DNA of 64,000 nucleotides from Crocinitomicaceae bacterium (GTDB lineage: Bacteria > Bacteroidota > Bacteroidia > Flavobacteriales_D > Crocinitomicaceae). The notes under the pieces are model-generated. The model saw only the letters and a list, made by a program, of their open reading frames with translations, was not told the origin of the DNA and searched no databases. Below are positions 1-64,000 of this stretch, piece by piece; positions within the stretch are counted from its first letter, which is position 1; every line of letters starts with the position of its first letter. The stretch covers positions 62,001 to 126,000 of the forward strand of contig JAQXBM010000022.1 in NCBI GenBank assembly GCA_029252405.1. The letters are read 5' to 3'. The position numbers and the translations under genes are program-made.

Positions 1-63
1 AGTGATCTTGAGGGAATGTTGAAAGACACAGGAGTAATTGAGTTAGACCAAAAAGAGATATAA
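1..63 (+). CDS. C-terminal end of a gene cut by the window edge, probably ActD (alternative complex III)
   Basis: An open frame runs in from the left edge and ends at a TAA at 61-63, giving 20 C-terminal residues that include GMLKDTGVIEL. The next two genes are actE and actF. In alternative complex III operons the gene before actE is actD (DUF3341 membrane subunit), whose C-terminus commonly ends in a similar short helix and strand. The identity rests on gene order and this short tail, so it is likely but not proven. Confidence 0.5.
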   Translation, partial: SDLEGMLKDTGVIELDQKEI

Positions 64-101
64 TAAGGTACGTATAGTCAGTAGACGCAATACACGGAAA
101 A

Positions 102-956
102 ATGAAAATGAAAATCAGATTGGTAGGAGGAGTGATGCTAACAGCAATTTCGGTTGTACTGTTTGGATCATGCGTTTCCGATAAAGACAGTTCTGGACTT
201 GAATACATGCCTGACATGTACCGTTCACCAGCTATCGAGCCATATGTAGATTATGGTCAAATTCAGGGAAGAGAAGATGCTGAGTTGGCATTGCAACAAT
301 CGGCATTGACGCCTCCGCATGGTACAATTCCTTACTACGGAACGAACCAAGAGGATGTTACATTGATGTTGCCTTGGGAGATTTTGCCGAATGCAGTATT
401 CGCTCAAACGCACGGATTAAAAGGATTTGATTTTGCAGATCCAGAAGAAGATACGTACGAGAACGATGCCGCAGCTTGGACTTGGAATCCGTTGAAATTG
501 GAAATCCAAGCGAACCTTGAAGGAGAGGAAGTTGTTCGCAAGAATTTGACTTTAGCGAATGCTAAGAAATTGTACGCTGCGAACTGTATGCACTGTCATG
601 GTGAAAAAGGAGACGGAAACGGACCTATGATGGCAAGTGGAGCTTACTCGGGTGTTCCAAATTACAAGGATAAAGCAAGCTTAGCTGATGGACAGCTTTT
701 CTACTCGATTTACTACGGTAAAGGAATGATGGGATCGCACGCGTCACAATTGAACAAAAAAGAAATCTGGTCATTGGTACATTACATTCGTAAGTTCCAG
801 GATGCAGATTACGATAAAAGCGCAATGGAATCTGTTACGTTGAAGGACGGTCAGAAAGAAGTTACGAAGATGGTTGAAGTTAGCGCTGCACCAAAGGTAG
901 AAGTAGATCCAGAAGCGGACGTTGATCCGGAAATGGAACCAACAGAAGAAAATTAA
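102..956 (+). CDS. actE: Alternative complex III subunit ActE, lipoprotein monohaem cytochrome c
   Basis: Monohaem cytochrome c subunit of the quinol:cytochrome c oxidoreductase that replaces bc1 in many Bacteroidota. The N-terminus is a lipoprotein signal peptide with a lipobox ending at Cys24 (LFGSC), so the protein should be anchored to the membrane on the periplasmic side. The haem motif CMHCH is at residues 162-166, with a likely distal Met ligand in the GMMGSH region near residue 212. The C-terminal 30 residues are acidic and proline-rich. It lies 38 bp after the actD end and 29 bp before actF in one operon that continues into coxBA, so quinol oxidation and oxygen reduction are co-expressed. 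The start ATG at 102 is followed by a second ATG at residue 3, which is an equally possible start. Confidence 0.9.
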   Translation: MKMKIRLVGGVMLTAISVVLFGSCVSDKDSSGLEYMPDMYRSPAIEPYVDYGQIQGREDAELALQQSALTPPHGTIPYYGTNQEDVTLMLPWEILPNAVFAQTHGLKGFDFADPEEDTYENDAAAWTWNPLKLEIQANLEGEEVVRKNLTLANAKKLYAANCMHCHGEKGDGNGPMMASGAYSGVPNYKDKASLADGQLFYSIYYGKGMMGSHASQLNKKEIWSLVHYIRKFQDADYDKSAMESVTLKDGQKEVTKMVEVSAAPKVEVDPEADVDPEMEPTEEN

Positions 957-985
957 TAAACGATACGTCAATTAAGAGCTAGAAA

Positions 986-2203
986 ATGGAATTCAAAATT
1001 GCAAATAAGGCCAAAATGTTAACTGTCGCTCTAATGGGTGGTGGGATACTGTTCTTGGTCATCGGATTGATAGTGCACATGGGAGATGATAACTTCCTAA
1101 CACGATTGCTATCAAACACATTAATTAATAGCTTCTTCTTCTTCTCGATTGGATTAGGGGCACTGTTCTTCTTAGCACTGCAATACGCAACTGAGACAGG
1201 TTGGTACGCGACAGTAAAAAGAGTAATTGAAGGATTGGCTGGTTTCTTACCAGTTGGTATCGTATTGATGTTGGTAGCTTTGTTAACACTCGCTATCACG
1301 AGTGGTGGTAAGTCTGGAGACTATCACGTATACACTTGGATGGATTCAGCGTTCACCACAGAAGGGAATCATCATTATGATGCTATGATTGATGGAAAGT
1401 CAGCGTACTTAAATCAAGCATTCTTCTGGATCAGAACAGTTGTTTACATGGCGACTTATTACTTATTCTACCGTGGATTCAGAATGCGTTCATTGGAAGA
1501 AGATAGAGTAGGTGGAACTGAAATTCACTTCAAGAACTACCGTAAAGGAGCTTTATTCTTAGTATTCTTCTCAGTATTTAGTTCAACATCTGTATGGGAT
1601 TGGATCATGGCGATTGACGTGCACTGGTTCTCTACATTGTTCGGATGGTACACATTCGCTGGAATGTGGTGTACAACAATGACAGTACTGGTAATGCTTG
1701 TATTGTACTTGAAGAAACAAGGATACTTACCGAAGGTAAATGATTCACACATTCATGATATTGGTAAATGGACATTCGCGACATCATTCTTATGGTCGTA
1801 CATGTTCTTCTCTCAATTCATGTTGATCTGGTATGCAAATATCGGAGAGGAATCAACATACTACATTCAAAGAATTGAAGATTACCAATTGATGTACTTC
1901 GGAATGTTCTTCATCAACTTCGCATTTCCAATGTTGATTTTGATGTCACGTGACGCCAAACGAAACGCAGGTATTTTGCTCTTTGTTGGTTTGATCATCG
2001 TAGTAGGTCACTGGTTAGATGTTTACATCATGGTATCAGGAGGTTCAATGGGAGCTAGCGCGAGCATTGGATTCTTAGAAATTGGAATGGCGCTGGCGTT
2101 CTTAGGATTGTTCATACGAGTTGTACTGACCAATCTGACGAAGGCACCGCTGACCCCAATAAATCACCCGTTCCTTGATGAAAGTATTCATCACGATATT
2201 TAA
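986..2203 (+). CDS. actF: Alternative complex III membrane subunit ActF
   Basis: Integral membrane quinol:cytochrome c oxidoreductase subunit of 405 residues, related to the NrfD-like ActC/ActF family. The sequence has about ten hydrophobic segments, the first near residues 11-31, with charged loops such as MRSLEEDRVGG between helices. Family members contribute to quinol binding and proton-coupled electron transfer in the complex. It sits between actE and coxB in the same orientation with short gaps, the usual order in Bacteroidota. There are no haem motifs, as expected for this subunit. Confidence 0.88.
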   Translation: MEFKIANKAKMLTVALMGGGILFLVIGLIVHMGDDNFLTRLLSNTLINSFFFFSIGLGALFFLALQYATETGWYATVKRVIEGLAGFLPVGIVLMLVALLTLAITSGGKSGDYHVYTWMDSAFTTEGNHHYDAMIDGKSAYLNQAFFWIRTVVYMATYYLFYRGFRMRSLEEDRVGGTEIHFKNYRKGALFLVFFSVFSSTSVWDWIMAIDVHWFSTLFGWYTFAGMWCTTMTVLVMLVLYLKKQGYLPKVNDSHIHDIGKWTFATSFLWSYMFFSQFMLIWYANIGEESTYYIQRIEDYQLMYFGMFFINFAFPMLILMSRDAKRNAGILLFVGLIIVVGHWLDVYIMVSGGSMGASASIGFLEIGMALAFLGLFIRVVLTNLTKAPLTPINHPFLDESIHHDI

Positions 2204-2237
2204 TAACAATTTTTCTACTGATAGATAACAGAAAGAG

Positions 2238-3590
2238 ATGGTAACGAAATTGATCATATTATTAGTAATAGTTCTAGGAGTAGTAGCAGCTGCACAGTTG
2301 ATGCGACTTTATGAATTATCCGCGAAAATGCGCAAAGAAGGAGAACACGATATCTCTAGGCGCGACAACCGATTGAATGCAGGTCTAATGCTGGCGTTCA
2401 TGATTGTTCTCTTCGGAGGATTCATCTGGTTGATGGTGCAGTACGGATGGGTTGGACGTGGTGAAGCGGCTTCTGTTCACGGTCATGAATTAGATTGGCT
2501 CTTGAACTTGAACTTCGTGATTGTTATCGCGGTTTTCTTCCTATGTAACTTCCTTTTGTTCTTTTATGCGTGGAAGTATGTAAAAAAGCCAGGTGTTCCT
2601 GCTTATTACTTTCCGCACGACAACAAATTGGAGATGGTTTGGACTGTTATCCCAGCGATCGTGTTGGCGGTAATCATCATCTTCGGATTGAGAAGTTGGA
2701 ACAGTGTAACAGATCAAGCTCCAGACGATGCAGTTGTTGTTGAGTTATTCTCTAAACAATTCGATTGGACAGCTCGTTACTCTGGTGAAGACAACAAACT
2801 TGGAAAGTTCGATTACAAATTGACTGAAGATGCTAAGAATGAGTTGGCATTGATGACGACTGAGTCTATTCAAGAGGCAATTGATTCTATGCAAATGGGA
2901 TTGAAAGGAATCGACAACTTGGAATCGCAATTGAACGATCGTCACATCATGTTGACGCCAGAAGATCGTGATGCAAAACGCAAAGATCTTGGAAACAAGG
3001 AAAAATTGATTCGTTTGTTGCACCAAATGAAGGCAAAGCACGATTCGAAAATCGACAAGCAAGCATTGGATGATTTCATCGTGAAAGACACATTATACTT
3101 ATGTAAAGGACAAGAGTACGAATTCAACTTCCGATCGAAAGATGTAATTCACTCTGCATACTTCCCGCACTTCCGTGCTCAAATGAATACGGTTCCTGGG
3201 CAAACAACACGTTTCAAATTTACTCCAGACAAGACGACAACAGAAATGCGTGAGTCTCGAGGTGTAGAGAATTTTAACTACGTTCTCTACTGTAACAAGA
3301 TTTGTGGTGGATCTCACTACAAAATGAAAATGATCATCGTTGTTCTTGAAAAAGACGCATACGATGCATGGGCTGCAGTGAAAATGAATGGTGTGAAAAA
3401 CGCAGATGGAACTTATGCAACTGTTCCTGCGATTTTCGACGCAATCCAACACCCAGAGAAATACCCAACGGCGGCACCAGCTGCACCTGAAGATCCATCG
3501 GAAGGTGAAACTGAAGAAGCTGAAGGAGGGGAGGCAGTAGAACCTGTAGAACCAGAAGTGGCTGCATTGGAGCCAGAGAACGCAGAATAA
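2238..3590 (+). CDS. coxB: Cytochrome c oxidase subunit II (CuA), with a family-specific insertion
   Basis: CuA subunit of the terminal oxidase, accepting electrons from cytochrome c. There is an extra N-terminal hydrophobic helix (residues 1-20), then two membrane helices of the COX2 hairpin near 50-70 and 90-113, and the PHDNKLEMVWTVIPA signature after them. The CuA ligands are His305 and the C-terminal cluster Cys352, Cys356, His360 and Met363 (CNKICGGSHYKM). Most COX2 proteins have Glu at the position of Lys354, but that residue binds copper only through its backbone. Residues about 195-280 form a charged, probably helical insertion inside the cupredoxin domain. The last 50 residues are a Pro/Ala/Glu-rich tail. 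It is followed 40 bp later by coxA. Confidence 0.93.
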   Translation: MVTKLIILLVIVLGVVAAAQLMRLYELSAKMRKEGEHDISRRDNRLNAGLMLAFMIVLFGGFIWLMVQYGWVGRGEAASVHGHELDWLLNLNFVIVIAVFFLCNFLLFFYAWKYVKKPGVPAYYFPHDNKLEMVWTVIPAIVLAVIIIFGLRSWNSVTDQAPDDAVVVELFSKQFDWTARYSGEDNKLGKFDYKLTEDAKNELALMTTESIQEAIDSMQMGLKGIDNLESQLNDRHIMLTPEDRDAKRKDLGNKEKLIRLLHQMKAKHDSKIDKQALDDFIVKDTLYLCKGQEYEFNFRSKDVIHSAYFPHFRAQMNTVPGQTTRFKFTPDKTTTEMRESRGVENFNYVLYCNKICGGSHYKMKMIIVVLEKDAYDAWAAVKMNGVKNADGTYATVPAIFDAIQHPEKYPTAAPAAPEDPSEGETEEAEGGEAVEPVEPEVAALEPENAE

Positions 3591-3630
3591 GGTAATAATA
3601 GAATTAGAAATAAATTAAAATTAGGATAGA

Positions 3631-5436
3631 ATGGCTGCAGTAGCACACGACGCACACGGACATCACGATGATCATGGACACCATGAGGAAAGCTTCGTAT
3701 CCAAATATATTTTTAGCCAGGATCACAAAATGATCTCTAAGCAGTTCTTGATGACTGCTGTATTCATGGGTGTAGTAGCAATGTTGTTATCAATATTGTT
3801 CCGTATCCAATTGGCTTGGCCAGGTGAAAGTTCAGACTTCTTGTCGTTCTTCCTTGGAGATCAATGGGCTCCAGGTGGGGTGCTTTCTGAGGACATGTAC
3901 CTCGGTTTGGTAACCATTCACGGTACCATCATGGTATTCTTCCTTCTAACAGGTGGATTATCAGGAACGTTCTCTAACCTTTTGATCCCTTACCAATTGG
4001 GAGCACGAGACATGGCATCAGGATTCTTGAACATGTTGTCATATTGGTTCTTCTTTATTTCATCTGGACTAATGTTTATCTCATTGTTCATTGAAACAGG
4101 ACCTGCAATGGCTGGTTGGACGATCTATCCTCCGCTGTCCGCCTTACCACAAGCAATTAGTGGTTCCGGGCTCGGGATGACGTTATGGCTAGCATCAATG
4201 ACCATTTTCATTGCTTCATCGTTGATTGGATCGTTGAACTACATCGTAACAGTATTGAACTTACGTACAAAAGGAATGTCAATGACTCGTATGCCACTTA
4301 CAATTTGGGCATTCTTCGTGACAGCTATCCTTGGTGTACTTTCTTTCCCAGTTCTTCTTTCAGCAGCATTATTGTTGATGATGGATAGATTGGCTGGAAC
4401 GAGTTTCTACCTCTCGGACATTATCGTTCAAGGTGAAATGTTGACAAACCATGGTGGATCACCTATTCTGTATCAGCACTTGTTCTGGTTCCTAGGTCAC
4501 CCTGAGGTATATATCGTACTTCTACCAGCACTTGGATTATCATCAGAAGTTATTTCTACGAATGCACGAAAACCGATCTTCGGTTACCGCGCCATGATTG
4601 GTTCTATCCTCGCAATTGGGTTCTTATCCTTCATTGTATGGGCTCACCACATGTTCGTTACAGGAATGAACCCATTCCTAGGTAGTGTCTTTGTATTTAC
4701 TACCCTACTGATTGCAATTCCATCAGCCGTGAAAGTATTTAACTACATCACGACACTCTGGAAAGGATCGATTGTCTTTACACCAGCAATGTTGTTCGCG
4801 ATTGGATTGGTTTCAACCTTCATTACGGGAGGTGTAACTGGAATTATCTTGGCAGATGCTGCCTTGGATATCACGACACACGATACGTATTTCGTAGTTG
4901 CCCACTTCCACGTGGTAATGGGACTGTCCGCCGTCTTCGGTATGTTTGCAGGAGTCTATCATTGGTTCCCAAAAATGTATGGAAAGATGATGAACAAGAA
5001 ATTGGGATACATGCACTTCTGGATTACAATTGTTGGAGCATACGGTGTATTCTTCCCAATGCACTTCGTTGGACTAGCAGGAGCGCCGCGTCGTTACTAT
5101 GATTACTCAGTATACGGAGACAATGACATTGATTCATACACACAAATGATGGACTTGAACGTGATCATTACTGTGTTCGCAATCATTGCGGCACTAGGAC
5201 AGTTATTGTTCTTGTTCAACTTCTTCTACAGTATTTTTAGAGGTCCAGCATCTCCTCAAAATCCTTGGAAATCGAATACACTCGAGTGGACAACTCCAGT
5301 GGAGCATATTCATGGTAACTGGCCAGGAGAATTGCCAACTGTACACAGATGGCCTTACGATTACTCCAAACCAGGAGCCGAAGAAGACTTCATTCCTCAA
5401 ACTGTTCCATTGGCCGAAGGCGAAGAAGAGCATTAA
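3631..5436 (+). CDS. coxA: Cytochrome c oxidase subunit I
   Basis: Catalytic subunit of a haem-copper oxidase (601 residues, 12 predicted membrane helices). Haem a ligand His97 lies in LVTIHGTIM. The binuclear centre is marked by HPEVY (His290 with Tyr294, the cross-linked pair), WAHHMF (His339/340) and AHFH (His425, His427). The HPEVY form places it in the A1 subfamily, which uses D and K proton channels; the K-channel lysine corresponds to Lys368 in SAVKVF. The N-terminus has an unusual His/Asp-rich stretch (residues 6-20), a cytoplasmic tail often seen in Bacteroidota homologues and a possible metal-binding segment. It is the last gene of the operon and is followed by a terminator 20 bp downstream. 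Confidence 0.96.
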   Translation: MAAVAHDAHGHHDDHGHHEESFVSKYIFSQDHKMISKQFLMTAVFMGVVAMLLSILFRIQLAWPGESSDFLSFFLGDQWAPGGVLSEDMYLGLVTIHGTIMVFFLLTGGLSGTFSNLLIPYQLGARDMASGFLNMLSYWFFFISSGLMFISLFIETGPAMAGWTIYPPLSALPQAISGSGLGMTLWLASMTIFIASSLIGSLNYIVTVLNLRTKGMSMTRMPLTIWAFFVTAILGVLSFPVLLSAALLLMMDRLAGTSFYLSDIIVQGEMLTNHGGSPILYQHLFWFLGHPEVYIVLLPALGLSSEVISTNARKPIFGYRAMIGSILAIGFLSFIVWAHHMFVTGMNPFLGSVFVFTTLLIAIPSAVKVFNYITTLWKGSIVFTPAMLFAIGLVSTFITGGVTGIILADAALDITTHDTYFVVAHFHVVMGLSAVFGMFAGVYHWFPKMYGKMMNKKLGYMHFWITIVGAYGVFFPMHFVGLAGAPRRYYDYSVYGDNDIDSYTQMMDLNVIITVFAIIAALGQLLFLFNFFYSIFRGPASPQNPWKSNTLEWTTPVEHIHGNWPGELPTVHRWPYDYSKPGAEEDFIPQTVPLAEGEEEH

Positions 5437-5455
5437 GACTGAAAAAATAGATTGG

Positions 5456-5489
5456 ATCCCGTTCATCATTGATGATCGGGATTTTTTTT
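5456..5489 (+). terminator. Rho-independent terminator of the act-cox operon
   Basis: ATCCCG at 5456-5461 pairs with CGGGAT at 5477-5482; an inner ATCA/TGAT pairing extends the hairpin. A run of eight T follows the stem. It lies 20 bp after the coxA stop codon. Confidence 0.85.
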
Positions 5490-5571
5490 GTACACTGCTT
5501 GGTAGAATGTGCTAGGGGATCTCAAACATTATTACTGAAATCTATCACCACGATCTAATATCCCGCAATTA

Positions 5572-5625
5572 TAACTAAGTTAGAGTGCTGAATTCAATCA
5601 CTATCACAACACCTAACTATGTTAG
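5572..5625. promoter_or_regulatory. Two related short palindromes around the start of the next gene
   Basis: TAACTAAGTTAG (5572-5583) and CTAACTATGTTAG (5613-5625) are both near-perfect inverted repeats sharing the half-site CTAA/TTAG. Their centres are about 41-42 bp apart, close to four helical turns, and the second one contains the ATG of the downstream gene. This resembles a pair of operator sites, possibly autoregulatory. No regulator is encoded nearby, so this is inference from symmetry alone. Confidence 0.3.
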
Positions 5626-6086
5626 AACGCATTATTCATTCTAGATTCACATCCGTGATACTTGGAATAATTCTTATTGCATATGCCATTTACAATATTT
5701 ATGAAGAGTTCTATGAACTTACCCATGAACATATTTTAATAGTTGTAGGTATTCTGCTACTCATTAGCGGAATAGGTCATTTAAACGAGGGGATCTACAA
5801 TGTTGCGCACACGGTCTCGCCGAACAAAGAACTACCGTTTTTGAAAAGGGTGAGTAATTTTTTTCACCTTCGGTCAGTACGACTAGTTCTTGGAACAACC
5901 ATACTAATTACGGCAGCCTATGGTCTTTACGAAGATTACGAGAAAATTCATTCCAAATCAGTTTCCATGTCTGTTGGAATTTTCATGATGCTCTTACCTA
6001 TGATGAAGGTTTTTCTTGGTGGAGAAAATGTGGTAAAAGGAATTAAAAAGAAACCTGGAGAAGGTGAGAAGCAAAAAACGGCTTAG
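5619..6086 (+). CDS. Uncharacterised four-helix membrane protein
   Basis: I do not recognise the family. The 155 residues contain four hydrophobic segments in two similar pairs. The first pair includes SVILGIILIAYAIYNIYEEF and LIVVGILLLISGIGHL; the second includes LVLGTTILITAAYGLYEDYE and MSVGIFMMLLPMMKVF. Each pair is a long helix with a Tyr-rich end followed by a Gly-rich helix, which suggests an internal duplication. The C-terminus is short and basic (KKKPGEGEKQK) and probably cytoplasmic. It stands alone between the oxidase terminator and a convergent gene. The ATG lies inside a palindrome described separately. Confidence 0.7.
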   Translation: MLERIIHSRFTSVILGIILIAYAIYNIYEEFYELTHEHILIVVGILLLISGIGHLNEGIYNVAHTVSPNKELPFLKRVSNFFHLRSVRLVLGTTILITAAYGLYEDYEKIHSKSVSMSVGIFMMLLPMMKVFLGGENVVKGIKKKPGEGEKQKTA

Positions 6087-6105
6087 CACTATTTGGAACG
6101 CGTAT

Positions 6106-6393
6106 TCAGAATTCTCCTGCGTTAATGACGGTAGATGTTAACTCTAGGTCATACACTGATGTCCTTCCAGCATTGATCACAATTTCCGTTATCTCTGCCG
6201 GTTTGTAACCTGTAAACGTTGATTTTAACGTGTATTTCCCCGGAGCTATTGGTCCTATCTTGTACTGCCCCACAAAGTCGCTTGATCCTCCCGCAACTTC
6301 CTTTCCATTTTGTTCAAGTGAAATGTTTACAAACGGCAGTTCTACTCCGGTTTCCCGACCTGTGACTTTCCCTTTTAGTTCTCCTGTGTCCAT
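6106..6393 (-). CDS. Orphan carboxypeptidase-regulatory-like (TonB-receptor N-terminal type) domain, possibly a fragment
   Basis: The 95 residues form one beta-sandwich domain of the CarboxypepD_reg-like type: GKVTGRETGVELPFVNISL, then GQYKIGPIAPGKYTLK and a final strand. In Bacteroidota this domain normally starts TonB-dependent receptors or sits in secreted proteins behind a signal peptide. Here there is no signal peptide and no receptor behind it; the frame ends just after the domain. The reading frame stays open upstream of the ATG for about 46 more codons (to a TAG near 6535) and reads plausibly (SINFINLNGKKEY just before the Met), but without a start codon. It may be a remnant of a larger gene or a small protein whose start is not obvious. 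Confidence 0.5.
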   Translation of the reverse strand: MDTGELKGKVTGRETGVELPFVNISLEQNGKEVAGGSSDFVGQYKIGPIAPGKYTLKSTFTGYKPAEITEIVINAGRTSVYDLELTSTVINAGEF

Positions 6394-6593
6394 GTATTCC
6401 TTTTTTCCGTTTAAGTTAATGAAATTAATGCTTTTTTTCGCGCTAGGGCGGAGGGCGGCAGCTTCTGTTAACGGTGATGCTGTGATGACCGAGTTTAGCG
6501 AGTATTCTTCTACCAGCCAAACTCCTGATAGAACGCAAACCTAGACAGAACTTGAGCACGTAGACTGTTAAAGCGCCCAAATACCATTTCATC
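6394..6593. other. Stretch without a clear gene between the orphan domain and the tandem array
   Basis: No supported gene on either strand. On the minus strand the frame of the orphan domain continues open to about 6535 with no start codon. The segment around 6440-6470 is rich in GGCGGAGGGCGGCAG-type sequence, unlike its AT-rich surroundings. No promoter matching TAnnTTTG was evident. Confidence 0.4.
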
Positions 6594-6656
6594 CACAATC
6601 CAACAATCCAACAATCCAACAATCCAATAATCCAACAATCCAACAATCCAACAATC
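6594..6656. repeat. Tandem array of an 8-bp unit, CAACAATC
   Basis: Seven units in exact 8-bp phase occupy 6601-6656, and a partial unit precedes them at 6594-6600. Six are CAACAATC and one (the fourth) is CAATAATC. The array ends 57 bp before the ruvB start. An 8-bp unit is not a multiple of three, so it is unlikely to be coding; the minus-strand frame through it simply cycles through Cys/Leu/Ile/Val-rich peptide. A related array sits upstream of queG. Confidence 0.9.
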
Positions 6657-6713
6657 AAAATCAATTACTACCTTTACCTAACTCGAAAGAGAACTCAATT
6701 ACAAGACTAGAAT

Positions 6714-7736
6714 TTGGACGATTCATTTGATTATAGAGAACAAGCTGAAAATTCAGGGGACCAAGATTACGACAAAGTTTTAAGGCCTAAACGTCTTGAG
6801 GATTTTGCTGGACAGCCGAAGGTTGTGGATAATCTGCGCGTCTTTGTGGAAGCAGCAACGCTCCGTAATGAACCGTTGGACCATGTTTTATTGCACGGAC
6901 CTCCTGGACTCGGGAAAACAACCTTGGCGAATATCATTGCGAATGAACTCGGTGTGAATTGTAAAATCACCAGTGGACCTGTATTGGACAAGCCAGGCGA
7001 TTTAGCCGGACTGCTCACAAACCTTGAACGCGGTGATGTATTGTTCATTGATGAAATTCACCGATTGAGCCCCGTAATTGAAGAGTATTTGTATTCGGCG
7101 ATGGAAGATTACTGCATCGACATCATGATCGATAGTGGACCCAACGCGCGAACGGTGCAAATCGAATTGAATCCTTTTACTTTGATTGGGGCGACAACTC
7201 GATCTGGTTTATTGACTTCACCTTTGAGAGCGCGATTTGGAATCAACTCCAGACTGCAATATTACGGTGCGAAAACATTGACCATGATTGTTGAGCGTTC
7301 ATCGAACCTCCTAGATATTCCAATCAAGGAAGAAGCGGCATATCAAATTGCGTTTAGAAGTCGGGGAACACCGCGAATCGCGAATGCTTTGCTGCGAAGA
7401 GTGCGAGATTTTGCGCAGATCAAAGGTGATGGAACGATTACACTTGATATCACAAATGTCGCATTGGAAGCGTTAAATGTCGATCAAAACGGATTGGATG
7501 AAATGGACAACAAAATCCTTTCAACCATCATTGATAAATTCAGTGGCGGACCTGTTGGAATGACAACCATTGCAACGGCTATTGGAGAAAATGCGGGGAC
7601 ATTGGAAGAAGTCTACGAACCTTTCTTGATTCAAGAGGGATTCATGCTGCGAACTCCACGCGGAAGAAAAGTGACCGAAAAAGCCTACAAGCATTTAGGA
7701 AAAGAAAAAGGTTGGACCCAAGGAGGATTGTTTTAA
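6714..7736 (+). CDS. ruvB: Holliday junction branch-migration helicase RuvB
   Basis: Hexameric AAA+ motor that works with RuvA and RuvC to migrate and resolve Holliday junctions. Walker A is GPPGLGKTT (residues 62-70), Walker B is LFIDEIHRL, the sensor is GATTRSG and the arginine-finger region is PLRARFG. The C-terminal winged-helix domain is complete, ending in the [14 protein letters not shown] region. Length (340) is normal for the family. The start is a TTG: an in-frame TAG lies two codons upstream, so no earlier start is possible, and the protein begins at the expected point. The next gene follows after 4 bp, so the two are probably co-transcribed. Confidence 0.97.
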
Positions 7737-7740
7737 TCTT

Positions 7741-8310
7741 ATGGATATTCAACTCGAATCGAACGACTCGCTGACAATTGACATTGTAGAATCGGGTGCG
7801 GTAACATGGGAGGATCTCATGCGTTGCGTCAAGAACTTTCACTACGGAAGGAATTCCAATCGCTCGGATTTATCCCTTGTTTGGTATGAACGCAAAGGAA
7901 GCTGTAGTTCGAAGCATGCCTTTTTAAAACATATTGCTGATCTGAATGAAATTCCTAATATCGAATTGATTCTTTGCCTTTACAAAATGAACGGGGAGAA
8001 CACGCCGAAAGTGGGTTCGGTTCTCAAGGAATTCAACCTTGAATACCTTCCCGAAGCGCATTGTTACATTCGTTTTGGTTCAGAAGCCGTTGATGTAACA
8101 ACCATGCTGTCGAGTTTCAATACAATTGAGTCAGCTGTTCTTGAAGAGCAAGTTATTCAACCCGACCAAGTCACGGAGTACAAAGTAGATTACCACAAAT
8201 CCTACATGAAAAAGTGGGGAACAGAGCACCTTTCGGATAAATCCTTTGAAGAACTGTGGGAAATCCGTGAGAAGTGTATTTTAGCCTTGTCAGCTGATAA
8301 AAACGTCTAA
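7741..8310 (+). CDS. Uncharacterised protein with a transglutaminase-like Cys-His-Asp pattern
   Basis: There is no signal peptide, so the protein is probably cytoplasmic. The order Cys55 (GSCSSKHAFL), His107 (PEAHCYIRF) and Asp118 (AVDVT) matches the layout of the transglutaminase/papain-like fold, in which Cys opens a helix and His and Asp lie on the following strands. The SxCSSKHA helix start is particularly typical. I infer a transglutaminase-like cysteine peptidase or amidase fold; the substrate is unknown. It begins 4 bp after ruvB. That closeness suggests shared transcription, not necessarily shared function. Confidence 0.6.
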   Translation: MDIQLESNDSLTIDIVESGAVTWEDLMRCVKNFHYGRNSNRSDLSLVWYERKGSCSSKHAFLKHIADLNEIPNIELILCLYKMNGENTPKVGSVLKEFNLEYLPEAHCYIRFGSEAVDVTTMLSSFNTIESAVLEEQVIQPDQVTEYKVDYHKSYMKKWGTEHLSDKSFEELWEIREKCILALSADKNV

Positions 8311-8329
8311 ATAAGACTATATTACATCT

Positions 8330-8869
8330 ATGAAAATCACGTTTATCTGTTTTATTGCATTCAGTGTTTCTCTAGTTTCTTGCAAGAAAAAACCCAACTA
8401 TACGCTTACTGAAACAGAAATCCCCTCGAATTATGAGCTAGATATCAATCAAGACGGAATTGTTGACTTTGCGCGTGAATATTCGCAATTATCGACCTAT
8501 GACGACCCAGTCTCAGGGAGTTCAGTAATAGGTTCATTTACCCCAAGGGAGAATGTATCTTTCTTGTATGAGCCAAATGTTGGCTATCTTTTTCTCGCTG
8601 CGAATGATACCATTCATGATGCTTCGACTTCTTCGCTAAGTTGGTATGAGTATCCCGCTGATCTTATAAGTAAGGATTGGAGTGACGAGGCTGGGTGGGA
8701 TGCTACGTGGTCAGTGAATTCAGACATGAACGAATATTATCTAGCTTTCAAGTTGCAGAATGGTACAACGGATGAACTAGGTTGGTTGAAGTTAGCGATT
8801 AACCAAACTACGGGCGAAATTACTATAATTGATCAGGGAATTTCTAGTAGTAGTTACATCGTTATTTAA
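8330..8869 (+). CDS. Uncharacterised lipoprotein
   Basis: The first 18 residues are a lipoprotein signal peptide ending in SLVSC, followed by KKK. A lysine run after the lipid-anchored Cys argues against the S(K)DDD/E-type surface export signal known in Flavobacteria, so a periplasmic location is likely. The mature part (about 160 residues) is acidic and beta-rich. The segment DINQDGIVDFAREY resembles a calcium-binding DxDxDG loop. No catalytic motif is visible. The gap to the gene before is 19 bp. The function is unknown. Confidence 0.65.
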   Translation: MKITFICFIAFSVSLVSCKKKPNYTLTETEIPSNYELDINQDGIVDFAREYSQLSTYDDPVSGSSVIGSFTPRENVSFLYEPNVGYLFLAANDTIHDASTSSLSWYEYPADLISKDWSDEAGWDATWSVNSDMNEYYLAFKLQNGTTDELGWLKLAINQTTGEITIIDQGISSSSYIVI

Positions 8870-8898
8870 ATGATAATCTAATCAGTAATAACGTCACA

Positions 8899-8938
8899 GA
8901 AAATCAGAAAATCGGACAATCGGAAAATCGAACAATCG
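8899..8938. repeat. Five-unit array of an 8-bp sequence, GAAAATCG type
   Basis: Units in exact 8-bp phase are GAAAATCA, GAAAATCG, GACAATCG, GAAAATCG and AACAATCG. The core ACAATC/AAAATC matches the array at 6594-6656. It lies in the open frame upstream of the first ATG of queG, exactly where that gene's start would be expected. Confidence 0.85.
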
Positions 8939-8986
8939 CCCCAACATACCGCCCTCATAAAAAACAAAGCTGCTGAGCTAGGCTTC

Positions 8987-9853
8987 ATGTTTTGCGGCAT
9001 CTCAAAAGCGGATTTCCTCGAAAAAGAGGCGCGCGAATTGGATCGATGGCTCAAGAATGGGAACCACGGGAAAATGGCGTACATGGAAAACCATTTCGAT
9101 AAGAGATTGGATCCACGACTGCTCGTAGATGATGCTAAAAGCGTCGTTTCCCTCATGCTGAATTACTTTCCCGAGAAAACGCAAGAGGATTCATCAGCAC
9201 CGAAGATTTCGAAGTACGCTTATGGAATGGATTATCACTTCGTCATCAAAGACAAACTCAAAGAACTCTTCGCGTTTATCCATGAAGAAATAGGTGAAGT
9301 AGGTGGGAGAATGTTCGTTGATTCTGCGCCAGTAATGGACAAAGCTTGGGCAAAACGATCTGGACTTGGCTGGATGGGAAAAAACACCAACATCATTCAT
9401 CCTAAAAATGGTTCCTTCTTTTTCATAGCTGAGTTGATTCTCGATATCGAATTGGAATACGATGGTCCAATGAAGGACTATTGCGGAACCTGCACAGCCT
9501 GCATCGACGAATGCCCAACGGATGCCATTGTCGAACCATATGTTGTCGATGGATCGAAGTGCATTTCTTACCTGACCATCGAACTTAAAGATGAATTGCT
9601 ACCGAAAAGCTTTAGCGGACAAATGGACGACTGGATGTTCGGTTGCGATGTCTGTCAAGATGTGTGTCCATGGAACCGGTTTTCGACACCACACTCCGAA
9701 GCGAAGTTCAATCCGCACGAGAACCTCCTCAAAATGTCTAAGGCCGATTGGCACGATCTAACCGAAGAAGTCTTCCGGGAACTCTTCCGAAAAAGCGCGG
9801 TCAAACGAACCAAATTCTCAGGCTTAAGTCGAAATTTGCGATTTTTAAAGTAG
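8987..9853 (+). CDS. queG: Epoxyqueuosine reductase QueG, start unclear
   Basis: Cobalamin-dependent iron-sulfur enzyme for the last step of queuosine tRNA modification, reducing epoxyqueuosine to queuosine. Counting from the first ATG, one 4Fe-4S set is Cys166/169/172 plus a partner ([12 protein letters not shown]) and the second is Cys220/223/227 ([10 protein letters not shown]). The probable catalytic Asp is in [13 protein letters not shown]. The true N-terminus is probably longer: upstream codons read [10 protein letters not shown], which is what family members carry before this point. That open frame extends back to 8882 but contains no ATG, GTG or TTG, and it passes through the 8-bp tandem array. 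Either a rare start codon is used, the start is genuinely displaced, or the protein lacks about 14 residues. Confidence 0.9.
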
Positions 9854-9912
9854 CCCTCTTGAATTCGAGGGGTGAGCGGAGCCGAACTCCGACCCCACCG
9901 CACCCACGAACA

Positions 9913-9924
9913 TGATCTAGATCA
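9913..9924. promoter_or_regulatory. Perfect 12-bp palindrome upstream of paaA
   Basis: TGATCTAGATCA is a perfect palindrome about 98 bp before the paaA ATG. Between queG and this site are also two small hairpins (CCCTC/GAGGG at 9854-9871 and GGAG/CTCC at 9878-9890) without a T tract. The palindrome is a possible operator for the paa genes. No regulator gene is adjacent, so confidence is low. Confidence 0.25.
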
Positions 9925-10021
9925 GCATCCTGACTGGTTTTAAGCATTTTTTCACCCAATTTTCCAGCGTACTTTAGTCCCGTTTTAAAAGGAAACGAAT
10001 TTGTTACACCAATCAGCAATT

Positions 10022-10978
10022 ATGGATAACAACGAAGAGTACCAAAAGAATCTGCTCGAATTTGAGCGAAAGATAGAAGCCGAGGAAAAAATTGAACCGA
10101 GGGATTGGATGCCAGATGCGTACCGCCATCACTTGATTCGTCAAATGTCTCAGCACGCACATTCCGAAGTTATCGGGATGCAGCCTGAAGGAAACTGGGT
10201 GAATCGTGCTCCGAGTTTGCGAAGTAAGAAAATTCTTATCGCGAAAATTCAGGATGAGGGAGGACATGGATTGTATCTCTATTATGCCGCAGAAACGCTT
10301 GGCGTGAGTCGTGATCAGTTTGTGCAATGGCTCCACGAGGGAAAAGCAAAGTACTCTTCGATTTTCAATTACCCGAGTTTGTCATGGGCAGATATCGGCG
10401 CAATCGGCTGGTTGGTTGATGGCGCAGCAATTGTGAATCAAGTTTCGCTGTGTCGAACATCTTACGGTCCATATTCAAGAGCAATGGTGCGTATTTGTAA
10501 GGAAGAAAGTTTCCATCAACGTCAGGGTTATGAAATCATGTGTGACATGATGAATGGAACGGAAGATCAACGAAAAATGGCGCAAGATGCGATGAACCGC
10601 TGGTGGTGGCCATCGTTGATGATGTTTGGACCAACGGACAACGATTCTCCAAATTCGCAACGTGCGATGAAATGGAAAATCAAGCGGGAATCGAACGACA
10701 AACTCAGACAGAAATTCATTGATAAAACGATGGATCAAGCGGAATTTATCGGATTAACTGTTCCCGATCCGGACCTCAAATGGAATGAAGAAACGCAGCA
10801 TTACGATTTCGGTCAAATTGATTGGGAAGAGTTTTACGAAGTGATCAAAGGAAGAGGTCCGTGCAACAGACAGCGCCTTGAAACGCATATCCAAAGTCAC
10901 CAAGAAGGCGAATGGGTGCGAAATTCAGCACGAGAGTACAGCCGTATGATGAAAGAAGCAAAGAAAGAATTGGTTTAA
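10022..10978 (+). CDS. paaA: 1,2-phenylacetyl-CoA epoxidase catalytic subunit PaaA
   Basis: Di-iron oxygenase subunit that epoxidises the aromatic ring of phenylacetyl-CoA in aerobic phenylacetate breakdown. The iron ligands are visible as two ExxH motifs, EGGH (Glu79, His82) and ESFH (Glu162, His165), with further Glu residues in the HSEVIGM region. Length (318) is normal. The ATG at 10022 is preferred over an in-frame TTG at 10001 because the encoded N-terminus then matches the family. The gene is followed after 10 bp by paaB. Confidence 0.96.
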
Positions 10979-10988
10979 AAACGAGATT

Positions 10989-11282
10989 ATGAGTAATCAA
11001 GCAGAAACAGGAGAATTGTGGGAAGTTTTCTTACAATCGAAATCAGGATTGGCGTTTAAACATGCCGGAAGTGTGCATGGTTCAGATGCTGAAATAGCGC
11101 TTCAAAATGCGCGAGATGTATACACGCGCAGAAACGAAGCAGTAGGTCTTTGGATTGTTCCTTCAGATCAAATTATTGCGGCTTCGCCATCTGACAGCGA
11201 ATCATTTTTTGACCTTGCAAACGATAAAATCTATCGACACCCAACTTTTTACAATGTCCCAGACGGCGTTAAACACATGTAA
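10989..11282 (+). CDS. paaB: Phenylacetyl-CoA epoxidase subunit PaaB
   Basis: Small (97 residues) subunit that stabilises the PaaAC heterodimers into the larger active complex. The sequence has the usual features: LWEVFLQSKSGLAFKHAGSV at the N-terminus, then the ALQNARDVYTRR helix and GLWIVPSDQI. It lies between paaA and paaC with gaps of 10 bp and 3 bp, so the three are one translational unit. Confidence 0.95.
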   Translation: MSNQAETGELWEVFLQSKSGLAFKHAGSVHGSDAEIALQNARDVYTRRNEAVGLWIVPSDQIIAASPSDSESFFDLANDKIYRHPTFYNVPDGVKHM

Positions 11283-11285
11283 ACT

Positions 11286-12044
11286 ATGGAAACGAAAGAA
11301 ATGATTGCGGCCTACGCAACACGCCTAGGAGATACCAGTTTAATATTATCGCACCGTTTGGCGAAGCTGTATGCTTCTGGACCAACATTGGAGGAAAGCG
11401 TAGCGCTCACAAATATCTCTTTGGATCATTTGGGACAAGCAACGACATTTTATCAATACGCAGCTAAGCTGAATGCGAACGGTTTGAATGAAGATGATAT
11501 CGCCTACCGAAGAAACGAACGCGAGTATGACAATTTTCAACTCGTTGAACAGCCAAATACTGATTTTGCGTTCGTGATGTTGCGCCAATATTTGGTGGAT
11601 GCATTCAACTACCATTATTATTCGGCCTTGTGCGATAGTAATGATGAAACATTAGCTGCCATTGCGGCAAAAGCCATCAAAGAAGTAAAGTATCATTACA
11701 GACACAGTCGCGAATGGTTATTGAGACTTGGAAAAGGAACCGAAGAAGCGTACAATAAATTGGACAATGCCTTGGTACATTTGTGGAGCTACACCAAGGA
11801 GATGTTTACGCCCGATGCGATTGATGAAGCGCTCGCGAGTTTGGGAATTGCGGTAGATTTGAAGTCCGTGCAAGAACAATGGGAGAGAGATGTCTTTGAA
11901 TTCTTCAGTGAGCTGAAGTTGCAAATCCCAGAAAAGATCTTTCAGGCGAAAGGATGTAAAGAAGGAAATCACACAGAACTTCTCGGACACATCTTATGCG
12001 AAATGCAGTATTTACCGCGTGCCTATCCAGATGCGAAATGGTAA
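11286..12044 (+). CDS. paaC: Phenylacetyl-CoA epoxidase structural subunit PaaC
   Basis: Ferritin-like partner of PaaA (252 residues) that keeps the di-iron subunit in shape but is itself not catalytic. Recognisable segments are DTSLILSHRLAKLYASGP, ISLDHLGQATTFYQYAA and KYHYRHSREWLLRLGKGTEE. It is the last gene of the run: the next gene is on the opposite strand. In many bacteria paaD (iron-sulfur assembly) and paaE (reductase) follow here, but neither is present in this window. Confidence 0.95.
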   Translation: METKEMIAAYATRLGDTSLILSHRLAKLYASGPTLEESVALTNISLDHLGQATTFYQYAAKLNANGLNEDDIAYRRNEREYDNFQLVEQPNTDFAFVMLRQYLVDAFNYHYYSALCDSNDETLAAIAAKAIKEVKYHYRHSREWLLRLGKGTEEAYNKLDNALVHLWSYTKEMFTPDAIDEALASLGIAVDLKSVQEQWERDVFEFFSELKLQIPEKIFQAKGCKEGNHTELLGHILCEMQYLPRAYPDAKW

Positions 12045-12077
12045 GTGGTCGAAATAAGTGCTCTGAAATAAATGGAT

Positions 12078-12827
12078 TTAAGATTCTAGCGCTTCAATCT
12101 TTTCCTTTACTGTTCCAATTTCTCTTTTTCGAATGATTTTTAGAATTACGCGTTCAATCCAACCTTTCCCTTTCAAGAAGTGAAGGTAGTTAGCAACTTT
12201 GTGATCTTTTTCCGAAATCAATAAACTGCGTGCATTTCCATTTGTGACCACCACTTCATTGGCAAATTTCCAGGCGGCTTCACGGGCGATATTCATCCCG
12301 AAATTCACGATGTAGTCATCTGTGCGCCCAAAGAATTTCAAAATCCAAAGTAGCTTCGGCCAAATTTTCGCCAAGTCTTCTTGAACCTCATTTGTGAGTG
12401 CTCCTAAAATTTCATTGATTCTGTTGAAGTCAGGTTCCAGTGCTTCAATCGTTTCAGGAGTTGTAATCTCGGCCGCTGCGATTCCCAAATCCAAATTGAT
12501 GTGCGCGTTCATTCCGAACAATAGATGCTGAAGCACAATGAACTTTTCTTCCTTTGCCGCTTCAAAGGCTTTTTCCCATGAAGAAGAAATAGGTTTGCCT
12601 TCTTTGTAGTTCGAATAAGCATCCAGATAGCGGTTCGCAAAAACGACATCTAACTTTTCCATTCGGGCATCATCATCGAAATAATTTGTTCCGAGTTTGT
12701 TTTTCACAGTGACCGTCACGAGGCGGTAAAGTGCAGAGAAATAGCCCAATGGGCTCTCATTTTCTTTGCAAGAATCTATTATTTGATCAAGTGATTCGAT
12801 GACTTCGTCGATGGTGCGTGCGCTCAT
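12078..12827 (-). CDS. DUF5995 family protein
   Basis: All-helical protein of about 249 residues with the DUF5995 signature segments FFDDDARMEKLDVVFANRY (residues about 50-68) and LLFGMNAHINLDLGIAAAEI. The conserved His and Asp of the latter suggest a buried metal or catalytic site, but no activity is established for the family. I place the start at the ATG ending at 12827 (MSARTIDEV); a longer version beginning at 12869 would add 14 residues that look unrelated. It converges with paaC, 33 bp away. Confidence 0.75.
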   Translation of the reverse strand: MSARTIDEVIESLDQIIDSCKENESPLGYFSALYRLVTVTVKNKLGTNYFDDDARMEKLDVVFANRYLDAYSNYKEGKPISSSWEKAFEAAKEEKFIVLQHLLFGMNAHINLDLGIAAAEITTPETIEALEPDFNRINEILGALTNEVQEDLAKIWPKLLWILKFFGRTDDYIVNFGMNIAREAAWKFANEVVVTNGNARSLLISEKDHKVANYLHFLKGKGWIERVILKIIRKREIGTVKEKIEALES

Positions 12828-12923
12828 AATAGTGTTGTTGGCCGCTACCAAGATATGAATTCTCGCCAAAGGAGGATGTTAAACAATTAACAGATTGCTA
12901 ACAGTCATGATTAGTAGCTTATA

Positions 12924-14579
12924 ATGCCTTTTCGTAATTTGTTACCTCAAATCAATCTACTCATGCCCGATCAAAACCAAAATGGCCCCATTTCGTATAA
13001 TATGGCTCCGTACAGCGGACCTTGGACGAAAGTAGAAGCTGGCCATCTGTTGAGAAGAACTGTTTTCGGACCAACAAACCAACAAATGCTTACGGCAGTT
13101 TCCGACGGAATGGCAACAACCGTAACCAATTTACTTCAAATTCCAGTAGTTGCAGAACCCATTACCTTTCATCCAGACGAGGCGGTAACGGCTTTCGGCA
13201 ACTCTTGGGTCAACGATGTTTTTCCATCTTCACCCACAGATGCTGCAACAACCGCAACGGCAAGAAACCTTTCCTTGGCCGTTTGGCTCATGAAAGGATC
13301 AAACGAAGGACAAAGTGATATCTCTCAGAAGATGTGCATGTTTTGGCACAATCACTTTGCGGTAACAGCTGTAGCTGATCCTCGTGCGACCTACGATTAT
13401 TTCGCACTGATCCGTCAGCATGCGCTTGGGAATTTCAGACAGTTCGTGAAAGATATGACGATCAACCCTGCGATGTTGCTTTTCCTCAATGGTAATACAA
13501 ATACACTCTTCAGCCCGAATGAAAATTTTGCGCGTGAGTTACTTGAATTGTATACCGTGGGTAAAGGACCTCAAATTGGACCTGGTGATTACACCAACTA
13601 CAAGGAAGAGGATGTAGCTGCAGGAGCCAAAATATTGACAGGTTATTTAGTTGATGGAATAGGCAGCGATACCTTAACTGACGTTTCGGCGGTTTATACG
13701 GATATTCTCCACGATCCTTCAACGAAGACTTTGTCTTCTCACTTTGGAGGAGCAACGGTCTCCAATAACATGGGGAACGAATACTCGGATTACATCGATA
13801 TCATTTTCCAACAACAAGCAGTAGCAGAATACATCAGTCGAAAATTGTATCGCTACTTTGTGAATTACGACCTCACAACGGATGTGGAAACTAACGTGAT
13901 TCCGATCATGGCGGCAACTATGATTGCCAACAACTACGATATTCTTCCTGTGATGTCAGAGTTATTGTCGAGTGAACATTTCTACGATATCTCTGTTCGA
14001 GGAGCATTGATTAAGAGTCCAGTTGACATGACATTCTCTATGTTCAACAGTACAGAATCAATCCCTGGGTTTGACATTGTATCGGATGCAGAGATGTACT
14101 TATTGGTATATCAATACATCACATTAATGGGACAAGAATTTGCCGCACCACCGAGTGTAGCAGGTTGGCCAGCGTACTATCAAACACCGGCTTATTCTCA
14201 GTTATGGGTAAATTCAGCCCTATTGAAAGCGCGTTTCCAACTTACCGATTTCATGACCTACTTGACGGGAATTCCTGGAGGCGGTAACAACTGGGAGTTG
14301 AACACACTCGCATTCTTGGACAACCTTTCGTTTCCATCGGATGCGCCATCAGTGATTGACGATATCGCAGACCTTTTCACACCAAAAGGAATGTCAGCAA
14401 CGCAGAAACTTATTTTGAAAGCCGTTCTAACAAATGGTCTTCCAGATTTCGAATGGACGATACAGTACAATGATTATCAGGCTAATCTTGGTAATACAAC
14501 TTTTTCGGATCCAGTAAAACAACGTGTGCTGCTGGTACTGCAACAGGTATTCCACATGCCAGAATTCCAAACGATATAG
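12924..14579 (+). CDS. DUF1800 family protein
   Basis: Member of the large DUF1800 family (551 residues) found with DUF1501 proteins and thought to belong to an exported pair of unknown activity. Signature segments are AGHLLRRTVFGPTNQQM (near residue 40), MFWHNHFAV, NFARELLELYTVGKG and VAGWPAYYQTP. There is no clear signal peptide at either possible start (12924 or the ATG at 12963). It is followed after 18 bp by the DUF1501 gene in the same direction, the usual arrangement. Confidence 0.88.
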   Translation: MPFRNLLPQINLLMPDQNQNGPISYNMAPYSGPWTKVEAGHLLRRTVFGPTNQQMLTAVSDGMATTVTNLLQIPVVAEPITFHPDEAVTAFGNSWVNDVFPSSPTDAATTATARNLSLAVWLMKGSNEGQSDISQKMCMFWHNHFAVTAVADPRATYDYFALIRQHALGNFRQFVKDMTINPAMLLFLNGNTNTLFSPNENFARELLELYTVGKGPQIGPGDYTNYKEEDVAAGAKILTGYLVDGIGSDTLTDVSAVYTDILHDPSTKTLSSHFGGATVSNNMGNEYSDYIDIIFQQQAVAEYISRKLYRYFVNYDLTTDVETNVIPIMAATMIANNYDILPVMSELLSSEHFYDISVRGALIKSPVDMTFSMFNSTESIPGFDIVSDAEMYLLVYQYITLMGQEFAAPPSVAGWPAYYQTPAYSQLWVNSALLKARFQLTDFMTYLTGIPGGGNNWELNTLAFLDNLSFPSDAPSVIDDIADLFTPKGMSATQKLILKAVLTNGLPDFEWTIQYNDYQANLGNTTFSDPVKQRVLLVLQQVFHMPEFQTI

Positions 14580-14597
14580 TTCCCTAAAAATAACGAG

Positions 14598-16151
14598 ATG
14601 AAAAGAAGAGATTTTGTAAAAAGCTTAGCACTTGTATCAGCGGGGACTCCTGTACTTCTCAATGAGATGAAGGTACAATCGATAGGTAAACAATTATTTA
14701 GCGTATCCAAAAGTAACGAAGATCGCATTTTGGTAATTATCAGAATGAATGGAGGAAATGATGGTTTGAATACCGTTATCCCAAGAGATCAATACGCCAA
14801 TTTAACAATACAACGAAACAACGTATTAATTCCTGAGACGGATGTCTTAGAGTTAACTACGGACGTTGGACTTCACCCGAAAATGGGAGGAATGAAATCC
14901 CTGTATGATTCTGGAACATTGGGAATCATTCAGAACGTGGGTTATCCAGAACAGAATAGATCACACTTTAGATCAATGGATATTTGGACATCAGGTTTAA
15001 TTGATTCACAAGCCGATACAGGTTGGTTAGGTCGATACTTTGATGGAGAATACCCAGGATATCCATCGGGTTATCCATCAACGGCGTGCCCAGATCCATT
15101 CGCGATCAGTCTTGGATACGAAGTGTCTGTGACCTGTCAAGGGTTGATGGCAAACTTCAGTCACGCAGTAAATGATCCATTTGATGTGTATAACCTTTCA
15201 AGTGGTGGTGCGATCAACGATGGAACTTATTACGGCTATCACATGGAGTACTTAACGACTTTGATTAACCAAGCGAATGCTTACGGTCAGCAAGTGAATG
15301 CAGCGGCAAATGCTGGAACGGGAAGTTTGGCTTCTTTGTATGATTTGACGAATCCACTTGCTCAGCAATTGAGATATGTGGCACAAATGATCGACGGAGG
15401 TTTGCAAACGAATGTATACATCTTGAATGTGAATGGATTCGACACGCACGATGCGCAAGTATCAGCGACTTCAACACAAGATGGCGCGCACGCAGATTTA
15501 TTGCAACGAATTTCAGATGCAGTGGCTTCTTTCCAAGCGGATATTGAGCAAATGAATTATCAAGAGCGCGTGGCAGGAATGACATTCTCTGAGTTCGGTC
15601 GTCAAATTGCATCCAACGCGAGTTTGGGAACTGACCACGGTGATGCTGCTCCAATGTTCTTATTTGGCTCTTGTTTGAACACGAACATCATGGGAGCGAA
15701 TCCAACTATTGATAGCACAATTGTGAATCAAGCGGGTCTGCCTATGGAATACGATTTCCGCGATATTTATGCCTCAGTATTGAAGGATTGGTTCGGAGTT
15801 CCAACTGCGGAGATTCAATCATTCTTCGAGCACACCGTTCAGTACTACCCAGTGATGGGAGCGTGTAACGTGGGAATCGAAGAGGAAGAATTGACGGTTT
15901 TAAAAGCCTTGGTTTATCCAAACCCTGCCAACACGAATGCGAAGATTCGCTTTGTAGCTGAAAACGAATGGGTGAAAGTCGATGTGTTTGATCTTCAACA
16001 CCGCACAGTGCTCAATGTATTTGACGGGAATCTGTCTCAAGGAGAGCACAACATTCCAATGGAAACCGCAGAACTACCTGCCGGAGAGTACATTGTTCAG
16101 ATTAAGAAAGAATCCGGTTTGGTTCACTCGAAATTAGTGAAGGTGAAGTAA
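14598..16151 (+). CDS. DUF1501 family protein with Tat-like signal and T9SS sorting domain
   Basis: DUF1501 proteins resemble alkaline phosphatase/sulfatase-fold enzymes; here the core includes LVIIRMNGGNDGLNTVIPR, LHPKMGGMKSLYDSG, NGFDTHDAQ and MTFSEFGRQ. The N-terminus MKRRDFVKSLALVSAG has a twin-arginine motif (RRDFVK) before a hydrophobic stretch. The last 80 residues form a type A T9SS sorting domain beginning at VYPNPAN (about residue 438) and ending LVHSKLVKVK. So the protein may be folded in the cytoplasm, exported by Tat and then sent to the surface by T9SS. It pairs with the DUF1800 gene just upstream, and a hairpin terminator follows. Confidence 0.9.
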   Translation: MKRRDFVKSLALVSAGTPVLLNEMKVQSIGKQLFSVSKSNEDRILVIIRMNGGNDGLNTVIPRDQYANLTIQRNNVLIPETDVLELTTDVGLHPKMGGMKSLYDSGTLGIIQNVGYPEQNRSHFRSMDIWTSGLIDSQADTGWLGRYFDGEYPGYPSGYPSTACPDPFAISLGYEVSVTCQGLMANFSHAVNDPFDVYNLSSGGAINDGTYYGYHMEYLTTLINQANAYGQQVNAAANAGTGSLASLYDLTNPLAQQLRYVAQMIDGGLQTNVYILNVNGFDTHDAQVSATSTQDGAHADLLQRISDAVASFQADIEQMNYQERVAGMTFSEFGRQIASNASLGTDHGDAAPMFLFGSCLNTNIMGANPTIDSTIVNQAGLPMEYDFRDIYASVLKDWFGVPTAEIQSFFEHTVQYYPVMGACNVGIEEEELTVLKALVYPNPANTNAKIRFVAENEWVKVDVFDLQHRTVLNVFDGNLSQGEHNIPMETAELPAGEYIVQIKKESGLVHSKLVKVK

Positions 16152-16175
16152 ACGAAATTGAAAGATTGAATAATG

Positions 16176-16207
16176 GGTGCGATTCTGAATGGAGTCGCAC
16201 CTTTTTT
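16176..16207 (+). terminator. Terminator after the DUF1800/DUF1501 pair
   Basis: GGTGCGA (16176-16182) pairs with TCGCACC (16195-16201) and is followed by TTTTTT. It lies 24 bp after the DUF1501 stop. The left arm GGTGCGATTC is also used in the terminator at 17717-17756. Confidence 0.85.
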
Positions 16208-16297
16208 CTTGCAGAGCGCTGGAGAACACGACCAATTGAATGAGCGCTAAGACGCAAAGATTGTTATCTTCAACTTTATTTACCCTAACAATTCACT

Positions 16298-16966
16298 ATG
16301 AATTACCTCATTCCTGATAGCGAAAGCAGCCTATTTGTCACGCACGAATCTAATTATCGAAATTTGAAAGTGTATTCTTCAGGGGAACAGTTGGTCCACC
16401 TTTCCGAGGCTAAATTATTGCAGGATGGGCACACAGTTCAAAACGAGGATTTAGGGGAAGTAGATTTGCGTCTTTCGAATAAAAACGTGCTGGAAATTCG
16501 TGTGAACGGGCTGTTATGCGCTCCGGAAAATCCCATTTCGATAAATGAAGATAATCTGATGGGACTTAGTACTTTGTTCAGGATAATTGCTGTCATTTCT
16601 TCAATCGGAATGGCTATTCAATTTTACGCTTTGCTTCGAATCGGACTGAACGTCGCAGACATTATTCTGGTACTCTTTTTCAGTATTCTGTGTACGATAG
16701 CATACTTTTTGGCTGCAATTTTCACGAAGAAGGGGAAGGTTTGGGCATATTTTGTTGGAACGGGGACATTTCTGCTCATGACGCTTATTTATACATTTAA
16801 TGTGCTTACTTCAGGGCTTTTTGAGAGTCTGGTTATAGTATACTCAGTATTTCTGTTGCTGCGTTTGAGCGTTGTAGGCATACTTCTGTATTATCTAAAG
16901 TCAGTTATCCGCATTATGAATGCTCCAAAGAATTCTGAAAACCAAGATATTCTCGATAGTTTTTAG
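16298..16966 (+). CDS. Uncharacterised membrane protein
   Basis: The first 80 residues are hydrophilic and beta-like; the rest (about residues 85-210) contains four hydrophobic segments, among them LFRIIAVISSIGMAIQFYAL and IILVLFFSILCTIAYFLAAI. The topology suggests a cytoplasmic sensing or binding domain followed by a membrane domain. I do not recognise the family. It stands alone between the DUF1501 terminator and a convergent gene. Confidence 0.65.
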   Translation: MNYLIPDSESSLFVTHESNYRNLKVYSSGEQLVHLSEAKLLQDGHTVQNEDLGEVDLRLSNKNVLEIRVNGLLCAPENPISINEDNLMGLSTLFRIIAVISSIGMAIQFYALLRIGLNVADIILVLFFSILCTIAYFLAAIFTKKGKVWAYFVGTGTFLLMTLIYTFNVLTSGLFESLVIVYSVFLLLRLSVVGILLYYLKSVIRIMNAPKNSENQDILDSF

Positions 16967-17017
16967 GTCGAGTAATGGTGTGATTTCAGATTTGGATTTG
17001 CGCTTTTTTGACCAAAA

Positions 17018-17674
17018 CTACAGTTCGGACAGTTCAAATTTGAGATTCGTTCGAGCGTTCTCTTCCCAGAGATTTTGAAAGAGCTCTGTTTTGTAAATCT
17101 TATCCATTTCGAGGAAGTGCTTCAAGACTTTTTTACGTCCCTTTTTGTAAAGGAAATCAGGATAAATTTTGTACTCTTTTCGTATTTGCTTCGTGTATTC
17201 GAGGTAACTTTCTTGTTTCACGGCAAGGATGGAGAGATCAATATCCAAGAGAAATTCGGCATCGAAAGTGGATAGATTCTCGGTCAAAGTGTGCGTTTTT
17301 GTGGCAATAATCAATTGGAAGCATTCTTCAATAAGATCATTGTCTAATCCGAGTTTAGTTAAATGATCCCTGGCTAAATCAGCACTTTTTTCCTCGTTGT
17401 CGCTCTTCGCCGCGTCGTAAATTGCATCGTGATACCAAATCACCCAGAAAATGGTACGCGGTGATTTGAGCAAGTGTTGATGTTCCTCAGCAAGTTTTAG
17501 AAGTGCCTCAATATGATTCAACGTATGATAGTGCCTTCCGGCGGAATTGTACAAAATCGTGAGCTCAAGGAAAAACGCATTACTGACTTCCGGTAAACCT
17601 TGAGTTAATTCCTTCCAATTGCTCCGCAGGTAATCTGAGACTTCACCTTGAGTCGAATTTTCACTAGTACTCAT
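17018..17674 (-). CDS. Predicted HD-superfamily metal-dependent phosphohydrolase
   Basis: About 218 residues of an all-helical HD fold. The conserved elements are RHYHTLNHI (near residue 44), the HD dyad in WVIWYHDAIYD and the later IATKTH and LLDIDLSIL segments, matching the uncharacterised HD family often annotated as an N-methyl-D-aspartate receptor NMDAR2C-like protein. The substrate is unknown. I prefer the start MSTSENST (ending at 17674) to the upstream ATG at 17755, because the upstream segment carries a terminator hairpin belonging to the next gene. Confidence 0.82.
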   Translation of the reverse strand: MSTSENSTQGEVSDYLRSNWKELTQGLPEVSNAFFLELTILYNSAGRHYHTLNHIEALLKLAEEHQHLLKSPRTIFWVIWYHDAIYDAAKSDNEEKSADLARDHLTKLGLDNDLIEECFQLIIATKTHTLTENLSTFDAEFLLDIDLSILAVKQESYLEYTKQIRKEYKIYPDFLYKKGRKKVLKHFLEMDKIYKTELFQNLWEENARTNLKFELSEL

Positions 17675-17716
17675 CACAGTTGTTTTGTTCAAATTTAACC
17701 CAATAAATTCGATCGA

Positions 17717-17756
17717 GGAAAAAATAGAAAGGTGCAATTCAGAATTGAATCGCACC
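17717..17756 (-). terminator. Minus-strand terminator behind the broken anchor-V gene
   Basis: On the minus strand GGTGCGATTC (17756-17747) pairs with GAATTGCACC (17740-17731) with one mismatch and a 6-base loop, then TTTCTATTTTTT follows. It lies about 23 bp after the end of the disrupted gene at 17779. Confidence 0.75.
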
Positions 17757-17778
17757 TTTTGTGTTTGATAAGAGTATA

Positions 17779-18662
17779 TTATTTGGAGAGAATTCGCATG
17801 GTTGATGATGTTGAAGTATTTCCAACAAACAAGTGAACAACATAGAGATCATTGTTAAGATCAGCGGGAAGTTGAATTTTCTGAAGGTTGTCGCCAGTAT
17901 CTGTATTCCCGAGCATTCTCGTCATTACAGATTTACCATTCAGATCGACTAAGTTGATGAACATTACATCGTCCAGTTGAGTGTTCAAGTTGATGTGAAG
18001 CTGGTTTCCTTCGGCTGAATACGCAACTTCAAAATTGGAAATAGCCGATGTTTGTTCGTTGATGCTGAGAGCCCTTCAAAGGTATATTGAGAAGTGAAAA
18101 TTGCATCATTTTCCGCTCCTCCGTTGCCATCTGCTAAATTCGAAGCAACATAGAAACGTACCGGTCCAATATCCGTAGTTGGAGCATCCCATTGCCATTC
18201 GCATCCTGGATTTCCCTCATCACTGCTCATCGATGTATGACTGGCATATTTACGATTGTTTGCACTGGGTTGAATTACTTTCGTTTCATTATTCGTCTCA
18301 ATAAAGTTTCCCGCCATTTCATCATTCACCAAATCCAATACAGTCGCCTGAAAGCCTTCTTTGACATCTCCGCTATTTAGTTCTAAACGAACTGTGTAGG
18401 TCTGACCGGGGACATAATCGGAAACAGCTGTACCACCTTGAGATACGATAAACTAATGTTGGGCGTCTCCATTTTGAAGTGATCCATCATGACAATCATA
18501 GCATGTACTTTCACCTGGAGCGCCAGAAGCGCCAGCAAATATTCCAACTGAGAATCGTGATTGCGCTTCAGAATTATACGCTTCAAAGGACCGCGAACTC
18601 TCCTTTTGCACAGATGTGAGTCCTACAAACGCCAAGAGACTGATAAATAACACTTTACTCAT
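17779..18662 (-). pseudogene. Disrupted secreted protein: choice-of-anchor V/Reeler-like domain with CxxCH and T9SS tail
   Basis: Translation from the ATG ending at 18662 gives a signal peptide (MSKVLFISLLAFVGLTS), then GAPGESTCYDCHDG, the hallmark of the anchor-V family with a haem-like CxxCH. An in-frame TAG at 18453-18455 interrupts it. Past the stop, in the same frame, the protein continues sensibly (VSQGGTAVSDYVPGQTYTV, then VRFYVASNLADGNGG). Near 18050-18070 the frame shifts by one base; the other frame then reads SNFEVAYSAEGNQLHINLN and ends in a T9SS-like tail (STSSTMRILSK). The whole would be about 293 residues. One nonsense and one frameshift mutation point to decay, or to two sequence errors. 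Confidence 0.8.
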
Positions 18663-18914
18663 AATAACTTCGTTTTAGACAAAGATATAGGAAAGCAAAA
18701 GTTATAGACATGTACATTTGGGAGTAAAGCATGCACAATTGAACTTGAAATTCTAAAGGCAAAATAGGTCAATGCATACTGTGAATAGATCAAAACGACA
18801 CTTAAGGGTTTTAAAAACCTGATTTTCCGTTTAATTATTAGGTTTATGTAAAGCAGGAAAGAGAATTAAACCGCTCTAAGTTCCTGAAATATTACTTACT
18901 AAAACTTCTTCTCT

Positions 18915-20790
18915 ATGATTAAACTTGTACTTTTCACACTCGCTTTTTGTTCCTTTTCCGTTTCGGCTCAGACGTATTTTGAGGAGGACTTTAATAACCA
19001 ATTTCTATTTACCAATTGGCAGAATATCGACAATGATTCTGATCCCAGCGGGAACTATGACGATTGGAGCAATATCCAATTTACCGCGGACTTCCCAGAA
19101 TTTGAGGAAGGATAGGCAACATCTTTTTCCAGAGTTAATGGAACACCATACACTCCAGACCATACGCTAATCTCTCCTTTAATCGATCTCAGCACGGCAT
19201 CTGCATCTGGACTGAGTTTACTTTATCAGGTGGGTATCGTGGTTGATGCGCCAAACTCCAACGAACATTATTCGGTATATGTGATCACTTCTAATACTTT
19301 GAGTGCAGTGCTTAGCGCAACTCCTTTGTTGAGTGAGACTTTACCCGATGGCATCGGAATTCACAGCCGTTACATCGATGTTTCGGGCTTCGCTGGACAG
19401 CAGGTTTACCTTGCGATTCGTCATCACTATTGCACGGATGAAGGGTTGTTGGTTGTTGACAACATTACCACCTCTTGATGCAGCACTTTCATCTGTTGAG
19501 TTACCGAGATTTGCATTAGTTGGATCGAATAATATGGTGAATGTTAATGTGAAAAACGAAGGGTCTACAGAGATCACGGATCTCACTATAAACTGGAATG
19601 ATGGAACGGATCACATTGCGAACATTCCAACGTCCATTCTTCCGGGAGCTACTGCAACCGTATCTCACCCAACGACTTTTACGGAACCTTCCGTCGTGGA
19701 GAAGAATATTCTTGTCTCGATAACAGAAGTGAATGGTGGGCTTGATGGCAATCTGGCGAATAATTCAGGAAGCACATTGTTCAATACGATTTCACAATCT
19801 CCTCCAAGAAATGTAGTGATGGAGGAAGGCACAGGTACATGGTGTACATGGTGTCCTGCGGGCATAGTCGCTTTAGAGGAGATGCTCACGAATTTCCCAA
19901 ATGACCTAATTGGAGTAGCTGTGCATAGCGGCGACCCGATGGAAGTTACAGGTTATGGAGGCTATTTTAGCTCGTTTCCTTCATTCGATATTGATCGCGT
20001 ATTTCAAGGTGTGTCAGCAACGACATACGCATTGGAAAACTACTTTTTACAGCGACAAGCAATTGAGGCACCCGCTACCGTGGGAGGAACGTATTCAGTG
20101 AGCGGAACCGCTTTATCAGTCAATGCGACTTCCGAATTTTGGACGAACCTATCATCCATTGATTATAGATTAGCAGTTGTGGTGGTTGAAGACAGTGTAA
20201 CAGGTACAAGCTCTGATTACGATCAAGCGAATGGATACTCGGGTGGTGCTTTTGGCACTGTAGGCGGATATGAGTTATTGCCGAATCCCGTTCCTTCATC
20301 ACAAATGGTTTATGATCATGTGGCAAGAAAGTTATTAGGAGGGTATGCGGGTCAAAATTTTTCTGTGCCGACCTCAGTCACTGATGGACAAATGGTTTCA
20401 TATTCGTACAACATTACACTTGGCGCCGAAATCAATACGGATAATCTTCATGCCTACGCCATATTATTATATCATTCTACCGGCGAAATTATTAATGCTG
20501 GCCCATTGCAGAAAGTATTGACCGTGGCAGAGGAAGCAAATGACATTGAGTTGTTGGTTTATCCAAACCCTGCGGATGAGAATTTCAATGTGCAATTTAC
20601 AGCAGCTGGAGAAAAGTATGAGATCAACATAACAGATTTGCAAGGTAGAAACGTATCCACGATGACTTTGGAAGAATCGTATGTATTGCAGCATCATACC
20701 GTCGATGTATCTGCATTGGCTCCTGGAAATTATATGCTTAGCGTTGCGAGCAGCAATGGATCATTCAGTCAAATGGTAACGGTAAAATAG
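18915..20790 (+). pseudogene. Disrupted secreted protein: choice-of-anchor J domain, Omp28-like thioredoxin-type domain, T9SS tail
   Basis: The ATG at 18915 starts a signal peptide (MIKLVLFTLAFCSFSVSAQ) and an anchor-J domain (YFEEDFNNQFLFTNWQNID). An in-frame TAG at 19113-19115 breaks it, after which the same frame continues sensibly (TPDHTLISPLIDLS ... AIRHHYCTDEGLLVVDNIT). Near 19470 the frame changes and carries on as PLDAALSSVELPRFALVG, an Omp28-related region with the redox motif TWCTWCPAG (about 19840) and a C-terminal T9SS domain beginning VYPNPADENF. The last 430 codons are intact. As in its divergent neighbour, there is exactly one TAG and one frameshift. The 252 bp between the two genes holds both promoters but I see no clear consensus there. 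Confidence 0.82.
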
Positions 20791-20819
20791 TAAAGAATTA
20801 CACTGATTTGGGAGTGGTT

Positions 20820-21392
20820 TTAATAAATCACTCCTAAATTCAATCCAAACACTGCTGCTCGATCATAATCAAGGTAATTGGGTCGAATATCATGCTCGTA
20901 AAACAATCCAGCGATGAAGTTTTTGTACGTAAAATTCGTCGTGATTCTACCAGCTAATTTCCATGCATTCAATTCCATTTTATGCGGAATCCAAATTTGA
21001 TCATTGAGCGAAAAGTAATTTCTTAATCCAATCTGAACATCCCATTTTTTCTTCGCGCTTTTGTGCAAGTAATAATATTGACTTAGGTCAAATTGAAAAT
21101 GATTCAAATTTACGTAGCCGAATTCTTTGGAGTTGTCCGTATAGCGCACAAAATAGTCTGAGGTTTTTTCTAAACCAATACCCAATTCGTTCCCAAATCG
21201 GCGCTTGGAAACACGCCCAAAAAAGTACGCTTCGAAGAAATGAATTTCCGTGTATTTTGAGTTGAGGTCGAAGCTTGGGTTGAGATGAAACTCATCTTTG
21301 AATCCCACTTTTGCTCCAACTTCCAAATGGTGCTGTTGGCTCAATCCGAAGAAAGAGGAGAATAGAAATATGACGGTTACAATATGCTTCAT
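20820..21392 (-). CDS. Uncharacterised outer-membrane beta-barrel-like protein, third gene of the sulfatase operon
   Basis: A cleavable signal peptide (MKHIVTVIFLFSSFFGLSQ) is followed by alternating aromatic and polar strands ending in a terminal aromatic residue (GLNLGVIY), typical of a small outer-membrane barrel of the DUF2490 type. Its ATG overlaps the stop of the preceding FGE-like gene (ATGA), so the two are translationally coupled. That context suggests transport or surface display linked to the sulfatase, which is inference. A weak hairpin (GGAGTG/CACTCC, 20811-20834) overlaps the end of the gene. Confidence 0.65.
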   Translation of the reverse strand: MKHIVTVIFLFSSFFGLSQQHHLEVGAKVGFKDEFHLNPSFDLNSKYTEIHFFEAYFFGRVSKRRFGNELGIGLEKTSDYFVRYTDNSKEFGYVNLNHFQFDLSQYYYLHKSAKKKWDVQIGLRNYFSLNDQIWIPHKMELNAWKLAGRITTNFTYKNFIAGLFYEHDIRPNYLDYDRAAVFGLNLGVIY

Positions 21393-22234
21393 TTCTTGTC
21401 TTTCACAACTCTAAATCCAATATGAAAATAGGCCGCCGATTGCTCAACGCTTTGTCGTGCTTCAGGTCGATATCCAGCGCAATGTCCGGCCTGACAGAGA
21501 AAAGACCCTCCTTTGATCACGCGCAAGGTATCTGTAGCATCCATTTTATCTGGGTCATAGCTTCTTCCTTTGTACGCATCGAAAGGCTCAGTAGTGCTCA
21601 TCAACGCACGTTTATAGTGGATCTCTGAATTGTATACATCCGCACACAATTCCCAAACATTTCCAGATTGATGATGAATTCCCAATTCATTCGCTTCGAA
21701 GGAGAGAATATCAACAGGTCGTGGATGCGTTGCATCAGCAGTAGTGATGTTCATTTGGGTTGAGTCCGATTTACCTAATTTTGCTGCATATTCCCATTCT
21801 ATTTCCGTTGGAAGACGACAATCGGCCCAAGTGCAATAGGCGAGAGCATCGTTATAGCTTATTTGAACAACGGGCAAAACGAGCCATTGTTCCGGATCCA
21901 CAGGTTTTCCTTCGGGCGTGCGCCAATTTGCATTTTCGATGAGGTTCCATTCTCCATCTTCATAGACAAAACCGCCATTCTTTTCCGCGTCAGTTACATA
22001 ACCTGTTTTGTTCACGAAAAACTCAAACAATTGATTGCTTACTTCTGTCGCGGCGAGCTTAAATTCATTCACTGAGCAGGGAACTGCCGGACTTTCGTTT
22101 TCCTGTCCGTCTTCAGAACCAAAAAAGAATTGACCAGCAGGAATCAACACTGGCTGCTTGTTTTGATAGGTCAACGCTCCAGTGCAGCTGACAAGCATCG
22201 AAAACAGAAGGACTGTATAAATGAAGTTTCTCAT
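21389..22234 (-). CDS. Formylglycine-generating enzyme-like lipoprotein (FGE-sulfatase domain)
   Basis: FGE converts a Cys in the CxPxR motif of sulfatases into formylglycine, the catalytic residue. This protein (281 residues) has the FGE-sulfatase fold: IPAGQFFFGSEDG, LAYCTWADCRLPTEIEWEYA, SGNVWELCADVYNS and GGSFLCQAGHC. The last carries Cys247 and Cys252, matching the two copper-binding active-site cysteines of aerobic FGE, so it is likely to be a true FGE and not just a fold relative. The start at 22234 gives a lipoprotein signal ending LFSMLVSC (Cys17). The start overlaps the sulfatase stop (ATGA), coupling the two. Confidence 0.88.
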   Translation of the reverse strand: MRNFIYTVLLFSMLVSCTGALTYQNKQPVLIPAGQFFFGSEDGQENESPAVPCSVNEFKLAATEVSNQLFEFFVNKTGYVTDAEKNGGFVYEDGEWNLIENANWRTPEGKPVDPEQWLVLPVVQISYNDALAYCTWADCRLPTEIEWEYAAKLGKSDSTQMNITTADATHPRPVDILSFEANELGIHHQSGNVWELCADVYNSEIHYKRALMSTTEPFDAYKGRSYDPDKMDATDTLRVIKGGSFLCQAGHCAGYRPEARQSVEQSAAYFHIGFRVVKDKK

Positions 22235-23844
22235 GCCGGAAAATAATATGTTTTGTCGCCAATAATGAACTTGCGATCCATGATGCGCGGCCACAAATAA
22301 TCATCGGGTAATTCGGCGTTCCATTCGTCAAAAAAGCGAAGCAGTTTCGAACGTTCTTCTGAATTCAGATCACTCAAATCGATTTCTTCCGAAAGGTCAT
22401 TCTCCAAATTATAGAGGTGCAGCCAATCGTCACGCGTGCTCATGATCAACTTCCATTTTTTGTAGCGAATCGCATGAATATGATCCGTTCTCCAATAGAT
22501 TTTTTCGTGTGGTTCGTTCGATTTTTCACCAGAAACGAAGGGCAATAAATTCACCCCGTCCCATTTCTTTGATCTAACTGCTGGATTCGTCAAGTCCACT
22601 TCGCAAGCTGCAACAGTAGTCGCAAAAATATCCAATGCTGACACCGGATAATTGTAGACTACATTTTCGGGCAGATGTCCTTTCCATTGCATCATGAATG
22701 GAACGTTCACGCCTCCCTCAAAATGGGTAATTTTCCCTCCTTTGAAAGGACCGTTTTCCGTTGCACCTGTGTATGACGCTCCACCGTTATCAGAGATAAA
22801 ATAAACAATCGTGTTTTCTTCCAGTCCTTGCGACTTCAATTCATTCATCACCTCACCAATGGAATCATCCAAAGCTTTAATCATGGCTAAATACACGCGC
22901 TTGTTTTCGTCTTTGATATGAGAAAATTGATCGTAGTAATTCTGTGGGGCTTGAAACGGAACATGCGGAGCATTGAAGGACAAGTACAAAAAGAAGTTTG
23001 AATCTTTATGGCTCGAAATGTACGATTTCGCCTTATCACGAATGGCAAAAGTCAGGTATTCATCTTCTTGAACTACTTTATTGTTTTCTCGAATCGTGGC
23101 ATTGTCGTTCCGCTTCATTCCCCATTGATGTTTCGCACTTAAGTCATCGTGGATATGGTTCACATAACCTGGCGTCTTCTGCTCGGGAGTGTAGAGCGAA
23201 AAAGCCCCGTAAAATCCATATTGATAATCGAATCCGCGATTGTTTGGGAGATGTTCGTTCCCATGTCCCAAATGCCATTTTCCAATAATCCCTGTTGAGT
23301 AGCCCGATGCTTTGAGAATTTCCGCTAGATTAATTTCATCTTGAGGAATTCCCTGATGCTCTATTTCTTCAGGATTTGGATAAGAAGGAGGGGTGCTGAC
23401 TTTCCAATCGCCAAGACGCTTTGCTTTTTTACCCGCTGCGTACTCCAATTTATTCGTAGGATAAAACTCCATAGGCTGCGTTTCGAATCCATATCGCTGT
23501 TGGTATTTCCCCGTTAGAATTCCAGCTCTGGATGGAGCGCAAATAGGTGCGGTCACATAGGCATCTTTGAATCGGATTCCGTTTTCGCCAATTGCATCGA
23601 TGTTGGGCGTTTCGATATGCGTGGCACCGTATCCAGAAACTTCATACTTACCTAAATCATCTGCCATGATCAGAATGATGTTCGGTTTCTTTTTATCCTT
23701 TTGAGTCTTGATCGAAGCGAGTATTTCCTTCTTTTCCTGTATTCCTTTCGCATCAGGAACAATATCCCACTTGTCATCGGCAGTTGAAATACCGCAACTT
23801 GAAACGAGCAGTAAACTAAGGAAAGGAAAGAGAATTTTTTTCAT
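22231..23844 (-). CDS. Sulfatase, lipoprotein
   Basis: Formylglycine-dependent sulfatase of 537 residues. The signal peptide ends in LLLVSSC (Cys17), a lipoprotein anchor. The core begins PNIILIMADDLG (metal-binding Asp pair near residue 61-62), and the modification motif is CAPSR at residues 102-106, where Cys102 becomes formylglycine. Later parts (GIIGKWHLGH, NAPHVPFQAP and YFISDNGGASYTG) are conserved sulfatase segments. It is the first gene of a three-gene unit with the FGE and a barrel protein. The substrate is unknown; sulfated polysaccharide or sulfolipid breakdown is the common role in marine Bacteroidota. Confidence 0.95.
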   Translation of the reverse strand: MKKILFPFLSLLLVSSCGISTADDKWDIVPDAKGIQEKKEILASIKTQKDKKKPNIILIMADDLGKYEVSGYGATHIETPNIDAIGENGIRFKDAYVTAPICAPSRAGILTGKYQQRYGFETQPMEFYPTNKLEYAAGKKAKRLGDWKVSTPPSYPNPEEIEHQGIPQDEINLAEILKASGYSTGIIGKWHLGHGNEHLPNNRGFDYQYGFYGAFSLYTPEQKTPGYVNHIHDDLSAKHQWGMKRNDNATIRENNKVVQEDEYLTFAIRDKAKSYISSHKDSNFFLYLSFNAPHVPFQAPQNYYDQFSHIKDENKRVYLAMIKALDDSIGEVMNELKSQGLEENTIVYFISDNGGASYTGATENGPFKGGKITHFEGGVNVPFMMQWKGHLPENVVYNYPVSALDIFATTVAACEVDLTNPAVRSKKWDGVNLLPFVSGEKSNEPHEKIYWRTDHIHAIRYKKWKLIMSTRDDWLHLYNLENDLSEEIDLSDLNSEERSKLLRFFDEWNAELPDDYLWPRIMDRKFIIGDKTYYFPA

Positions 23845-23888
23845 CAGCCCCTAAAGATAAACATTCGGGTGAACTGGAATTCAAGCAC

Positions 23889-23917
23889 AAAAAAAGGCGA
23901 ACCATCAGATCCGCCTT
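23889..23917 (-). terminator. Terminator of the DUF4412 gene
   Basis: On the minus strand AAGGCG (23917-23912) pairs with CGCCTT (23899-23894), followed by a run of T. It lies 22 bp after the stop codon at 23939. Confidence 0.8.
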
Positions 23918-23938
23918 AACTATTTTTGTTGGAATAGA

Positions 23939-24607
23939 TTACATTCCCATAGAGCTGAACTCCTCAAACGTCATTTCCTCGTATCCGTCTGGAACAGTCA
24001 TTTCGAATTTCGAAGCCTTCGTTGCGTTATCCAATGATGTTTCCACTTTAGATGCGGTAAACGACATAACTAGTCCTTCACGATCAGTTGAGTACTCAAG
24101 AGCAAGTCCTGGAAGTTGAGCAATCGCTGATTTGCTATCAGTAGTCGCTGTTTCAATTTCCTCTGTGTACCAGTATTCCATTTCATTACCGTCTTCGTCA
24201 GTAACAACTGCTTTCTTACACTTGTATCCAGCAATTTCTTTCTTCTCTTTGGTTAAAGTAACCGTGTACTCAGGAGCCTCTTCTTCTTTGACATCCATTT
24301 CTTCAGAACTTGTTACAATGGCTTTATTTCCCATCATTCCTCCCATCAAAATGAGCACTTCTCCAGAAACGTTATCTACAACAGTTGACATTGACATCAT
24401 TGATCCCATGTCCAATTCTGTGCGTGCTTTGTCATCCGAGAAGTACAAGTCCATTGAGCTTCCGTTCATCATCATCACAGCCATTGCCATCTCTTCTTTG
24501 TCGCTGGAAACCTCTATGTCATAAGAAACAGATCCCTCCTTCATTTGAGCAAATGACATAACCGAAGTTAGAATCGTCACTGCAAATAATACTACTAATT
24601 TTTTCAT
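23939..24607 (-). CDS. DUF4412 family secreted protein
   Basis: A signal peptide ends at about residue 20 (VMSFAQ). The rest is a beta-rich DUF4412 domain with EGSVSYDIEVSS at the start and the KKEIAGYKCKKAVV and MEYWYTEEI segments typical of the family. Residues about 40-75 and 87-95 are unusually rich in methionine (AMAVMMMNGSSM, MGSMMSMS, LMGGMMG), which could bind copper or reflect oxidation sensitivity; this is speculation. The function of the family is unknown; it is widespread in the periplasm of Bacteroidota. Confidence 0.75.
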   Translation of the reverse strand: MKKLVVLFAVTILTSVMSFAQMKEGSVSYDIEVSSDKEEMAMAVMMMNGSSMDLYFSDDKARTELDMGSMMSMSTVVDNVSGEVLILMGGMMGNKAIVTSSEEMDVKEEEAPEYTVTLTKEKKEIAGYKCKKAVVTDEDGNEMEYWYTEEIETATTDSKSAIAQLPGLALEYSTDREGLVMSFTASKVETSLDNATKASKFEMTVPDGYEEMTFEEFSSMGM

Positions 24608-24720
24608 TTTTCGTTTGTTTATTAAGGCAATTTACAAATTTCGAACCAAACTAACCACGATCAATTTTAAGAGGTGAAATCCTCTTTATGAGCGGTTTGA
24701 TTCAAGTTTCATTTATCCCA

Positions 24721-26265
24721 TCAGCCAAAGAATGCCCGATAGATATCATTCCCATTCGCATAGAGTAGCAGTGCAATCAAGAGGAAGAATCCAATTGTTT
24801 GAGCGTACTCTAGCACTTTCTGAGGCGCTTCTTTCCCTGTAATGATTTCGTAGAGCAAGAACACGACATGTCCACCATCCAGTGCTGGAATCGGGAGAAT
24901 GTTCATGAACGCAAGAATGATAGAAATCAGAGCTGTATTCATCCAGAAGCTGTGCCAATCCCACGTTGGACTAAACAAGTTTCCGATCGCTCCGAATCCA
25001 CCTACTGAGCTGGCACCTTTCTTCGTGAATAGGAATTTCAACTGACCTACGTAATCACCGAGTGTTGTCATTCCCATCGAGAATCCACGGCTGATGCTTT
25101 CACCAAAACCGTATTTTATTTCTCGAATGTGCATGGTGTCAGCAGATTGTTCAGACTTAATTTTAAAGCCAAGCATTCCACTTTTGTTCACTTTTAAATT
25201 TAGCGAGACAGTATCCGTACCACGGAGCACCAAAGTTGGAACTCTTTTACCAATACCGTTATAGGCATTCGTAGTTACTTCATCGTAGTAATTGATTTTT
25301 TTACCGTTCATTGCCAAGAACACATCACCTGGGCGAAGATTACTCACGAATGCTGGCATAGCGGCAAACAGTTTTTTCACTTGCGTCCCCTTAATTTTAC
25401 CAGTAATGGTGTCACCTTCACTATCAACATATTGAACGTTTACAGATTTCTTCTCGGCATATTCCGATGAGTGCGTTCCAGGTTTAAGAGAAGCAATCGA
25501 CTTGCCACCGACCTTTAAAATAGTAGATCCTTTTTTGATCTCCAGTTTGTCATTAAAAACCAAGGATCTGTGAACGTATAAATCAACTACTGTGTTCGAT
25601 TTATTTCTCAAGTTGAAAGGTGCCATTGCTCCTTCTTTCTTGAACAATTCGTATTCGATGTTTTCTGGAAGAGAGATGTCCTTTATTGTTCCATCTGCTT
25701 TTTGAACTTTCAAATCATACTGATCGCGAATCATGATTGCACGATTGATGTCTTTGTAATTCTTTACTTTTTCCCCGTTAATTTCCAAAATGTTGTCCCC
25801 AGATTGCAAATCGTATTTCTGCATGTAAGGGTGAATCGACAGTCCATTTTGGAGATCCTTTGTGTGCAGTTCTTGCTCTCCATAACCGAACATCACAAGA
25901 ATGTAAATCACAATACCTACAATAATGTTCACTGTAACACCACCGATCATAACGATTAAACGTTGCCATGCTGGCTTCGAACGGAATTCGTCTGGTTTTG
26001 GTGGAGCCGCGAGTTGTTCTTTGTCCATTGACTCGTCAACCATTCCGGCAATCTTCACATACCCACCGAGTGGAATCCATCCAATTCCCCATTCCGTGTC
26101 TCCAATTTTCTTCTTAACAAGAGAGAACCAAGGATTGAAGAATAAGTAAAATTTCTCAACGCGGATTTTGAACCAGCGCGCTGGTAGGAAGTGCCCTAAT
26201 TCATGTAAAAAGATGAGGATCGACAATGAAAGAATTAACTGCGATGCTTTGATCCAAAATTCCAT
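24721..26265 (-). CDS. rseP: Site-2 intramembrane protease RseP family (M50)
   Basis: Zinc intramembrane protease that releases membrane-bound anti-sigma factors or other tethered proteins. The zinc motif HELGH is at residues 21-25 in the first membrane helix. The second catalytic segment is NILPIPALDGGHVVF near the C-terminus, where the Asp completes the zinc site. Between them are two PDZ-like domains (YDLQSGDNILEINGEKV and NLRPGDVFLAMNGKKI). Length (514) fits the Bacteroidota form. It is followed upstream by a small conserved gene on the same strand. Confidence 0.94.
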   Translation of the reverse strand: MEFWIKASQLILSLSILIFLHELGHFLPARWFKIRVEKFYLFFNPWFSLVKKKIGDTEWGIGWIPLGGYVKIAGMVDESMDKEQLAAPPKPDEFRSKPAWQRLIVMIGGVTVNIIVGIVIYILVMFGYGEQELHTKDLQNGLSIHPYMQKYDLQSGDNILEINGEKVKNYKDINRAIMIRDQYDLKVQKADGTIKDISLPENIEYELFKKEGAMAPFNLRNKSNTVVDLYVHRSLVFNDKLEIKKGSTILKVGGKSIASLKPGTHSSEYAEKKSVNVQYVDSEGDTITGKIKGTQVKKLFAAMPAFVSNLRPGDVFLAMNGKKINYYDEVTTNAYNGIGKRVPTLVLRGTDTVSLNLKVNKSGMLGFKIKSEQSADTMHIREIKYGFGESISRGFSMGMTTLGDYVGQLKFLFTKKGASSVGGFGAIGNLFSPTWDWHSFWMNTALISIILAFMNILPIPALDGGHVVFLLYEIITGKEAPQKVLEYAQTIGFFLLIALLLYANGNDIYRAFFG

Positions 26266-26310
26266 AGGTGTGTTTTAAAAAAGAAGTCAAATATAAGGAT
26301 TAAGTGAGGA

Positions 26311-26673
26311 TTAGGCTACTGTTGAATTGATATCAACGTAGTCATTTTGTGAGAAATAAGCGATCATCGCTTCCTTAATTAAATGCTGCTGATCGCGGTG
26401 CTCCAATTTCGGCAATTGTTGGATCAATTTAAAGTGTGGCCATTGATCCTCATCGCGCCCTTCAAACTCGTAATAGCCGTAAGGCTCCAAAAGTGTGCAA
26501 ACTGCGACGTGCAGCAGTTCCGTTTTTTCCTGTTTCGAGAAGTCTTTGTGCCCGATTCCCAATTCGTTGACACCAATCAGAAACAAAATAGCCTGGACGT
26601 CAAGTCCCTCGCCAAATGTTTTCTCCAGCTCCACTTTGAGTCGCTGAAATTTTAATTCAATGTCATAATCCAT
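26311..26673 (-). CDS. Conserved hypothetical protein
   Basis: A 120-residue soluble, acidic protein with the segments DVQAILFLIGVNELGIG and AVCTLLEPYGYYEFEGRD. I recall similar proteins of unknown function in other Bacteroidota but cannot name a family. There is no signal peptide or membrane segment. The stop lies 45 bp upstream of the rseP start on the same strand, so they may be co-transcribed. Confidence 0.6.
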   Translation of the reverse strand: MDYDIELKFQRLKVELEKTFGEGLDVQAILFLIGVNELGIGHKDFSKQEKTELLHVAVCTLLEPYGYYEFEGRDEDQWPHFKLIQQLPKLEHRDQQHLIKEAMIAYFSQNDYVDINSTVA

Positions 26674-26778
26674 TCTGCAAAAGTAGGCATAAACCTGAGT
26701 TTTATGCTAAATCTGTTCCGTTTGAATCACGATCTTTCTGAAACGTTGTGTATTTTTATGAAAGCAAAAAAGAATCAG

Positions 26779-27408
26779 ATGAAAAAAGGAATATTTTGGA
26801 GTTTAGCAGTAGTTGGAACAATGATCTTCGCATCGTGTGGAGGAGAAGCGGAAGAAGTGGAGCAAGAAGCACCACTGGAAATTTGTATTTACAAATACAA
26901 TAATGGATCTTCTGAGTTTTCATGGACAGCGTACAAAACTACAGCGAAGGTTGCAGTGGGTGGTACCTTCAACGAAATTGAAATAACGGGCGATCAATCA
27001 TCAGATGATGCTGTGGCGCTTATAGAATCAATGAAGTTCTCAATGAATACAGAATCAGTTGAGACGAACAACGTGGAGCGCAATGGAAAAATCGCCAACT
27101 TGTTTTTTGGAGTGATCAACACACCAACAATTGACGGGAGTGTAAAAAAATTGAAAGACGACGGCAAAGCAGTAATCGAAGTAACAATGAACGGAGTTTC
27201 CGCTGATGTTGAAGGTGATTATTCCTTGGTTGATGGAAAATTCTCATTCAATACATCAGTAGATGTGAGCATATGGAATGCGATGTTGGGAATTGAAACA
27301 TTGAACGAGGCATGCTACGATTTGCACTCTGGCGACGACGGAGTTTCTAAACTTTGGACAGAAGTGGCACTTTCTTTCTCTACACAATTAGAGTCTGACT
27401 GCGATTAA
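26779..27408 (+). CDS. YceI family lipoprotein
   Basis: YceI proteins are lipocalin-like barrels that bind isoprenoids or similar lipids; some help in stress tolerance. The start at 26779 gives a lipoprotein signal ending in MIFASC followed by GGEAEEVEQEA. The YceI core shows FSWTAYKTTAKVAVGGTFNE, then IESMKFSMNTESVETNN, and ends TEVALSFSTQ. Longer starts at 26704 or 26758 exist, but the short one gives a canonical signal peptide. A terminator follows within 30 bp. Confidence 0.8.
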   Translation: MKKGIFWSLAVVGTMIFASCGGEAEEVEQEAPLEICIYKYNNGSSEFSWTAYKTTAKVAVGGTFNEIEITGDQSSDDAVALIESMKFSMNTESVETNNVERNGKIANLFFGVINTPTIDGSVKKLKDDGKAVIEVTMNGVSADVEGDYSLVDGKFSFNTSVDVSIWNAMLGIETLNEACYDLHSGDDGVSKLWTEVALSFSTQLESDCD

Positions 27409-27431
27409 CCATCATTTTTTATAGATATTAA

Positions 27432-27457
27432 AAGTGCGACTTTGGGCGCACTTTTTT
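27432..27457 (+). terminator. Terminator after the YceI-like gene
   Basis: AAGTGCG (27432-27438) pairs with CGCACTT (27447-27453), followed by TTTT. It overlaps the region just upstream of the cvpA start at 27462. Confidence 0.8.
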
Positions 27458-27461
27458 GTAC

Positions 27462-28073
27462 ATGAACGTATTAGATATTCTTATTTTGATTCCGGTTGCT
27501 TTTGGAATCTGGCGTGGATTCAAAAAAGGTTTCATCATTGAGCTTTTCACGTTTTTGGCGTTATTTATCGGCTTGTACGGTGGAATTCATCTCTCTGATG
27601 GAGTTTCAAGCTTCCTTCGAGATACATTTTCAATCACCTCGGAATACTTGCCAACCATAGCGTTTACCATCACCTTTTTGCTCATTGGAGCGATGGTTTA
27701 TTTCGCAGGAGTAGCGATTGAAAAAGCGGTAAAAGCAGTTAGTTTGAGTTTACCGAATCGATTGCTGGGTGCGGTGTTGGGAGCTTTCAAAATGATTCTT
27801 TTCGTTGGGACAGCGATTATTTTGCTGCAATCCTACGATGAGAAATCCGACATCATTTCGGAAGAAACCAAAGAAGGATCCTTGCTATTTTTACCTGTTG
27901 AAAGCACGACCGCTTTTGTCATTCCAGCGCTCAAAGAGAGTACCATTTTCTTGAAAAATGCGTTAAATGATAAAGAGTTGTTGGATCGATTCAAAAAATC
28001 AAATGCTGAAGAAGCCGATACAGCGGATCAAGAACAAAATTCAGAGGAAGCCGATGCAAAGCATCAAGACTAA
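27462..28073 (+). CDS. CvpA family membrane protein
   Basis: About 203 residues with four hydrophobic helices in the first 140 and a soluble acidic C-terminus (EEADTADQEQNSEEADAKHQ). The opening (MNVLDILILIPVAFGIWRG) and the pattern FKKGFIIELFTFLALFIGLY are typical of CvpA, originally linked to colicin V production and now to general envelope function. I choose the ATG at 27462; the TTG at 27456 lies in the terminator. It is followed 10 bp later by a small secreted-protein gene. Confidence 0.85.
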   Translation: MNVLDILILIPVAFGIWRGFKKGFIIELFTFLALFIGLYGGIHLSDGVSSFLRDTFSITSEYLPTIAFTITFLLIGAMVYFAGVAIEKAVKAVSLSLPNRLLGAVLGAFKMILFVGTAIILLQSYDEKSDIISEETKEGSLLFLPVESTTAFVIPALKESTIFLKNALNDKELLDRFKKSNAEEADTADQEQNSEEADAKHQD

Positions 28074-28083
28074 ATAAAAACAA

Positions 28084-28620
28084 ATGAGAAAAGTTGTTTT
28101 ACTGTACATATTGCTTATTCCACTTGCTGGATTCAGTCAAAGAAAGGAAAACATCTTCGGGAAGAAGAAAAAGCCTTTGCTAGAGATTTCGGTCAAAAAG
28201 TCGGGGCCTTATCTCGGACTTCAACGCGGGAAATACACGGTTCTCGAAATTGGAGCAGAGCGACAGTGGAAACAAGTTCGCTTGAAGAATCCACATACGC
28301 ATGCAGCGCATTTGGGATTCAATTACAATTTCAAATACAACATGCTCGGTTACGACATGGGATATTGGTTCAAAACCAATCGTCTTGGTTTGACCTACGG
28401 AGGAAATATTTTCATGCGCACCAACTTTACAGATACCCGAATTGGGATTGCTCCAGTAATTGGCTACAAAATCTGGTTGCTGCACCTCCAAACAGGTTAT
28501 CACTTCATGCCGCGACTTCCAGAAAACTTCGAAACGAATCGCTTTTTCGTGTCATTGAGGATTGGAATTATCAACGAGCGCGATGTTGATTTTGAGTGGC
28601 GTAAACGTAAAAAGAAGTGA
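28084..28620 (+). CDS. Small outer-membrane-type protein of unknown function
   Basis: A signal peptide (MRKVVLLYILLIPLAGFSQ) is followed by a basic stretch (KENIFGKKKKP) and then alternating strands rich in aromatic residues (HLGFNYNFKYNMLGYDMGYW). The pattern suggests a small outer-membrane barrel. I do not recognise the family. The C-terminus is very basic (FEWRKRKKK), which is unusual for a barrel. It follows cvpA by 10 bp and is probably co-transcribed with it. Confidence 0.6.
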   Translation: MRKVVLLYILLIPLAGFSQRKENIFGKKKKPLLEISVKKSGPYLGLQRGKYTVLEIGAERQWKQVRLKNPHTHAAHLGFNYNFKYNMLGYDMGYWFKTNRLGLTYGGNIFMRTNFTDTRIGIAPVIGYKIWLLHLQTGYHFMPRLPENFETNRFFVSLRIGIINERDVDFEWRKRKKK

Positions 28621-28696
28621 TACTTTTTGCTAAAAAAAAGTGGAAGAACAAGTGATTCGTTAAGTAGTTATTTTCATATCTCAACACAATGAGGGG

Positions 28697-28754
28697 TGAG
28701 GTTCTCGCGGTGCATTGAGCATGTCGAAATGAACCCCGGACTTCGAGAGCCTCA
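28697..28754. repeat. Imperfect long inverted repeat, REP-like
   Basis: TGAGGTTCTCG (28697-28707) pairs with CGAGAGCCTCA (28744-28754) with one wobble, and the inner part (CATTGAGCATGTCGAAATG) is itself partly symmetric. The sequence resembles intergenic palindromic repeats containing TTCGACATGCTCAA that I recall being common in Flavobacteria; I cannot confirm copy number from this window. It is placed between a small secreted protein and prs. Confidence 0.5.
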
Positions 28755-28787
28755 GTCCTCCTAGTCATGGTTTTCCTATCTATCAAT

Positions 28788-28830
28788 CTTTTCATTTTTC
28801 AATTCTGGAACCTTTTCATTTTTCAATTCT
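28788..28830. repeat. Two direct copies of a 19-bp sequence
   Basis: CTTTTCATTTTTCAATTCT occurs at 28788-28806 and again at 28812-28830, a 24-bp period. It is intergenic and AT-rich, just upstream of the prs promoter. Confidence 0.8.
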
Positions 28831-28875
28831 CACAGAAAAATTCTCCTAAACCAAGGAATTCGCGTTCTCAATTGC

Positions 28876-28904
28876 TTGTAAATAAAGGAAATTGCGTAAA
28901 TTTG
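28876..28904 (+). promoter_or_regulatory. Bacteroidota-type promoter of prs
   Basis: A TTG at 28876-28878 and TAAATTTG at 28897-28904 are separated by 18 bp, fitting the known Flavobacteria consensus TTG-N17-23-TAnnTTTG. The ATG of prs is 18 bp downstream, which gives a very short leader and supports the start at 28922 over the in-frame TTG at 28892. Confidence 0.6.
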
Positions 28905-28921
28905 CACCCTCAATTGAGATT

Positions 28922-29857
28922 ATGTCGTCAGGAGTTAAAATTTTCGCGGGTAGAGCATCACAAGAATTGGCAGGTAAAATCGTGCAATCGTACGGCACAA
29001 GCCTTGGTAATGTGAAGGTTACGGATTTCAGTGATGGTGAGTTTCAACCATCATTTGAAGAAACAGTTCGTGGTCAAGATGTGTTCTTGATTCAATCCAC
29101 GATGCCTCCGACAGACAATCTTTTTGAATTGTTATTGATGGTAGATGCCGCAAAACGCGCCTCTGCTAGAAAAATCATCGTTGTTATTCCTTATTTCGGA
29201 TTCGCTCGACAAGATCGAAAAGACAAGCCGCGTGTTGCCATTGGTGCACGATTGGTTGCGAATATGTTAATGGCAGCAGGTATTGATCGCATCATGACAA
29301 TGGACTTGCACGCAGATCAAATTCAAGGATTCTTTGAAGTACCAGTTGATCACCTTTACGGATCGACAATTTTCTTCAAGGAGATTGATAAATTCAACAA
29401 TGGAAACTTGATCATGGCAGCTCCAGATGCTGGAGGAGCAAAACGTGCGAATTCATACGCTAAGAAACTCGACATTGGTTTGGCAATCTGTCACAAGCAA
29501 CGTCGCAAAGCGAACGAGATTGCTGAAATGACTGTAATTGGTGATGTAACAGGTAAGGATGTAATCCTTATTGATGACATGATCGATACGGCAGGAACGT
29601 TAACGAAAGCAGCTGATCTATTTATGGAGAACGGAGCAAAAAGCGTAAGAGCATTTTGTACACACGCTGTTCTTTCAGGTCCAGCTTACGAGCGTTTGAG
29701 CAACTCGAAAATCACAGAATTGATTGTAACGGACACAATTCCGTTGAAACACGAGCACGAGAAAATTCGTGTGTTGACAGTGTCAGATTTATTCGCGGAT
29801 GTTATCCGAAGAATGATCAACAATCAATCTATCAGTTCACACTTTGTAATATCATAA
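28922..29857 (+). CDS. prs: Ribose-phosphate pyrophosphokinase
   Basis: Makes PRPP from ribose 5-phosphate and ATP, feeding purine, pyrimidine, histidine and NAD synthesis. Key segments are VKIFAGRASQELAGKIV, IPYFGFARQDRKD, MDLHADQIQGFFEVPVDHL and the PRPP-binding loop DVILIDDMIDTAGT. Length (311) is normal. It is followed 12 bp later by the L25 gene, a common pairing with translation genes in Bacteroidota. Confidence 0.97.
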   Translation: MSSGVKIFAGRASQELAGKIVQSYGTSLGNVKVTDFSDGEFQPSFEETVRGQDVFLIQSTMPPTDNLFELLLMVDAAKRASARKIIVVIPYFGFARQDRKDKPRVAIGARLVANMLMAAGIDRIMTMDLHADQIQGFFEVPVDHLYGSTIFFKEIDKFNNGNLIMAAPDAGGAKRANSYAKKLDIGLAICHKQRRKANEIAEMTVIGDVTGKDVILIDDMIDTAGTLTKAADLFMENGAKSVRAFCTHAVLSGPAYERLSNSKITELIVTDTIPLKHEHEKIRVLTVSDLFADVIRRMINNQSISSHFVIS

Positions 29858-29869
29858 AACAAAAATAAA

Positions 29870-30508
29870 ATGAAAAAAGCGCAATTGAGCGGTTCGTTAA
29901 GAGCGAACGTAGGGAAGAAGGACGCGAAGGCAGTAAGAAATGCTGGACGTGTTCCTTGTGTGCTTTATGGAACAGGTGAGCAAATTCACTTTTCTGTAAG
30001 GTCAGTAGACATGGAGAAATTAATTTTCTCTCCAGACGTATTCCAAATCGAGATCGATCTTGATGGAACGAAAAAAATGGCGATCATTCAGGAAAAGCAA
30101 ATGCACCCTGTAACTGACAAACCACGTCACATTGATTTCCTTGAGTTGGATGACAAACGTCCAGTAAAAGTGAGTCTTCCAGTAAGAACAACTGGAGCAT
30201 CGATTGGTGTTATGAATGGAGGTAGACTTCGTGTACCTAACAGATCACTTCGTGTATTAGGACTTCCAGCAGATCTTCCAGAATCAATTACAATTGATAT
30301 CACTGATTTGCGTATTGGAACTTCAGTTCGTGTTAGCGGATTAGAGTTAGAAGGAAGTGTTACTTTACTTGAGCCATCTGAGGCGGTTGTTGTAGGTGTT
30401 AAAATGGCACGTGGAGCATCTGAAGATGAGGAAGAAGCTGAAGGAGCTGAAGGTGAAGAAGGAGCTGAAGGCGAAGGAGCTGAAGGTGAAGCTAAAGACG
30501 GAGAATAG
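29870..30508 (+). CDS. rplY: Ribosomal protein L25 (Ctc form)
   Basis: L25 binds 5S rRNA. This is the long CTC form: an N-terminal L25 domain (LRANVGKKDAKAVRNAG, then VPCVLYGTG) and a second beta domain (VKVSLPVRTTGASIG), followed by a very acidic, low-complexity tail of about 30 residues rich in Glu, Gly and Ala. The tail lengthens the protein to 212 residues and is usual in this phylum. A terminator follows. Confidence 0.95.
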   Translation: MKKAQLSGSLRANVGKKDAKAVRNAGRVPCVLYGTGEQIHFSVRSVDMEKLIFSPDVFQIEIDLDGTKKMAIIQEKQMHPVTDKPRHIDFLELDDKRPVKVSLPVRTTGASIGVMNGGRLRVPNRSLRVLGLPADLPESITIDITDLRIGTSVRVSGLELEGSVTLLEPSEAVVVGVKMARGASEDEEEAEGAEGEEGAEGEGAEGEAKDGE

Positions 30509-30533
30509 TCTTAAATCTTCTCGATTATATTTG

Positions 30534-30565
30534 TCCCGTCATTCGCAAGAGTGGCGGGATTTTTT
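30534..30565 (+). terminator. Terminator of prs-rplY
   Basis: TCCCGTCA (30534-30541) pairs with TGGCGGGA (30552-30559), allowing one G-T wobble, followed by TTTTTT. It is 26 bp after the rplY stop. Confidence 0.8.
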
Positions 30566-30824
30566 GTTTCAGTTGTTTGTAGTGGGCGTTCGAGCGGGTT
30601 ATTCGTTCCTTTCTTTTTGATAAAAGGAAATCCTCTTCTACCCCTAACGCGGACAACCGTTTTCATTAAGGTCACTCATGTAACGAAGCATAAATTTTTC
30701 ACTCAAAAACAAACCATCGACTGCTTTGTGTGTTGATTCCATCGAGCCGGTGCCTTTGCGAACCGGATGGTTGTCGGGGTTGAGGTCAAAATATCTCAAC
30801 AGACATCTTCCAATCGTGAGAGTT
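30566..30824 (-). other. Gap with a coding-like minus-strand frame after the DUF4173 gene
   Basis: No complete gene is supported. On the minus strand a frame ending at 30644 overlaps the end of the DUF4173 gene in another frame and reads CLLRYFDLNPDNHPVRKGTG, then LFLSEKFMLRYMSDLNENG. Its codon choice looks like that of real genes. It could be a lost C-terminal part displaced by a frameshift, or a gene remnant. Confidence 0.3.
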
Positions 30825-32360
30825 TCACCTGAGGTCATTATATGCCCGCCATTCAGCATAATTCCATTCCAACCAGTTCTTCTTCTTCCAAGATTGCCTG
30901 AAGCTTCTCTTTCTAAATTCAATTTCCCTAATATATTCCTTCGTACTCATATACAACTTATGGTACCTCGAAGACGAACTTCCTAAATCGATTGCTTTAA
31001 AAAACGAAGCTTCCTGATATTGTTGAATACCTTCAAGATCCGATTCCTTCTGGTCGAGTAATGGGAGAGCTGAGTTTGATAAGTCAGCCAGAAAATCCAG
31101 ATGAACAAAGGAATCTTTCGCACGACTAAAATTGTATTGAGCAATAACCCGATCCCAATTAACCGTTGTGGAGATTACCAAAACAGCAATCAACGCCAAG
31201 AAGTTTCTTCGAATTAAATAATAATTGGACTTCGTGAAACGCACCTTGGTATAGACAGTGTACAATCCGTAGATTGTTAGAATAAGGAAGAACACAATCG
31301 CGATCCGTTTGTAGGCCAAAGAATAGTATTGAATGTAATGCCAATTACGAATGGCAACAGAAACAGTTAAGATGAGGTTCTGAAAAATCCAGATTACCGT
31401 CATTCGCTTTAACCACTTGTTTTTCGGATAAAAATTGAGGTTTCTTCTGAAAAAGTACAGTACCAACACGATCGATAGAAGAATTGCAAAAATGAGAACA
31501 TACGTTCCTTCATGGACAAATTCTTTGAGGTATTGCCCTTCCCATTCAAAATTGATCCAGACATAATTGATGTCCATCACATTGAGCCCAAGAAGAAGAA
31601 CATTCAAACTTGCGAATAGAAATAAAGCTGATTTGTATTCGTTTATCAGCGCCAACATTAAAGTATTGCGCATGGGTGTCGATCGAACGCGTTTAAGTTC
31701 ATCCGAAGATGCTTCGTCCTTCTCAAGGATACGTCTCTTCTTGGAGCGATAAACGACAAATAGCGCTATCAATACACCGAAAAGAAATACAAACAACAAC
31801 GCAAAGTTGAAATCGGAAAAAACAGAAACAAAGAAATCGCTCACTGCATCTACAATGGATTGGAAAATCGCCCCGAGTTTGGGATTTGCCCAACCGTAGA
31901 TCCCTGCAAACAAAAGGATAATGATCAATGGAATGATGAATATTCGTTTTCGTAAAAGTTTAAATTTCGTCGACTTTGAGCGAATACTTGTACCCACAAT
32001 TTCATTCTTGAACAGTGAAAATGAAGAAGAGAAATTACTAACGGACAGTTGCAGTGATCTCAGCAAGGAGCGAATTTCTGGAGCTGTGACCACACCAATG
32101 AATAAAATAAACACAAAGAAATTGACGGTATAACTCAGCGCAGAATAATGAATGACAGTCATCAATGATGTTATCAAAACCCCTGAAAAAGAAAATCCAA
32201 CATTAAATGTTTTGAGAGAAAATCGCGTAGAATTATAGAGCCACCCCAAGGCGAGAACCTCAAAAAGTAAGAGGTTAATGCCTAAAGCATTATTGTAGAA
32301 TAGCAAGGTGAAAACAACTGCAAACAATGCAGCAAAGAGTAGATTGACGTTCTTTTTCAT
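30825..32360 (-). CDS. DUF4173/DUF4153-type polytopic membrane protein
   Basis: A 511-residue protein with about ten membrane helices beginning right at the N-terminus (MKKNVNLLFAALFAVVFTLL). The later part contains FFRRNLNFYPKNKWLKRMTV and VNWDRVIAQYNFSRAK, as I recall for the DUF4173 family of Bacteroidota and Firmicutes. The C-terminal region is soluble and ends KNWLEWNYAEWRAYNDLR. The function is unknown. It is transcribed alone toward the rplY terminator. Confidence 0.7.
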   Translation of the reverse strand: MKKNVNLLFAALFAVVFTLLFYNNALGINLLLFEVLALGWLYNSTRFSLKTFNVGFSFSGVLITSLMTVIHYSALSYTVNFFVFILFIGVVTAPEIRSLLRSLQLSVSNFSSSFSLFKNEIVGTSIRSKSTKFKLLRKRIFIIPLIIILLFAGIYGWANPKLGAIFQSIVDAVSDFFVSVFSDFNFALLFVFLFGVLIALFVVYRSKKRRILEKDEASSDELKRVRSTPMRNTLMLALINEYKSALFLFASLNVLLLGLNVMDINYVWINFEWEGQYLKEFVHEGTYVLIFAILLSIVLVLYFFRRNLNFYPKNKWLKRMTVIWIFQNLILTVSVAIRNWHYIQYYSLAYKRIAIVFFLILTIYGLYTVYTKVRFTKSNYYLIRRNFLALIAVLVISTTVNWDRVIAQYNFSRAKDSFVHLDFLADLSNSALPLLDQKESDLEGIQQYQEASFFKAIDLGSSSSRYHKLYMSTKEYIREIEFRKRSFRQSWKKKNWLEWNYAEWRAYNDLR

Positions 32361-32487
32361 ATAGGATAATAGGTTGCCCTAAAAACGGATGTCATTAATG
32401 AGTGTTTCATTGGGCGCCTCATTTTATAGTTTATTGGGAAAACGCAGGGATACACTTTCTGTCAAGATCTTTTTGTAATTTCATTTC

Positions 32488-33000
32488 ATGCTCAGACTGG
32501 TAACAATTCTTCTTTTCGCATCGTCCTTTTCCTTCGGACAAGAAAACGAAATCATGTATCGAATCACAGATCGTGAAGACGATGAAAACTGTGGCTATGT
32601 CAATGCCAATGGTGATACACTTATTTCTTTTGGCGAGTGCTTCGCATGTTTTTCGGATTCCTTGAAGTATGCGATTGTTTACAAAGCGAGTGAGAATGGG
32701 TCTGGCTTTCCAGCTTTAAACTCAAAAGGAGAGGTAATCTTTCGGGTGTTTATTTACGATAACGGCCCAGATTACATTGAAGATGGAACCTTCAGAATAA
32801 TCAACGATGGAAAAATTGGCTACGCCACCGCAGCCGGGGAAATCATTATCCCTCCAAAATATGAAGCCGCCTGGCCGTTCGAAAATGGAAAAGCTCAAGT
32901 TTCAATTCATGCAACAAAAGAACAGGATGGCGAACACGGGTTTTGGACCAACGCAGATTGGTTTTTTATCGACAAAGAGGGAAAACGAATAGCGGAATAA
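32488..33000 (+). CDS. Secreted WG-repeat protein
   Basis: A signal peptide (MLRLVTILLFASSFSFGQ) is followed by about four WG-type beta-hairpin repeats, the clearest being GKIGYATAAGEIIIPPKYEA followed by FENGKAQV, and CGYVNANGDTLISF near the start. WG repeats are protein-binding or structural units in secreted Bacteroidota proteins; no enzyme is implied. There are 170 residues. The gene converges with the amidase gene, 9 bp away. Confidence 0.75.
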   Translation: MLRLVTILLFASSFSFGQENEIMYRITDREDDENCGYVNANGDTLISFGECFACFSDSLKYAIVYKASENGSGFPALNSKGEVIFRVFIYDNGPDYIEDGTFRIINDGKIGYATAAGEIIIPPKYEAAWPFENGKAQVSIHATKEQDGEHGFWTNADWFFIDKEGKRIAE

Positions 33001-33009
33001 AGCGCCTGA

Positions 33010-35964
33010 TCACTTCAATACAACTTTCTCCACAACAAACGCAGCGTCCAGTTTTATCATCAACTGATACGTTCCACGCGCAAAACTCGAAACATCAAAA
33101 GAAGTTGTACCCGAATCAAACTCGCGCACAACTGCACCTTTCGAATCTATCAAATACAAAGAAGCTCCCGCAGGAACACCCTCAATTTTCAAGACCTCAC
33201 TCGCTGGATTCGGATACACCACAATCGATTCAAACAAGGCATTGAGTTCATCCGTATTTATGATATTGACATATCGCTGACCGTCAGAAACAAATTCCGA
33301 TTCCCATCCAGCATAGTTCTGAGCTCGAACCGAAATATAATACATCTGGTCATTCACTGGAGAAGCAAGTACTTCACTAATCGAAGATGCGACTCCATTC
33401 GAATTCCAGGTAACAACATCCGCTAAATTAGGAGCCGTTCCAATCGCAAAATCAAAATTCGAAATATCAGAATGGACATCTTCTATCAACCAATTTGCGT
33501 CAAACGTTGCCGTCATGAAGGTGTCAATGTCGCTTCCAATTCCATCGTTCACAAAATCCAACTCAGGAGCAGAGAAATCCAATAAGTATGTTTCACTTTC
33601 AATCGCCGACCAATTTTCTGAAGCATCCAACGCAACACTGTTTACCAGTCCAGTTTCGATGGCATTTTCACTTTCAATCGACATCAATTCTCCAAAACCT
33701 GCAGGAATTGTCACCTGATTTCCGCGCGAGCGATAAACAAATACATCATCAAAATTCGCAGAGCATCCACCTGTTCTAACGGAGATTGAATTTCCAGCTG
33801 TTAATGGAGCAGGATCTGTCCATTGCGAAACCAATACATTGTCAAGGTACACTTTGATCTCTCCACTCGTTGGATCGTAACTCACCTTACAGTTGTACTC
33901 AGTATTGGGAACAATAGTAACTGCATCATTCGTTTCAACACTGAATACATCATTCGTTACGCGGTAAATTTGAACAATATCCGTCGATTCTCGGAAGTAA
34001 ACGAAGTACGAATTCCCACGATTTGGCAATGTTGGAGCATCACAGAAAAAGTGCATTCCCGCGCGCTGATTTGACCCAGTAGAAGTGATCGTTTGGTTCC
34101 ATTCAAACAAGAACTTAGTGGAAGCATCCTGAGTAACCGAAGCATACGCATTCGAATTTTGTTCGTTCACATCAGCATAGGTAAATTGTCCATTCACGAA
34201 TGAGTGTAATCCAACCTGATTGGTCCAAGTCGTGTTCACATCTTCAAAATCTTCATGCACAAAACCGTAGGTTCCGTCCGAATTCCATCCATTATCCGCG
34301 ATGTTTCTCTCAGCAACTAAATAGTATCCTTGATCTATCGCACTTTCAGTATCTGAATCGGTGATGTTTACATCAAAATCATCAATTTGCCACGATGGGC
34401 CAGCTGCTATTGATGTTGTTGGAGGAGTGAAATCATTCAAGATTGAAGTGTATGCAATTTCCCAACCCGGATTTGTTGTTCCACAATCACTTCTGAACTC
34501 AACAACGATGCTACCACCACTCGAAGTAACCGTTCCAGGCGAATTCGTTCCTGTGTATTTTCCAATCAAGGGTGCATCAACTGTTGCTCCGTCATAAATG
34601 AAGAGGTAATCGTAGTCAATCTCGAGATCGAATGCGCTAAAGTTCAAGGTCACATTCTGGGCACCTGTTGGCTGAAACAACCACAATTCACGTTCATCAT
34701 CTTGATAATTTCCGGTTGGACCTCCAGTATCATAAAAACTTCCAGAAGCGGCAGTAATTGGTGTATAAGTCGGAGTATTGTTGATCAATTTGTAATATTT
34801 CTCCCAATCCCAGTTTATTCCAGGATCGGTGTGCGTCTGATTCGGATAATGCTGGTGTCCTTTAATTTTTGTGCATCCTCCTAAAACATCCGATCCGGCT
34901 GAAGCGTCTCCAAAGTACGTTCGAAGTGGAGCAATTCCATATCCGCTGTTAACAACATCTCGACTCAAATCAGACGAAGCATCATACATTGCTTGCGTAT
35001 ACCAAATCGGGTCATTCACATATCCTTCGTGCTCGTATCCAATGGTGTATGGGTTCTCTGATCCAACATGCCAACCCTTATCTTCTTCCAGAACCATTTG
35101 AGTCACTTGCCCATCTGATGAACGGATCACGTAGTGGAAGGAAACATTTGAAACACAGTTTTGAGACCAAGAAATCGCGCCAGCATATGACCCTTGAATG
35201 GTGTGAATGGTAATCGCTGAAACGGCTACTCCGTTTCTAGAACTGAAATTACATGTTGGTGCTGGATTCCAAATTGCAGGACCATATTGAAGTGTCTTCG
35301 CGGAAGCTGGTGAGTACGAATTGCCTTTATCAGAGAGAATTCCAGTACTTGTCAAGCGAACTTTTTTGGAAGAAAGAACCTCGAAGTTCACTGTACCGAA
35401 AACTTCTTCTAGCGAAAGAGTGTAATCTGGAAACTCGAAATGAACCGATCGTTTATTGTCGTTGAGGAACCGCAACACTTCGTATACTTGCATGTCACGG
35501 GCTAACAAATTCACGACTCCAGAGTCCGGAATTTCGCTCAATTGTAAGAGCACGTTTCGAATACTGTTTCCATCAAATTTGTCTCCGCCATTCGCAATTT
35601 CTTGCGCCATTAAGTGATTGTATGCGTATCCGTAAGCTTCAATCTCATTGTGAACATCAGCCTTTTGATCATCCACAGAAATACCCGAAAGCTTCGTGAT
35701 GTATTTTCCGTTTTCGTTGAAATAGTTTTTTCCGTCGTCGTGCAAACCCATAATTCCATAAGCGGTAGGCAAGCCAGAACAGGAAGGAGCGATGTTTTCC
35801 AGTTTCTGCATTCGCGTATTCGTCCAAGAAACAGCTTCCAAAATACCCGGTGTGATGTTGGGGTACTGCCAATAAGTTGGCTGAAATTCTGGAGATGCGT
35901 GACTTTGAGCGAAAGAAACGAGAGCGCACAAAATCGCTCCAAAGGAAAGCAGAAAGCGTTTCAT
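33010..35964 (-). CDS. Large secreted N-acetylmuramoyl-L-alanine amidase with CUB domain and T9SS tail
   Basis: The start at 35964 gives a signal peptide (MKRFLLSFGAILCALVSFAQ) and 984 residues. An amidase_2 domain occupies about residues 240-400, with zinc-ligand segments SAITIHTIQG and KGHQHYPNQTHTDPG. A CUB-like domain follows at about 407-510 (DYDYLFIYDG). The middle (about 520-900) is beta-rich, with a possible carbohydrate-binding jelly roll near QRAGMHFFCDAPTLPNRGNS. The C-terminus is a type A T9SS domain (VVYPNPASEVLK). It probably cleaves peptidoglycan stem peptides outside the cell, perhaps against other bacteria. The longer start at 36015 adds no signal peptide. Confidence 0.9.
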   Translation of the reverse strand: MKRFLLSFGAILCALVSFAQSHASPEFQPTYWQYPNITPGILEAVSWTNTRMQKLENIAPSCSGLPTAYGIMGLHDDGKNYFNENGKYITKLSGISVDDQKADVHNEIEAYGYAYNHLMAQEIANGGDKFDGNSIRNVLLQLSEIPDSGVVNLLARDMQVYEVLRFLNDNKRSVHFEFPDYTLSLEEVFGTVNFEVLSSKKVRLTSTGILSDKGNSYSPASAKTLQYGPAIWNPAPTCNFSSRNGVAVSAITIHTIQGSYAGAISWSQNCVSNVSFHYVIRSSDGQVTQMVLEEDKGWHVGSENPYTIGYEHEGYVNDPIWYTQAMYDASSDLSRDVVNSGYGIAPLRTYFGDASAGSDVLGGCTKIKGHQHYPNQTHTDPGINWDWEKYYKLINNTPTYTPITAASGSFYDTGGPTGNYQDDERELWLFQPTGAQNVTLNFSAFDLEIDYDYLFIYDGATVDAPLIGKYTGTNSPGTVTSSGGSIVVEFRSDCGTTNPGWEIAYTSILNDFTPPTTSIAAGPSWQIDDFDVNITDSDTESAIDQGYYLVAERNIADNGWNSDGTYGFVHEDFEDVNTTWTNQVGLHSFVNGQFTYADVNEQNSNAYASVTQDASTKFLFEWNQTITSTGSNQRAGMHFFCDAPTLPNRGNSYFVYFRESTDIVQIYRVTNDVFSVETNDAVTIVPNTEYNCKVSYDPTSGEIKVYLDNVLVSQWTDPAPLTAGNSISVRTGGCSANFDDVFVYRSRGNQVTIPAGFGELMSIESENAIETGLVNSVALDASENWSAIESETYLLDFSAPELDFVNDGIGSDIDTFMTATFDANWLIEDVHSDISNFDFAIGTAPNLADVVTWNSNGVASSISEVLASPVNDQMYYISVRAQNYAGWESEFVSDGQRYVNIINTDELNALFESIVVYPNPASEVLKIEGVPAGASLYLIDSKGAVVREFDSGTTSFDVSSFARGTYQLMIKLDAAFVVEKVVLK

Positions 35965-36083
35965 AAATGTTGATTGGTGTGTTACCAAAAATACGAAATT
36001 GTTACGGGAATCCAACTAGTTGATTCTAACCAATTCAGCGATTGATTTGATAAAAATTCATAACTTGCTTACAAACGCTACCT

Positions 36084-37838
36084 ATGAAAAAGATCATATT
36101 CACCTTGATGTGCCTGATTGGAATGCAATCAGCCTTCGGACAAGTTTCATTTTCAATTGTTGAGCCCGCTAGTGTTGCAGGGGGATATAATTTCACAAGT
36201 AATGGAGATGGAACCAATTGGGGATTACCAGATCTCGATAATCCTGCAGATGCGATTGAAGATACGGTGATGTTGGTCGATGATGGCACCCCTGGACTGA
36301 ACGCTCAAGGAATTCCATTGGCGAACGAAGGTTGCGGAACACTGATCAATGATTTGACAGGGAAGATTGCTTTTGTTTACCGCTACGATGGTGTTTCATC
36401 GAATGTATGCTGGTACGGAACAAAAGTGCTCATGGCCGAACAGGCGGGCGCCATTGGTGTAATTATGGTGAACAGGGAAGATGCCCTAATCGATGTGCCA
36501 GGAACAACGGATGGACCACTGACGTCAATTCCATTTGCGTTTATTTCGAAATCAGATGGAGCAGCAATTCGAGCAAGACTGGACGCTGGAGAAGATGTGA
36601 TAGCCTTCCTTGGGAACAAGCTTGGGTTATATGCCAACGATGTTGGGATCACGACGCAATCAACGGTTTCACCGAAAGTCTCGGCCACCTCGCGTTTAAC
36701 GGCGCTAGATGCTTCTGAATTTGGGTTTGATGTAGGGACGAAAATCTTCAACTACGGAAGTGGGAATCAATCGAATGTTACGGTTACAGCTACAGTTAAC
36801 GGACCAGCTGGAACATGGACGGAAACAAGTGGCACGTATTCTCTAAATTCAGGCGATAGTATTGATGTGTTTACGGGCGGAGTAAATGACCTTCCAGCAT
36901 ATTCTCAGGCAACTTATCCAGATGGTAGATATACGCTGACCTATGATATTGATTTAGGAATTCCGGATGAGTCTGGCTTCGATAATTCGCTCAGTTACGA
37001 TTTCGTTATCTCCGACTCATTGATTAGTTATGGCAGTCTCGACTCAACAACGAATGAACCTGTTTCCAATGCCAATTATTCGGCGAATTCCACTGTCAAT
37101 TTGGAAATGTGCACGGTTTTTGAAAATCCCAATGCCAGCCGTTTAGATGTAGTAGGGTTTTATTTTTCAGCTGTAACGGGCTATAATTCTGGAGTTTTCT
37201 TAGACGGTGAAGAAATTGCATTGTATTTATATGAATGGAACGATGTCTTCACAGATTTGAACGATCCGGCCTTGGCATTTAACGCGCTAAATCCAGTTAG
37301 TGGAGGTTTTTACTATTATCCAAGTGATTTGCAGGACGAAACAGTGTATGGAGCGTTGAATTTCCCCGTGCAGATGATGGACAACCAACGTTATTTGGGA
37401 TGTGTGCAAACGGTGAATCCAGACGTTTACTTCGGTTTCGACACGGGAATCGAATACAACCGCTCGATAGATTTCACACTAGAAGCCATTTCTCCAATTT
37501 TTACAGATGCAGGAGAGTTTGCTCTTGGTTTTGGTACAGATATTATACCGGCTATGGCGATGAAAGTGCAGGCCATTGCCGATATTGATGAAATCGATCA
37601 TGTGTACGGAGAAGTTTACCCAAATCCAGCGACTGATGAAATGACTGTTTCGCTCAACCAAGATTATGGGACAGCTCAACTATCAATTGTTGATTTAACC
37701 GGACGCCAAGTTCATTCCGATATCCTGACCTCCAGTACAATGCAACTTGATGTGAGTACATTGAATACGGGGCAATACCTAATCACTCTTGAGTTTGAAA
37801 ACGGCTCAAGCACTCAATTCAAGTTTGCAAAGAGATAG
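36084..37838 (+). CDS. Secreted PA-domain protein with T9SS sorting domain
   Basis: A signal peptide (MKKIIFTLMCLIGMQSAFGQ) is followed by a protease-associated (PA) domain at about residues 70-185, with CGTLINDLTGKIAFVYRYD, QAGAIGVIMVNRED and IPFAFISKSDG. PA domains usually sit beside a peptidase domain, but no zinc, serine or subtilisin motif is visible in the remaining 330 residues, which look like beta-sandwich modules. The C-terminus is a T9SS domain starting VYPNPATDEMTV. It ends 1 bp from the convergent vWA gene and no terminator is visible between them. Confidence 0.82.
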   Translation: MKKIIFTLMCLIGMQSAFGQVSFSIVEPASVAGGYNFTSNGDGTNWGLPDLDNPADAIEDTVMLVDDGTPGLNAQGIPLANEGCGTLINDLTGKIAFVYRYDGVSSNVCWYGTKVLMAEQAGAIGVIMVNREDALIDVPGTTDGPLTSIPFAFISKSDGAAIRARLDAGEDVIAFLGNKLGLYANDVGITTQSTVSPKVSATSRLTALDASEFGFDVGTKIFNYGSGNQSNVTVTATVNGPAGTWTETSGTYSLNSGDSIDVFTGGVNDLPAYSQATYPDGRYTLTYDIDLGIPDESGFDNSLSYDFVISDSLISYGSLDSTTNEPVSNANYSANSTVNLEMCTVFENPNASRLDVVGFYFSAVTGYNSGVFLDGEEIALYLYEWNDVFTDLNDPALAFNALNPVSGGFYYYPSDLQDETVYGALNFPVQMMDNQRYLGCVQTVNPDVYFGFDTGIEYNRSIDFTLEAISPIFTDAGEFALGFGTDIIPAMAMKVQAIADIDEIDHVYGEVYPNPATDEMTVSLNQDYGTAQLSIVDLTGRQVHSDILTSSTMQLDVSTLNTGQYLITLEFENGSSTQFKFAKR

Positions 37839-37839
37839 A

Positions 37840-40005
37840 TTAATTGAGTTGTGGATCGGCCAAGAGTTTCGCCTTTTCAACCAACATGATGAATTCACGG
37901 CGGTACCCATATTTATCTTCACCTAGAGCGGCTGTTGCACGGTCGATAATTGCATCGTAATTGGCATCTCCTGCGTACTGTGATTGTCGCATTAATAGAC
38001 CAAATTCAATCACGGATTGGATGAACTCGAAATCTGGAGAACCCTTCGTCTCAGGAGAAGTAGAAATAGCTTGCTCAATCAATTTACTTTTCACGCCATC
38101 AGGATGCTTGTAGCGAAATTTCACCGTAGCCAATTCAGGGGCATACCATCCATTGGGTGATAGTTCAACCTTAGAATACTTTAATTCAGTCCCATCATTT
38201 GAACCTTCCGAATTTTCAAGACCAGGAGGTATGATTTCATAAACTGCAGTAACAGTATGTCCTGCTCCTAATTCACCAGCATCAATGGTGTCATTGGCAA
38301 AATCTTTATGCTGCAACATGCGATTCTCATATCCAAGTAGTCGGTAACTGCCAACATTTGCAGGGTTGAACTCAACTTGAATTTTCACATCCTTCGCAAT
38401 CGTTTTGAGTGTCGCGCCCATTTCGGTAACGAGTACTTTTTTCGCCTCCAAAATATTGTCGATGAAGGAGAAATTTCCGTTTCCGTTATTGGCGATCTTC
38501 TCCATTTTATCCGATTGGAAATTATCGTGTCCGAAACCAAGAACCGTCAAATACACTCCTGATTTCCGTTTCTCTTCAATCAATTCAACCAGAGCATCGT
38601 TACCAGAAACTCCTACATTGAAATCGCCATCAGTTGCGAGTATGATTCGGTTGTTTCCCTGCGGATCGAAATACTCTTCGGCAGTTTTATACGCTAAATT
38701 GATTCCTTCTCCACCCGCTGTGCTTCCACCAGCTCGAAGTTTGTTCAACGCATCCAAAATTTGATCCTTATTGGCACCTGATGTTGGAGGCAAAACCAGT
38801 CCTGCAGCGCCTGCATATACGGCAATGGCCACGCGATCTTCTTCTCGTAATTCATTCACCAATAATCGAAATCCTTTTTTGAGCAGCTCCAACTTTTCAG
38901 GATTGTTCATCGAACCAGAAACATCCAGTAGGAAGACCAAGTTATTCGTTGGCAGTTGTGCCTTTTCAATCGATTCACCTTTGATTCCAATCTTCAACAA
39001 TTGGTGTTCGGTGTTCCAAGGACATTCAGCAAATTCTGTGTTGATCGAAAAGGGATGTTCTCCAGATGGCTCTTCATATTCGTATGGAAAGTAATTGATG
39101 AATTCTTCCAGTCTTACCGCACTTGGGTTAGGCAAATTATCGCGATTGATCATTCCACGAACATCGCTGTAGGAAGCACCATCAACATCAATACTGAAAG
39201 TAGAAAGTGGATCATCCGAAGTCGGTTTGAAAGCATTTTCTTGGATGGATTCGTAGCTTGAGTTTAAGCGCTTCTCGAATTCACCATCAAGACCGTTTTG
39301 ATCAAAACGTCCATCCGCTTCACGAACATTTTTATAGGGAATCATTCGCTTAGTTGGGATATGTTCGTTAACGTAAACTCCATCTAAGACGCCATTGCTT
39401 GGAACATTTACAGGCCCTCCGTTGATGGTGGTTGTTGGAGCAGGGCTAGAGAATCCGTACGATACATTTGGTGACGGAGATAATGTCTGAGTAGTTGCAA
39501 GTCCAACGCCGGACCCACTGCCATTACCAACAGAATTTGGTGCAGTCCACGTAAAAGTTGCATTATTGGGGGCGAGAGCAACCTGATACTTAGCAGGAGC
39601 TGGTGGAGGTGGCACGTTCGTAAAGGGAACTGCTGTTGTTATTTCTTCAACCTTAGGTTCGGGCTCAGGTTTGAAATCATATGCCGCAGGTTTGATGGGT
39701 TCGATTTGAAACTCTTGTGCTTCGCTTGTCGTGTCCTGTTCTTCTGTTTTCACTGAATCCTCTTTTACCACTGGGATTTTAGTTTCAGCCACTAGTTCTT
39801 CTTGGACAGGGCTATTGTTCGCAAGGAATTGTGCACCCACGTATCCTATTCCTAAAAGCGCGATTCCAGCGGCTACATACCACCAAACAATTGCTCTTCG
39901 TTTCGTTTTCTTTTGATCCAAACCTGCTTCTACGCGATCCCACAAATTCGCAGGTGCCTCAAATGGATTCATGTCTGGATTATCTATATGTCGTTCGTTT
40001 TTCAT
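37840..40005 (-). CDS. Membrane-anchored von Willebrand factor A protein of the YfbK type, paired with an ECF sigma factor
   Basis: The first 45 residues are soluble and followed by a single membrane helix (WWYVAAGIALLGIGYVGAQF), the layout of an anti-sigma factor. Then comes a Pro/Gly/Ser-rich linker, a YfbK N-terminal region (TFSIDVDGASYSDVRGMI), a vWA domain with an intact MIDAS (LLDVSGSMNNPE, about residue 360) and a C-terminal DUF3520 domain. The MIDAS binds a divalent metal and a partner protein. It starts 10 bp after the sigma gene on the same strand. I infer that it senses or scaffolds something outside the membrane and controls the sigma factor. Confidence 0.87.
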   Translation of the reverse strand: MKNERHIDNPDMNPFEAPANLWDRVEAGLDQKKTKRRAIVWWYVAAGIALLGIGYVGAQFLANNSPVQEELVAETKIPVVKEDSVKTEEQDTTSEAQEFQIEPIKPAAYDFKPEPEPKVEEITTAVPFTNVPPPPAPAKYQVALAPNNATFTWTAPNSVGNGSGSGVGLATTQTLSPSPNVSYGFSSPAPTTTINGGPVNVPSNGVLDGVYVNEHIPTKRMIPYKNVREADGRFDQNGLDGEFEKRLNSSYESIQENAFKPTSDDPLSTFSIDVDGASYSDVRGMINRDNLPNPSAVRLEEFINYFPYEYEEPSGEHPFSINTEFAECPWNTEHQLLKIGIKGESIEKAQLPTNNLVFLLDVSGSMNNPEKLELLKKGFRLLVNELREEDRVAIAVYAGAAGLVLPPTSGANKDQILDALNKLRAGGSTAGGEGINLAYKTAEEYFDPQGNNRIILATDGDFNVGVSGNDALVELIEEKRKSGVYLTVLGFGHDNFQSDKMEKIANNGNGNFSFIDNILEAKKVLVTEMGATLKTIAKDVKIQVEFNPANVGSYRLLGYENRMLQHKDFANDTIDAGELGAGHTVTAVYEIIPPGLENSEGSNDGTELKYSKVELSPNGWYAPELATVKFRYKHPDGVKSKLIEQAISTSPETKGSPDFEFIQSVIEFGLLMRQSQYAGDANYDAIIDRATAALGEDKYGYRREFIMLVEKAKLLADPQLN

Positions 40006-40015
40006 TTTTCTGCCT

Positions 40016-40582
40016 TTAGATCTTAACCCGTCGTTTCGGGGTCTCGATTTTTTGATAAACTTTCGTCCGCAAGAGCTGTTTTGCGCGACTTAGTTGAGAC
40101 TTACTCGTTGACAAACTGATTGCTAAAATCTTGGAAATTTCTTCGTGATCATATCCTTCAAAATAGTACAAGGTGAAAATCACTCGACAACCTTCTGGAA
40201 GCGTTGAAATGGATTCATTGAGCTGATACATTAACTGCTCGCGTTCATCATTCTGAAGGTTAAATTCCTCCTCAATGGGTTCATTTTCATCCAAAGAGAA
40301 GTGAATTTTTCTTCGATTCAAATGATTGATCGATTTGTTGATCATGATTCGCTTAATCCAAGCTCCAAATGTTGCTTTTCCTTGATATTGATCGATTTTA
40401 GTGAACACATCAATAAACGTTTCTTGGGTGATGTCGGCCGCATCATCTAGATTTCCCAATAGGCGCACACCAATATTGAACATGGCCTTATTGTACAGAT
40501 CAAAAAGGTCTTTTTGTGCCTTCCTGTCTCCGTTTTTTGAGCCATCAATTAAGTGTTGATGTAAGTCAAGAGTCGTTCTCAT
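40016..40582 (-). CDS. ECF-type RNA polymerase sigma factor
   Basis: Group IV sigma factor of 188 residues. Region 2 is at about residues 28-92 (YNKAMFNIGVRLLGNLDDAA, DITQETFIDVF), and region 4 is at about 120-172 (GCRVIFTLYYFEGYDHEEIS). There is no C-terminal extension. It is followed immediately by the membrane vWA protein, presumably its anti-sigma partner. Its target promoters are unknown. Confidence 0.93.
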   Translation of the reverse strand: MRTTLDLHQHLIDGSKNGDRKAQKDLFDLYNKAMFNIGVRLLGNLDDAADITQETFIDVFTKIDQYQGKATFGAWIKRIMINKSINHLNRRKIHFSLDENEPIEEEFNLQNDEREQLMYQLNESISTLPEGCRVIFTLYYFEGYDHEEISKILAISLSTSKSQLSRAKQLLRTKVYQKIETPKRRVKI

Positions 40583-40663
40583 CTATATTAAAGACACATG
40601 GATTTTCCAAGAGTTGGAATTTAGATGAAAATAAGTAAAAGTTTTTTGAGAAACGAATGAGGA

Positions 40664-42583
40664 CTACCTGCGCTTTTTACGCGTTTGATCCTTTTTACGT
40701 CTCTCCTCCAGCCATTTAGGTTGAGGTTTTGATCCTGATTTTGAAGAGTGCTGAGGTTGATCACCAATCAATTTTTCAATCATATCTGTACGATTGGCCT
40801 TTTTCAAAACACGTCGAATATGACCATGATTTTCTCGCTTGTACCAGAAAAAGAAACGGCGTTGGTTCAATTTATCCTCTTTCTTTTTAACTGTGTCGTA
40901 AGGTTTCAAGGTATATGGATGAACACCGCTGTAGTAAATTACCGTCGCGACAGTCATTGGAGTAGGCGTGAAGTCTTGAACTTGCTCCAACTTAAATCCG
41001 AGATCTTTCGTTTCTACAGCCAAATTCGCCATGTCTTCATCACCACATGCTGGATGAGAAGAAATAAAGTAAGGAATCAAGGGTTGATTGAGGTTGTGCT
41101 TTTCAGAAATCGCATCATATTTTTCCTTGAACTTGTGGAAGTATTTGAAGGACGGCTTTCGCATGACACGAAGTGTCGCATCCGATGTGTGTTCGGGTGC
41201 AACTTTTAATCGTCCACTAATATGTCGAGTCACCACTTGTTCGATGTACTCGTCGTGGTTTCCGTCTTCGTTGTTTTTGTTGAATTCATCAACCAGTAAA
41301 TCGTAGCGAATCCCGGAACCAATAAATGCTTTTTTCACCTCTGGATGTGCATCGACCTTTTTGTAAAGTTCAGTCATTGCCTTGTGAGAAGTATCCAAAT
41401 TTGAACAAATCACAGGGTGAATGCAGCTCGGACTTGTACATTTCGCACAAATTTCCTCCACCTTACCCTTCATCTTGTACATGTTGGCAGATGGTCCACC
41501 GATGTCAGAAATATACCCTTTGAATTCTGGATGCTCCGTTACGCTATCCAACTCCTTCATGATGGATTTTTCACTACGCGAAGCAATGAATTTCCCTTGA
41601 TGCGCTGAGATCGTGCAGAAGCTACAACCACCAAAGCACCCACGGTGCATGTTGATCGAAAACTTAATCATGTCGTATGCCGGAATCGCTCCTCGTTTCT
41701 TGTACTTCGGATGAGGCATGCGCGTGTAAGGAAGATCAAACGATTGATCAATCTCTTTCTCAACCATCGTTTTGTAAGGTGGATTGATCACCAGAACATT
41801 ATCGCCGACATCTTGCGTAATTCGATTCGCGGCCCATTTATTCGACTCAACTTCAACAATCTTGAAATTCGCCGCAAACTTGATTTTATCTTTCAAACAA
41901 ACTTCGTGACTGGCCATTTCGACCGTTGCCCATTGTTTGTTTTTCGGTAATTCTTCTGATTTAGGTTGAAGAAATGCTACTTGCTTCAGCGTTCTCAAAT
42001 TCTCAAATGGAACACCTTTTTTCAATAAACGCAGCATTTCACGGAGCGGTTGATCGCCCATTCCGTAGACCAAAATATCGGCTTGCGAATCAACTAAAAT
42101 GGATGGCATCAACTTGTTCGACCAATAATCGTAGTGCGTAACACGACGAAGTGAAGCCTCAATTCCACCAATCAAAACAGGTACATCTGGGTAGAGATTC
42201 TTCAGAATTTTGGAGTAAGTCGTTGTCGCGTAATCAGGACGAAATCCTGCTTCTCCTCCTGGAGTATAGGCGTCTGTAGAGCGAAGACGTTTATTAGCCG
42301 TGTAGTGATTCACCATCGAATCCATGCATCCTGCCGTTACCCCAAAGAAGTATTTTGGCTTCCCAAACTTCTTGAAGTCGCGCAAATCATCTTTCCAATT
42401 CGGCTGAGGAATAATGGCAATTGTGAAGCCTTCATCTTCAATGATTCGACCAATAACCGCTGTACCAAATGCAGGGTGATCGACATAGGCATCGCCTGAA
42501 ATGAGGATGACATCAACTTCGTCGATACCGCGCTTTTTTAATTCATCGCGAGTAATTGGTAACCAGTCCGTAATTGGGCGCAT
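40664..42583 (-). CDS. YgiQ family radical SAM protein
   Basis: A radical SAM protein of 639 residues with the cluster motif CFGGCSFC (around residue 316-323) in the MHRGC context typical of YgiQ. The N-terminal region (LPITRDELKKRGIDEVDVIL) resembles the B12-binding-like domain of these proteins. The C-terminus is very basic (KSGSKPQPKWLEERRKK), which suggests nucleic acid contact. The function is not established. It stands alone between the sigma factor and a divergent lipoprotein gene. Confidence 0.92.
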   Translation of the reverse strand: MRPITDWLPITRDELKKRGIDEVDVILISGDAYVDHPAFGTAVIGRIIEDEGFTIAIIPQPNWKDDLRDFKKFGKPKYFFGVTAGCMDSMVNHYTANKRLRSTDAYTPGGEAGFRPDYATTTYSKILKNLYPDVPVLIGGIEASLRRVTHYDYWSNKLMPSILVDSQADILVYGMGDQPLREMLRLLKKGVPFENLRTLKQVAFLQPKSEELPKNKQWATVEMASHEVCLKDKIKFAANFKIVEVESNKWAANRITQDVGDNVLVINPPYKTMVEKEIDQSFDLPYTRMPHPKYKKRGAIPAYDMIKFSINMHRGCFGGCSFCTISAHQGKFIASRSEKSIMKELDSVTEHPEFKGYISDIGGPSANMYKMKGKVEEICAKCTSPSCIHPVICSNLDTSHKAMTELYKKVDAHPEVKKAFIGSGIRYDLLVDEFNKNNEDGNHDEYIEQVVTRHISGRLKVAPEHTSDATLRVMRKPSFKYFHKFKEKYDAISEKHNLNQPLIPYFISSHPACGDEDMANLAVETKDLGFKLEQVQDFTPTPMTVATVIYYSGVHPYTLKPYDTVKKKEDKLNQRRFFFWYKRENHGHIRRVLKKANRTDMIEKLIGDQPQHSSKSGSKPQPKWLEERRKKDQTRKKRR

Positions 42584-42707
42584 AAGTCTTGAATTGATGC
42601 AAAATTACGTTAATTGAATCGAAGTGAACGTTAAAATCGATTTTTAGCTTAACAAAAACCCCGTTTGAGATTCGCGTGACTTATAATCTTACTATCTTAC
42701 AAGTTCA

Positions 42708-43655
42708 ATGAATCGACGAATTTTCACCCTTCTATTAGTTCCTATTTTGCTTCTGGCTTGTTCCGAGGAAAAGAGAAGATTATTCCGTCAAGGCAAGAAA
42801 ATTTCAAACGATTTTGTCTTGGAAATGCAGCATTTCTTTTCAGAGTCGGAGGACAACATGTCATTTCCCGTTTGGTTTGATGATAGCCTGATCAAACAGA
42901 ATAATGTGAAAAGCATTCACAGAAAAGTTTTCAATTTAAATGGAAAGGTCGATGATTTTGCATCTCTAAAAGCAGAGAAGCGGTATTCTTTTGATGAAAA
43001 AGGGAGAATAACCAGTGTCCAAATTAGTGAGTATTACGAAGGGCAGATGATCAGCGATGTTACCTTTAGCTATTCTGGCGTTAAAGATATCTACGGCTTC
43101 CAAAAGGTGAAAATGGAAAAAACGAACGTATCAGATATTGAATTGACGGGTTACCAGCTCTATGAAACGGAACAGACTGCTTCGAACTTCATGGCATATG
43201 TCAATGTAGAAAATGGCGACTATCTCTTTTTCCTGCCGAACAAAAAACATTGGGGAGCACTTTCGGTGGATTCCATTTTAAGTCCAACAAGCGAAGATTT
43301 AGTGGTGTACGGAACACCCAGAACTCCATCGAAGCGTTACCACGTGGTCAATCGTGTGAATGAATTCAACGTCAGGACTGTTGAATATGCGAATAAGACA
43401 ACCAATCCAACGGAAATCCAGTTCGAACGAGAGCCCTTTGATTACAAAAGAACAATTGAATACAACAAGAAGGGGGCGTGCACGGGCTTCATTGATTCTA
43501 CCTTCAGCATGGATAACTACATCATGCGACGACAATCGAAATTTACATTTGAGAATAATCAACTACCGATCCGCGTTACACACATGAGCGCTCCATCGAA
43601 CGAGAACGAAAAAAACGTTCAAATAGAAACTTTTGACTACACTTATTATGATTAA
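42708..43655 (+). CDS. Uncharacterised lipoprotein, first gene of the giant-repeat operon
   Basis: The signal peptide ends in LLLAC (Cys18), giving a lipoprotein of about 298 mature residues. It contains several YD/MORN-like strand-turn motifs such as RYSFDEKGRITSVQISEYYE and IEYNKKGACTGFI, related in style to the repeats of the next two proteins. I do not recognise a family. Its stop overlaps the start of the next gene by 8 bp, so the two are coupled. This suggests a shared role with the large repeat proteins. Confidence 0.7.
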   Translation: MNRRIFTLLLVPILLLACSEEKRRLFRQGKKISNDFVLEMQHFFSESEDNMSFPVWFDDSLIKQNNVKSIHRKVFNLNGKVDDFASLKAEKRYSFDEKGRITSVQISEYYEGQMISDVTFSYSGVKDIYGFQKVKMEKTNVSDIELTGYQLYETEQTASNFMAYVNVENGDYLFFLPNKKHWGALSVDSILSPTSEDLVVYGTPRTPSKRYHVVNRVNEFNVRTVEYANKTTNPTEIQFEREPFDYKRTIEYNKKGACTGFIDSTFSMDNYIMRRQSKFTFENNQLPIRVTHMSAPSNENEKNVQIETFDYTYYD

Positions 43656-46600
43656 ACTGAACCAACTCCTATCACTTTTCACCTTTCTTCTAATAAGTAT
43701 AGTTTCTGCTAGCTACGCGCAAGAGGTCGATACCATTGACATTGATGGAGAACAGTATTTTGTCTATCCGTTTAAGGTAAAGTTGAGCTCACATACTTTG
43801 TACTCCCAGGCCTTGAAAAAGTCTACATTACGCGGACGTTTATCTTACAAGAAGTACAAGGAAATGTCACTTGAGGGATTAGGAGCGGAAATGACGAAGA
43901 AGGAGTTCAAAAAGCTCAAGAAACAAGTTCGTAAATTTCAGTCGAGATATGAGCGCGAGATGAAAAATGAGCGCAGCGATAAGTATTTGTCAAAGCGAAA
44001 ATTTGTGAAGGCCATCCGTGAGAACCCTTATCCACTTTTACAACAACGATTTCGGGAAAACGTGGATATTACACCAATGCTCGATCCAATTCCAGATGGA
44101 AAGTACGTGCAGCTGTATGAAGAGTTCTGTTTCATCAATGATAAAGGAGATTGTGAAGGGATGTCTGATCTCGTGGCAGGATATTTTACCATCAAAAACA
44201 ATACACTTGATGGTGAGGCTGCTTGGGTTGATCTTCAGGGCGACACGCTAAAACATGGAATGTTCGTAAATGGAATCAAGCATGGCGAATGGAAATTTGA
44301 ACAGCGAACAATAGATTACGGAATGTCTGAGCAGCAAGCGGATTTATACATCGAACGCGGTTTTCCAGACATGGATACGCTCACGGAATATATCACGTAC
44401 GACAAAGGTTCAAAAACGGGGAGTTATAGGAAATTCTTTAATTCTGAGTACCCAATTGATGAAGGTTTTTACACGAATGGAGAACCATCAGGAACATGGA
44501 CCACCCGTGCAATAATTACGAAAGGCTACGGCAAGAATAAAAAACGCTATCGAAACAATGAATTGGTCACCCAGACAGTAACATTCGAAGAAAGCGACAG
44601 TTTAGTCGTTCATCCTAGATGGATTCGTAAGGAAACAGTAAGCATTTACGGAGCCGATCGAGAGCAGTTCAATTTTTATCCGAAATACACGCTCCCAGAT
44701 TTACCTTGGAAGATGTACGAAGTTGCTTACGAAGAGGAAGAGGTATTGGAACTGGAAGAAGAATTGGAAGGTGCGCCTTACGATTTAGATCATTACGACG
44801 AGGAATACTACGATGAATTCGCCTACGAAGACGAATACTACGGAACCGATTTCGGATACAATGATTACGAAGCAATTACGTATGATAAAAATTCGAAAAC
44901 GTACATTTCGCGAGGAGTTTTATTGGACAGCATTGGTGCACGACCTAAATATGCTGACACCTATGAAGTGACGTACAAAAATGGTCAGCGCGCTTACAAA
45001 TATGAATTCGAAAATGGAAACTTGGTTGAAGAGGACACCATTTTTTGGGACAATGGAGTCGCACATGATATAATCACTGAAGTACCAGATTCAAATCAGT
45101 ATTTGCGTTCGATTTACGATTACGATGGGAAGTTGTACCTCGAATTGGCATACGATTCTCGGGGAGATTTTATTCGCGTGCAAGAGAATCACAACGAGGA
45201 GGAAGTCTTTATCATTGACGGATACGAAACTACCGGAGGACAAATTGGAAGTTTCTATTTCTACAATATCTACGACACCTTGGACAATGAGGCAATGGTA
45301 GATTCGACTCTGTTATTCCAATCGTGGTTTGTAGACGATTCTACCAAAATGTACACATCGACTTACTATCCAGATGAGAAACGCTTCGCTTCGAAGGCAT
45401 ACAGCGTAGCGGGATCTGTGATGATGATCAAGGAGAAGTCTTTTTCCGATGATTTCGAAAGTTGGACGGGTAAAGAATACAAGTGGGTAGGCGATATTGA
45501 ATTGGAGACGACGAGTTCAGGTTCACTCCACGAATTCTACGATCCCGATACGATTCCCATTCGCCATATTCGATCTGAGGATCGTTTTAATGTGGCAAGC
45601 GACTACGTGATTAGTAAAGGCGGTCAGCCTTACACAGGACCAGTCGAATTCAAGTTTGGAGAAAAGAAATTGAAGATTGGCAAAGATGATCTAAGCATTT
45701 CATTGCCAGAAAGTGAGTACACCAGCGATAAGCTAGAAAAGGACTTGGAGCGTTTCCGAAAAACGGGAAAAACGAAGTATCCAATCATCATGAATTTGAT
45801 CGACCCGACGGAAACTGATGAAAACATTGGAACGTACATCTACTATAATTTCTTCCGCCAACCACTGGGTAATTTTTTCAATACGGGTGGACAAAATTAC
45901 TTTGATGATTATTACAATGAGTACGAACAATCCCGCTCAAAAGACAAAGATGCCAATGCTGTTTTGACCAACATACAAGGATTCATGGTGGATGGAAAGC
46001 CAAACGGATTGTGGGTTGGAATCGATCAGTTTGGAAAGAAGATGACAGAAGTGAACTTCTCGAATGGTGAGGCGAACGGTGAAGTGATTAACTATCGATA
46101 CGCATTTCCAAAGGAGGAAAGTGAATACGACTGGATGGATTACGATTATGACAATCCGCTCAGAGATTCATTCCCAGCAAAACGCATGCACTATGTATCC
46201 GATGTAACGAATTACTTGAATGGAAAAAGGCACGGAGAATCCCGCAGTTATTCTTGGTACGGTGACATTACAAGCGAGTCGAATTTTGAGGATGGACTCA
46301 TGGAGGGTAAAAGTATCGAGCGAAATAAATTGGCGATCACGGAAGCGACGTACAAGTATGGTGAGCCGGACGGATATGTGAGAACATACTTAACGCATCG
46401 ACCTGGAGATTCAATCCTACTGTACAATCTCAATTTCCAAGATGGATTGCTCCAAGGCGAGTCGAAATCATTCCACACAAACGGAAAATTGGCAAAACGT
46501 GGTTTCTTCTTGGATGGACGTCCAATTGAAGATTACGAAGCATACGATTCTCTCGGGTTCAAATATCATTACGTAAAATTCCAATACTCTTTCCCGATTG

Positions 46601-47505
46601 AGGAGAAGATTTGGGAAGAGAATGAATTGAGCGTTCGCTACCTATTCGATTGGCAAGATTCGATCTATTTCGAACCATCTGATATCACAACAACTCAATC
46701 CTTGGAGAGAATTATCTCAAGGTTGGGATTGGGCGGAGGATATTTTGAGCGCCCATATTTCGGGAGAAAAAGCCTTGTTGATAAAACGGGAATCGATTAT
46801 CACATGACGAAATACTATCCGAACGACACCATTTCTAGAGATGGTGATTTGAGCTACGGTCGAAAAGTCGGTTGTTGGAAATATTACAGCTACGGTGGAG
46901 AATTACTCTACGAAGTACAATACCAAGATTCAATTATTGAAGTCAACGATTCCATCAAATTTAAGTCGAAAGGAATACTCACTGATTTTGATAAAAATGG
47001 AAATCCATTATACGAAGCACACGTAATCGAAATGTCGTCGAAGTACGATTGTGCACACACGGATCATTACGAAATTCGTCAGCTCTACACGAAATGGGAG
47101 GCCGATGATTCCTTGGGTCGAATGAATGGATATGTTCAAAATTTCTACGACAACGGAACTTTGCAAAGTGAAGGAAACATGAAAAATGGTCTGCCCGATG
47201 GAACGTGGAAATATTACGATCCTTACGGTAAGTTGAATCAATACGGCGTGTATGTCCTCGGAAAACGCGATGCAAGATGGTTGTCAGGAGATCTTTCCAA
47301 AACGAAATACCTTGGTGACATCTGTCTCAACCCAAGCCTTCCTGATTTGGAAGAGGAGATTAAGTACCGTGAGAATTTGCTCGATATTAAAATCACGAGC
47401 TACCGATTAGGGAAAGCGCTCAATACGCAGTACTACGACATCAACATGAATAAATTCATCGATGAGGACGAGGAGGAAGATCAAGAAATGATCGAGGAAA
47501 ATTAA
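43648..47505 (+). CDS. Giant secreted YwqK/MORN-like repeat protein, first of a tandem pair
   Basis: A signal peptide (MIKLNQLLSLFTFLLISIVS) is followed by about 1,260 residues of repeats of the type NGxxxGxWxxYxxxG. Examples are NGIKHGEWKF, NGEPSGTWT, DGKPNGLWVGIDQFG, NGKRHGESRSYSWYG and NGLPDGTWKYYDPYGKLNQ. These match the MORN_2/YwqK repeat, a beta-hairpin unit; proteins so named are not proven antitoxins. Around residues 361-411 is a very acidic, Tyr/Asp/Glu-rich stretch. The C-terminal 400 residues are strongly conserved with the next protein. There is no T9SS tail. The start at 43648 overlaps the preceding lipoprotein gene; the TTG at 43633 would spoil the signal peptide. Confidence 0.85.
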   Translation: MIKLNQLLSLFTFLLISIVSASYAQEVDTIDIDGEQYFVYPFKVKLSSHTLYSQALKKSTLRGRLSYKKYKEMSLEGLGAEMTKKEFKKLKKQVRKFQSRYEREMKNERSDKYLSKRKFVKAIRENPYPLLQQRFRENVDITPMLDPIPDGKYVQLYEEFCFINDKGDCEGMSDLVAGYFTIKNNTLDGEAAWVDLQGDTLKHGMFVNGIKHGEWKFEQRTIDYGMSEQQADLYIERGFPDMDTLTEYITYDKGSKTGSYRKFFNSEYPIDEGFYTNGEPSGTWTTRAIITKGYGKNKKRYRNNELVTQTVTFEESDSLVVHPRWIRKETVSIYGADREQFNFYPKYTLPDLPWKMYEVAYEEEEVLELEEELEGAPYDLDHYDEEYYDEFAYEDEYYGTDFGYNDYEAITYDKNSKTYISRGVLLDSIGARPKYADTYEVTYKNGQRAYKYEFENGNLVEEDTIFWDNGVAHDIITEVPDSNQYLRSIYDYDGKLYLELAYDSRGDFIRVQENHNEEEVFIIDGYETTGGQIGSFYFYNIYDTLDNEAMVDSTLLFQSWFVDDSTKMYTSTYYPDEKRFASKAYSVAGSVMMIKEKSFSDDFESWTGKEYKWVGDIELETTSSGSLHEFYDPDTIPIRHIRSEDRFNVASDYVISKGGQPYTGPVEFKFGEKKLKIGKDDLSISLPESEYTSDKLEKDLERFRKTGKTKYPIIMNLIDPTETDENIGTYIYYNFFRQPLGNFFNTGGQNYFDDYYNEYEQSRSKDKDANAVLTNIQGFMVDGKPNGLWVGIDQFGKKMTEVNFSNGEANGEVINYRYAFPKEESEYDWMDYDYDNPLRDSFPAKRMHYVSDVTNYLNGKRHGESRSYSWYGDITSESNFEDGLMEGKSIERNKLAITEATYKYGEPDGYVRTYLTHRPGDSILLYNLNFQDGLLQGESKSFHTNGKLAKRGFFLDGRPIEDYEAYDSLGFKYHYVKFQYSFPIEEKIWEENELSVRYLFDWQDSIYFEPSDITTTQSLERIISRLGLGGGYFERPYFGRKSLVDKTGIDYHMTKYYPNDTISRDGDLSYGRKVGCWKYYSYGGELLYEVQYQDSIIEVNDSIKFKSKGILTDFDKNGNPLYEAHVIEMSSKYDCAHTDHYEIRQLYTKWEADDSLGRMNGYVQNFYDNGTLQSEGNMKNGLPDGTWKYYDPYGKLNQYGVYVLGKRDARWLSGDLSKTKYLGDICLNPSLPDLEEEIKYRENLLDIKITSYRLGKALNTQYYDINMNKFIDEDEEEDQEMIEEN

Positions 47506-47506
47506 C

Positions 47507-50500
47507 ATGAAGGAAGAGTTCACTAACAGCCTACCATGGCTCGCATTGTTTGTATTTTTCTGCGGATTTTCATCTGTTGAAGCGCAAACGACTGTGGATT
47601 CAATTCAGCACAATGGCAAGCAATATTACGTCTATCCTTTTCGTAAAAAAGTAAAAATTCACCACGATTACTGGAAACTCATTGACGATGATACTTTTTT
47701 CGAAGATTACAACAACTACTTCAATCGATTCAATGGAGATTGGGATTTCACTCGTGAAGCCTTTCAGATGGCCGAAACAGAAGAATACCGAGAGGAACTA
47801 GAAAGGGAACTGCGCGATCATTGGAAGTGGAAATTGAGAGGGCGAGGGTTTGGAAAAGCCGCTACTCGAACCCTTCGAAAGAGACCAGGAGAATTGATGG
47901 ATGTATCATACAATCACGGCAAAGATGTTCTTCCTCCATTCGGAACCATTCCAGATGGAAAATATGTGCAGTTGTTCGAAGAATTTTGCCTGGTTGATGC
48001 AGACGGGAAGTGTCAATCAGATGGCTATCAAATAGCAGGTTATTTCACCATCAACAACAATGTAATTGACGGGGAAGCCGTTTGGTTGAATTTTAAAGGA
48101 GATACACTCAAAAAAGGAAGTTTTGTTGAAGGACTCAAAGTAGGCGAGTGGGAAATTAAGCACCCGACAGAAGTGCCCTACAAGATTCGTGGTAGAGACA
48201 GAAAGCGCCTAAAAAAGGGTGGTTCTATTTGGCAAGACTACGCCATGGGTCTTACGAACTTCAAAAATGGATTGCCCGATGGAACATATCGATACGAGAG
48301 CTATGGAAGCACCCAGCAAGTTCGAGGTGAGTTCAAATTAGGAGAGCCTTCTGGTGAGTGGAGGTATCTCACGAATTCACAACTTACATTGAGGATGCAA
48401 ATGGCAGACCCAAGTGATACAGTGCTTTCAAAAAAGTCACTTCTTCGAGGAGCGTACATGGAACAACCACGCAGGTATTATCGAAAAGAAGGTGACGAAC
48501 GCGTAAAACATGACATGGACTGCCGTGAAGCACCAATGCCTGCGTTTCCAAATAGTTTCTATGAAATTCAGTTCGAGAAACTGGATGAAGAGTTGGAATT
48601 AACAGGCGAAAACGAGAAATCATTTGATTTAACAGATGCCCGCAGATATGACCCCCACAGCTACAGAGGTTATCGAAGAGGTTCGGACGGTGATGTCATG
48701 GTTGTTGATCCAGTTACGGGAGTGTTATATCCACGTTGGCATGTAATGGATAGCCTTGGCGCTCGCATGAAATATGATGGCGTTTACGAACAGTACTATA
48801 TGAACGGCCAGCTTTTCTTTCGATACGAATTTGAAAATGGACAGCTCAAAAGTGAGGACACGCTATTCTGGGATAACGGCAACCCGCTAGACGTTATCGT
48901 TTTTGAGCCAGACTCGAACAAGTATTACAGAAGTCTCTACGATCGGGGCGGCTATTTGTATGATATCATGATTTATGATTCACTTGGTTCGTTCATTGAA
49001 TATTACAGCAGCAAACCTCCAAGAAATTACGAAGTAGAAATTGACGGACTCATTGCTGAAGAGAATGGATACGGACGCCGGGCGTATTTCAATGTGCAAC
49101 CTGTAGCATTTTTTTACAGAGATAATGATACGCTGAAATCAGAAAGCTTGAACTCTAAAGTACTACTGACAAGAACTTGGACAAGGGACACGACTATTCA
49201 AACGAATATAGTTTACGACGCGGTTTCTCACGAATACATTTCGGAGAAATTCAATTGTTTTGGAGATGTGCATTCACGGATTTCCAGGTCTTTTTCTGAT
49301 GATTTTTCCGGATGGACGGGAAAACAAGAATCGACCTACGGTGATTTAACCTTAAGACGAAAACGATCAGGGATTCGATATGACGTTGATGAGGTGGACA
49401 CACTGAAACATTGGAGTGTCAGACGCGCTTGGAATTTATACGACGTCACATCGGATGTAAGTCTCCTGAAAAATGAAGAACTTTTTACAGGAGAATTCAA
49501 AATGACATCAAAAGGTGGCCAGTCGAGAGTGAAGTCGAAATCAAACAAGGTTTCTGTTCGACACTCATCAGGTTATTTCGGTTCTAACAGGTATTACCGC
49601 GCTCGGAGAAAGGACAAAAAAGCGAAGCGATTCATGCTGAATTCCATCACGAATGGACTTACGTTTCAGGGAGCGAGTAGTCAGGTAAACTCTGATTTTT
49701 CAGAGTATTTTTTCCGCCTCGTGCACGATTATAACAGATTCATGAACTACAATGCGCACTCCGCAATGTTCAGTGTGAAATCAGTTGAAGGAAACTTTTT
49801 GGATGGGAAGGCGCACGGTATTTGGACAGCATATGATAGCAAAGGGGATGTGGTGAGCTCGCTCAATTTCAATAGAGGAGAGGCCGATGGAGAATTGAAA
49901 TTTTACAATTATCAGAACAAGCGTCCGAAATACGGGTATATATTTGAGGACCGATCGTTGGATACTTTCCCAAAGCGCCGCACGCGCTATTTGAGCCAAG
50001 TAATCAACTTTAAAAATGGTTTGCGCGAAGGTAAAGCGGTTGAATACGATTGGCTCGGAAGAGTGATGACTTCAGGAAGTTTTGTGAATGACGAGATCGA
50101 TGGGAAAATGATTTCCAGAAATCAGGAAATGCACACGGAGGCGACCTTCAAAGAGGGATATTTAGACGGATATTTAAAAACCTATTTGACTTTCCCTGAA
50201 ATGGACTCCATCCTTCTGTACGATATAAACCTGCAAAATGGAATGCTGAATGGCGAGTCGAAATCGTACCATACAAACGGAAAATTAGCAAAGCGCGGTT
50301 TCTTCCTTGATGGCGAACCTATTGAAGATTATGAAGCGTACGACACCCTCGGTTTCAAGTTTCACTACGTCAAGTTCCAATACGGGATGCCTGTTGAAGA
50401 AAAGATTTGGGAGGAGAACGCACTGAGTATTCGCTATCAATTTAATTGGGAAGATTCCATTGAATTCCATCCAGACGACATCACTTCAACGATGAGTTTG

Positions 50501-51283
50501 GAGGCATTATTGGCGAAGGAAGGATACAGAACTTATTCAGTTCAGGAGAAATACTACGGCCGAACAGCACTGATTGCAAAGGACGATATCGAATGTCGAA
50601 TGACGAAGTATTATCCAAATGATACAGTAGCCAGAGATGGACAGTTGCTCAACAAGCAGAAAACCGGGCTATGGAAATTCTATAGCTACAATGGACAATT
50701 CCTCTATGAAGCGAACTATTTCGATTCAATTATCGTCATCAACGATTCAGTAAAATTTAAATCAAAAGGAATTTTAACCGATTATGATGATGCTGGAAAT
50801 CGACTGTACAATGCTTACATCATCGAGAAGTTCGAGAAGTATGATTGCGCTCACACGGATCATTATGAAATACGTCAACTGATCACCATTGATGAAGAAA
50901 ATGACAGCACAGGACGAATGAATGGGCACGTGCTCAATTATTACGACAATGGAACGCTGCAGTCCCAAGGAACAATGAAAGACGGCATCCCCGACGGACT
51001 TTGGAAGTTCTACGATCCTTTCGGTAAACTCAATAAAATGGGGAATTACACCTTTGGGAAACGCCACGGACGTTGGCTCGAAGGCGATTTAGAAAAGAAG
51101 AAGTACTTGGGTGAAATCTGTATGAATCCGAACCTTCCAAACATTGAAGAACAGCAGGAATACCAAGAGAATTTATTGGACATCACCATCATCAACTACG
51201 TGATGGGGAAATTGAAAAACACGCAATACTACGATCTTGATATGAATCGCGTGATGGAAATCGAAGAAAGCAAAAACAACTAA
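47507..51283 (+). CDS. Giant secreted YwqK/MORN-like repeat protein, second of a tandem pair
   Basis: Paralogue of the preceding protein, separated by a single base from its stop codon. A signal peptide covers about residues 1-27 (WLALFVFFCGFSSVEAQ). Both mature proteins open alike (HNGKQYYVYPFRKK here, DGEQYFVYPFK there), and both have a GKYVQLFEEFC-type segment near residue 155. The C-terminal third is nearly collinear, sharing KLAKRGFFLDG, KYDCAHTDHYEIRQL, YDNGTLQS and KKYLGEICMNPNLP. The middles differ much more, so the pair is an old duplication under selection at the ends. It has 1,258 residues. Its stop overlaps that of the convergent histidine kinase by 3 bp. Confidence 0.85.
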   Translation: MKEEFTNSLPWLALFVFFCGFSSVEAQTTVDSIQHNGKQYYVYPFRKKVKIHHDYWKLIDDDTFFEDYNNYFNRFNGDWDFTREAFQMAETEEYREELERELRDHWKWKLRGRGFGKAATRTLRKRPGELMDVSYNHGKDVLPPFGTIPDGKYVQLFEEFCLVDADGKCQSDGYQIAGYFTINNNVIDGEAVWLNFKGDTLKKGSFVEGLKVGEWEIKHPTEVPYKIRGRDRKRLKKGGSIWQDYAMGLTNFKNGLPDGTYRYESYGSTQQVRGEFKLGEPSGEWRYLTNSQLTLRMQMADPSDTVLSKKSLLRGAYMEQPRRYYRKEGDERVKHDMDCREAPMPAFPNSFYEIQFEKLDEELELTGENEKSFDLTDARRYDPHSYRGYRRGSDGDVMVVDPVTGVLYPRWHVMDSLGARMKYDGVYEQYYMNGQLFFRYEFENGQLKSEDTLFWDNGNPLDVIVFEPDSNKYYRSLYDRGGYLYDIMIYDSLGSFIEYYSSKPPRNYEVEIDGLIAEENGYGRRAYFNVQPVAFFYRDNDTLKSESLNSKVLLTRTWTRDTTIQTNIVYDAVSHEYISEKFNCFGDVHSRISRSFSDDFSGWTGKQESTYGDLTLRRKRSGIRYDVDEVDTLKHWSVRRAWNLYDVTSDVSLLKNEELFTGEFKMTSKGGQSRVKSKSNKVSVRHSSGYFGSNRYYRARRKDKKAKRFMLNSITNGLTFQGASSQVNSDFSEYFFRLVHDYNRFMNYNAHSAMFSVKSVEGNFLDGKAHGIWTAYDSKGDVVSSLNFNRGEADGELKFYNYQNKRPKYGYIFEDRSLDTFPKRRTRYLSQVINFKNGLREGKAVEYDWLGRVMTSGSFVNDEIDGKMISRNQEMHTEATFKEGYLDGYLKTYLTFPEMDSILLYDINLQNGMLNGESKSYHTNGKLAKRGFFLDGEPIEDYEAYDTLGFKFHYVKFQYGMPVEEKIWEENALSIRYQFNWEDSIEFHPDDITSTMSLEALLAKEGYRTYSVQEKYYGRTALIAKDDIECRMTKYYPNDTVARDGQLLNKQKTGLWKFYSYNGQFLYEANYFDSIIVINDSVKFKSKGILTDYDDAGNRLYNAYIIEKFEKYDCAHTDHYEIRQLITIDEENDSTGRMNGHVLNYYDNGTLQSQGTMKDGIPDGLWKFYDPFGKLNKMGNYTFGKRHGRWLEGDLEKKKYLGEICMNPNLPNIEEQQEYQENLLDITIINYVMGKLKNTQYYDLDMNRVMEIEESKNN

Positions 51284-52500
51284 TCGAGCTGTTTGAATTT
51301 AAAGGTATAGGTCGATCCACTTTCGTTGATGTCTAAATCATAATTTCCTTCGAGCTGCTCGGTGAGAGCATCAATCAGGTGAACGCCGAATGTATCTTCC
51401 TCCGTTTTTTTCCAGGAACCATTATCGAAATAAACCAATTCCAGTGTTTTTGAACTTGAGATAGCGTTAACTGAAAGTCGAATCTTGGGATTCTCCGTTG
51501 CGCCGAATGCGTGCTTCACAGAATTTGAAATCAACTCGGTGATAATTAGTGCGATCGGAACAATCGTTTTCATTCCAACTTCAGGCACTTCAATCGAAAA
51601 GGACTTATCGATGCTTCGTGGAATTTGACTGCTGCGCAGGATGTCGGAAGCTAAAGACTCGATGTATTCAGCCAGATCAACAGCAGAAAGATTTTCACTT
51701 TCATATAGTTTTTGGTGAATCAAGGACATCGTCAAAACGCGATTGATCGCATCATCAAAGTGTTCCCGTGTTTCTGCAGATGCGATTTTATTCGATTGCA
51801 TGCGTAGCAAGCTCATCACAATCTGTAGGTTGTTTTTCACGCGGTGATGAATTTCTTGCAGCAAGATGGTCTTCTCTTGATCTCGGCTTTCAACGATTTC
51901 CTTCTCCTTTCTCAAGGCTTCATTCATCAAACGCATCTCTTTCTCAGCATGATTTTTCAAGGAGAGAAATTGGTGGATAATGTATCCGATCAGCGAAAGG
52001 CAAATGGCAAACTCAATTCCTTTTGATAATAGTTTGAACGAATCCGTACTCTGAAGAATCTCGACTGCGCTGCTCAACCTGAAAAGAAAAAAGAAAACAG
52101 TGCATGCAACCGTGGCGATCATCATCAATCCTCCCCACGTTTTCCCATGGGTGAAATACACGTACATCCCGATAAGCAAGGCCCAAAATGGTTCGAGGTA
52201 GTGGATGTAGTTATCCACTTGAAACATCGAATACAGAACGGACAAATAAAGAATCGCTGAAACGGATGCAGACGTGATTCGAAAGTTTCCAGTGCGTTGG
52301 ATGACGACAAGCGAAATCAAAATCAATAACCAACTTCCCCCGTAAATGAAGGCGTAAATGGACTCATTGATGACAGAAATGACCGTTAAGAATGAGAGTG
52401 CAACGACTAATAACAAATGCATGTTCCACGTTAATCGAATCCTCGCTGATTCGTAGAAGTCCAAATTTGGCGTTATCGGAGCTTGGAGAAATTTAAACAT
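51280..52500 (-). CDS. Membrane histidine kinase of the HisKA_2 type, no partner regulator in view
   Basis: Residues about 20-180 hold six membrane helices, with no obvious extracellular sensor domain. The phosphoacceptor region is EIHHRVKNNLQIVMSLLRMQ (around residue 215), a HisKA_2/HWE-like form, and the ATP-binding domain contains IALIITELISNSVKHAF and a later FGVHLIDALTEQLEG. No response regulator is adjacent. It is the last of three genes on the minus strand, 27 bp after the unknown secreted protein. Confidence 0.9.
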   Translation of the reverse strand: MFKFLQAPITPNLDFYESARIRLTWNMHLLLVVALSFLTVISVINESIYAFIYGGSWLLILISLVVIQRTGNFRITSASVSAILYLSVLYSMFQVDNYIHYLEPFWALLIGMYVYFTHGKTWGGLMMIATVACTVFFFLFRLSSAVEILQSTDSFKLLSKGIEFAICLSLIGYIIHQFLSLKNHAEKEMRLMNEALRKEKEIVESRDQEKTILLQEIHHRVKNNLQIVMSLLRMQSNKIASAETREHFDDAINRVLTMSLIHQKLYESENLSAVDLAEYIESLASDILRSSQIPRSIDKSFSIEVPEVGMKTIVPIALIITELISNSVKHAFGATENPKIRLSVNAISSSKTLELVYFDNGSWKKTEEDTFGVHLIDALTEQLEGNYDLDINESGSTYTFKFKQLD

Positions 52501-52527
52501 TATCTATTGATCGTGTCGCAAAGATAA

Positions 52528-54321
52528 TCATCGTTTTCGTCTTGGGCGCTTTCCTTCCATAACTCGCATAACGGTGAAATCTGCCTTTCCAACTTTCGTG
52601 TTTCCAGTCAGGAAAGTGTAATAGAGCGTTGGGAAGCAAACGACATTTGCTGCCGTCCACAAAGGATTCTGGCGAACGCGCATTTTATAGAAATAAAACT
52701 GGTCATCCATCACAATAGAAGAATTCGGGTCGAGGTATTTTAGATCTCTTTTTTCCGTTTTCGGCTCGTTAACAGGAGTCGTAAATTCTTTTGCTCTCCC
52801 AGAGTTTTCATCAAAGGTGTAATACGTCAATTCCTCGGTTAAATGCTTGAGTTTTTTCTTCTTCGGAGGTGATAATTCGGCATCTTCGTTTCCAAAAAGC
52901 ACAATGAAGTCTCCATACTTGTAGACCACTCGAATATCTGATACATTGTTTCCGAGGTACGAAATTTTACGATCCACACTTCGCGCCCACATGATCTCAC
53001 CTGCCGCAGAAAGTCGAATGGCTGACACGTTTTTGTTTTTACAGCTCTCTTCAGTATGATAGACATTCTCACCATTCAGGTTGCTCTTGGTCTCCGTTTC
53101 TTTGTAATTGTATTGCTCTGTAAAGAAGAAAACCAAACTGCTGTCAGACATCGAAGTGATGTGCTGAATATCGAATCGAGTTCCGAGAACTTCTTCCTGA
53201 GATGGCAACACCTGCCCTCTTTTTACCCGCATTCGCTTTTTTGGGAAAATTCGATTGTAGATAGAACGTGTGAAATAAACGAAATTGACCTTTGTTTCTT
53301 CCGTGTTGTTGATGTCGATATCTGCGTAAAATAATCCTTGATTATCAATTCCAGTAGTGTCTTCGACCAAATCCCCAAAGAAACCAAATACGCGCGTTTT
53401 CCCTCCGGCGCTGTACAGGTTGAAATCTGTGATTGTTCTGAAGTTCGTTGTGAATTTCACGCTTTTCTGTGTGCCTGATTCAACACTGGCAACGGTCAAA
53501 ACGGGATAAGTTTTCGCGTGCTTTGCCTCCAAGTAATAGAGTTCCTCAACAGTGTATGCGACAGTAGAGCGAATTTGAAGCGGCCCATTTTCACTCAATT
53601 GATATTCCGAAGTGATTCTCCCTGGATAAGAAACTGGCTTTTGTGGAAGAAGAACACTTTTTCTTGTTGAAGCGGATAACTGTGAACTGACAGTCACATA
53701 TTGAAATTTTAGCGTGCTATCAGCATATGTCTCCGTGCCCAACACCATTAGACCCGATTCTTGATCAGAAAGAACAACGCACATGGTTGGATCATAAACT
53801 GAAGCGCGATCTTCCACTTCTTGTGTGTATTCGAATACTTTTTTGAGCGGTAGATCTGTTTTGAAATCCGATTTGAATGACTGCGCGTAAATCTCTTCTG
53901 TTCGAGTTGTATCAGTGTTGATGAGCTTTCTCCAAAAGACAAAAATCTTACCTTCTGAAAGAACCGTTTTCACGTAGTCCAGTGATGCAAGAGCGCTTTC
54001 TTGACCCTTGTTTTCAGGATATCCTTTCAATGGCAGACGCTCTTCTTCGGTCATGTTGAGCGTGTTTTTTGTCATCGAAACCAACATCAATTTCGCATCG
54101 TCGTAAGGCTTCGACTTCTCAACATTTCGTTGAAGGAGATAAACTAAGGACGTATTTGTCCCCACAAACTCCGTGAAGAAGCCCGTTTTTCTGTTCGTAT
54201 AGCGGAATTCATTCGACCATTCGAATTCCATGTATTGGGACGAGGCGAACTGACTGCACCCAATGTACACTAAGAACGTAAGTGTCCTCACCAAGTTGAG
54301 ATATGTTTGATTACCGATCAT
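52528..54321 (-). CDS. Secreted protein of unknown function in the OmpA-kinase operon
   Basis: A signal-peptide-like N-terminus (LVRTLTFLVYIGCSQFASSQ) is followed by 565 residues, predicted mainly beta-stranded, with repeated strand patterns such as LVYLLQRNVEKS, KIFVFWRKLI, TRVFGFFGDLVED and SLVFFFTEQYN. These regularly spaced aromatic strands suggest a beta-propeller. The last 30 residues are hydrophobic then basic (MRVMEGKRPRRKR). I do not recognise the family. It begins 3 bp after the OmpA-type gene and ends 27 bp before the kinase, so it probably works with them. Confidence 0.7.
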   Translation of the reverse strand: MIGNQTYLNLVRTLTFLVYIGCSQFASSQYMEFEWSNEFRYTNRKTGFFTEFVGTNTSLVYLLQRNVEKSKPYDDAKLMLVSMTKNTLNMTEEERLPLKGYPENKGQESALASLDYVKTVLSEGKIFVFWRKLINTDTTRTEEIYAQSFKSDFKTDLPLKKVFEYTQEVEDRASVYDPTMCVVLSDQESGLMVLGTETYADSTLKFQYVTVSSQLSASTRKSVLLPQKPVSYPGRITSEYQLSENGPLQIRSTVAYTVEELYYLEAKHAKTYPVLTVASVESGTQKSVKFTTNFRTITDFNLYSAGGKTRVFGFFGDLVEDTTGIDNQGLFYADIDINNTEETKVNFVYFTRSIYNRIFPKKRMRVKRGQVLPSQEEVLGTRFDIQHITSMSDSSLVFFFTEQYNYKETETKSNLNGENVYHTEESCKNKNVSAIRLSAAGEIMWARSVDRKISYLGNNVSDIRVVYKYGDFIVLFGNEDAELSPPKKKKLKHLTEELTYYTFDENSGRAKEFTTPVNEPKTEKRDLKYLDPNSSIVMDDQFYFYKMRVRQNPLWTAANVVCFPTLYYTFLTGNTKVGKADFTVMRVMEGKRPRRKR

Positions 54322-54324
54322 TTC

Positions 54325-56709
54325 CTAGTTCTCTCCTTTAGGAAGTTTGATCAATTTCAAATCAACGCGTCTGTCGGCTTTTTTCATCTCGTCCGTGTAA
54401 TCTCCCGCATGAATCGATTTCGTTTCACCGTAGTAGTACACTGAAATTTTACTCTCATCAAACTTGTAGAAATAAACCAGCTTACGCTTCACCGTTTCAG
54501 CTCTTCGTTTCGATAATTGCAAGTTGTAGTCCAATGATCCATCACGGTCAGTGTTACCCACCAAGTAGATTTCATACTTTTCATTCTTCGGCAAACGTTT
54601 GAATAAATTATCGATTTTCAAGCGCTCTGAATCAGTAAGTGACGCCTCGTCAACATCAAAATAAAGTGCCAAGTTCTTAACGACATTTTTACCTTGTAAG
54701 ACAGAATCAAGTTCATCTCTTGTTGTGATTAATTGATCACGTAAATCAATACGTGGGTTGTCAATTGTTTGCTGATTCGTGTTATTCGCATCAATTCTTT
54801 CCTTTTCATCTTGAAGATTGATGTTGTTGATATTGCTCGAGTCGATTGGACAACCGGCATTGTAGAATGAACCAGGTACATCCGGACATTTGTCTTTCTC
54901 ATTCAGGATTCCATCTCCATCAGAATCCAGACAACATCCTTCATTTTCAAGTGGACATCCATTATTGAGTTCAACTCCTGGTACGTCTGGACATCTGTCA
55001 GCCGCATCAATTACACCATCACGGTCACGATCTGGACATCCGTAGTGAATTCCAAGTCCTGGTTCTTTTGGACACATGTCGTTCATGTCAATCACACCGT
55101 CTCCATCTGTATCTGGACAACCTTTCGTTGATTTTGGACCTTTGTCGTAAATACACAAGTCTTCTTTGTCGATAATTCCATCTCCATCAGTATCTGGACA
55201 TCCGTTGTACTCAGGTAACCCTGGATCGTAAGGACACTCATCATATGGGTCGGAGATTTTATCTCCATCAGTGTCTTTCGGCACTTTGTAAAGCACGCTG
55301 TACGAAATACCGGCGTAGACGTTTCTCGCTCGTGAAGTTTTTTGTCCGTAAAAGAATCCGCCATTGTTCGATCCAGCAAAAATGATGAAGCCTTTATAGT
55401 TAAATCGACCTGCAGCCCCTATGCTCACTGTTCCGTTTCCTTGATGAGAAATAGGCAACATAATTGACCAGTTACTCTTTTCAATTCGTGGTGTCAGTGT
55501 TTGAATGAAGAATCCTTTCATCTGCGTAATGTCACTTTTGAAATGCAAAGGAATGGACATGTTGTAGCTCACGTAGAACCATTTTCTCAGTAGGTTCATA
55601 TCGAAATTACCGTGAAAAGCTGAAGGTAAGGCCATTCTGAATTTTGTCGGCTCTGCAGCTGGGATCTTCGTGCTCTGATTAGCTAGCTCATCGTCTACAT
55701 ATTCAAATGGTGAGTTCTGGAAAGATAAGATGTTAAGTGATGATAGGTTCACTAAATTATTAGCAACTCCCGGTATCGGAGGGTTAGTAAAGTTGTAGGA
55801 AGAAGTTGAGTCACTCAAATAGCGTATGAATCCAAGATCAGTAAGTGAGGCCGATGCCTTCCATTTATATTTGTTCATGTCGTAGCGAACAATGCGTTTC
55901 ACTCCGTCCATTTCATAATATTGATCTTCATAATCTGGACGATATTCGTACGTGACACCTAGGTCGAAAGCCAATCCGCGATGGTCGTAAAACAATTGAG
56001 TGTTATTTTCACTTGTTCCAAAATCGCCATCCAGGTCTGTGAAGTTTACTATAGTTGAGGTTGTGTCATCGAATTCGTATTGACCACTATTCATCTGAAG
56101 GTATGAAGCATCCAATCCATTTAAGATTTTCATGGTAACTCCGGCTTTCAAAAAGGTGGTGTTTCGATTGAAGATGGTGCGAGCGTAGGTAAATGCATGC
56201 TCGGTGAAATCCATCGTGTTCATAGCCATTCCCGAAATATTGTTGGCACCAAGTACATTTTGGTCATAGTCCAAAGCTGCATTTTGCGCCCACACCAGAG
56301 ACAAGCCCTCAAGATTTTTCATTGATCGCACGCGAAGCGAATAGGCTCCGGCATTTTTGTGATCAAACTCATACTTAAGATTTAATGCATCAATGTTGAT
56401 ATGGCTTCTTAAATAACCTGGTTTTCTCGGCTCCTTGTACTTCACACCTTCACCATATACGATGTATCGATTTGAACTAAAGTTGCTAAGCTTGGAATAA
56501 TTCGCGTGAAAACTGATCGAGAACTTGCTTTTCGAATCGACAATCGACGATGGATTGTAAGACGCCAGAAACGAACTAACGGAATTATCGTTAACGATTC
56601 CTGTATATTGGTTCTGACCGAATACTCCAGCAGGAGCCATCAGGGCTACTAAAAGGAGTACCGTTGAGAAACGTAAAAAAGTTCTGGATGGATAAAAGGT
56701 TTCTTTCAT
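54325..56709 (-). CDS. Outer-membrane protein: DUF5723-like barrel, thrombospondin type 3 repeats, OmpA domain
   Basis: The start at 56709 gives a signal peptide (about residues 1-31, ending VFGQ). The first 430 residues resemble a DUF5723-type outer-membrane barrel (SFLASYNPSSIVDSKSKFSI). Residues about 475-620 carry TSP3 calcium-binding repeats (DTDGDGIIDKEDLC, DTDGDGVIDMNDMC). The C-terminus is an OmpA peptidoglycan-binding domain (LVGNTDRDGSLDYNLQLSKR). So it links the outer membrane to the cell wall through a calcium-stiffened stalk. It is the first gene of an operon with an unknown secreted protein and a histidine kinase. The upstream gap to pepA contains phased repeats. Confidence 0.9.
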   Translation of the reverse strand: MKETFYPSRTFLRFSTVLLLVALMAPAGVFGQNQYTGIVNDNSVSSFLASYNPSSIVDSKSKFSISFHANYSKLSNFSSNRYIVYGEGVKYKEPRKPGYLRSHINIDALNLKYEFDHKNAGAYSLRVRSMKNLEGLSLVWAQNAALDYDQNVLGANNISGMAMNTMDFTEHAFTYARTIFNRNTTFLKAGVTMKILNGLDASYLQMNSGQYEFDDTTSTIVNFTDLDGDFGTSENNTQLFYDHRGLAFDLGVTYEYRPDYEDQYYEMDGVKRIVRYDMNKYKWKASASLTDLGFIRYLSDSTSSYNFTNPPIPGVANNLVNLSSLNILSFQNSPFEYVDDELANQSTKIPAAEPTKFRMALPSAFHGNFDMNLLRKWFYVSYNMSIPLHFKSDITQMKGFFIQTLTPRIEKSNWSIMLPISHQGNGTVSIGAAGRFNYKGFIIFAGSNNGGFFYGQKTSRARNVYAGISYSVLYKVPKDTDGDKISDPYDECPYDPGLPEYNGCPDTDGDGIIDKEDLCIYDKGPKSTKGCPDTDGDGVIDMNDMCPKEPGLGIHYGCPDRDRDGVIDAADRCPDVPGVELNNGCPLENEGCCLDSDGDGILNEKDKCPDVPGSFYNAGCPIDSSNINNINLQDEKERIDANNTNQQTIDNPRIDLRDQLITTRDELDSVLQGKNVVKNLALYFDVDEASLTDSERLKIDNLFKRLPKNEKYEIYLVGNTDRDGSLDYNLQLSKRRAETVKRKLVYFYKFDESKISVYYYGETKSIHAGDYTDEMKKADRRVDLKLIKLPKGEN

Positions 56710-57126
56710 ATCTAAGCAATTCAGTTGGTGTCGACCATTCGATTTATAAATGTGCAAAAGCGCAAATGGTAAACAGTCTTATCAAACTTAAAGAAACAAA
56801 ACAACAATTCTTGGTTTTGCACGAAATTTCTTAAGTGACAAGAGAACACTTGTTTTGGCTCAAAACGCTAACCACACGATCTACAATTTAACAAATAGTT
56901 AACAAATAGTTAACAAATTCCATTCCACTTTTTTGATGTTGATTACCTCTATCATGATTCCGGTAATTTAAGCCGGCCTTTGCTTAAAGACAACTGGAAG
57001 AATACTGGAATTAGTTGGTGCGTTTTCCGTTAAGGAAAGAATGATTGTGAAAGCTCTCCTGCTATCTCACGCCAAGTCCAATTCGTTGATTACTTTTGTA
57101 ACTCAAATCGAACTCAATTTAAAAAG
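56710..57126. other. Divergent intergenic region with phased 11-bp repeats
   Basis: TTAACAAATAG occurs at 56888-56898 and 56899-56909, and a partial third copy (TTAACAAAT) is at 56910-56918. An 11-bp period is about one helical turn, so a protein could bind the same face of each copy. It lies about 180 bp upstream of the OmpA-type gene and about 210 bp upstream of pepA. No gene is supported here. Confidence 0.5.
57091..57098 (+). promoter_or_regulatory. Possible -7 element of pepA
   Basis: TACTTTTG at 57091-57098 matches the Bacteroidota TAnnTTTG element and lies 28 bp before the ATG at 57127. I do not see a good TTG at the -33 distance, so confidence is moderate to low. Confidence 0.4.
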
Positions 57127-58521
57127 ATGCAGGTACAAAAAAGTGAGGATCAATCAATGTGCAATCACCGCGTATTCATTACGGATACAGAAAACGAAAT
57201 TTTTGGAATTTCAAGTGAGAGTGCAGAAGCAGTATATAATTTTTTAGAGTTGGATAAGGACACGCAATTTGTTGAGGGCATGGACTCTCTCGAAATGTTC
57301 GTCAAAGAATCGGATAACGCTGAAAAGATGCGCAAGCATGGAGCAGCATTTAGAAGCCGATTGGACAAGAAAGTGATGGAAATTGCCTTGGCGGGTGATC
57401 CAGATGCGGTTTTTGCCTTTTTAGAAGGATTCCTTTTGGCGAGCTACCAGTTTCTTCCTTACTTCAAAGATGCCGATGAGAAAGCATTTCAATTGGAGAA
57501 CATCATTGTTGATGAGCGCTTCGGGGAAGACAAAATCCTTGAACTGATCAATATTACAGCGGCAGTTTTTTGGGCAAGAGACATGGTGAATGAACCAGTT
57601 TCATATCTGAACGCAGAACAATTAGCAGCTGAAATTGTTGAGCTTGGAGAAGATACCGACATGACGGTAAACGTTCTGGAGCAAACGCAAATCGAATCAT
57701 TGAAAATGGGAGGACTTCTTGCCGTTAATCAAGGTTCAATTGATCCAGCGACATTTACAATTGTTGAATACAAAGGAAAAGATCACACCAACAAAAAACC
57801 AATCGTCTTGGTTGGAAAAGGTGTTGTTTATGATACAGGAGGGTTAAGCTTGAAGCCAACTCCGAACTCAATGGACTTGATGAAAAGCGACATGGGTGGA
57901 GCGGCATGTATGGCAGGAGCAATTTACCTTGCCGCACTTCAAGAATTACCTATTCACATCATCGCACTGATTCCAGCAACCGATAACCGTCCAGGAATGA
58001 ACGCTTATGCACCTGGAGATGTGGTCACAATGTACGACGGAACGACGGTTGAAGTTCTCAATACAGACGCAGAAGGAAGAATGATTTTAGCGGATGCTTT
58101 GGCTTATTCGAAGAAATACGATCCTGAATTGGTGATCGATGCTGCAACTTTAACTGGGGCTGCTGTTCGAGCAATTGGCGCGCACGGAAGTGTTGTGATG
58201 GGGAATGCAGAAGAGAAATACTTCGAACAACTCGAGGTGGCTGGCGACAATGTTCACGAGCGCACGGTGCGCTTCCCATTTTGGGATGAATACTTCGAGG
58301 AAATGAAATCGCCAATCGCAGATTTGAAGAACCTTGGTGGACCAACTGCAGGAATGATCACAGCGGGTAAATTCCTCGAGCACTTCGTGGAAGCACCGTA
58401 CATTCACATTGATTTGGCAGGACCAGCTTTCTTAGGCAAAACTGATGCGTACCGAACGAAAGGAGGTACAGGAGTAGGAGTTAGATTACTTTACAACTTC
58501 TTTAAAAATTACGAAGCTTAA
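57127..58521 (+). CDS. pepA: Leucyl aminopeptidase, M17 family
   Basis: Cytosolic di-zinc aminopeptidase (464 residues). The M17 catalytic core is visible: GKGVVYDTGGLSLKP, MKSDMGGAA and NTDAEGR (residues 312-318), with metal-binding Lys, Asp and Glu in these segments. A N-terminal region of about 150 residues is the usual macro-like domain. The stop codon overlaps the pdxA start by one base (TAATG), so the two are coupled. The name pepA is by family and could equally be pepB. Confidence 0.92.
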   Translation: MQVQKSEDQSMCNHRVFITDTENEIFGISSESAEAVYNFLELDKDTQFVEGMDSLEMFVKESDNAEKMRKHGAAFRSRLDKKVMEIALAGDPDAVFAFLEGFLLASYQFLPYFKDADEKAFQLENIIVDERFGEDKILELINITAAVFWARDMVNEPVSYLNAEQLAAEIVELGEDTDMTVNVLEQTQIESLKMGGLLAVNQGSIDPATFTIVEYKGKDHTNKKPIVLVGKGVVYDTGGLSLKPTPNSMDLMKSDMGGAACMAGAIYLAALQELPIHIIALIPATDNRPGMNAYAPGDVVTMYDGTTVEVLNTDAEGRMILADALAYSKKYDPELVIDAATLTGAAVRAIGAHGSVVMGNAEEKYFEQLEVAGDNVHERTVRFPFWDEYFEEMKSPIADLKNLGGPTAGMITAGKFLEHFVEAPYIHIDLAGPAFLGKTDAYRTKGGTGVGVRLLYNFFKNYEA

Positions 58522-59624
58522 TGGACAGAAAAGAGCATAAAAAAGATAAATCGCGAGATGTGCGAATTGGAATATCCATTGGTGACACAAACGGAATAGG
58601 AATCGAGGTGACAATGAGAGCGCTTGAAGATTCACGCATTTTGCAAGATTGCACGCCCATTATTTATGGGTCTCAAAAATTATTCGCGCATGGCAAGAAG
58701 CAATTCCGCATGAATAATTTCAACTTCACTGGAGTGAAGGCGGCAACGGATGCACGACGTAAGAAAGTGAACATTGTCAATGTTTGGGAAGATGAGGTTG
58801 AAGTGAAATATGGCGAAACCAACGAAACAGGAGGGAAGTACGCCTTTCGTTCTTTGGAGGCAGCGACACAAGATTTAGCCGAAGGCAAAGTAGATGTTTT
58901 GGTTACGGCACCGATTTCCAAGGAGGCAATGGCGAAAACAGGATTTCAATTTCCTGGACATACGGAGTATTTAGCCGATATGGCTGGGGAAGATGAGGCA
59001 TTGATGCTCATGGTTTCCTCGACAATGAAGATTGGACTAGTGACTTCGCACATTGCTTTGAAAGATGTTTCTACAACGGTAACTGCGGATAAAGTATTGG
59101 CGAAAATCAATGCGTTTAACGCAAGTTTGAAGAAGGATTTCGGAATTCAACGCCCGAAAATCGCCGTGTTTGGATTGAATCCACACGCTGGTGAGAATGG
59201 AAAAATGGGAGATGAAGAGAAAGAATCAATTGTGCCTGCGATTGGGCGAGCGCAAAATGATGGAATTCTCGCTTACGGTCCGTTTCCAGCTGATGGTTTT
59301 TTCGGAAGCGCTGGCAAAGCGAAATACGATGGTGTATTAGCAATGTATCACGACCAAGGATTGGCAGCATTCAAAGCCTTGGCTTTTGATGAGGGAGTGA
59401 ATTTCACAGCGGGACTTCCAATTATCAGAACGTCGCCCGATCACGGAACAGCCTTCGATATTGCAGGAAAAAATATAGCGTCAGGAGATTCAATGCGTCA
59501 AGCAATTTACTTAGCCATTGACGTGTTTAGAAACCATCAATTTGAAAAAGAAATTACGGCAAATCCACTTGTATCTCAACCAAGAGAACGAAAAGGAAGA
59601 GATCAGAAGAGAAACGACAAATAA
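58521..59624 (+). CDS. pdxA: 4-hydroxythreonine-4-phosphate dehydrogenase PdxA
   Basis: NAD-dependent, zinc-requiring step of pyridoxal phosphate synthesis. The three metal-binding His segments are FPGHTEYLAD, GLNPHAGENG and MYHDQGLAAFK. The N-terminus (RIGISIGDTNGIGIEVTMRA) and length (367) are normal; a short basic tail (PRERKGRDQKRNDK) is an extra. It lies directly upstream of DUF177-rpmF, a grouping I recall from other Bacteroidota. Confidence 0.96.
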   Translation: MDRKEHKKDKSRDVRIGISIGDTNGIGIEVTMRALEDSRILQDCTPIIYGSQKLFAHGKKQFRMNNFNFTGVKAATDARRKKVNIVNVWEDEVEVKYGETNETGGKYAFRSLEAATQDLAEGKVDVLVTAPISKEAMAKTGFQFPGHTEYLADMAGEDEALMLMVSSTMKIGLVTSHIALKDVSTTVTADKVLAKINAFNASLKKDFGIQRPKIAVFGLNPHAGENGKMGDEEKESIVPAIGRAQNDGILAYGPFPADGFFGSAGKAKYDGVLAMYHDQGLAAFKALAFDEGVNFTAGLPIIRTSPDHGTAFDIAGKNIASGDSMRQAIYLAIDVFRNHQFEKEITANPLVSQPRERKGRDQKRNDK

Positions 59625-59664
59625 ATTTCATTGAAAGATATCAACATCTTTCGGTTAAATTAGT

Positions 59665-59771
59665 TAACTTTGCCGCCCGCCTTCGATCAAGAAGGATCTT
59701 TTGAGACCGAATTCCAACGGGAATAGGAGGTAGACAGATTTTGAGCGAAGCGGGAAATAAGAGATATAACA
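59665..59771 (+). promoter_or_regulatory. Promoter and structured leader of the DUF177-rpmF operon
   Basis: TAACTTTG (59665-59672) matches the TAnnTTTG -7 element. The roughly 95 bp between it and the start codon can form a hairpin CCTTC/GAAGG (about 59680-59695) and another around ATTCC/GGAAT further on. A structured leader ahead of a ribosomal protein operon could be used for regulation, but no match to a known riboswitch was seen. Confidence 0.4.
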
Positions 59772-60407
59772 TTGGCAAAATCGGACGATAAGCAATTCAT
59801 AATTCCTTTTGTAGGTTTAAAACAAGGGAGACACGAATTTCAGTTCGATATTACTGATACGTTCTTTGAAACATTTGAATACTCAATTATCCAACAAGGA
59901 GATGTACACATCGACTTTACGTTGGATAAAAAAGATACCATGATGGTAGGTGAGTTTCAGTTGAAAGGGCATGTGAAAGCACCCTGCGATCGTTGCAACG
60001 ATCCAATTGAAGTTCCCATCGAAGGTGACTTTAGATTGGTGTACAAATTCGGAAACGAAGAAGAGGAAGATGAAACACTAGTTGTTGTTTTTCCTGAAGA
60101 ATTTGAAATCAATATTAAAGCGTCACTTTTGGAGTTCATGAGTGTATTGCTTCCATCTCGATCGGTTCACGATGAGGGAGATTGCAATCAGGAAATGCTC
60201 GACTACCTGAATGAATACGTTGTGAATCCAATGGATGAAGACGATGATAATCTTGATGAGTACGATGAAGCCGATGCGGAGCATCAAGACCTTGAAGACG
60301 AGGACTACGATGAGAACGAAGAAGGCGAAGAAGAAGATGATGATCAACCAGACGACACACCAGTCGATCCGCGTTGGGCAGCATTGAAAAACTTAAAAAA
60401 GGATTAA
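59772..60407 (+). CDS. yceD: DUF177 (YceD) family protein, ribosome-linked
   Basis: DUF177 proteins are almost always encoded beside rpmF and are linked to 23S rRNA or 50S assembly. The core contains VHIDFTLDKKDTMMVGEFQL and a CxxC pair in APCDRCNDPIEV, which may bind zinc. The C-terminal 55 residues are extremely acidic (for example DENEEGEEEDDDQPDD) before a short WAALKNLKKD end. The start is a TTG at 59772; no ATG is available upstream in frame near it. It is followed 42 bp later by rpmF. Confidence 0.9.
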   Translation: MAKSDDKQFIIPFVGLKQGRHEFQFDITDTFFETFEYSIIQQGDVHIDFTLDKKDTMMVGEFQLKGHVKAPCDRCNDPIEVPIEGDFRLVYKFGNEEEEDETLVVVFPEEFEINIKASLLEFMSVLLPSRSVHDEGDCNQEMLDYLNEYVVNPMDEDDDNLDEYDEADAEHQDLEDEDYDENEEGEEEDDDQPDDTPVDPRWAALKNLKKD

Positions 60408-60449
60408 TACTCTGCAAGGAGAAATTATAAAGAATATAAATTAATAGAG

Positions 60450-60641
60450 ATGGCACATCCTAAACGAAAGATCTCGAGAACGAGACGAGACAAAAGAAGA
60501 ACACACGTTAAAGCAGAAGCGAAAAACATCGCAACTTGCCCAACGACTGGACAACCACACTTGTTCCACCATGCACATTGGTATGAGGGGAAACTTTACT
60601 ACAAAGGAAAAGTTGTAGCTGAAAAGGAAGTAGCAATTTAA
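60450..60641 (+). CDS. rpmF: Ribosomal protein L32, zinc-free form
   Basis: L32 of 63 residues ([16 protein letters not shown] at the start). The usual zinc ribbon has four Cys; here the corresponding region has only one ([15 protein letters not shown]), so this is the C-minus form that does not need zinc. Such forms are often the sole copy in Bacteroidota. The gene sits between DUF177 and the remains of plsX. Confidence 0.96.
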
Positions 60642-60667
60642 TTGTTGCTAACTAGTTCTTCATTAGT

Positions 60668-60837
60668 ATGAAGATTAGAATTGATGTACTTGGAAGCAAT
60701 TTCGTTTTGAGGCAGGCCGGCCTAGGTTTGTTCCTTGAAAGAAAAGGCTCTCAAGTGAAACCACGATAACGTTTTTAGGCGACCAAGATCCAATCTTGAG
60801 TGGCCTTTCGTTGTTAAATGATGGTACTAAAACGTAA
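60668..60837 (+). pseudogene. plsX: Decayed remnant of plsX (phosphate acyltransferase)
   Basis: In many bacteria plsX lies between rpmF and fabH. Here that space is only 260 bp. From an ATG at 60668 the frame reads MKIRIDVLGSNF, close to the PlsX start (MKIGIDxxGGDF), but it stops at a TAA near 60767. In another frame, open from 60739, the DNA reads SSETTITFLGDQDPILSGLS, matching the next PlsX strand and its GDQDPI turn, before a stop at 60835-60837. The rest of the roughly 310-residue enzyme is missing. I infer loss by frameshift plus a large deletion. A functional copy may exist elsewhere in the genome. Confidence 0.75.
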
Positions 60838-60900
60838 AATTTTATTCTTGGAAGTACATTCTGACCGTACCAACAAGACGAACAAAGCATACAACTGATT

Positions 60901-61890
60901 ATGGGAAAGATTACAGCTGCAATTACAGGAATTCAGGGTTATTTGCCAGAACACGTACTTTCGAATGAAGACCTTTCGAAAATGGTGGATACCAACGACG
61001 AGTGGATTACTTCTCGAACGGGAATCAAGGAACGAAGAATCATGAAAGATGGTGCTTCTTCTGATATGTGTATCGAAGCAGTAAATGGCTTGTTGAAGAA
61101 GACTGGAAACAATCCAGAGGACATCGATTTGGTAATTGTTGCGACTGTAACTCCAGATCACCCATTCCCAAGTACATCTAACATTGTTTGTGCTGCTACA
61201 GGAATGAAAAACGCCTGGGGGTACGATTTGATCGCTGCATGTTCAGGATTCATTTACGCACTTTCGACGGGAGCTCAATTTATCGAAACAGGTAAATACA
61301 AGAAGGTAATCGTTATCGGTGTAGACAAAATGTCTTCAATCATCGATTACAAAGACCGTACGACATGTATCATTTTTGGAGACGGTGCAGGAGCAGCTTT
61401 ACTAGAACCAAATGAGGAAGGAATGGGAGTTCAAGACTTCATCCTTCGTGCAGACGGTGTAGGGAAAGAGTACCTACTTCAACCAGGTGGAGGATCTGCA
61501 CACCCTGCATCAGTTGAAACAGTTGAAAAAGGAATGCACTATGTTCACCAAGAAGGGAAACAAGTTTTCAAATTTGCTGTAACGAACATGGCTGAGGTTT
61601 CTGCGGAAATCATGGAAAAAAATAACTTGGGAAGTGACGATGTCGATTGGCTCGTTCCTCACCAAGCGAACTTGCGTATTATTGATGCAACTGCAAACCG
61701 AATGGGATTACCGAAAGAAAAGGTAATGATCAACATTCAGAAATATGGAAACACCACTGCAGGAACGCTTCCATTGTGTTTGTGGGATTATGAAAAACAA
61801 TTGAAAAAAGGAGATAATTTAATTTTGTCAGCCTTCGGTGGAGGATTCACATGGGGTGCTGTTTACCTAAAATGGGCATACAATTCTTAG
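60901..61890 (+). CDS. fabH: Beta-ketoacyl-ACP synthase III FabH
   Basis: Starts fatty-acid elongation by condensing an acyl-CoA with malonyl-ACP. The catalytic triad is Cys114 (AACSGFIYA), His254 (VPHQANLRI) and Asn284 (KYGNTTAG). Length (329) is standard. It begins 63 bp after the last readable piece of the plsX remnant and 48 bp before accB, so it heads the fabH-accB-accC cluster, tying initiation to malonyl-CoA supply. Confidence 0.97.
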
Positions 61891-61938
61891 GACGGAATTG
61901 AAATTAATGTATTTTTACTAAAATAAATCTGAAGGAAA

Positions 61939-62430
61939 ATGAATATCAAAGAGATACAAGATCTAATCAAATTTGTTGCACGACAAAACGTTACGGAAGT
62001 TGAGATCGAACAAAAAGATTTCAAACTGACAATTAAATCACAAGAGTCAAAATCAGAAGCTCAGCAAATTGTTGTTCAGGCTCCACAAGCGATCCCACAA
62101 CCAGTTGCAGCGGCTCCAGTTCCAGCAGCAGCCCCAGCGGCAGCGCCAGCTCCAGCAGCGGCACCAGCTCCAGCTGAAGATGATTCAAAATACATCACAG
62201 TTCTTTCACCAATGATCGGTACATTCTACCGCTCTCCTGGTCCAGACAAAGACAATTTTGTTTCTGTTGGAGACACAATCAAACCAGGTGACGTTGTTTG
62301 TATCATCGAAGCGATGAAATTATTCAACGAAATCGAAGCGGAAGTTTCTGGTAAAATTGTAAAGGTATTGGTAGACGATTCGTCACCAGTAGAATACGAT
62401 CAGCCACTATTCTTGGTAGATCCATCTTAA
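61939..62430 (+). CDS. accB: Biotin carboxyl carrier protein of acetyl-CoA carboxylase
   Basis: Carries the biotin that AccC carboxylates. The biotinylation motif is [12 protein letters not shown] with the modified Lys127. A Pro/Ala-rich flexible linker (about residues 50-77) separates the N-terminal helix from the barrel domain, as usual. Length (163) is normal. It lies 69 bp ahead of accC. Confidence 0.96.
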
Positions 62431-62499
62431 GTTAAACTTTATTGAGGATTGTTTTGGGGACTTCCCTGATTCAACTTCTAACCATATAAGTAGAACACT

Positions 62500-63840
62500 A
62501 TGACTATGTTCAAAAAGATATTAATCGCGAACAGAGGCGAAATCGCATTACGCGTAATTCGTACAGCAAAAGAAATGGGTATCAAAACGGTCGCTGTTTA
62601 TTCAACAGCTGATAAAGATAGTCTTCCAGTTCGCTTCGCAGATGAAGCAGTATGTATTGGTCCAGCGAAAAGTGCAGATTCGTACCTTTCAATTCCAAAC
62701 ATTATTGCAGCAGCAGAAATTACAAATGCAGATGCTATCCACCCAGGATACGGATTCCTTTCTGAGAACGAAAAATTCTCACGCGTTTGTCAAGAGCACA
62801 ACATCAAATTTATTGGTGCAACGCCTGAGCAAATTGCTGGAATGGGAGATAAAGCGAGTGCCAAAGCAACAATGATTGCAGCAGGCGTTCCGTGTATCCC
62901 AGGTTCAAAAGGATTGTTGAAAGATTTAGCTGATGCGATCAAAACAGCGAAAAAAGTAAAATACCCAATCATTCTAAAAGCAACTGCCGGTGGTGGTGGT
63001 AAAGGAATGCGTGTGGTATGGAAAGAAGAAGACATGGAGTCTGCTTGGGATGGTACTCGAGCGGAATCTGCTGCAGCATTCGGAAATGACGGAATCTACA
63101 TGGAGAAATTCATTGAAGAACCACGTCACATCGAGATTCAAATTGCAGGAGACCAATTCGGAAACGCATGTCACCTTTCGGAAAGAGATTGTTCAATCCA
63201 ACGTCGTCACCAAAAATTGGTTGAGGAAACTCCATCACCATTCATGACAGATGAATTACGTGAGCGTATGGGGGAAGCAGCAATTAAAGCGACGAAAGCT
63301 GTAAACTACGAAGGTGTAGGAACAGTTGAGTTCTTGGTTGACAAACACCGTGAGTTCTATTTCATGGAAATGAACACGCGTATTCAGGTTGAGCACACCA
63401 TTACAGAAGAAGTAATCAACTATGATTTGATCAAAGAACAGATCAAATTGGCAGCTGGTGAAAAGATGTCTGGCGAAAATCACTACCCGAAATTACACGC
63501 GATCCAATGTCGTATTAACGCAGAAGATCCACATGCTGATTTCAGACCTTCACCAGGAAAGATTACAAGCTACCACTCACCAGGTGGACACGGAATAAGA
63601 ATCGATACGCACGTTTATTCAGGATACATCATTCCTCCATTCTACGATTCAATGATCTCGAAATTGATCGTTGTTGCGCAAACACGTGATGAAGCAATTA
63701 CCAAAATGAAACGTGCTTTGGATGAATACATCATTGAAGGAATCAAAACAACAATTCCTTTCCACCAAAAATTGATGGAAGATCCGAAATTCAATGAAGG
63801 TGACTTCACAACTGATTTCATGAACACATTCGAATTTTAA
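62500..63840 (+). CDS. accC: Biotin carboxylase AccC
   Basis: ATP-grasp enzyme that carboxylates AccB-bound biotin with bicarbonate. The N-terminus [20 protein letters not shown], the glycine-rich loop [13 protein letters not shown] and the catalytic segment [15 protein letters not shown] are all intact. Length (446) is normal. A second ATG two codons after the first is an alternative start. It is the last gene of the cluster; accA and accD are not in this window. A strong terminator follows. Confidence 0.97.
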
Positions 63841-63861
63841 TTCGAAAAGAAATACACTTGA

Positions 63862-63901
63862 AATCCCCGATCCCGATATTTATCGCGATCGGGGATTTTT
63901 T
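63862..63901 (+). terminator. Terminator after accC
   Basis: AATCCCCGATC (63862-63872) pairs perfectly with GATCGGGGATT (63887-63897), followed by T residues to 63901. No gene is visible from here to the end of the window. Confidence 0.9.
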
Positions 63902-64000
63902 GTTGGTGTTTATTTAAAGGTTTAAGCGATTTTCAGAGATAGCCTAGGTTGCCATTTAGCCGTAGTGCTGCATAGCGAAGTAACGATCACCACAACCTCA

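Follow-up and report, generated by a model that had tools for sequence, protein, structure and literature searches.

One of the described systems closest to the present locus is the PlsX/PlsY acyl-phosphate pathway, with which bacteria usually begin the synthesis of membrane lipids; it is present in the congeners with intact genes, where plsX lies at its classical rpmF-plsX-fabH site. Further points of comparison are PlsB and human GPAT1, PlsC, and the translation-coupled attenuators with leader ORFs; PlsB is present in Gammaproteobacteria such as Vibrio. We found no paper explaining how phospholipid synthesis starts in Bacteroidota without PlsX, PlsY and PlsB, and nothing specific on PlsX loss in Bacteroidota or on the family of the 385-aa enzyme described below. 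In the genome of the Crocinitomicaceae bacterium analysed here, in contrast to those congeners, both pathway genes are gone and only a scar of plsX is left. The scar lies in a 64,000-nucleotide stretch of contig JAQXBM010000022.1, the whole of which is referred to as the window (Table 1).

The gap between rpmF and fabH comprises 259 bases, which we read in all frames. The earlier note had proposed that it holds a decayed plsX fragment, consisting of a plsX-like start and a second motif in a shifted frame, and had suggested alignment with plsX of a close relative. Such an alignment confirmed the proposal. Positions 60639-60821 match the intact plsX region (L027) of G013, a congener with intact plsX, at 143 of 186 positions (77%, E=1e-32); the match spans 29 nt 5' of the ATG (60668) and the first 155 nt of plsX, and both motifs are present, each in its proposed frame. 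(G000 denotes the window's own genome and the other G numbers denote relatives.) The local score between the gap and G013 plsX was 119, whereas the maximum among 2000 shuffles was 44, which rules out chance similarity. The rest of the gene had been considered lost. This is correct for an internal deletion of approximately 760 bp (about nt 156-914), in place of which 52 unalignable bases are found, but not for the 3' end, because positions 60874-60908 match the last ~25 nt of plsX and the start of fabH (30/35, E=1e-7). The 5' remnant contains a frameshift: the intact gene reads SETRITLIGDQEQILRGLSLLNED, whereas the window reads SETTITFLGDQDPILSGLSLLND in the shifted frame. The gap thus combines significant DNA similarity to plsX at the syntenic site (5' E=1e-32, 3' E=1e-7) with a disrupted frame, as in a pseudogene, and is a scar of plsX. 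A sequencing or assembly artefact is an unlikely cause, given that plsX is likewise absent from this gap in 12 other congeners and that the plsY locus has also lost its gene cleanly.

Table 1. Features in and around the rpmF-fabH gap (positions in the window)
Feature	Position	Strand	Remarks
yceD (DUF177), 5' of rpmF	59772..60407	+	211-aa open frame, TTG start; same-place homologues in congeners
rpmF, ribosomal protein bL32	60450..60641	+	63-aa ORF, 92-100% identical in plsX-less congeners
Inverted repeat TCTTCAT-TAGT-ATGAAGA across the old plsX start codon	60657..60674	+	Sole copy in the window, expected 0.01
5' plsX remnant (nt 1-155 of intact gene), frameshifted	60668..60821	+	77% to G013, E=1e-32
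Leftover 33-aa ORF from the plsX start	60668..60769	+	Stop 7 nt 5' of the hairpin
Conserved RNA hairpin AGGC[G]AC-C..loop..G[A]GT[G]GCCT	60777..60806	+	Covariance-model match 60776-60813
Unalignable junction, 52 bases	60822..60873	.	No match to plsX
3' plsX remnant, last ~25 nt including former stop, adjoins fabH	60874..60900	+	30/35 with G013, E=1e-7
fabH, 3-oxoacyl-ACP synthase III	60901..61890	+	329-aa ORF, conserved in all compared loci

The names yceD and fabH are those that we assume from gene order and sequence. Several remnants and some intact loci retain the inverted repeat across the old start codon; its fold is not unusually stable (z -1.0), and no further copies that could make up a regulon are present within the window.

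The own genome (4.28 Mb, 99.99% complete) was searched with family, protein and DNA queries. None of PlsX (PF02504), PlsY (PF02660) and PlsB (GPAT_C domain, PF19277) matched anywhere in it, which excludes a relocated plsX, and PF19277 matched in none of 60 genomes, which excludes PlsB as the replacement. The genes that flank plsY in G013 (L197) align with G000:C55 at 76% and 75%, and only 23 bp separate them there; therefore, plsY has been cleanly deleted. Since neither a relocated plsX nor PlsY nor PlsB is found, the acyl-phosphate route is, judging from the genome sequence, abandoned and not rerouted. The earlier note had expected relocation, replacement or an alternative acyl-phosphate route to follow from the loss; only replacement now has a candidate. 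Across the 60 genomes, 29 contain both PlsX and PlsY, 27 contain neither, and 4 contain PlsX alone, such that the co-occurrence pattern holds in 56. The four genomes with plsX and no PlsY match are G025 (99% complete), G046, G006 and G014; missing sequence may account for the less complete ones, and the case of G025 is odd. The control genome, Bacteroides ihuae, likewise gave no PlsX or PlsY match.

Within the genus, 13 congeners (G000 included) lack plsX and 21 contain it. In a tree built on pdxA, yceD, rpmF, fabH and accB, i.e. genes of the plsX locus itself, plsX-less and plsX-containing species are interleaved, and the distribution of plsX requires six changes, five of which are forced by supported branches. 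The plsX-less lineages are G000/G032/G028/G008, G017/G007, G016/G015/G023/G001, G019, G022 and G029. A constraint uniting the 13 plsX-less species in one clade was rejected (p-AU 1.2e-84, for a tree from genes of the same locus and a constrained group chosen by the trait), which rules out a single ancestral loss inherited by common descent. Comparison with related genomes, as the earlier note had advised, thus indicates that plsX has apparently been lost about six times in the genus. Because change counts on a tree cannot separate gain from loss, one ancestral loss of plsX and plsY followed by several regains in the plsX-containing congeners has to be considered as well. We regard this as very unlikely, because intact plsX is always found in this one short slot and always contains this hairpin, and family members outside the genus contain plsX; regain would have to bring plsX back into the rpmF-fabH slot several times, each time accompanied by plsY.

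The candidate replacement is a 385-aa acyltransferase encoded outside the window (G000:C81:54147-55301, minus strand), one of six PF01553 proteins of the own genome. It scores 36.5 bits against PF01553 (cut-off 23), which places it in this superfamily, and no NCBIfam model, TIGR00530 included, matches it. The enzyme is present in 25 of the 27 plsX-less genomes, compared with 2 of the 33 plsX-containing genomes (Fisher p=2e-12, kinship ignored), and, within the genus, in 13/13 plsX-less species versus 1/21 plsX-containing species (G004). Kinship-independent contrasts between enzyme and plsX (5 pairs on supported branches) gave 4-5 concordant and 0 discordant pairs (p=0.06), a number of pairs too small to reach significance. 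The exceptions are G004 and G041, which contain both systems, and G042 and G058, two members of the same order that contain none of PlsX, PlsY, PlsB and the 385-aa enzyme, and in which a further route must therefore exist. The enzyme of G004 may derive from bin contamination. In G004 (L071), G028 (L070) and a Crocinitomix MAG (L099), which are not all close kin, a desaturase-like gene (fatty acid, ~242 aa) adjoins the 385-aa gene, and the two may possibly form a two-gene transfer unit.

In a quick, midpoint-rooted tree of the enzyme, the sequences of the genus form one clade (SH-aLRT 99) within a larger clade containing Gammaproteobacteria (97); the sequences from the order's other families lie apart from them. 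The genus therefore seems, from this tree, to have gained the enzyme by horizontal transfer from Gammaproteobacteria. The conserved residues include NHRDI..D, LNK.F.V.R, EGR.K.G.D.T and P...SYE..P. Of 106 members, 99 have histidine and aspartate in an HX5D spacing and none has the catalytic HX4D spacing. In an AlphaFold model (pLDDT 90.2, pTM 0.88), the best structural match is human GPAT1 (Z 22.0, rmsd 3.9, 302 residues), followed by PlsC and plant GPATs at a Z of about 15; a weak profile match to bacterial glycerol-3-phosphate acyltransferase (E=0.05) aligns the motifs. The enzyme thus shares motif order and overall fold with PlsB and GPAT1 but differs from PlsB in length (385 aa versus >800 aa), in lacking PF19277 and in its HX5D spacing. 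It shares the PF01553 domain and the fold with PlsC as well; however, it is larger, scores lower against PlsC than against GPAT1, does not match TIGR00530 and has another histidine-aspartate spacing.

On the basis of its occurrence pattern and fold alone, we infer that the 385-aa enzyme is a one-step glycerol-3-phosphate acyltransferase that replaces PlsX/PlsY. The two-step route would have given way to this PF01553-superfamily enzyme from Gammaproteobacteria, which would acylate glycerol-3-phosphate directly, its presumed substrate, with a PlsC-type enzyme completing the synthesis of phosphatidic acid. A clean deletion removed plsY, and of plsX only the first ~155 nt and the last ~25 nt are left. 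Instead, the 385-aa enzyme might be of the PlsC type (lysophosphatidate), or another acyltransferase travelling along, with a different PF01553 protein acylating glycerol-3-phosphate. The own genome has five more such proteins, the fold is common to PlsC, G042 and G058 manage without the enzyme, and the family has members in Gammaproteobacteria such as Vibrio as well, where PlsB is present and another role is possible for them. Against these points stand the presence/absence pattern across about six losses, which was profiled individually for the 385-aa protein out of the six, and the stronger structural match to GPAT1 (Z 22 over 302 residues, versus 15 for PlsC), so that we regard this alternative as rather unlikely and retain the one-step acyltransferase as the preferred reading.

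Other acyltransferases were also noted. The own genome encodes the lyso-glycine lipid acyltransferase GlsA (NF053697, E=4e-98) and an adjoining 307-aa protein that may be its partner (L064:1270-2091 and 282-1205, respectively, minus strand); therefore, the organism likely makes glycine lipids. In addition, many relatives have open frames of ~1270-1340 aa with a PF01553 domain (e.g. G010:C3:794889 and G029:C60:34135), possibly representing fused acyltransferase proteins; in the own genome, all six proteins with this domain differ from them in length.

The scar itself contains more than decaying coding sequence. The second motif (GDQDPIL), which reads SETRITLIGDQEQILRGLSLLNED in the intact gene and which the earlier note had taken for the second strand of PlsX in a decayed fragment, coincides with a conserved RNA hairpin that is internal to plsX and outlives repeated gene losses. 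Positions 60777-60806 fold as AGGC[G]ACCAAGAT-CCA-ATCTTG[A]GT[G]GCCT (bracketed bases unpaired), and the fold of 60770-60830 is stable for its composition (-16.9 kcal/mol, z -3.0). The hairpin lies inside the intact plsX of the examined plsX-containing congeners and of G034, a member of a sister genus. Over 31 sequences, paired cells amount to 93.5%, six pairs have changed on both sides, and covariation is 0.240 compared with 0.149 in shuffled alignments (0/500 as high), also exceeding all slid controls. In 20 intact plsX genes, the 12 codons of the hairpin are, among 302 windows, the one in which identical synonymous codons are most in excess. A covariance model gave a single strong match per genome in G034 and in 33 of 34 congeners (all except G001), at the plsX site wherever the location was compared; a repeated genomic element is thereby ruled out. 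At the hairpin, no Rfam 15 family reached the gathering score, nor did any match with an E value of up to 5, which rules out a known RNA family.

The hairpin is kept in 12 of the 13 plsX-less congeners. The exception, G001 (L044), has a 92-bp rpmF-fabH gap, and its clade mates G016, G015 and G023 keep the hairpin. Among the 12 remnants, the identity of the hairpin is 85-94% and that of the start block 74-95%, and the ATG is kept in all; the outer stem and a G-G mismatch are invariant or nearly so, and the following TTT is invariant. If the remnants were ordinary decaying pseudogenes, both blocks would persist simply because the losses are recent, and the remnants of G000, G032 and G028 are indeed still fairly plsX-like between the blocks (identity 0.67-0.77, compared with 0.58 for shuffled sequences). 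However, decay is not uniform: in 8 of the 12 remnants, the stretch between start block and hairpin is within 0.04 of shuffled-sequence identity. Moreover, G017 and G007 show paired stem substitutions although no intact plsX is translated there, and the hairpin is constrained at synonymous sites of intact plsX. Recent loss with plain decay is therefore highly improbable, and selection appears, from these comparisons, to have kept the hairpin through several independent losses of plsX.

As it persists where plsX is gone, the hairpin must serve a neighbour. It lies ~110-170 nt 3' of rpmF whether plsX is intact or deleted, whereas the spacing between it and fabH shifts by several hundred bases. 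In plsX-less members of other families, the rpmF-fabH gap contains hairpins, most of them with T runs (by inspection), and within the genus the hairpin tail is T-richer in remnants than in intact genes (9.5 versus 7.7 of 15, p=0.003, kinship ignored). These three observations favour an intragenic attenuator or terminator 3' of rpmF as the best reading of the hairpin. In the 12 remnants, the frame from the old start ends 7-9 nt before the hairpin in seven and 14 and 29 nt before it in two, and runs through it in three; retention of an open frame over lineages gave a combined p of about 0.01, which, the representative values being hand-picked, is suggestive only. In the mechanism that we propose, the hairpin would act as a translation-sensitive intragenic attenuator that ends or limits transcripts from yceD-rpmF. 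A ribosome on the plsX start, now that of a short leader ORF (in the window, presumably the 33-aa ORF), would mask the 5' arm and relieve attenuation, and rpmF and fabH-accB could thus be held at different levels. As in translation-coupled attenuators with leader ORFs, a short ORF here often stops immediately 5' of a stem-loop whose tail is T-rich; unlike in those systems, the hairpin is, in most species, part of a structural gene and outlasts the loss of plsX, the leader peptide sequence is not conserved, and the likeness covers the leader ORF and the stem-loop but no antiterminator.

A serious rival, sustained by how strictly the sequence of the outer stem is conserved and by the interruptions in the T tail, is that the hairpin is a site of protein binding or processing. 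On this view, the scar and the replacement of the enzymes would be as described, but the hairpin would be bound by an RNA-binding protein (for example, in feedback on rpmF/yceD or as the target of a regulator of fabH) or cleaved by a ribonuclease and thereby define the 3' end of the rpmF mRNA. In all 12 remnants, the outer stem, its G-G mismatch and the TTT after it are kept more strictly than a plain terminator needs, each genome has a single strong copy, and a simple terminator scan did not call the hairpin, its tail being T-rich but interrupted. A site of this kind explains neither why the tails are T-richer after gene loss nor why other families have hairpins with T runs at the corresponding position, and we consider it a real but less probable possibility. 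The full account, in which a plsX scar, replacement of PlsX/PlsY by an acyltransferase derived from Gammaproteobacteria and a hairpin acting as a translation-sensitive attenuator are combined, seems to us about evenly poised between right and wrong. We put forward more tentatively, as falling somewhat short of an even chance, the broader claim that a plsX-internal regulatory hairpin and a short leader ORF were kept in all six deleting lineages (and later dropped only in G001), with each deletion accompanied by the arrival, from Gammaproteobacteria, of one-step glycerol-3-phosphate acyltransferases that belong to an undescribed HX5D family.

For the enzyme, the genus offers about six natural replacements and one specific candidate, with G004 still containing both systems, and the question is thereby directly testable. 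For the RNA, the hairpin represents an undescribed element located within a lipid gene and next to the gene of a ribosomal protein, and its survival suggests that selection can maintain a piece of a lost enzyme gene as RNA.
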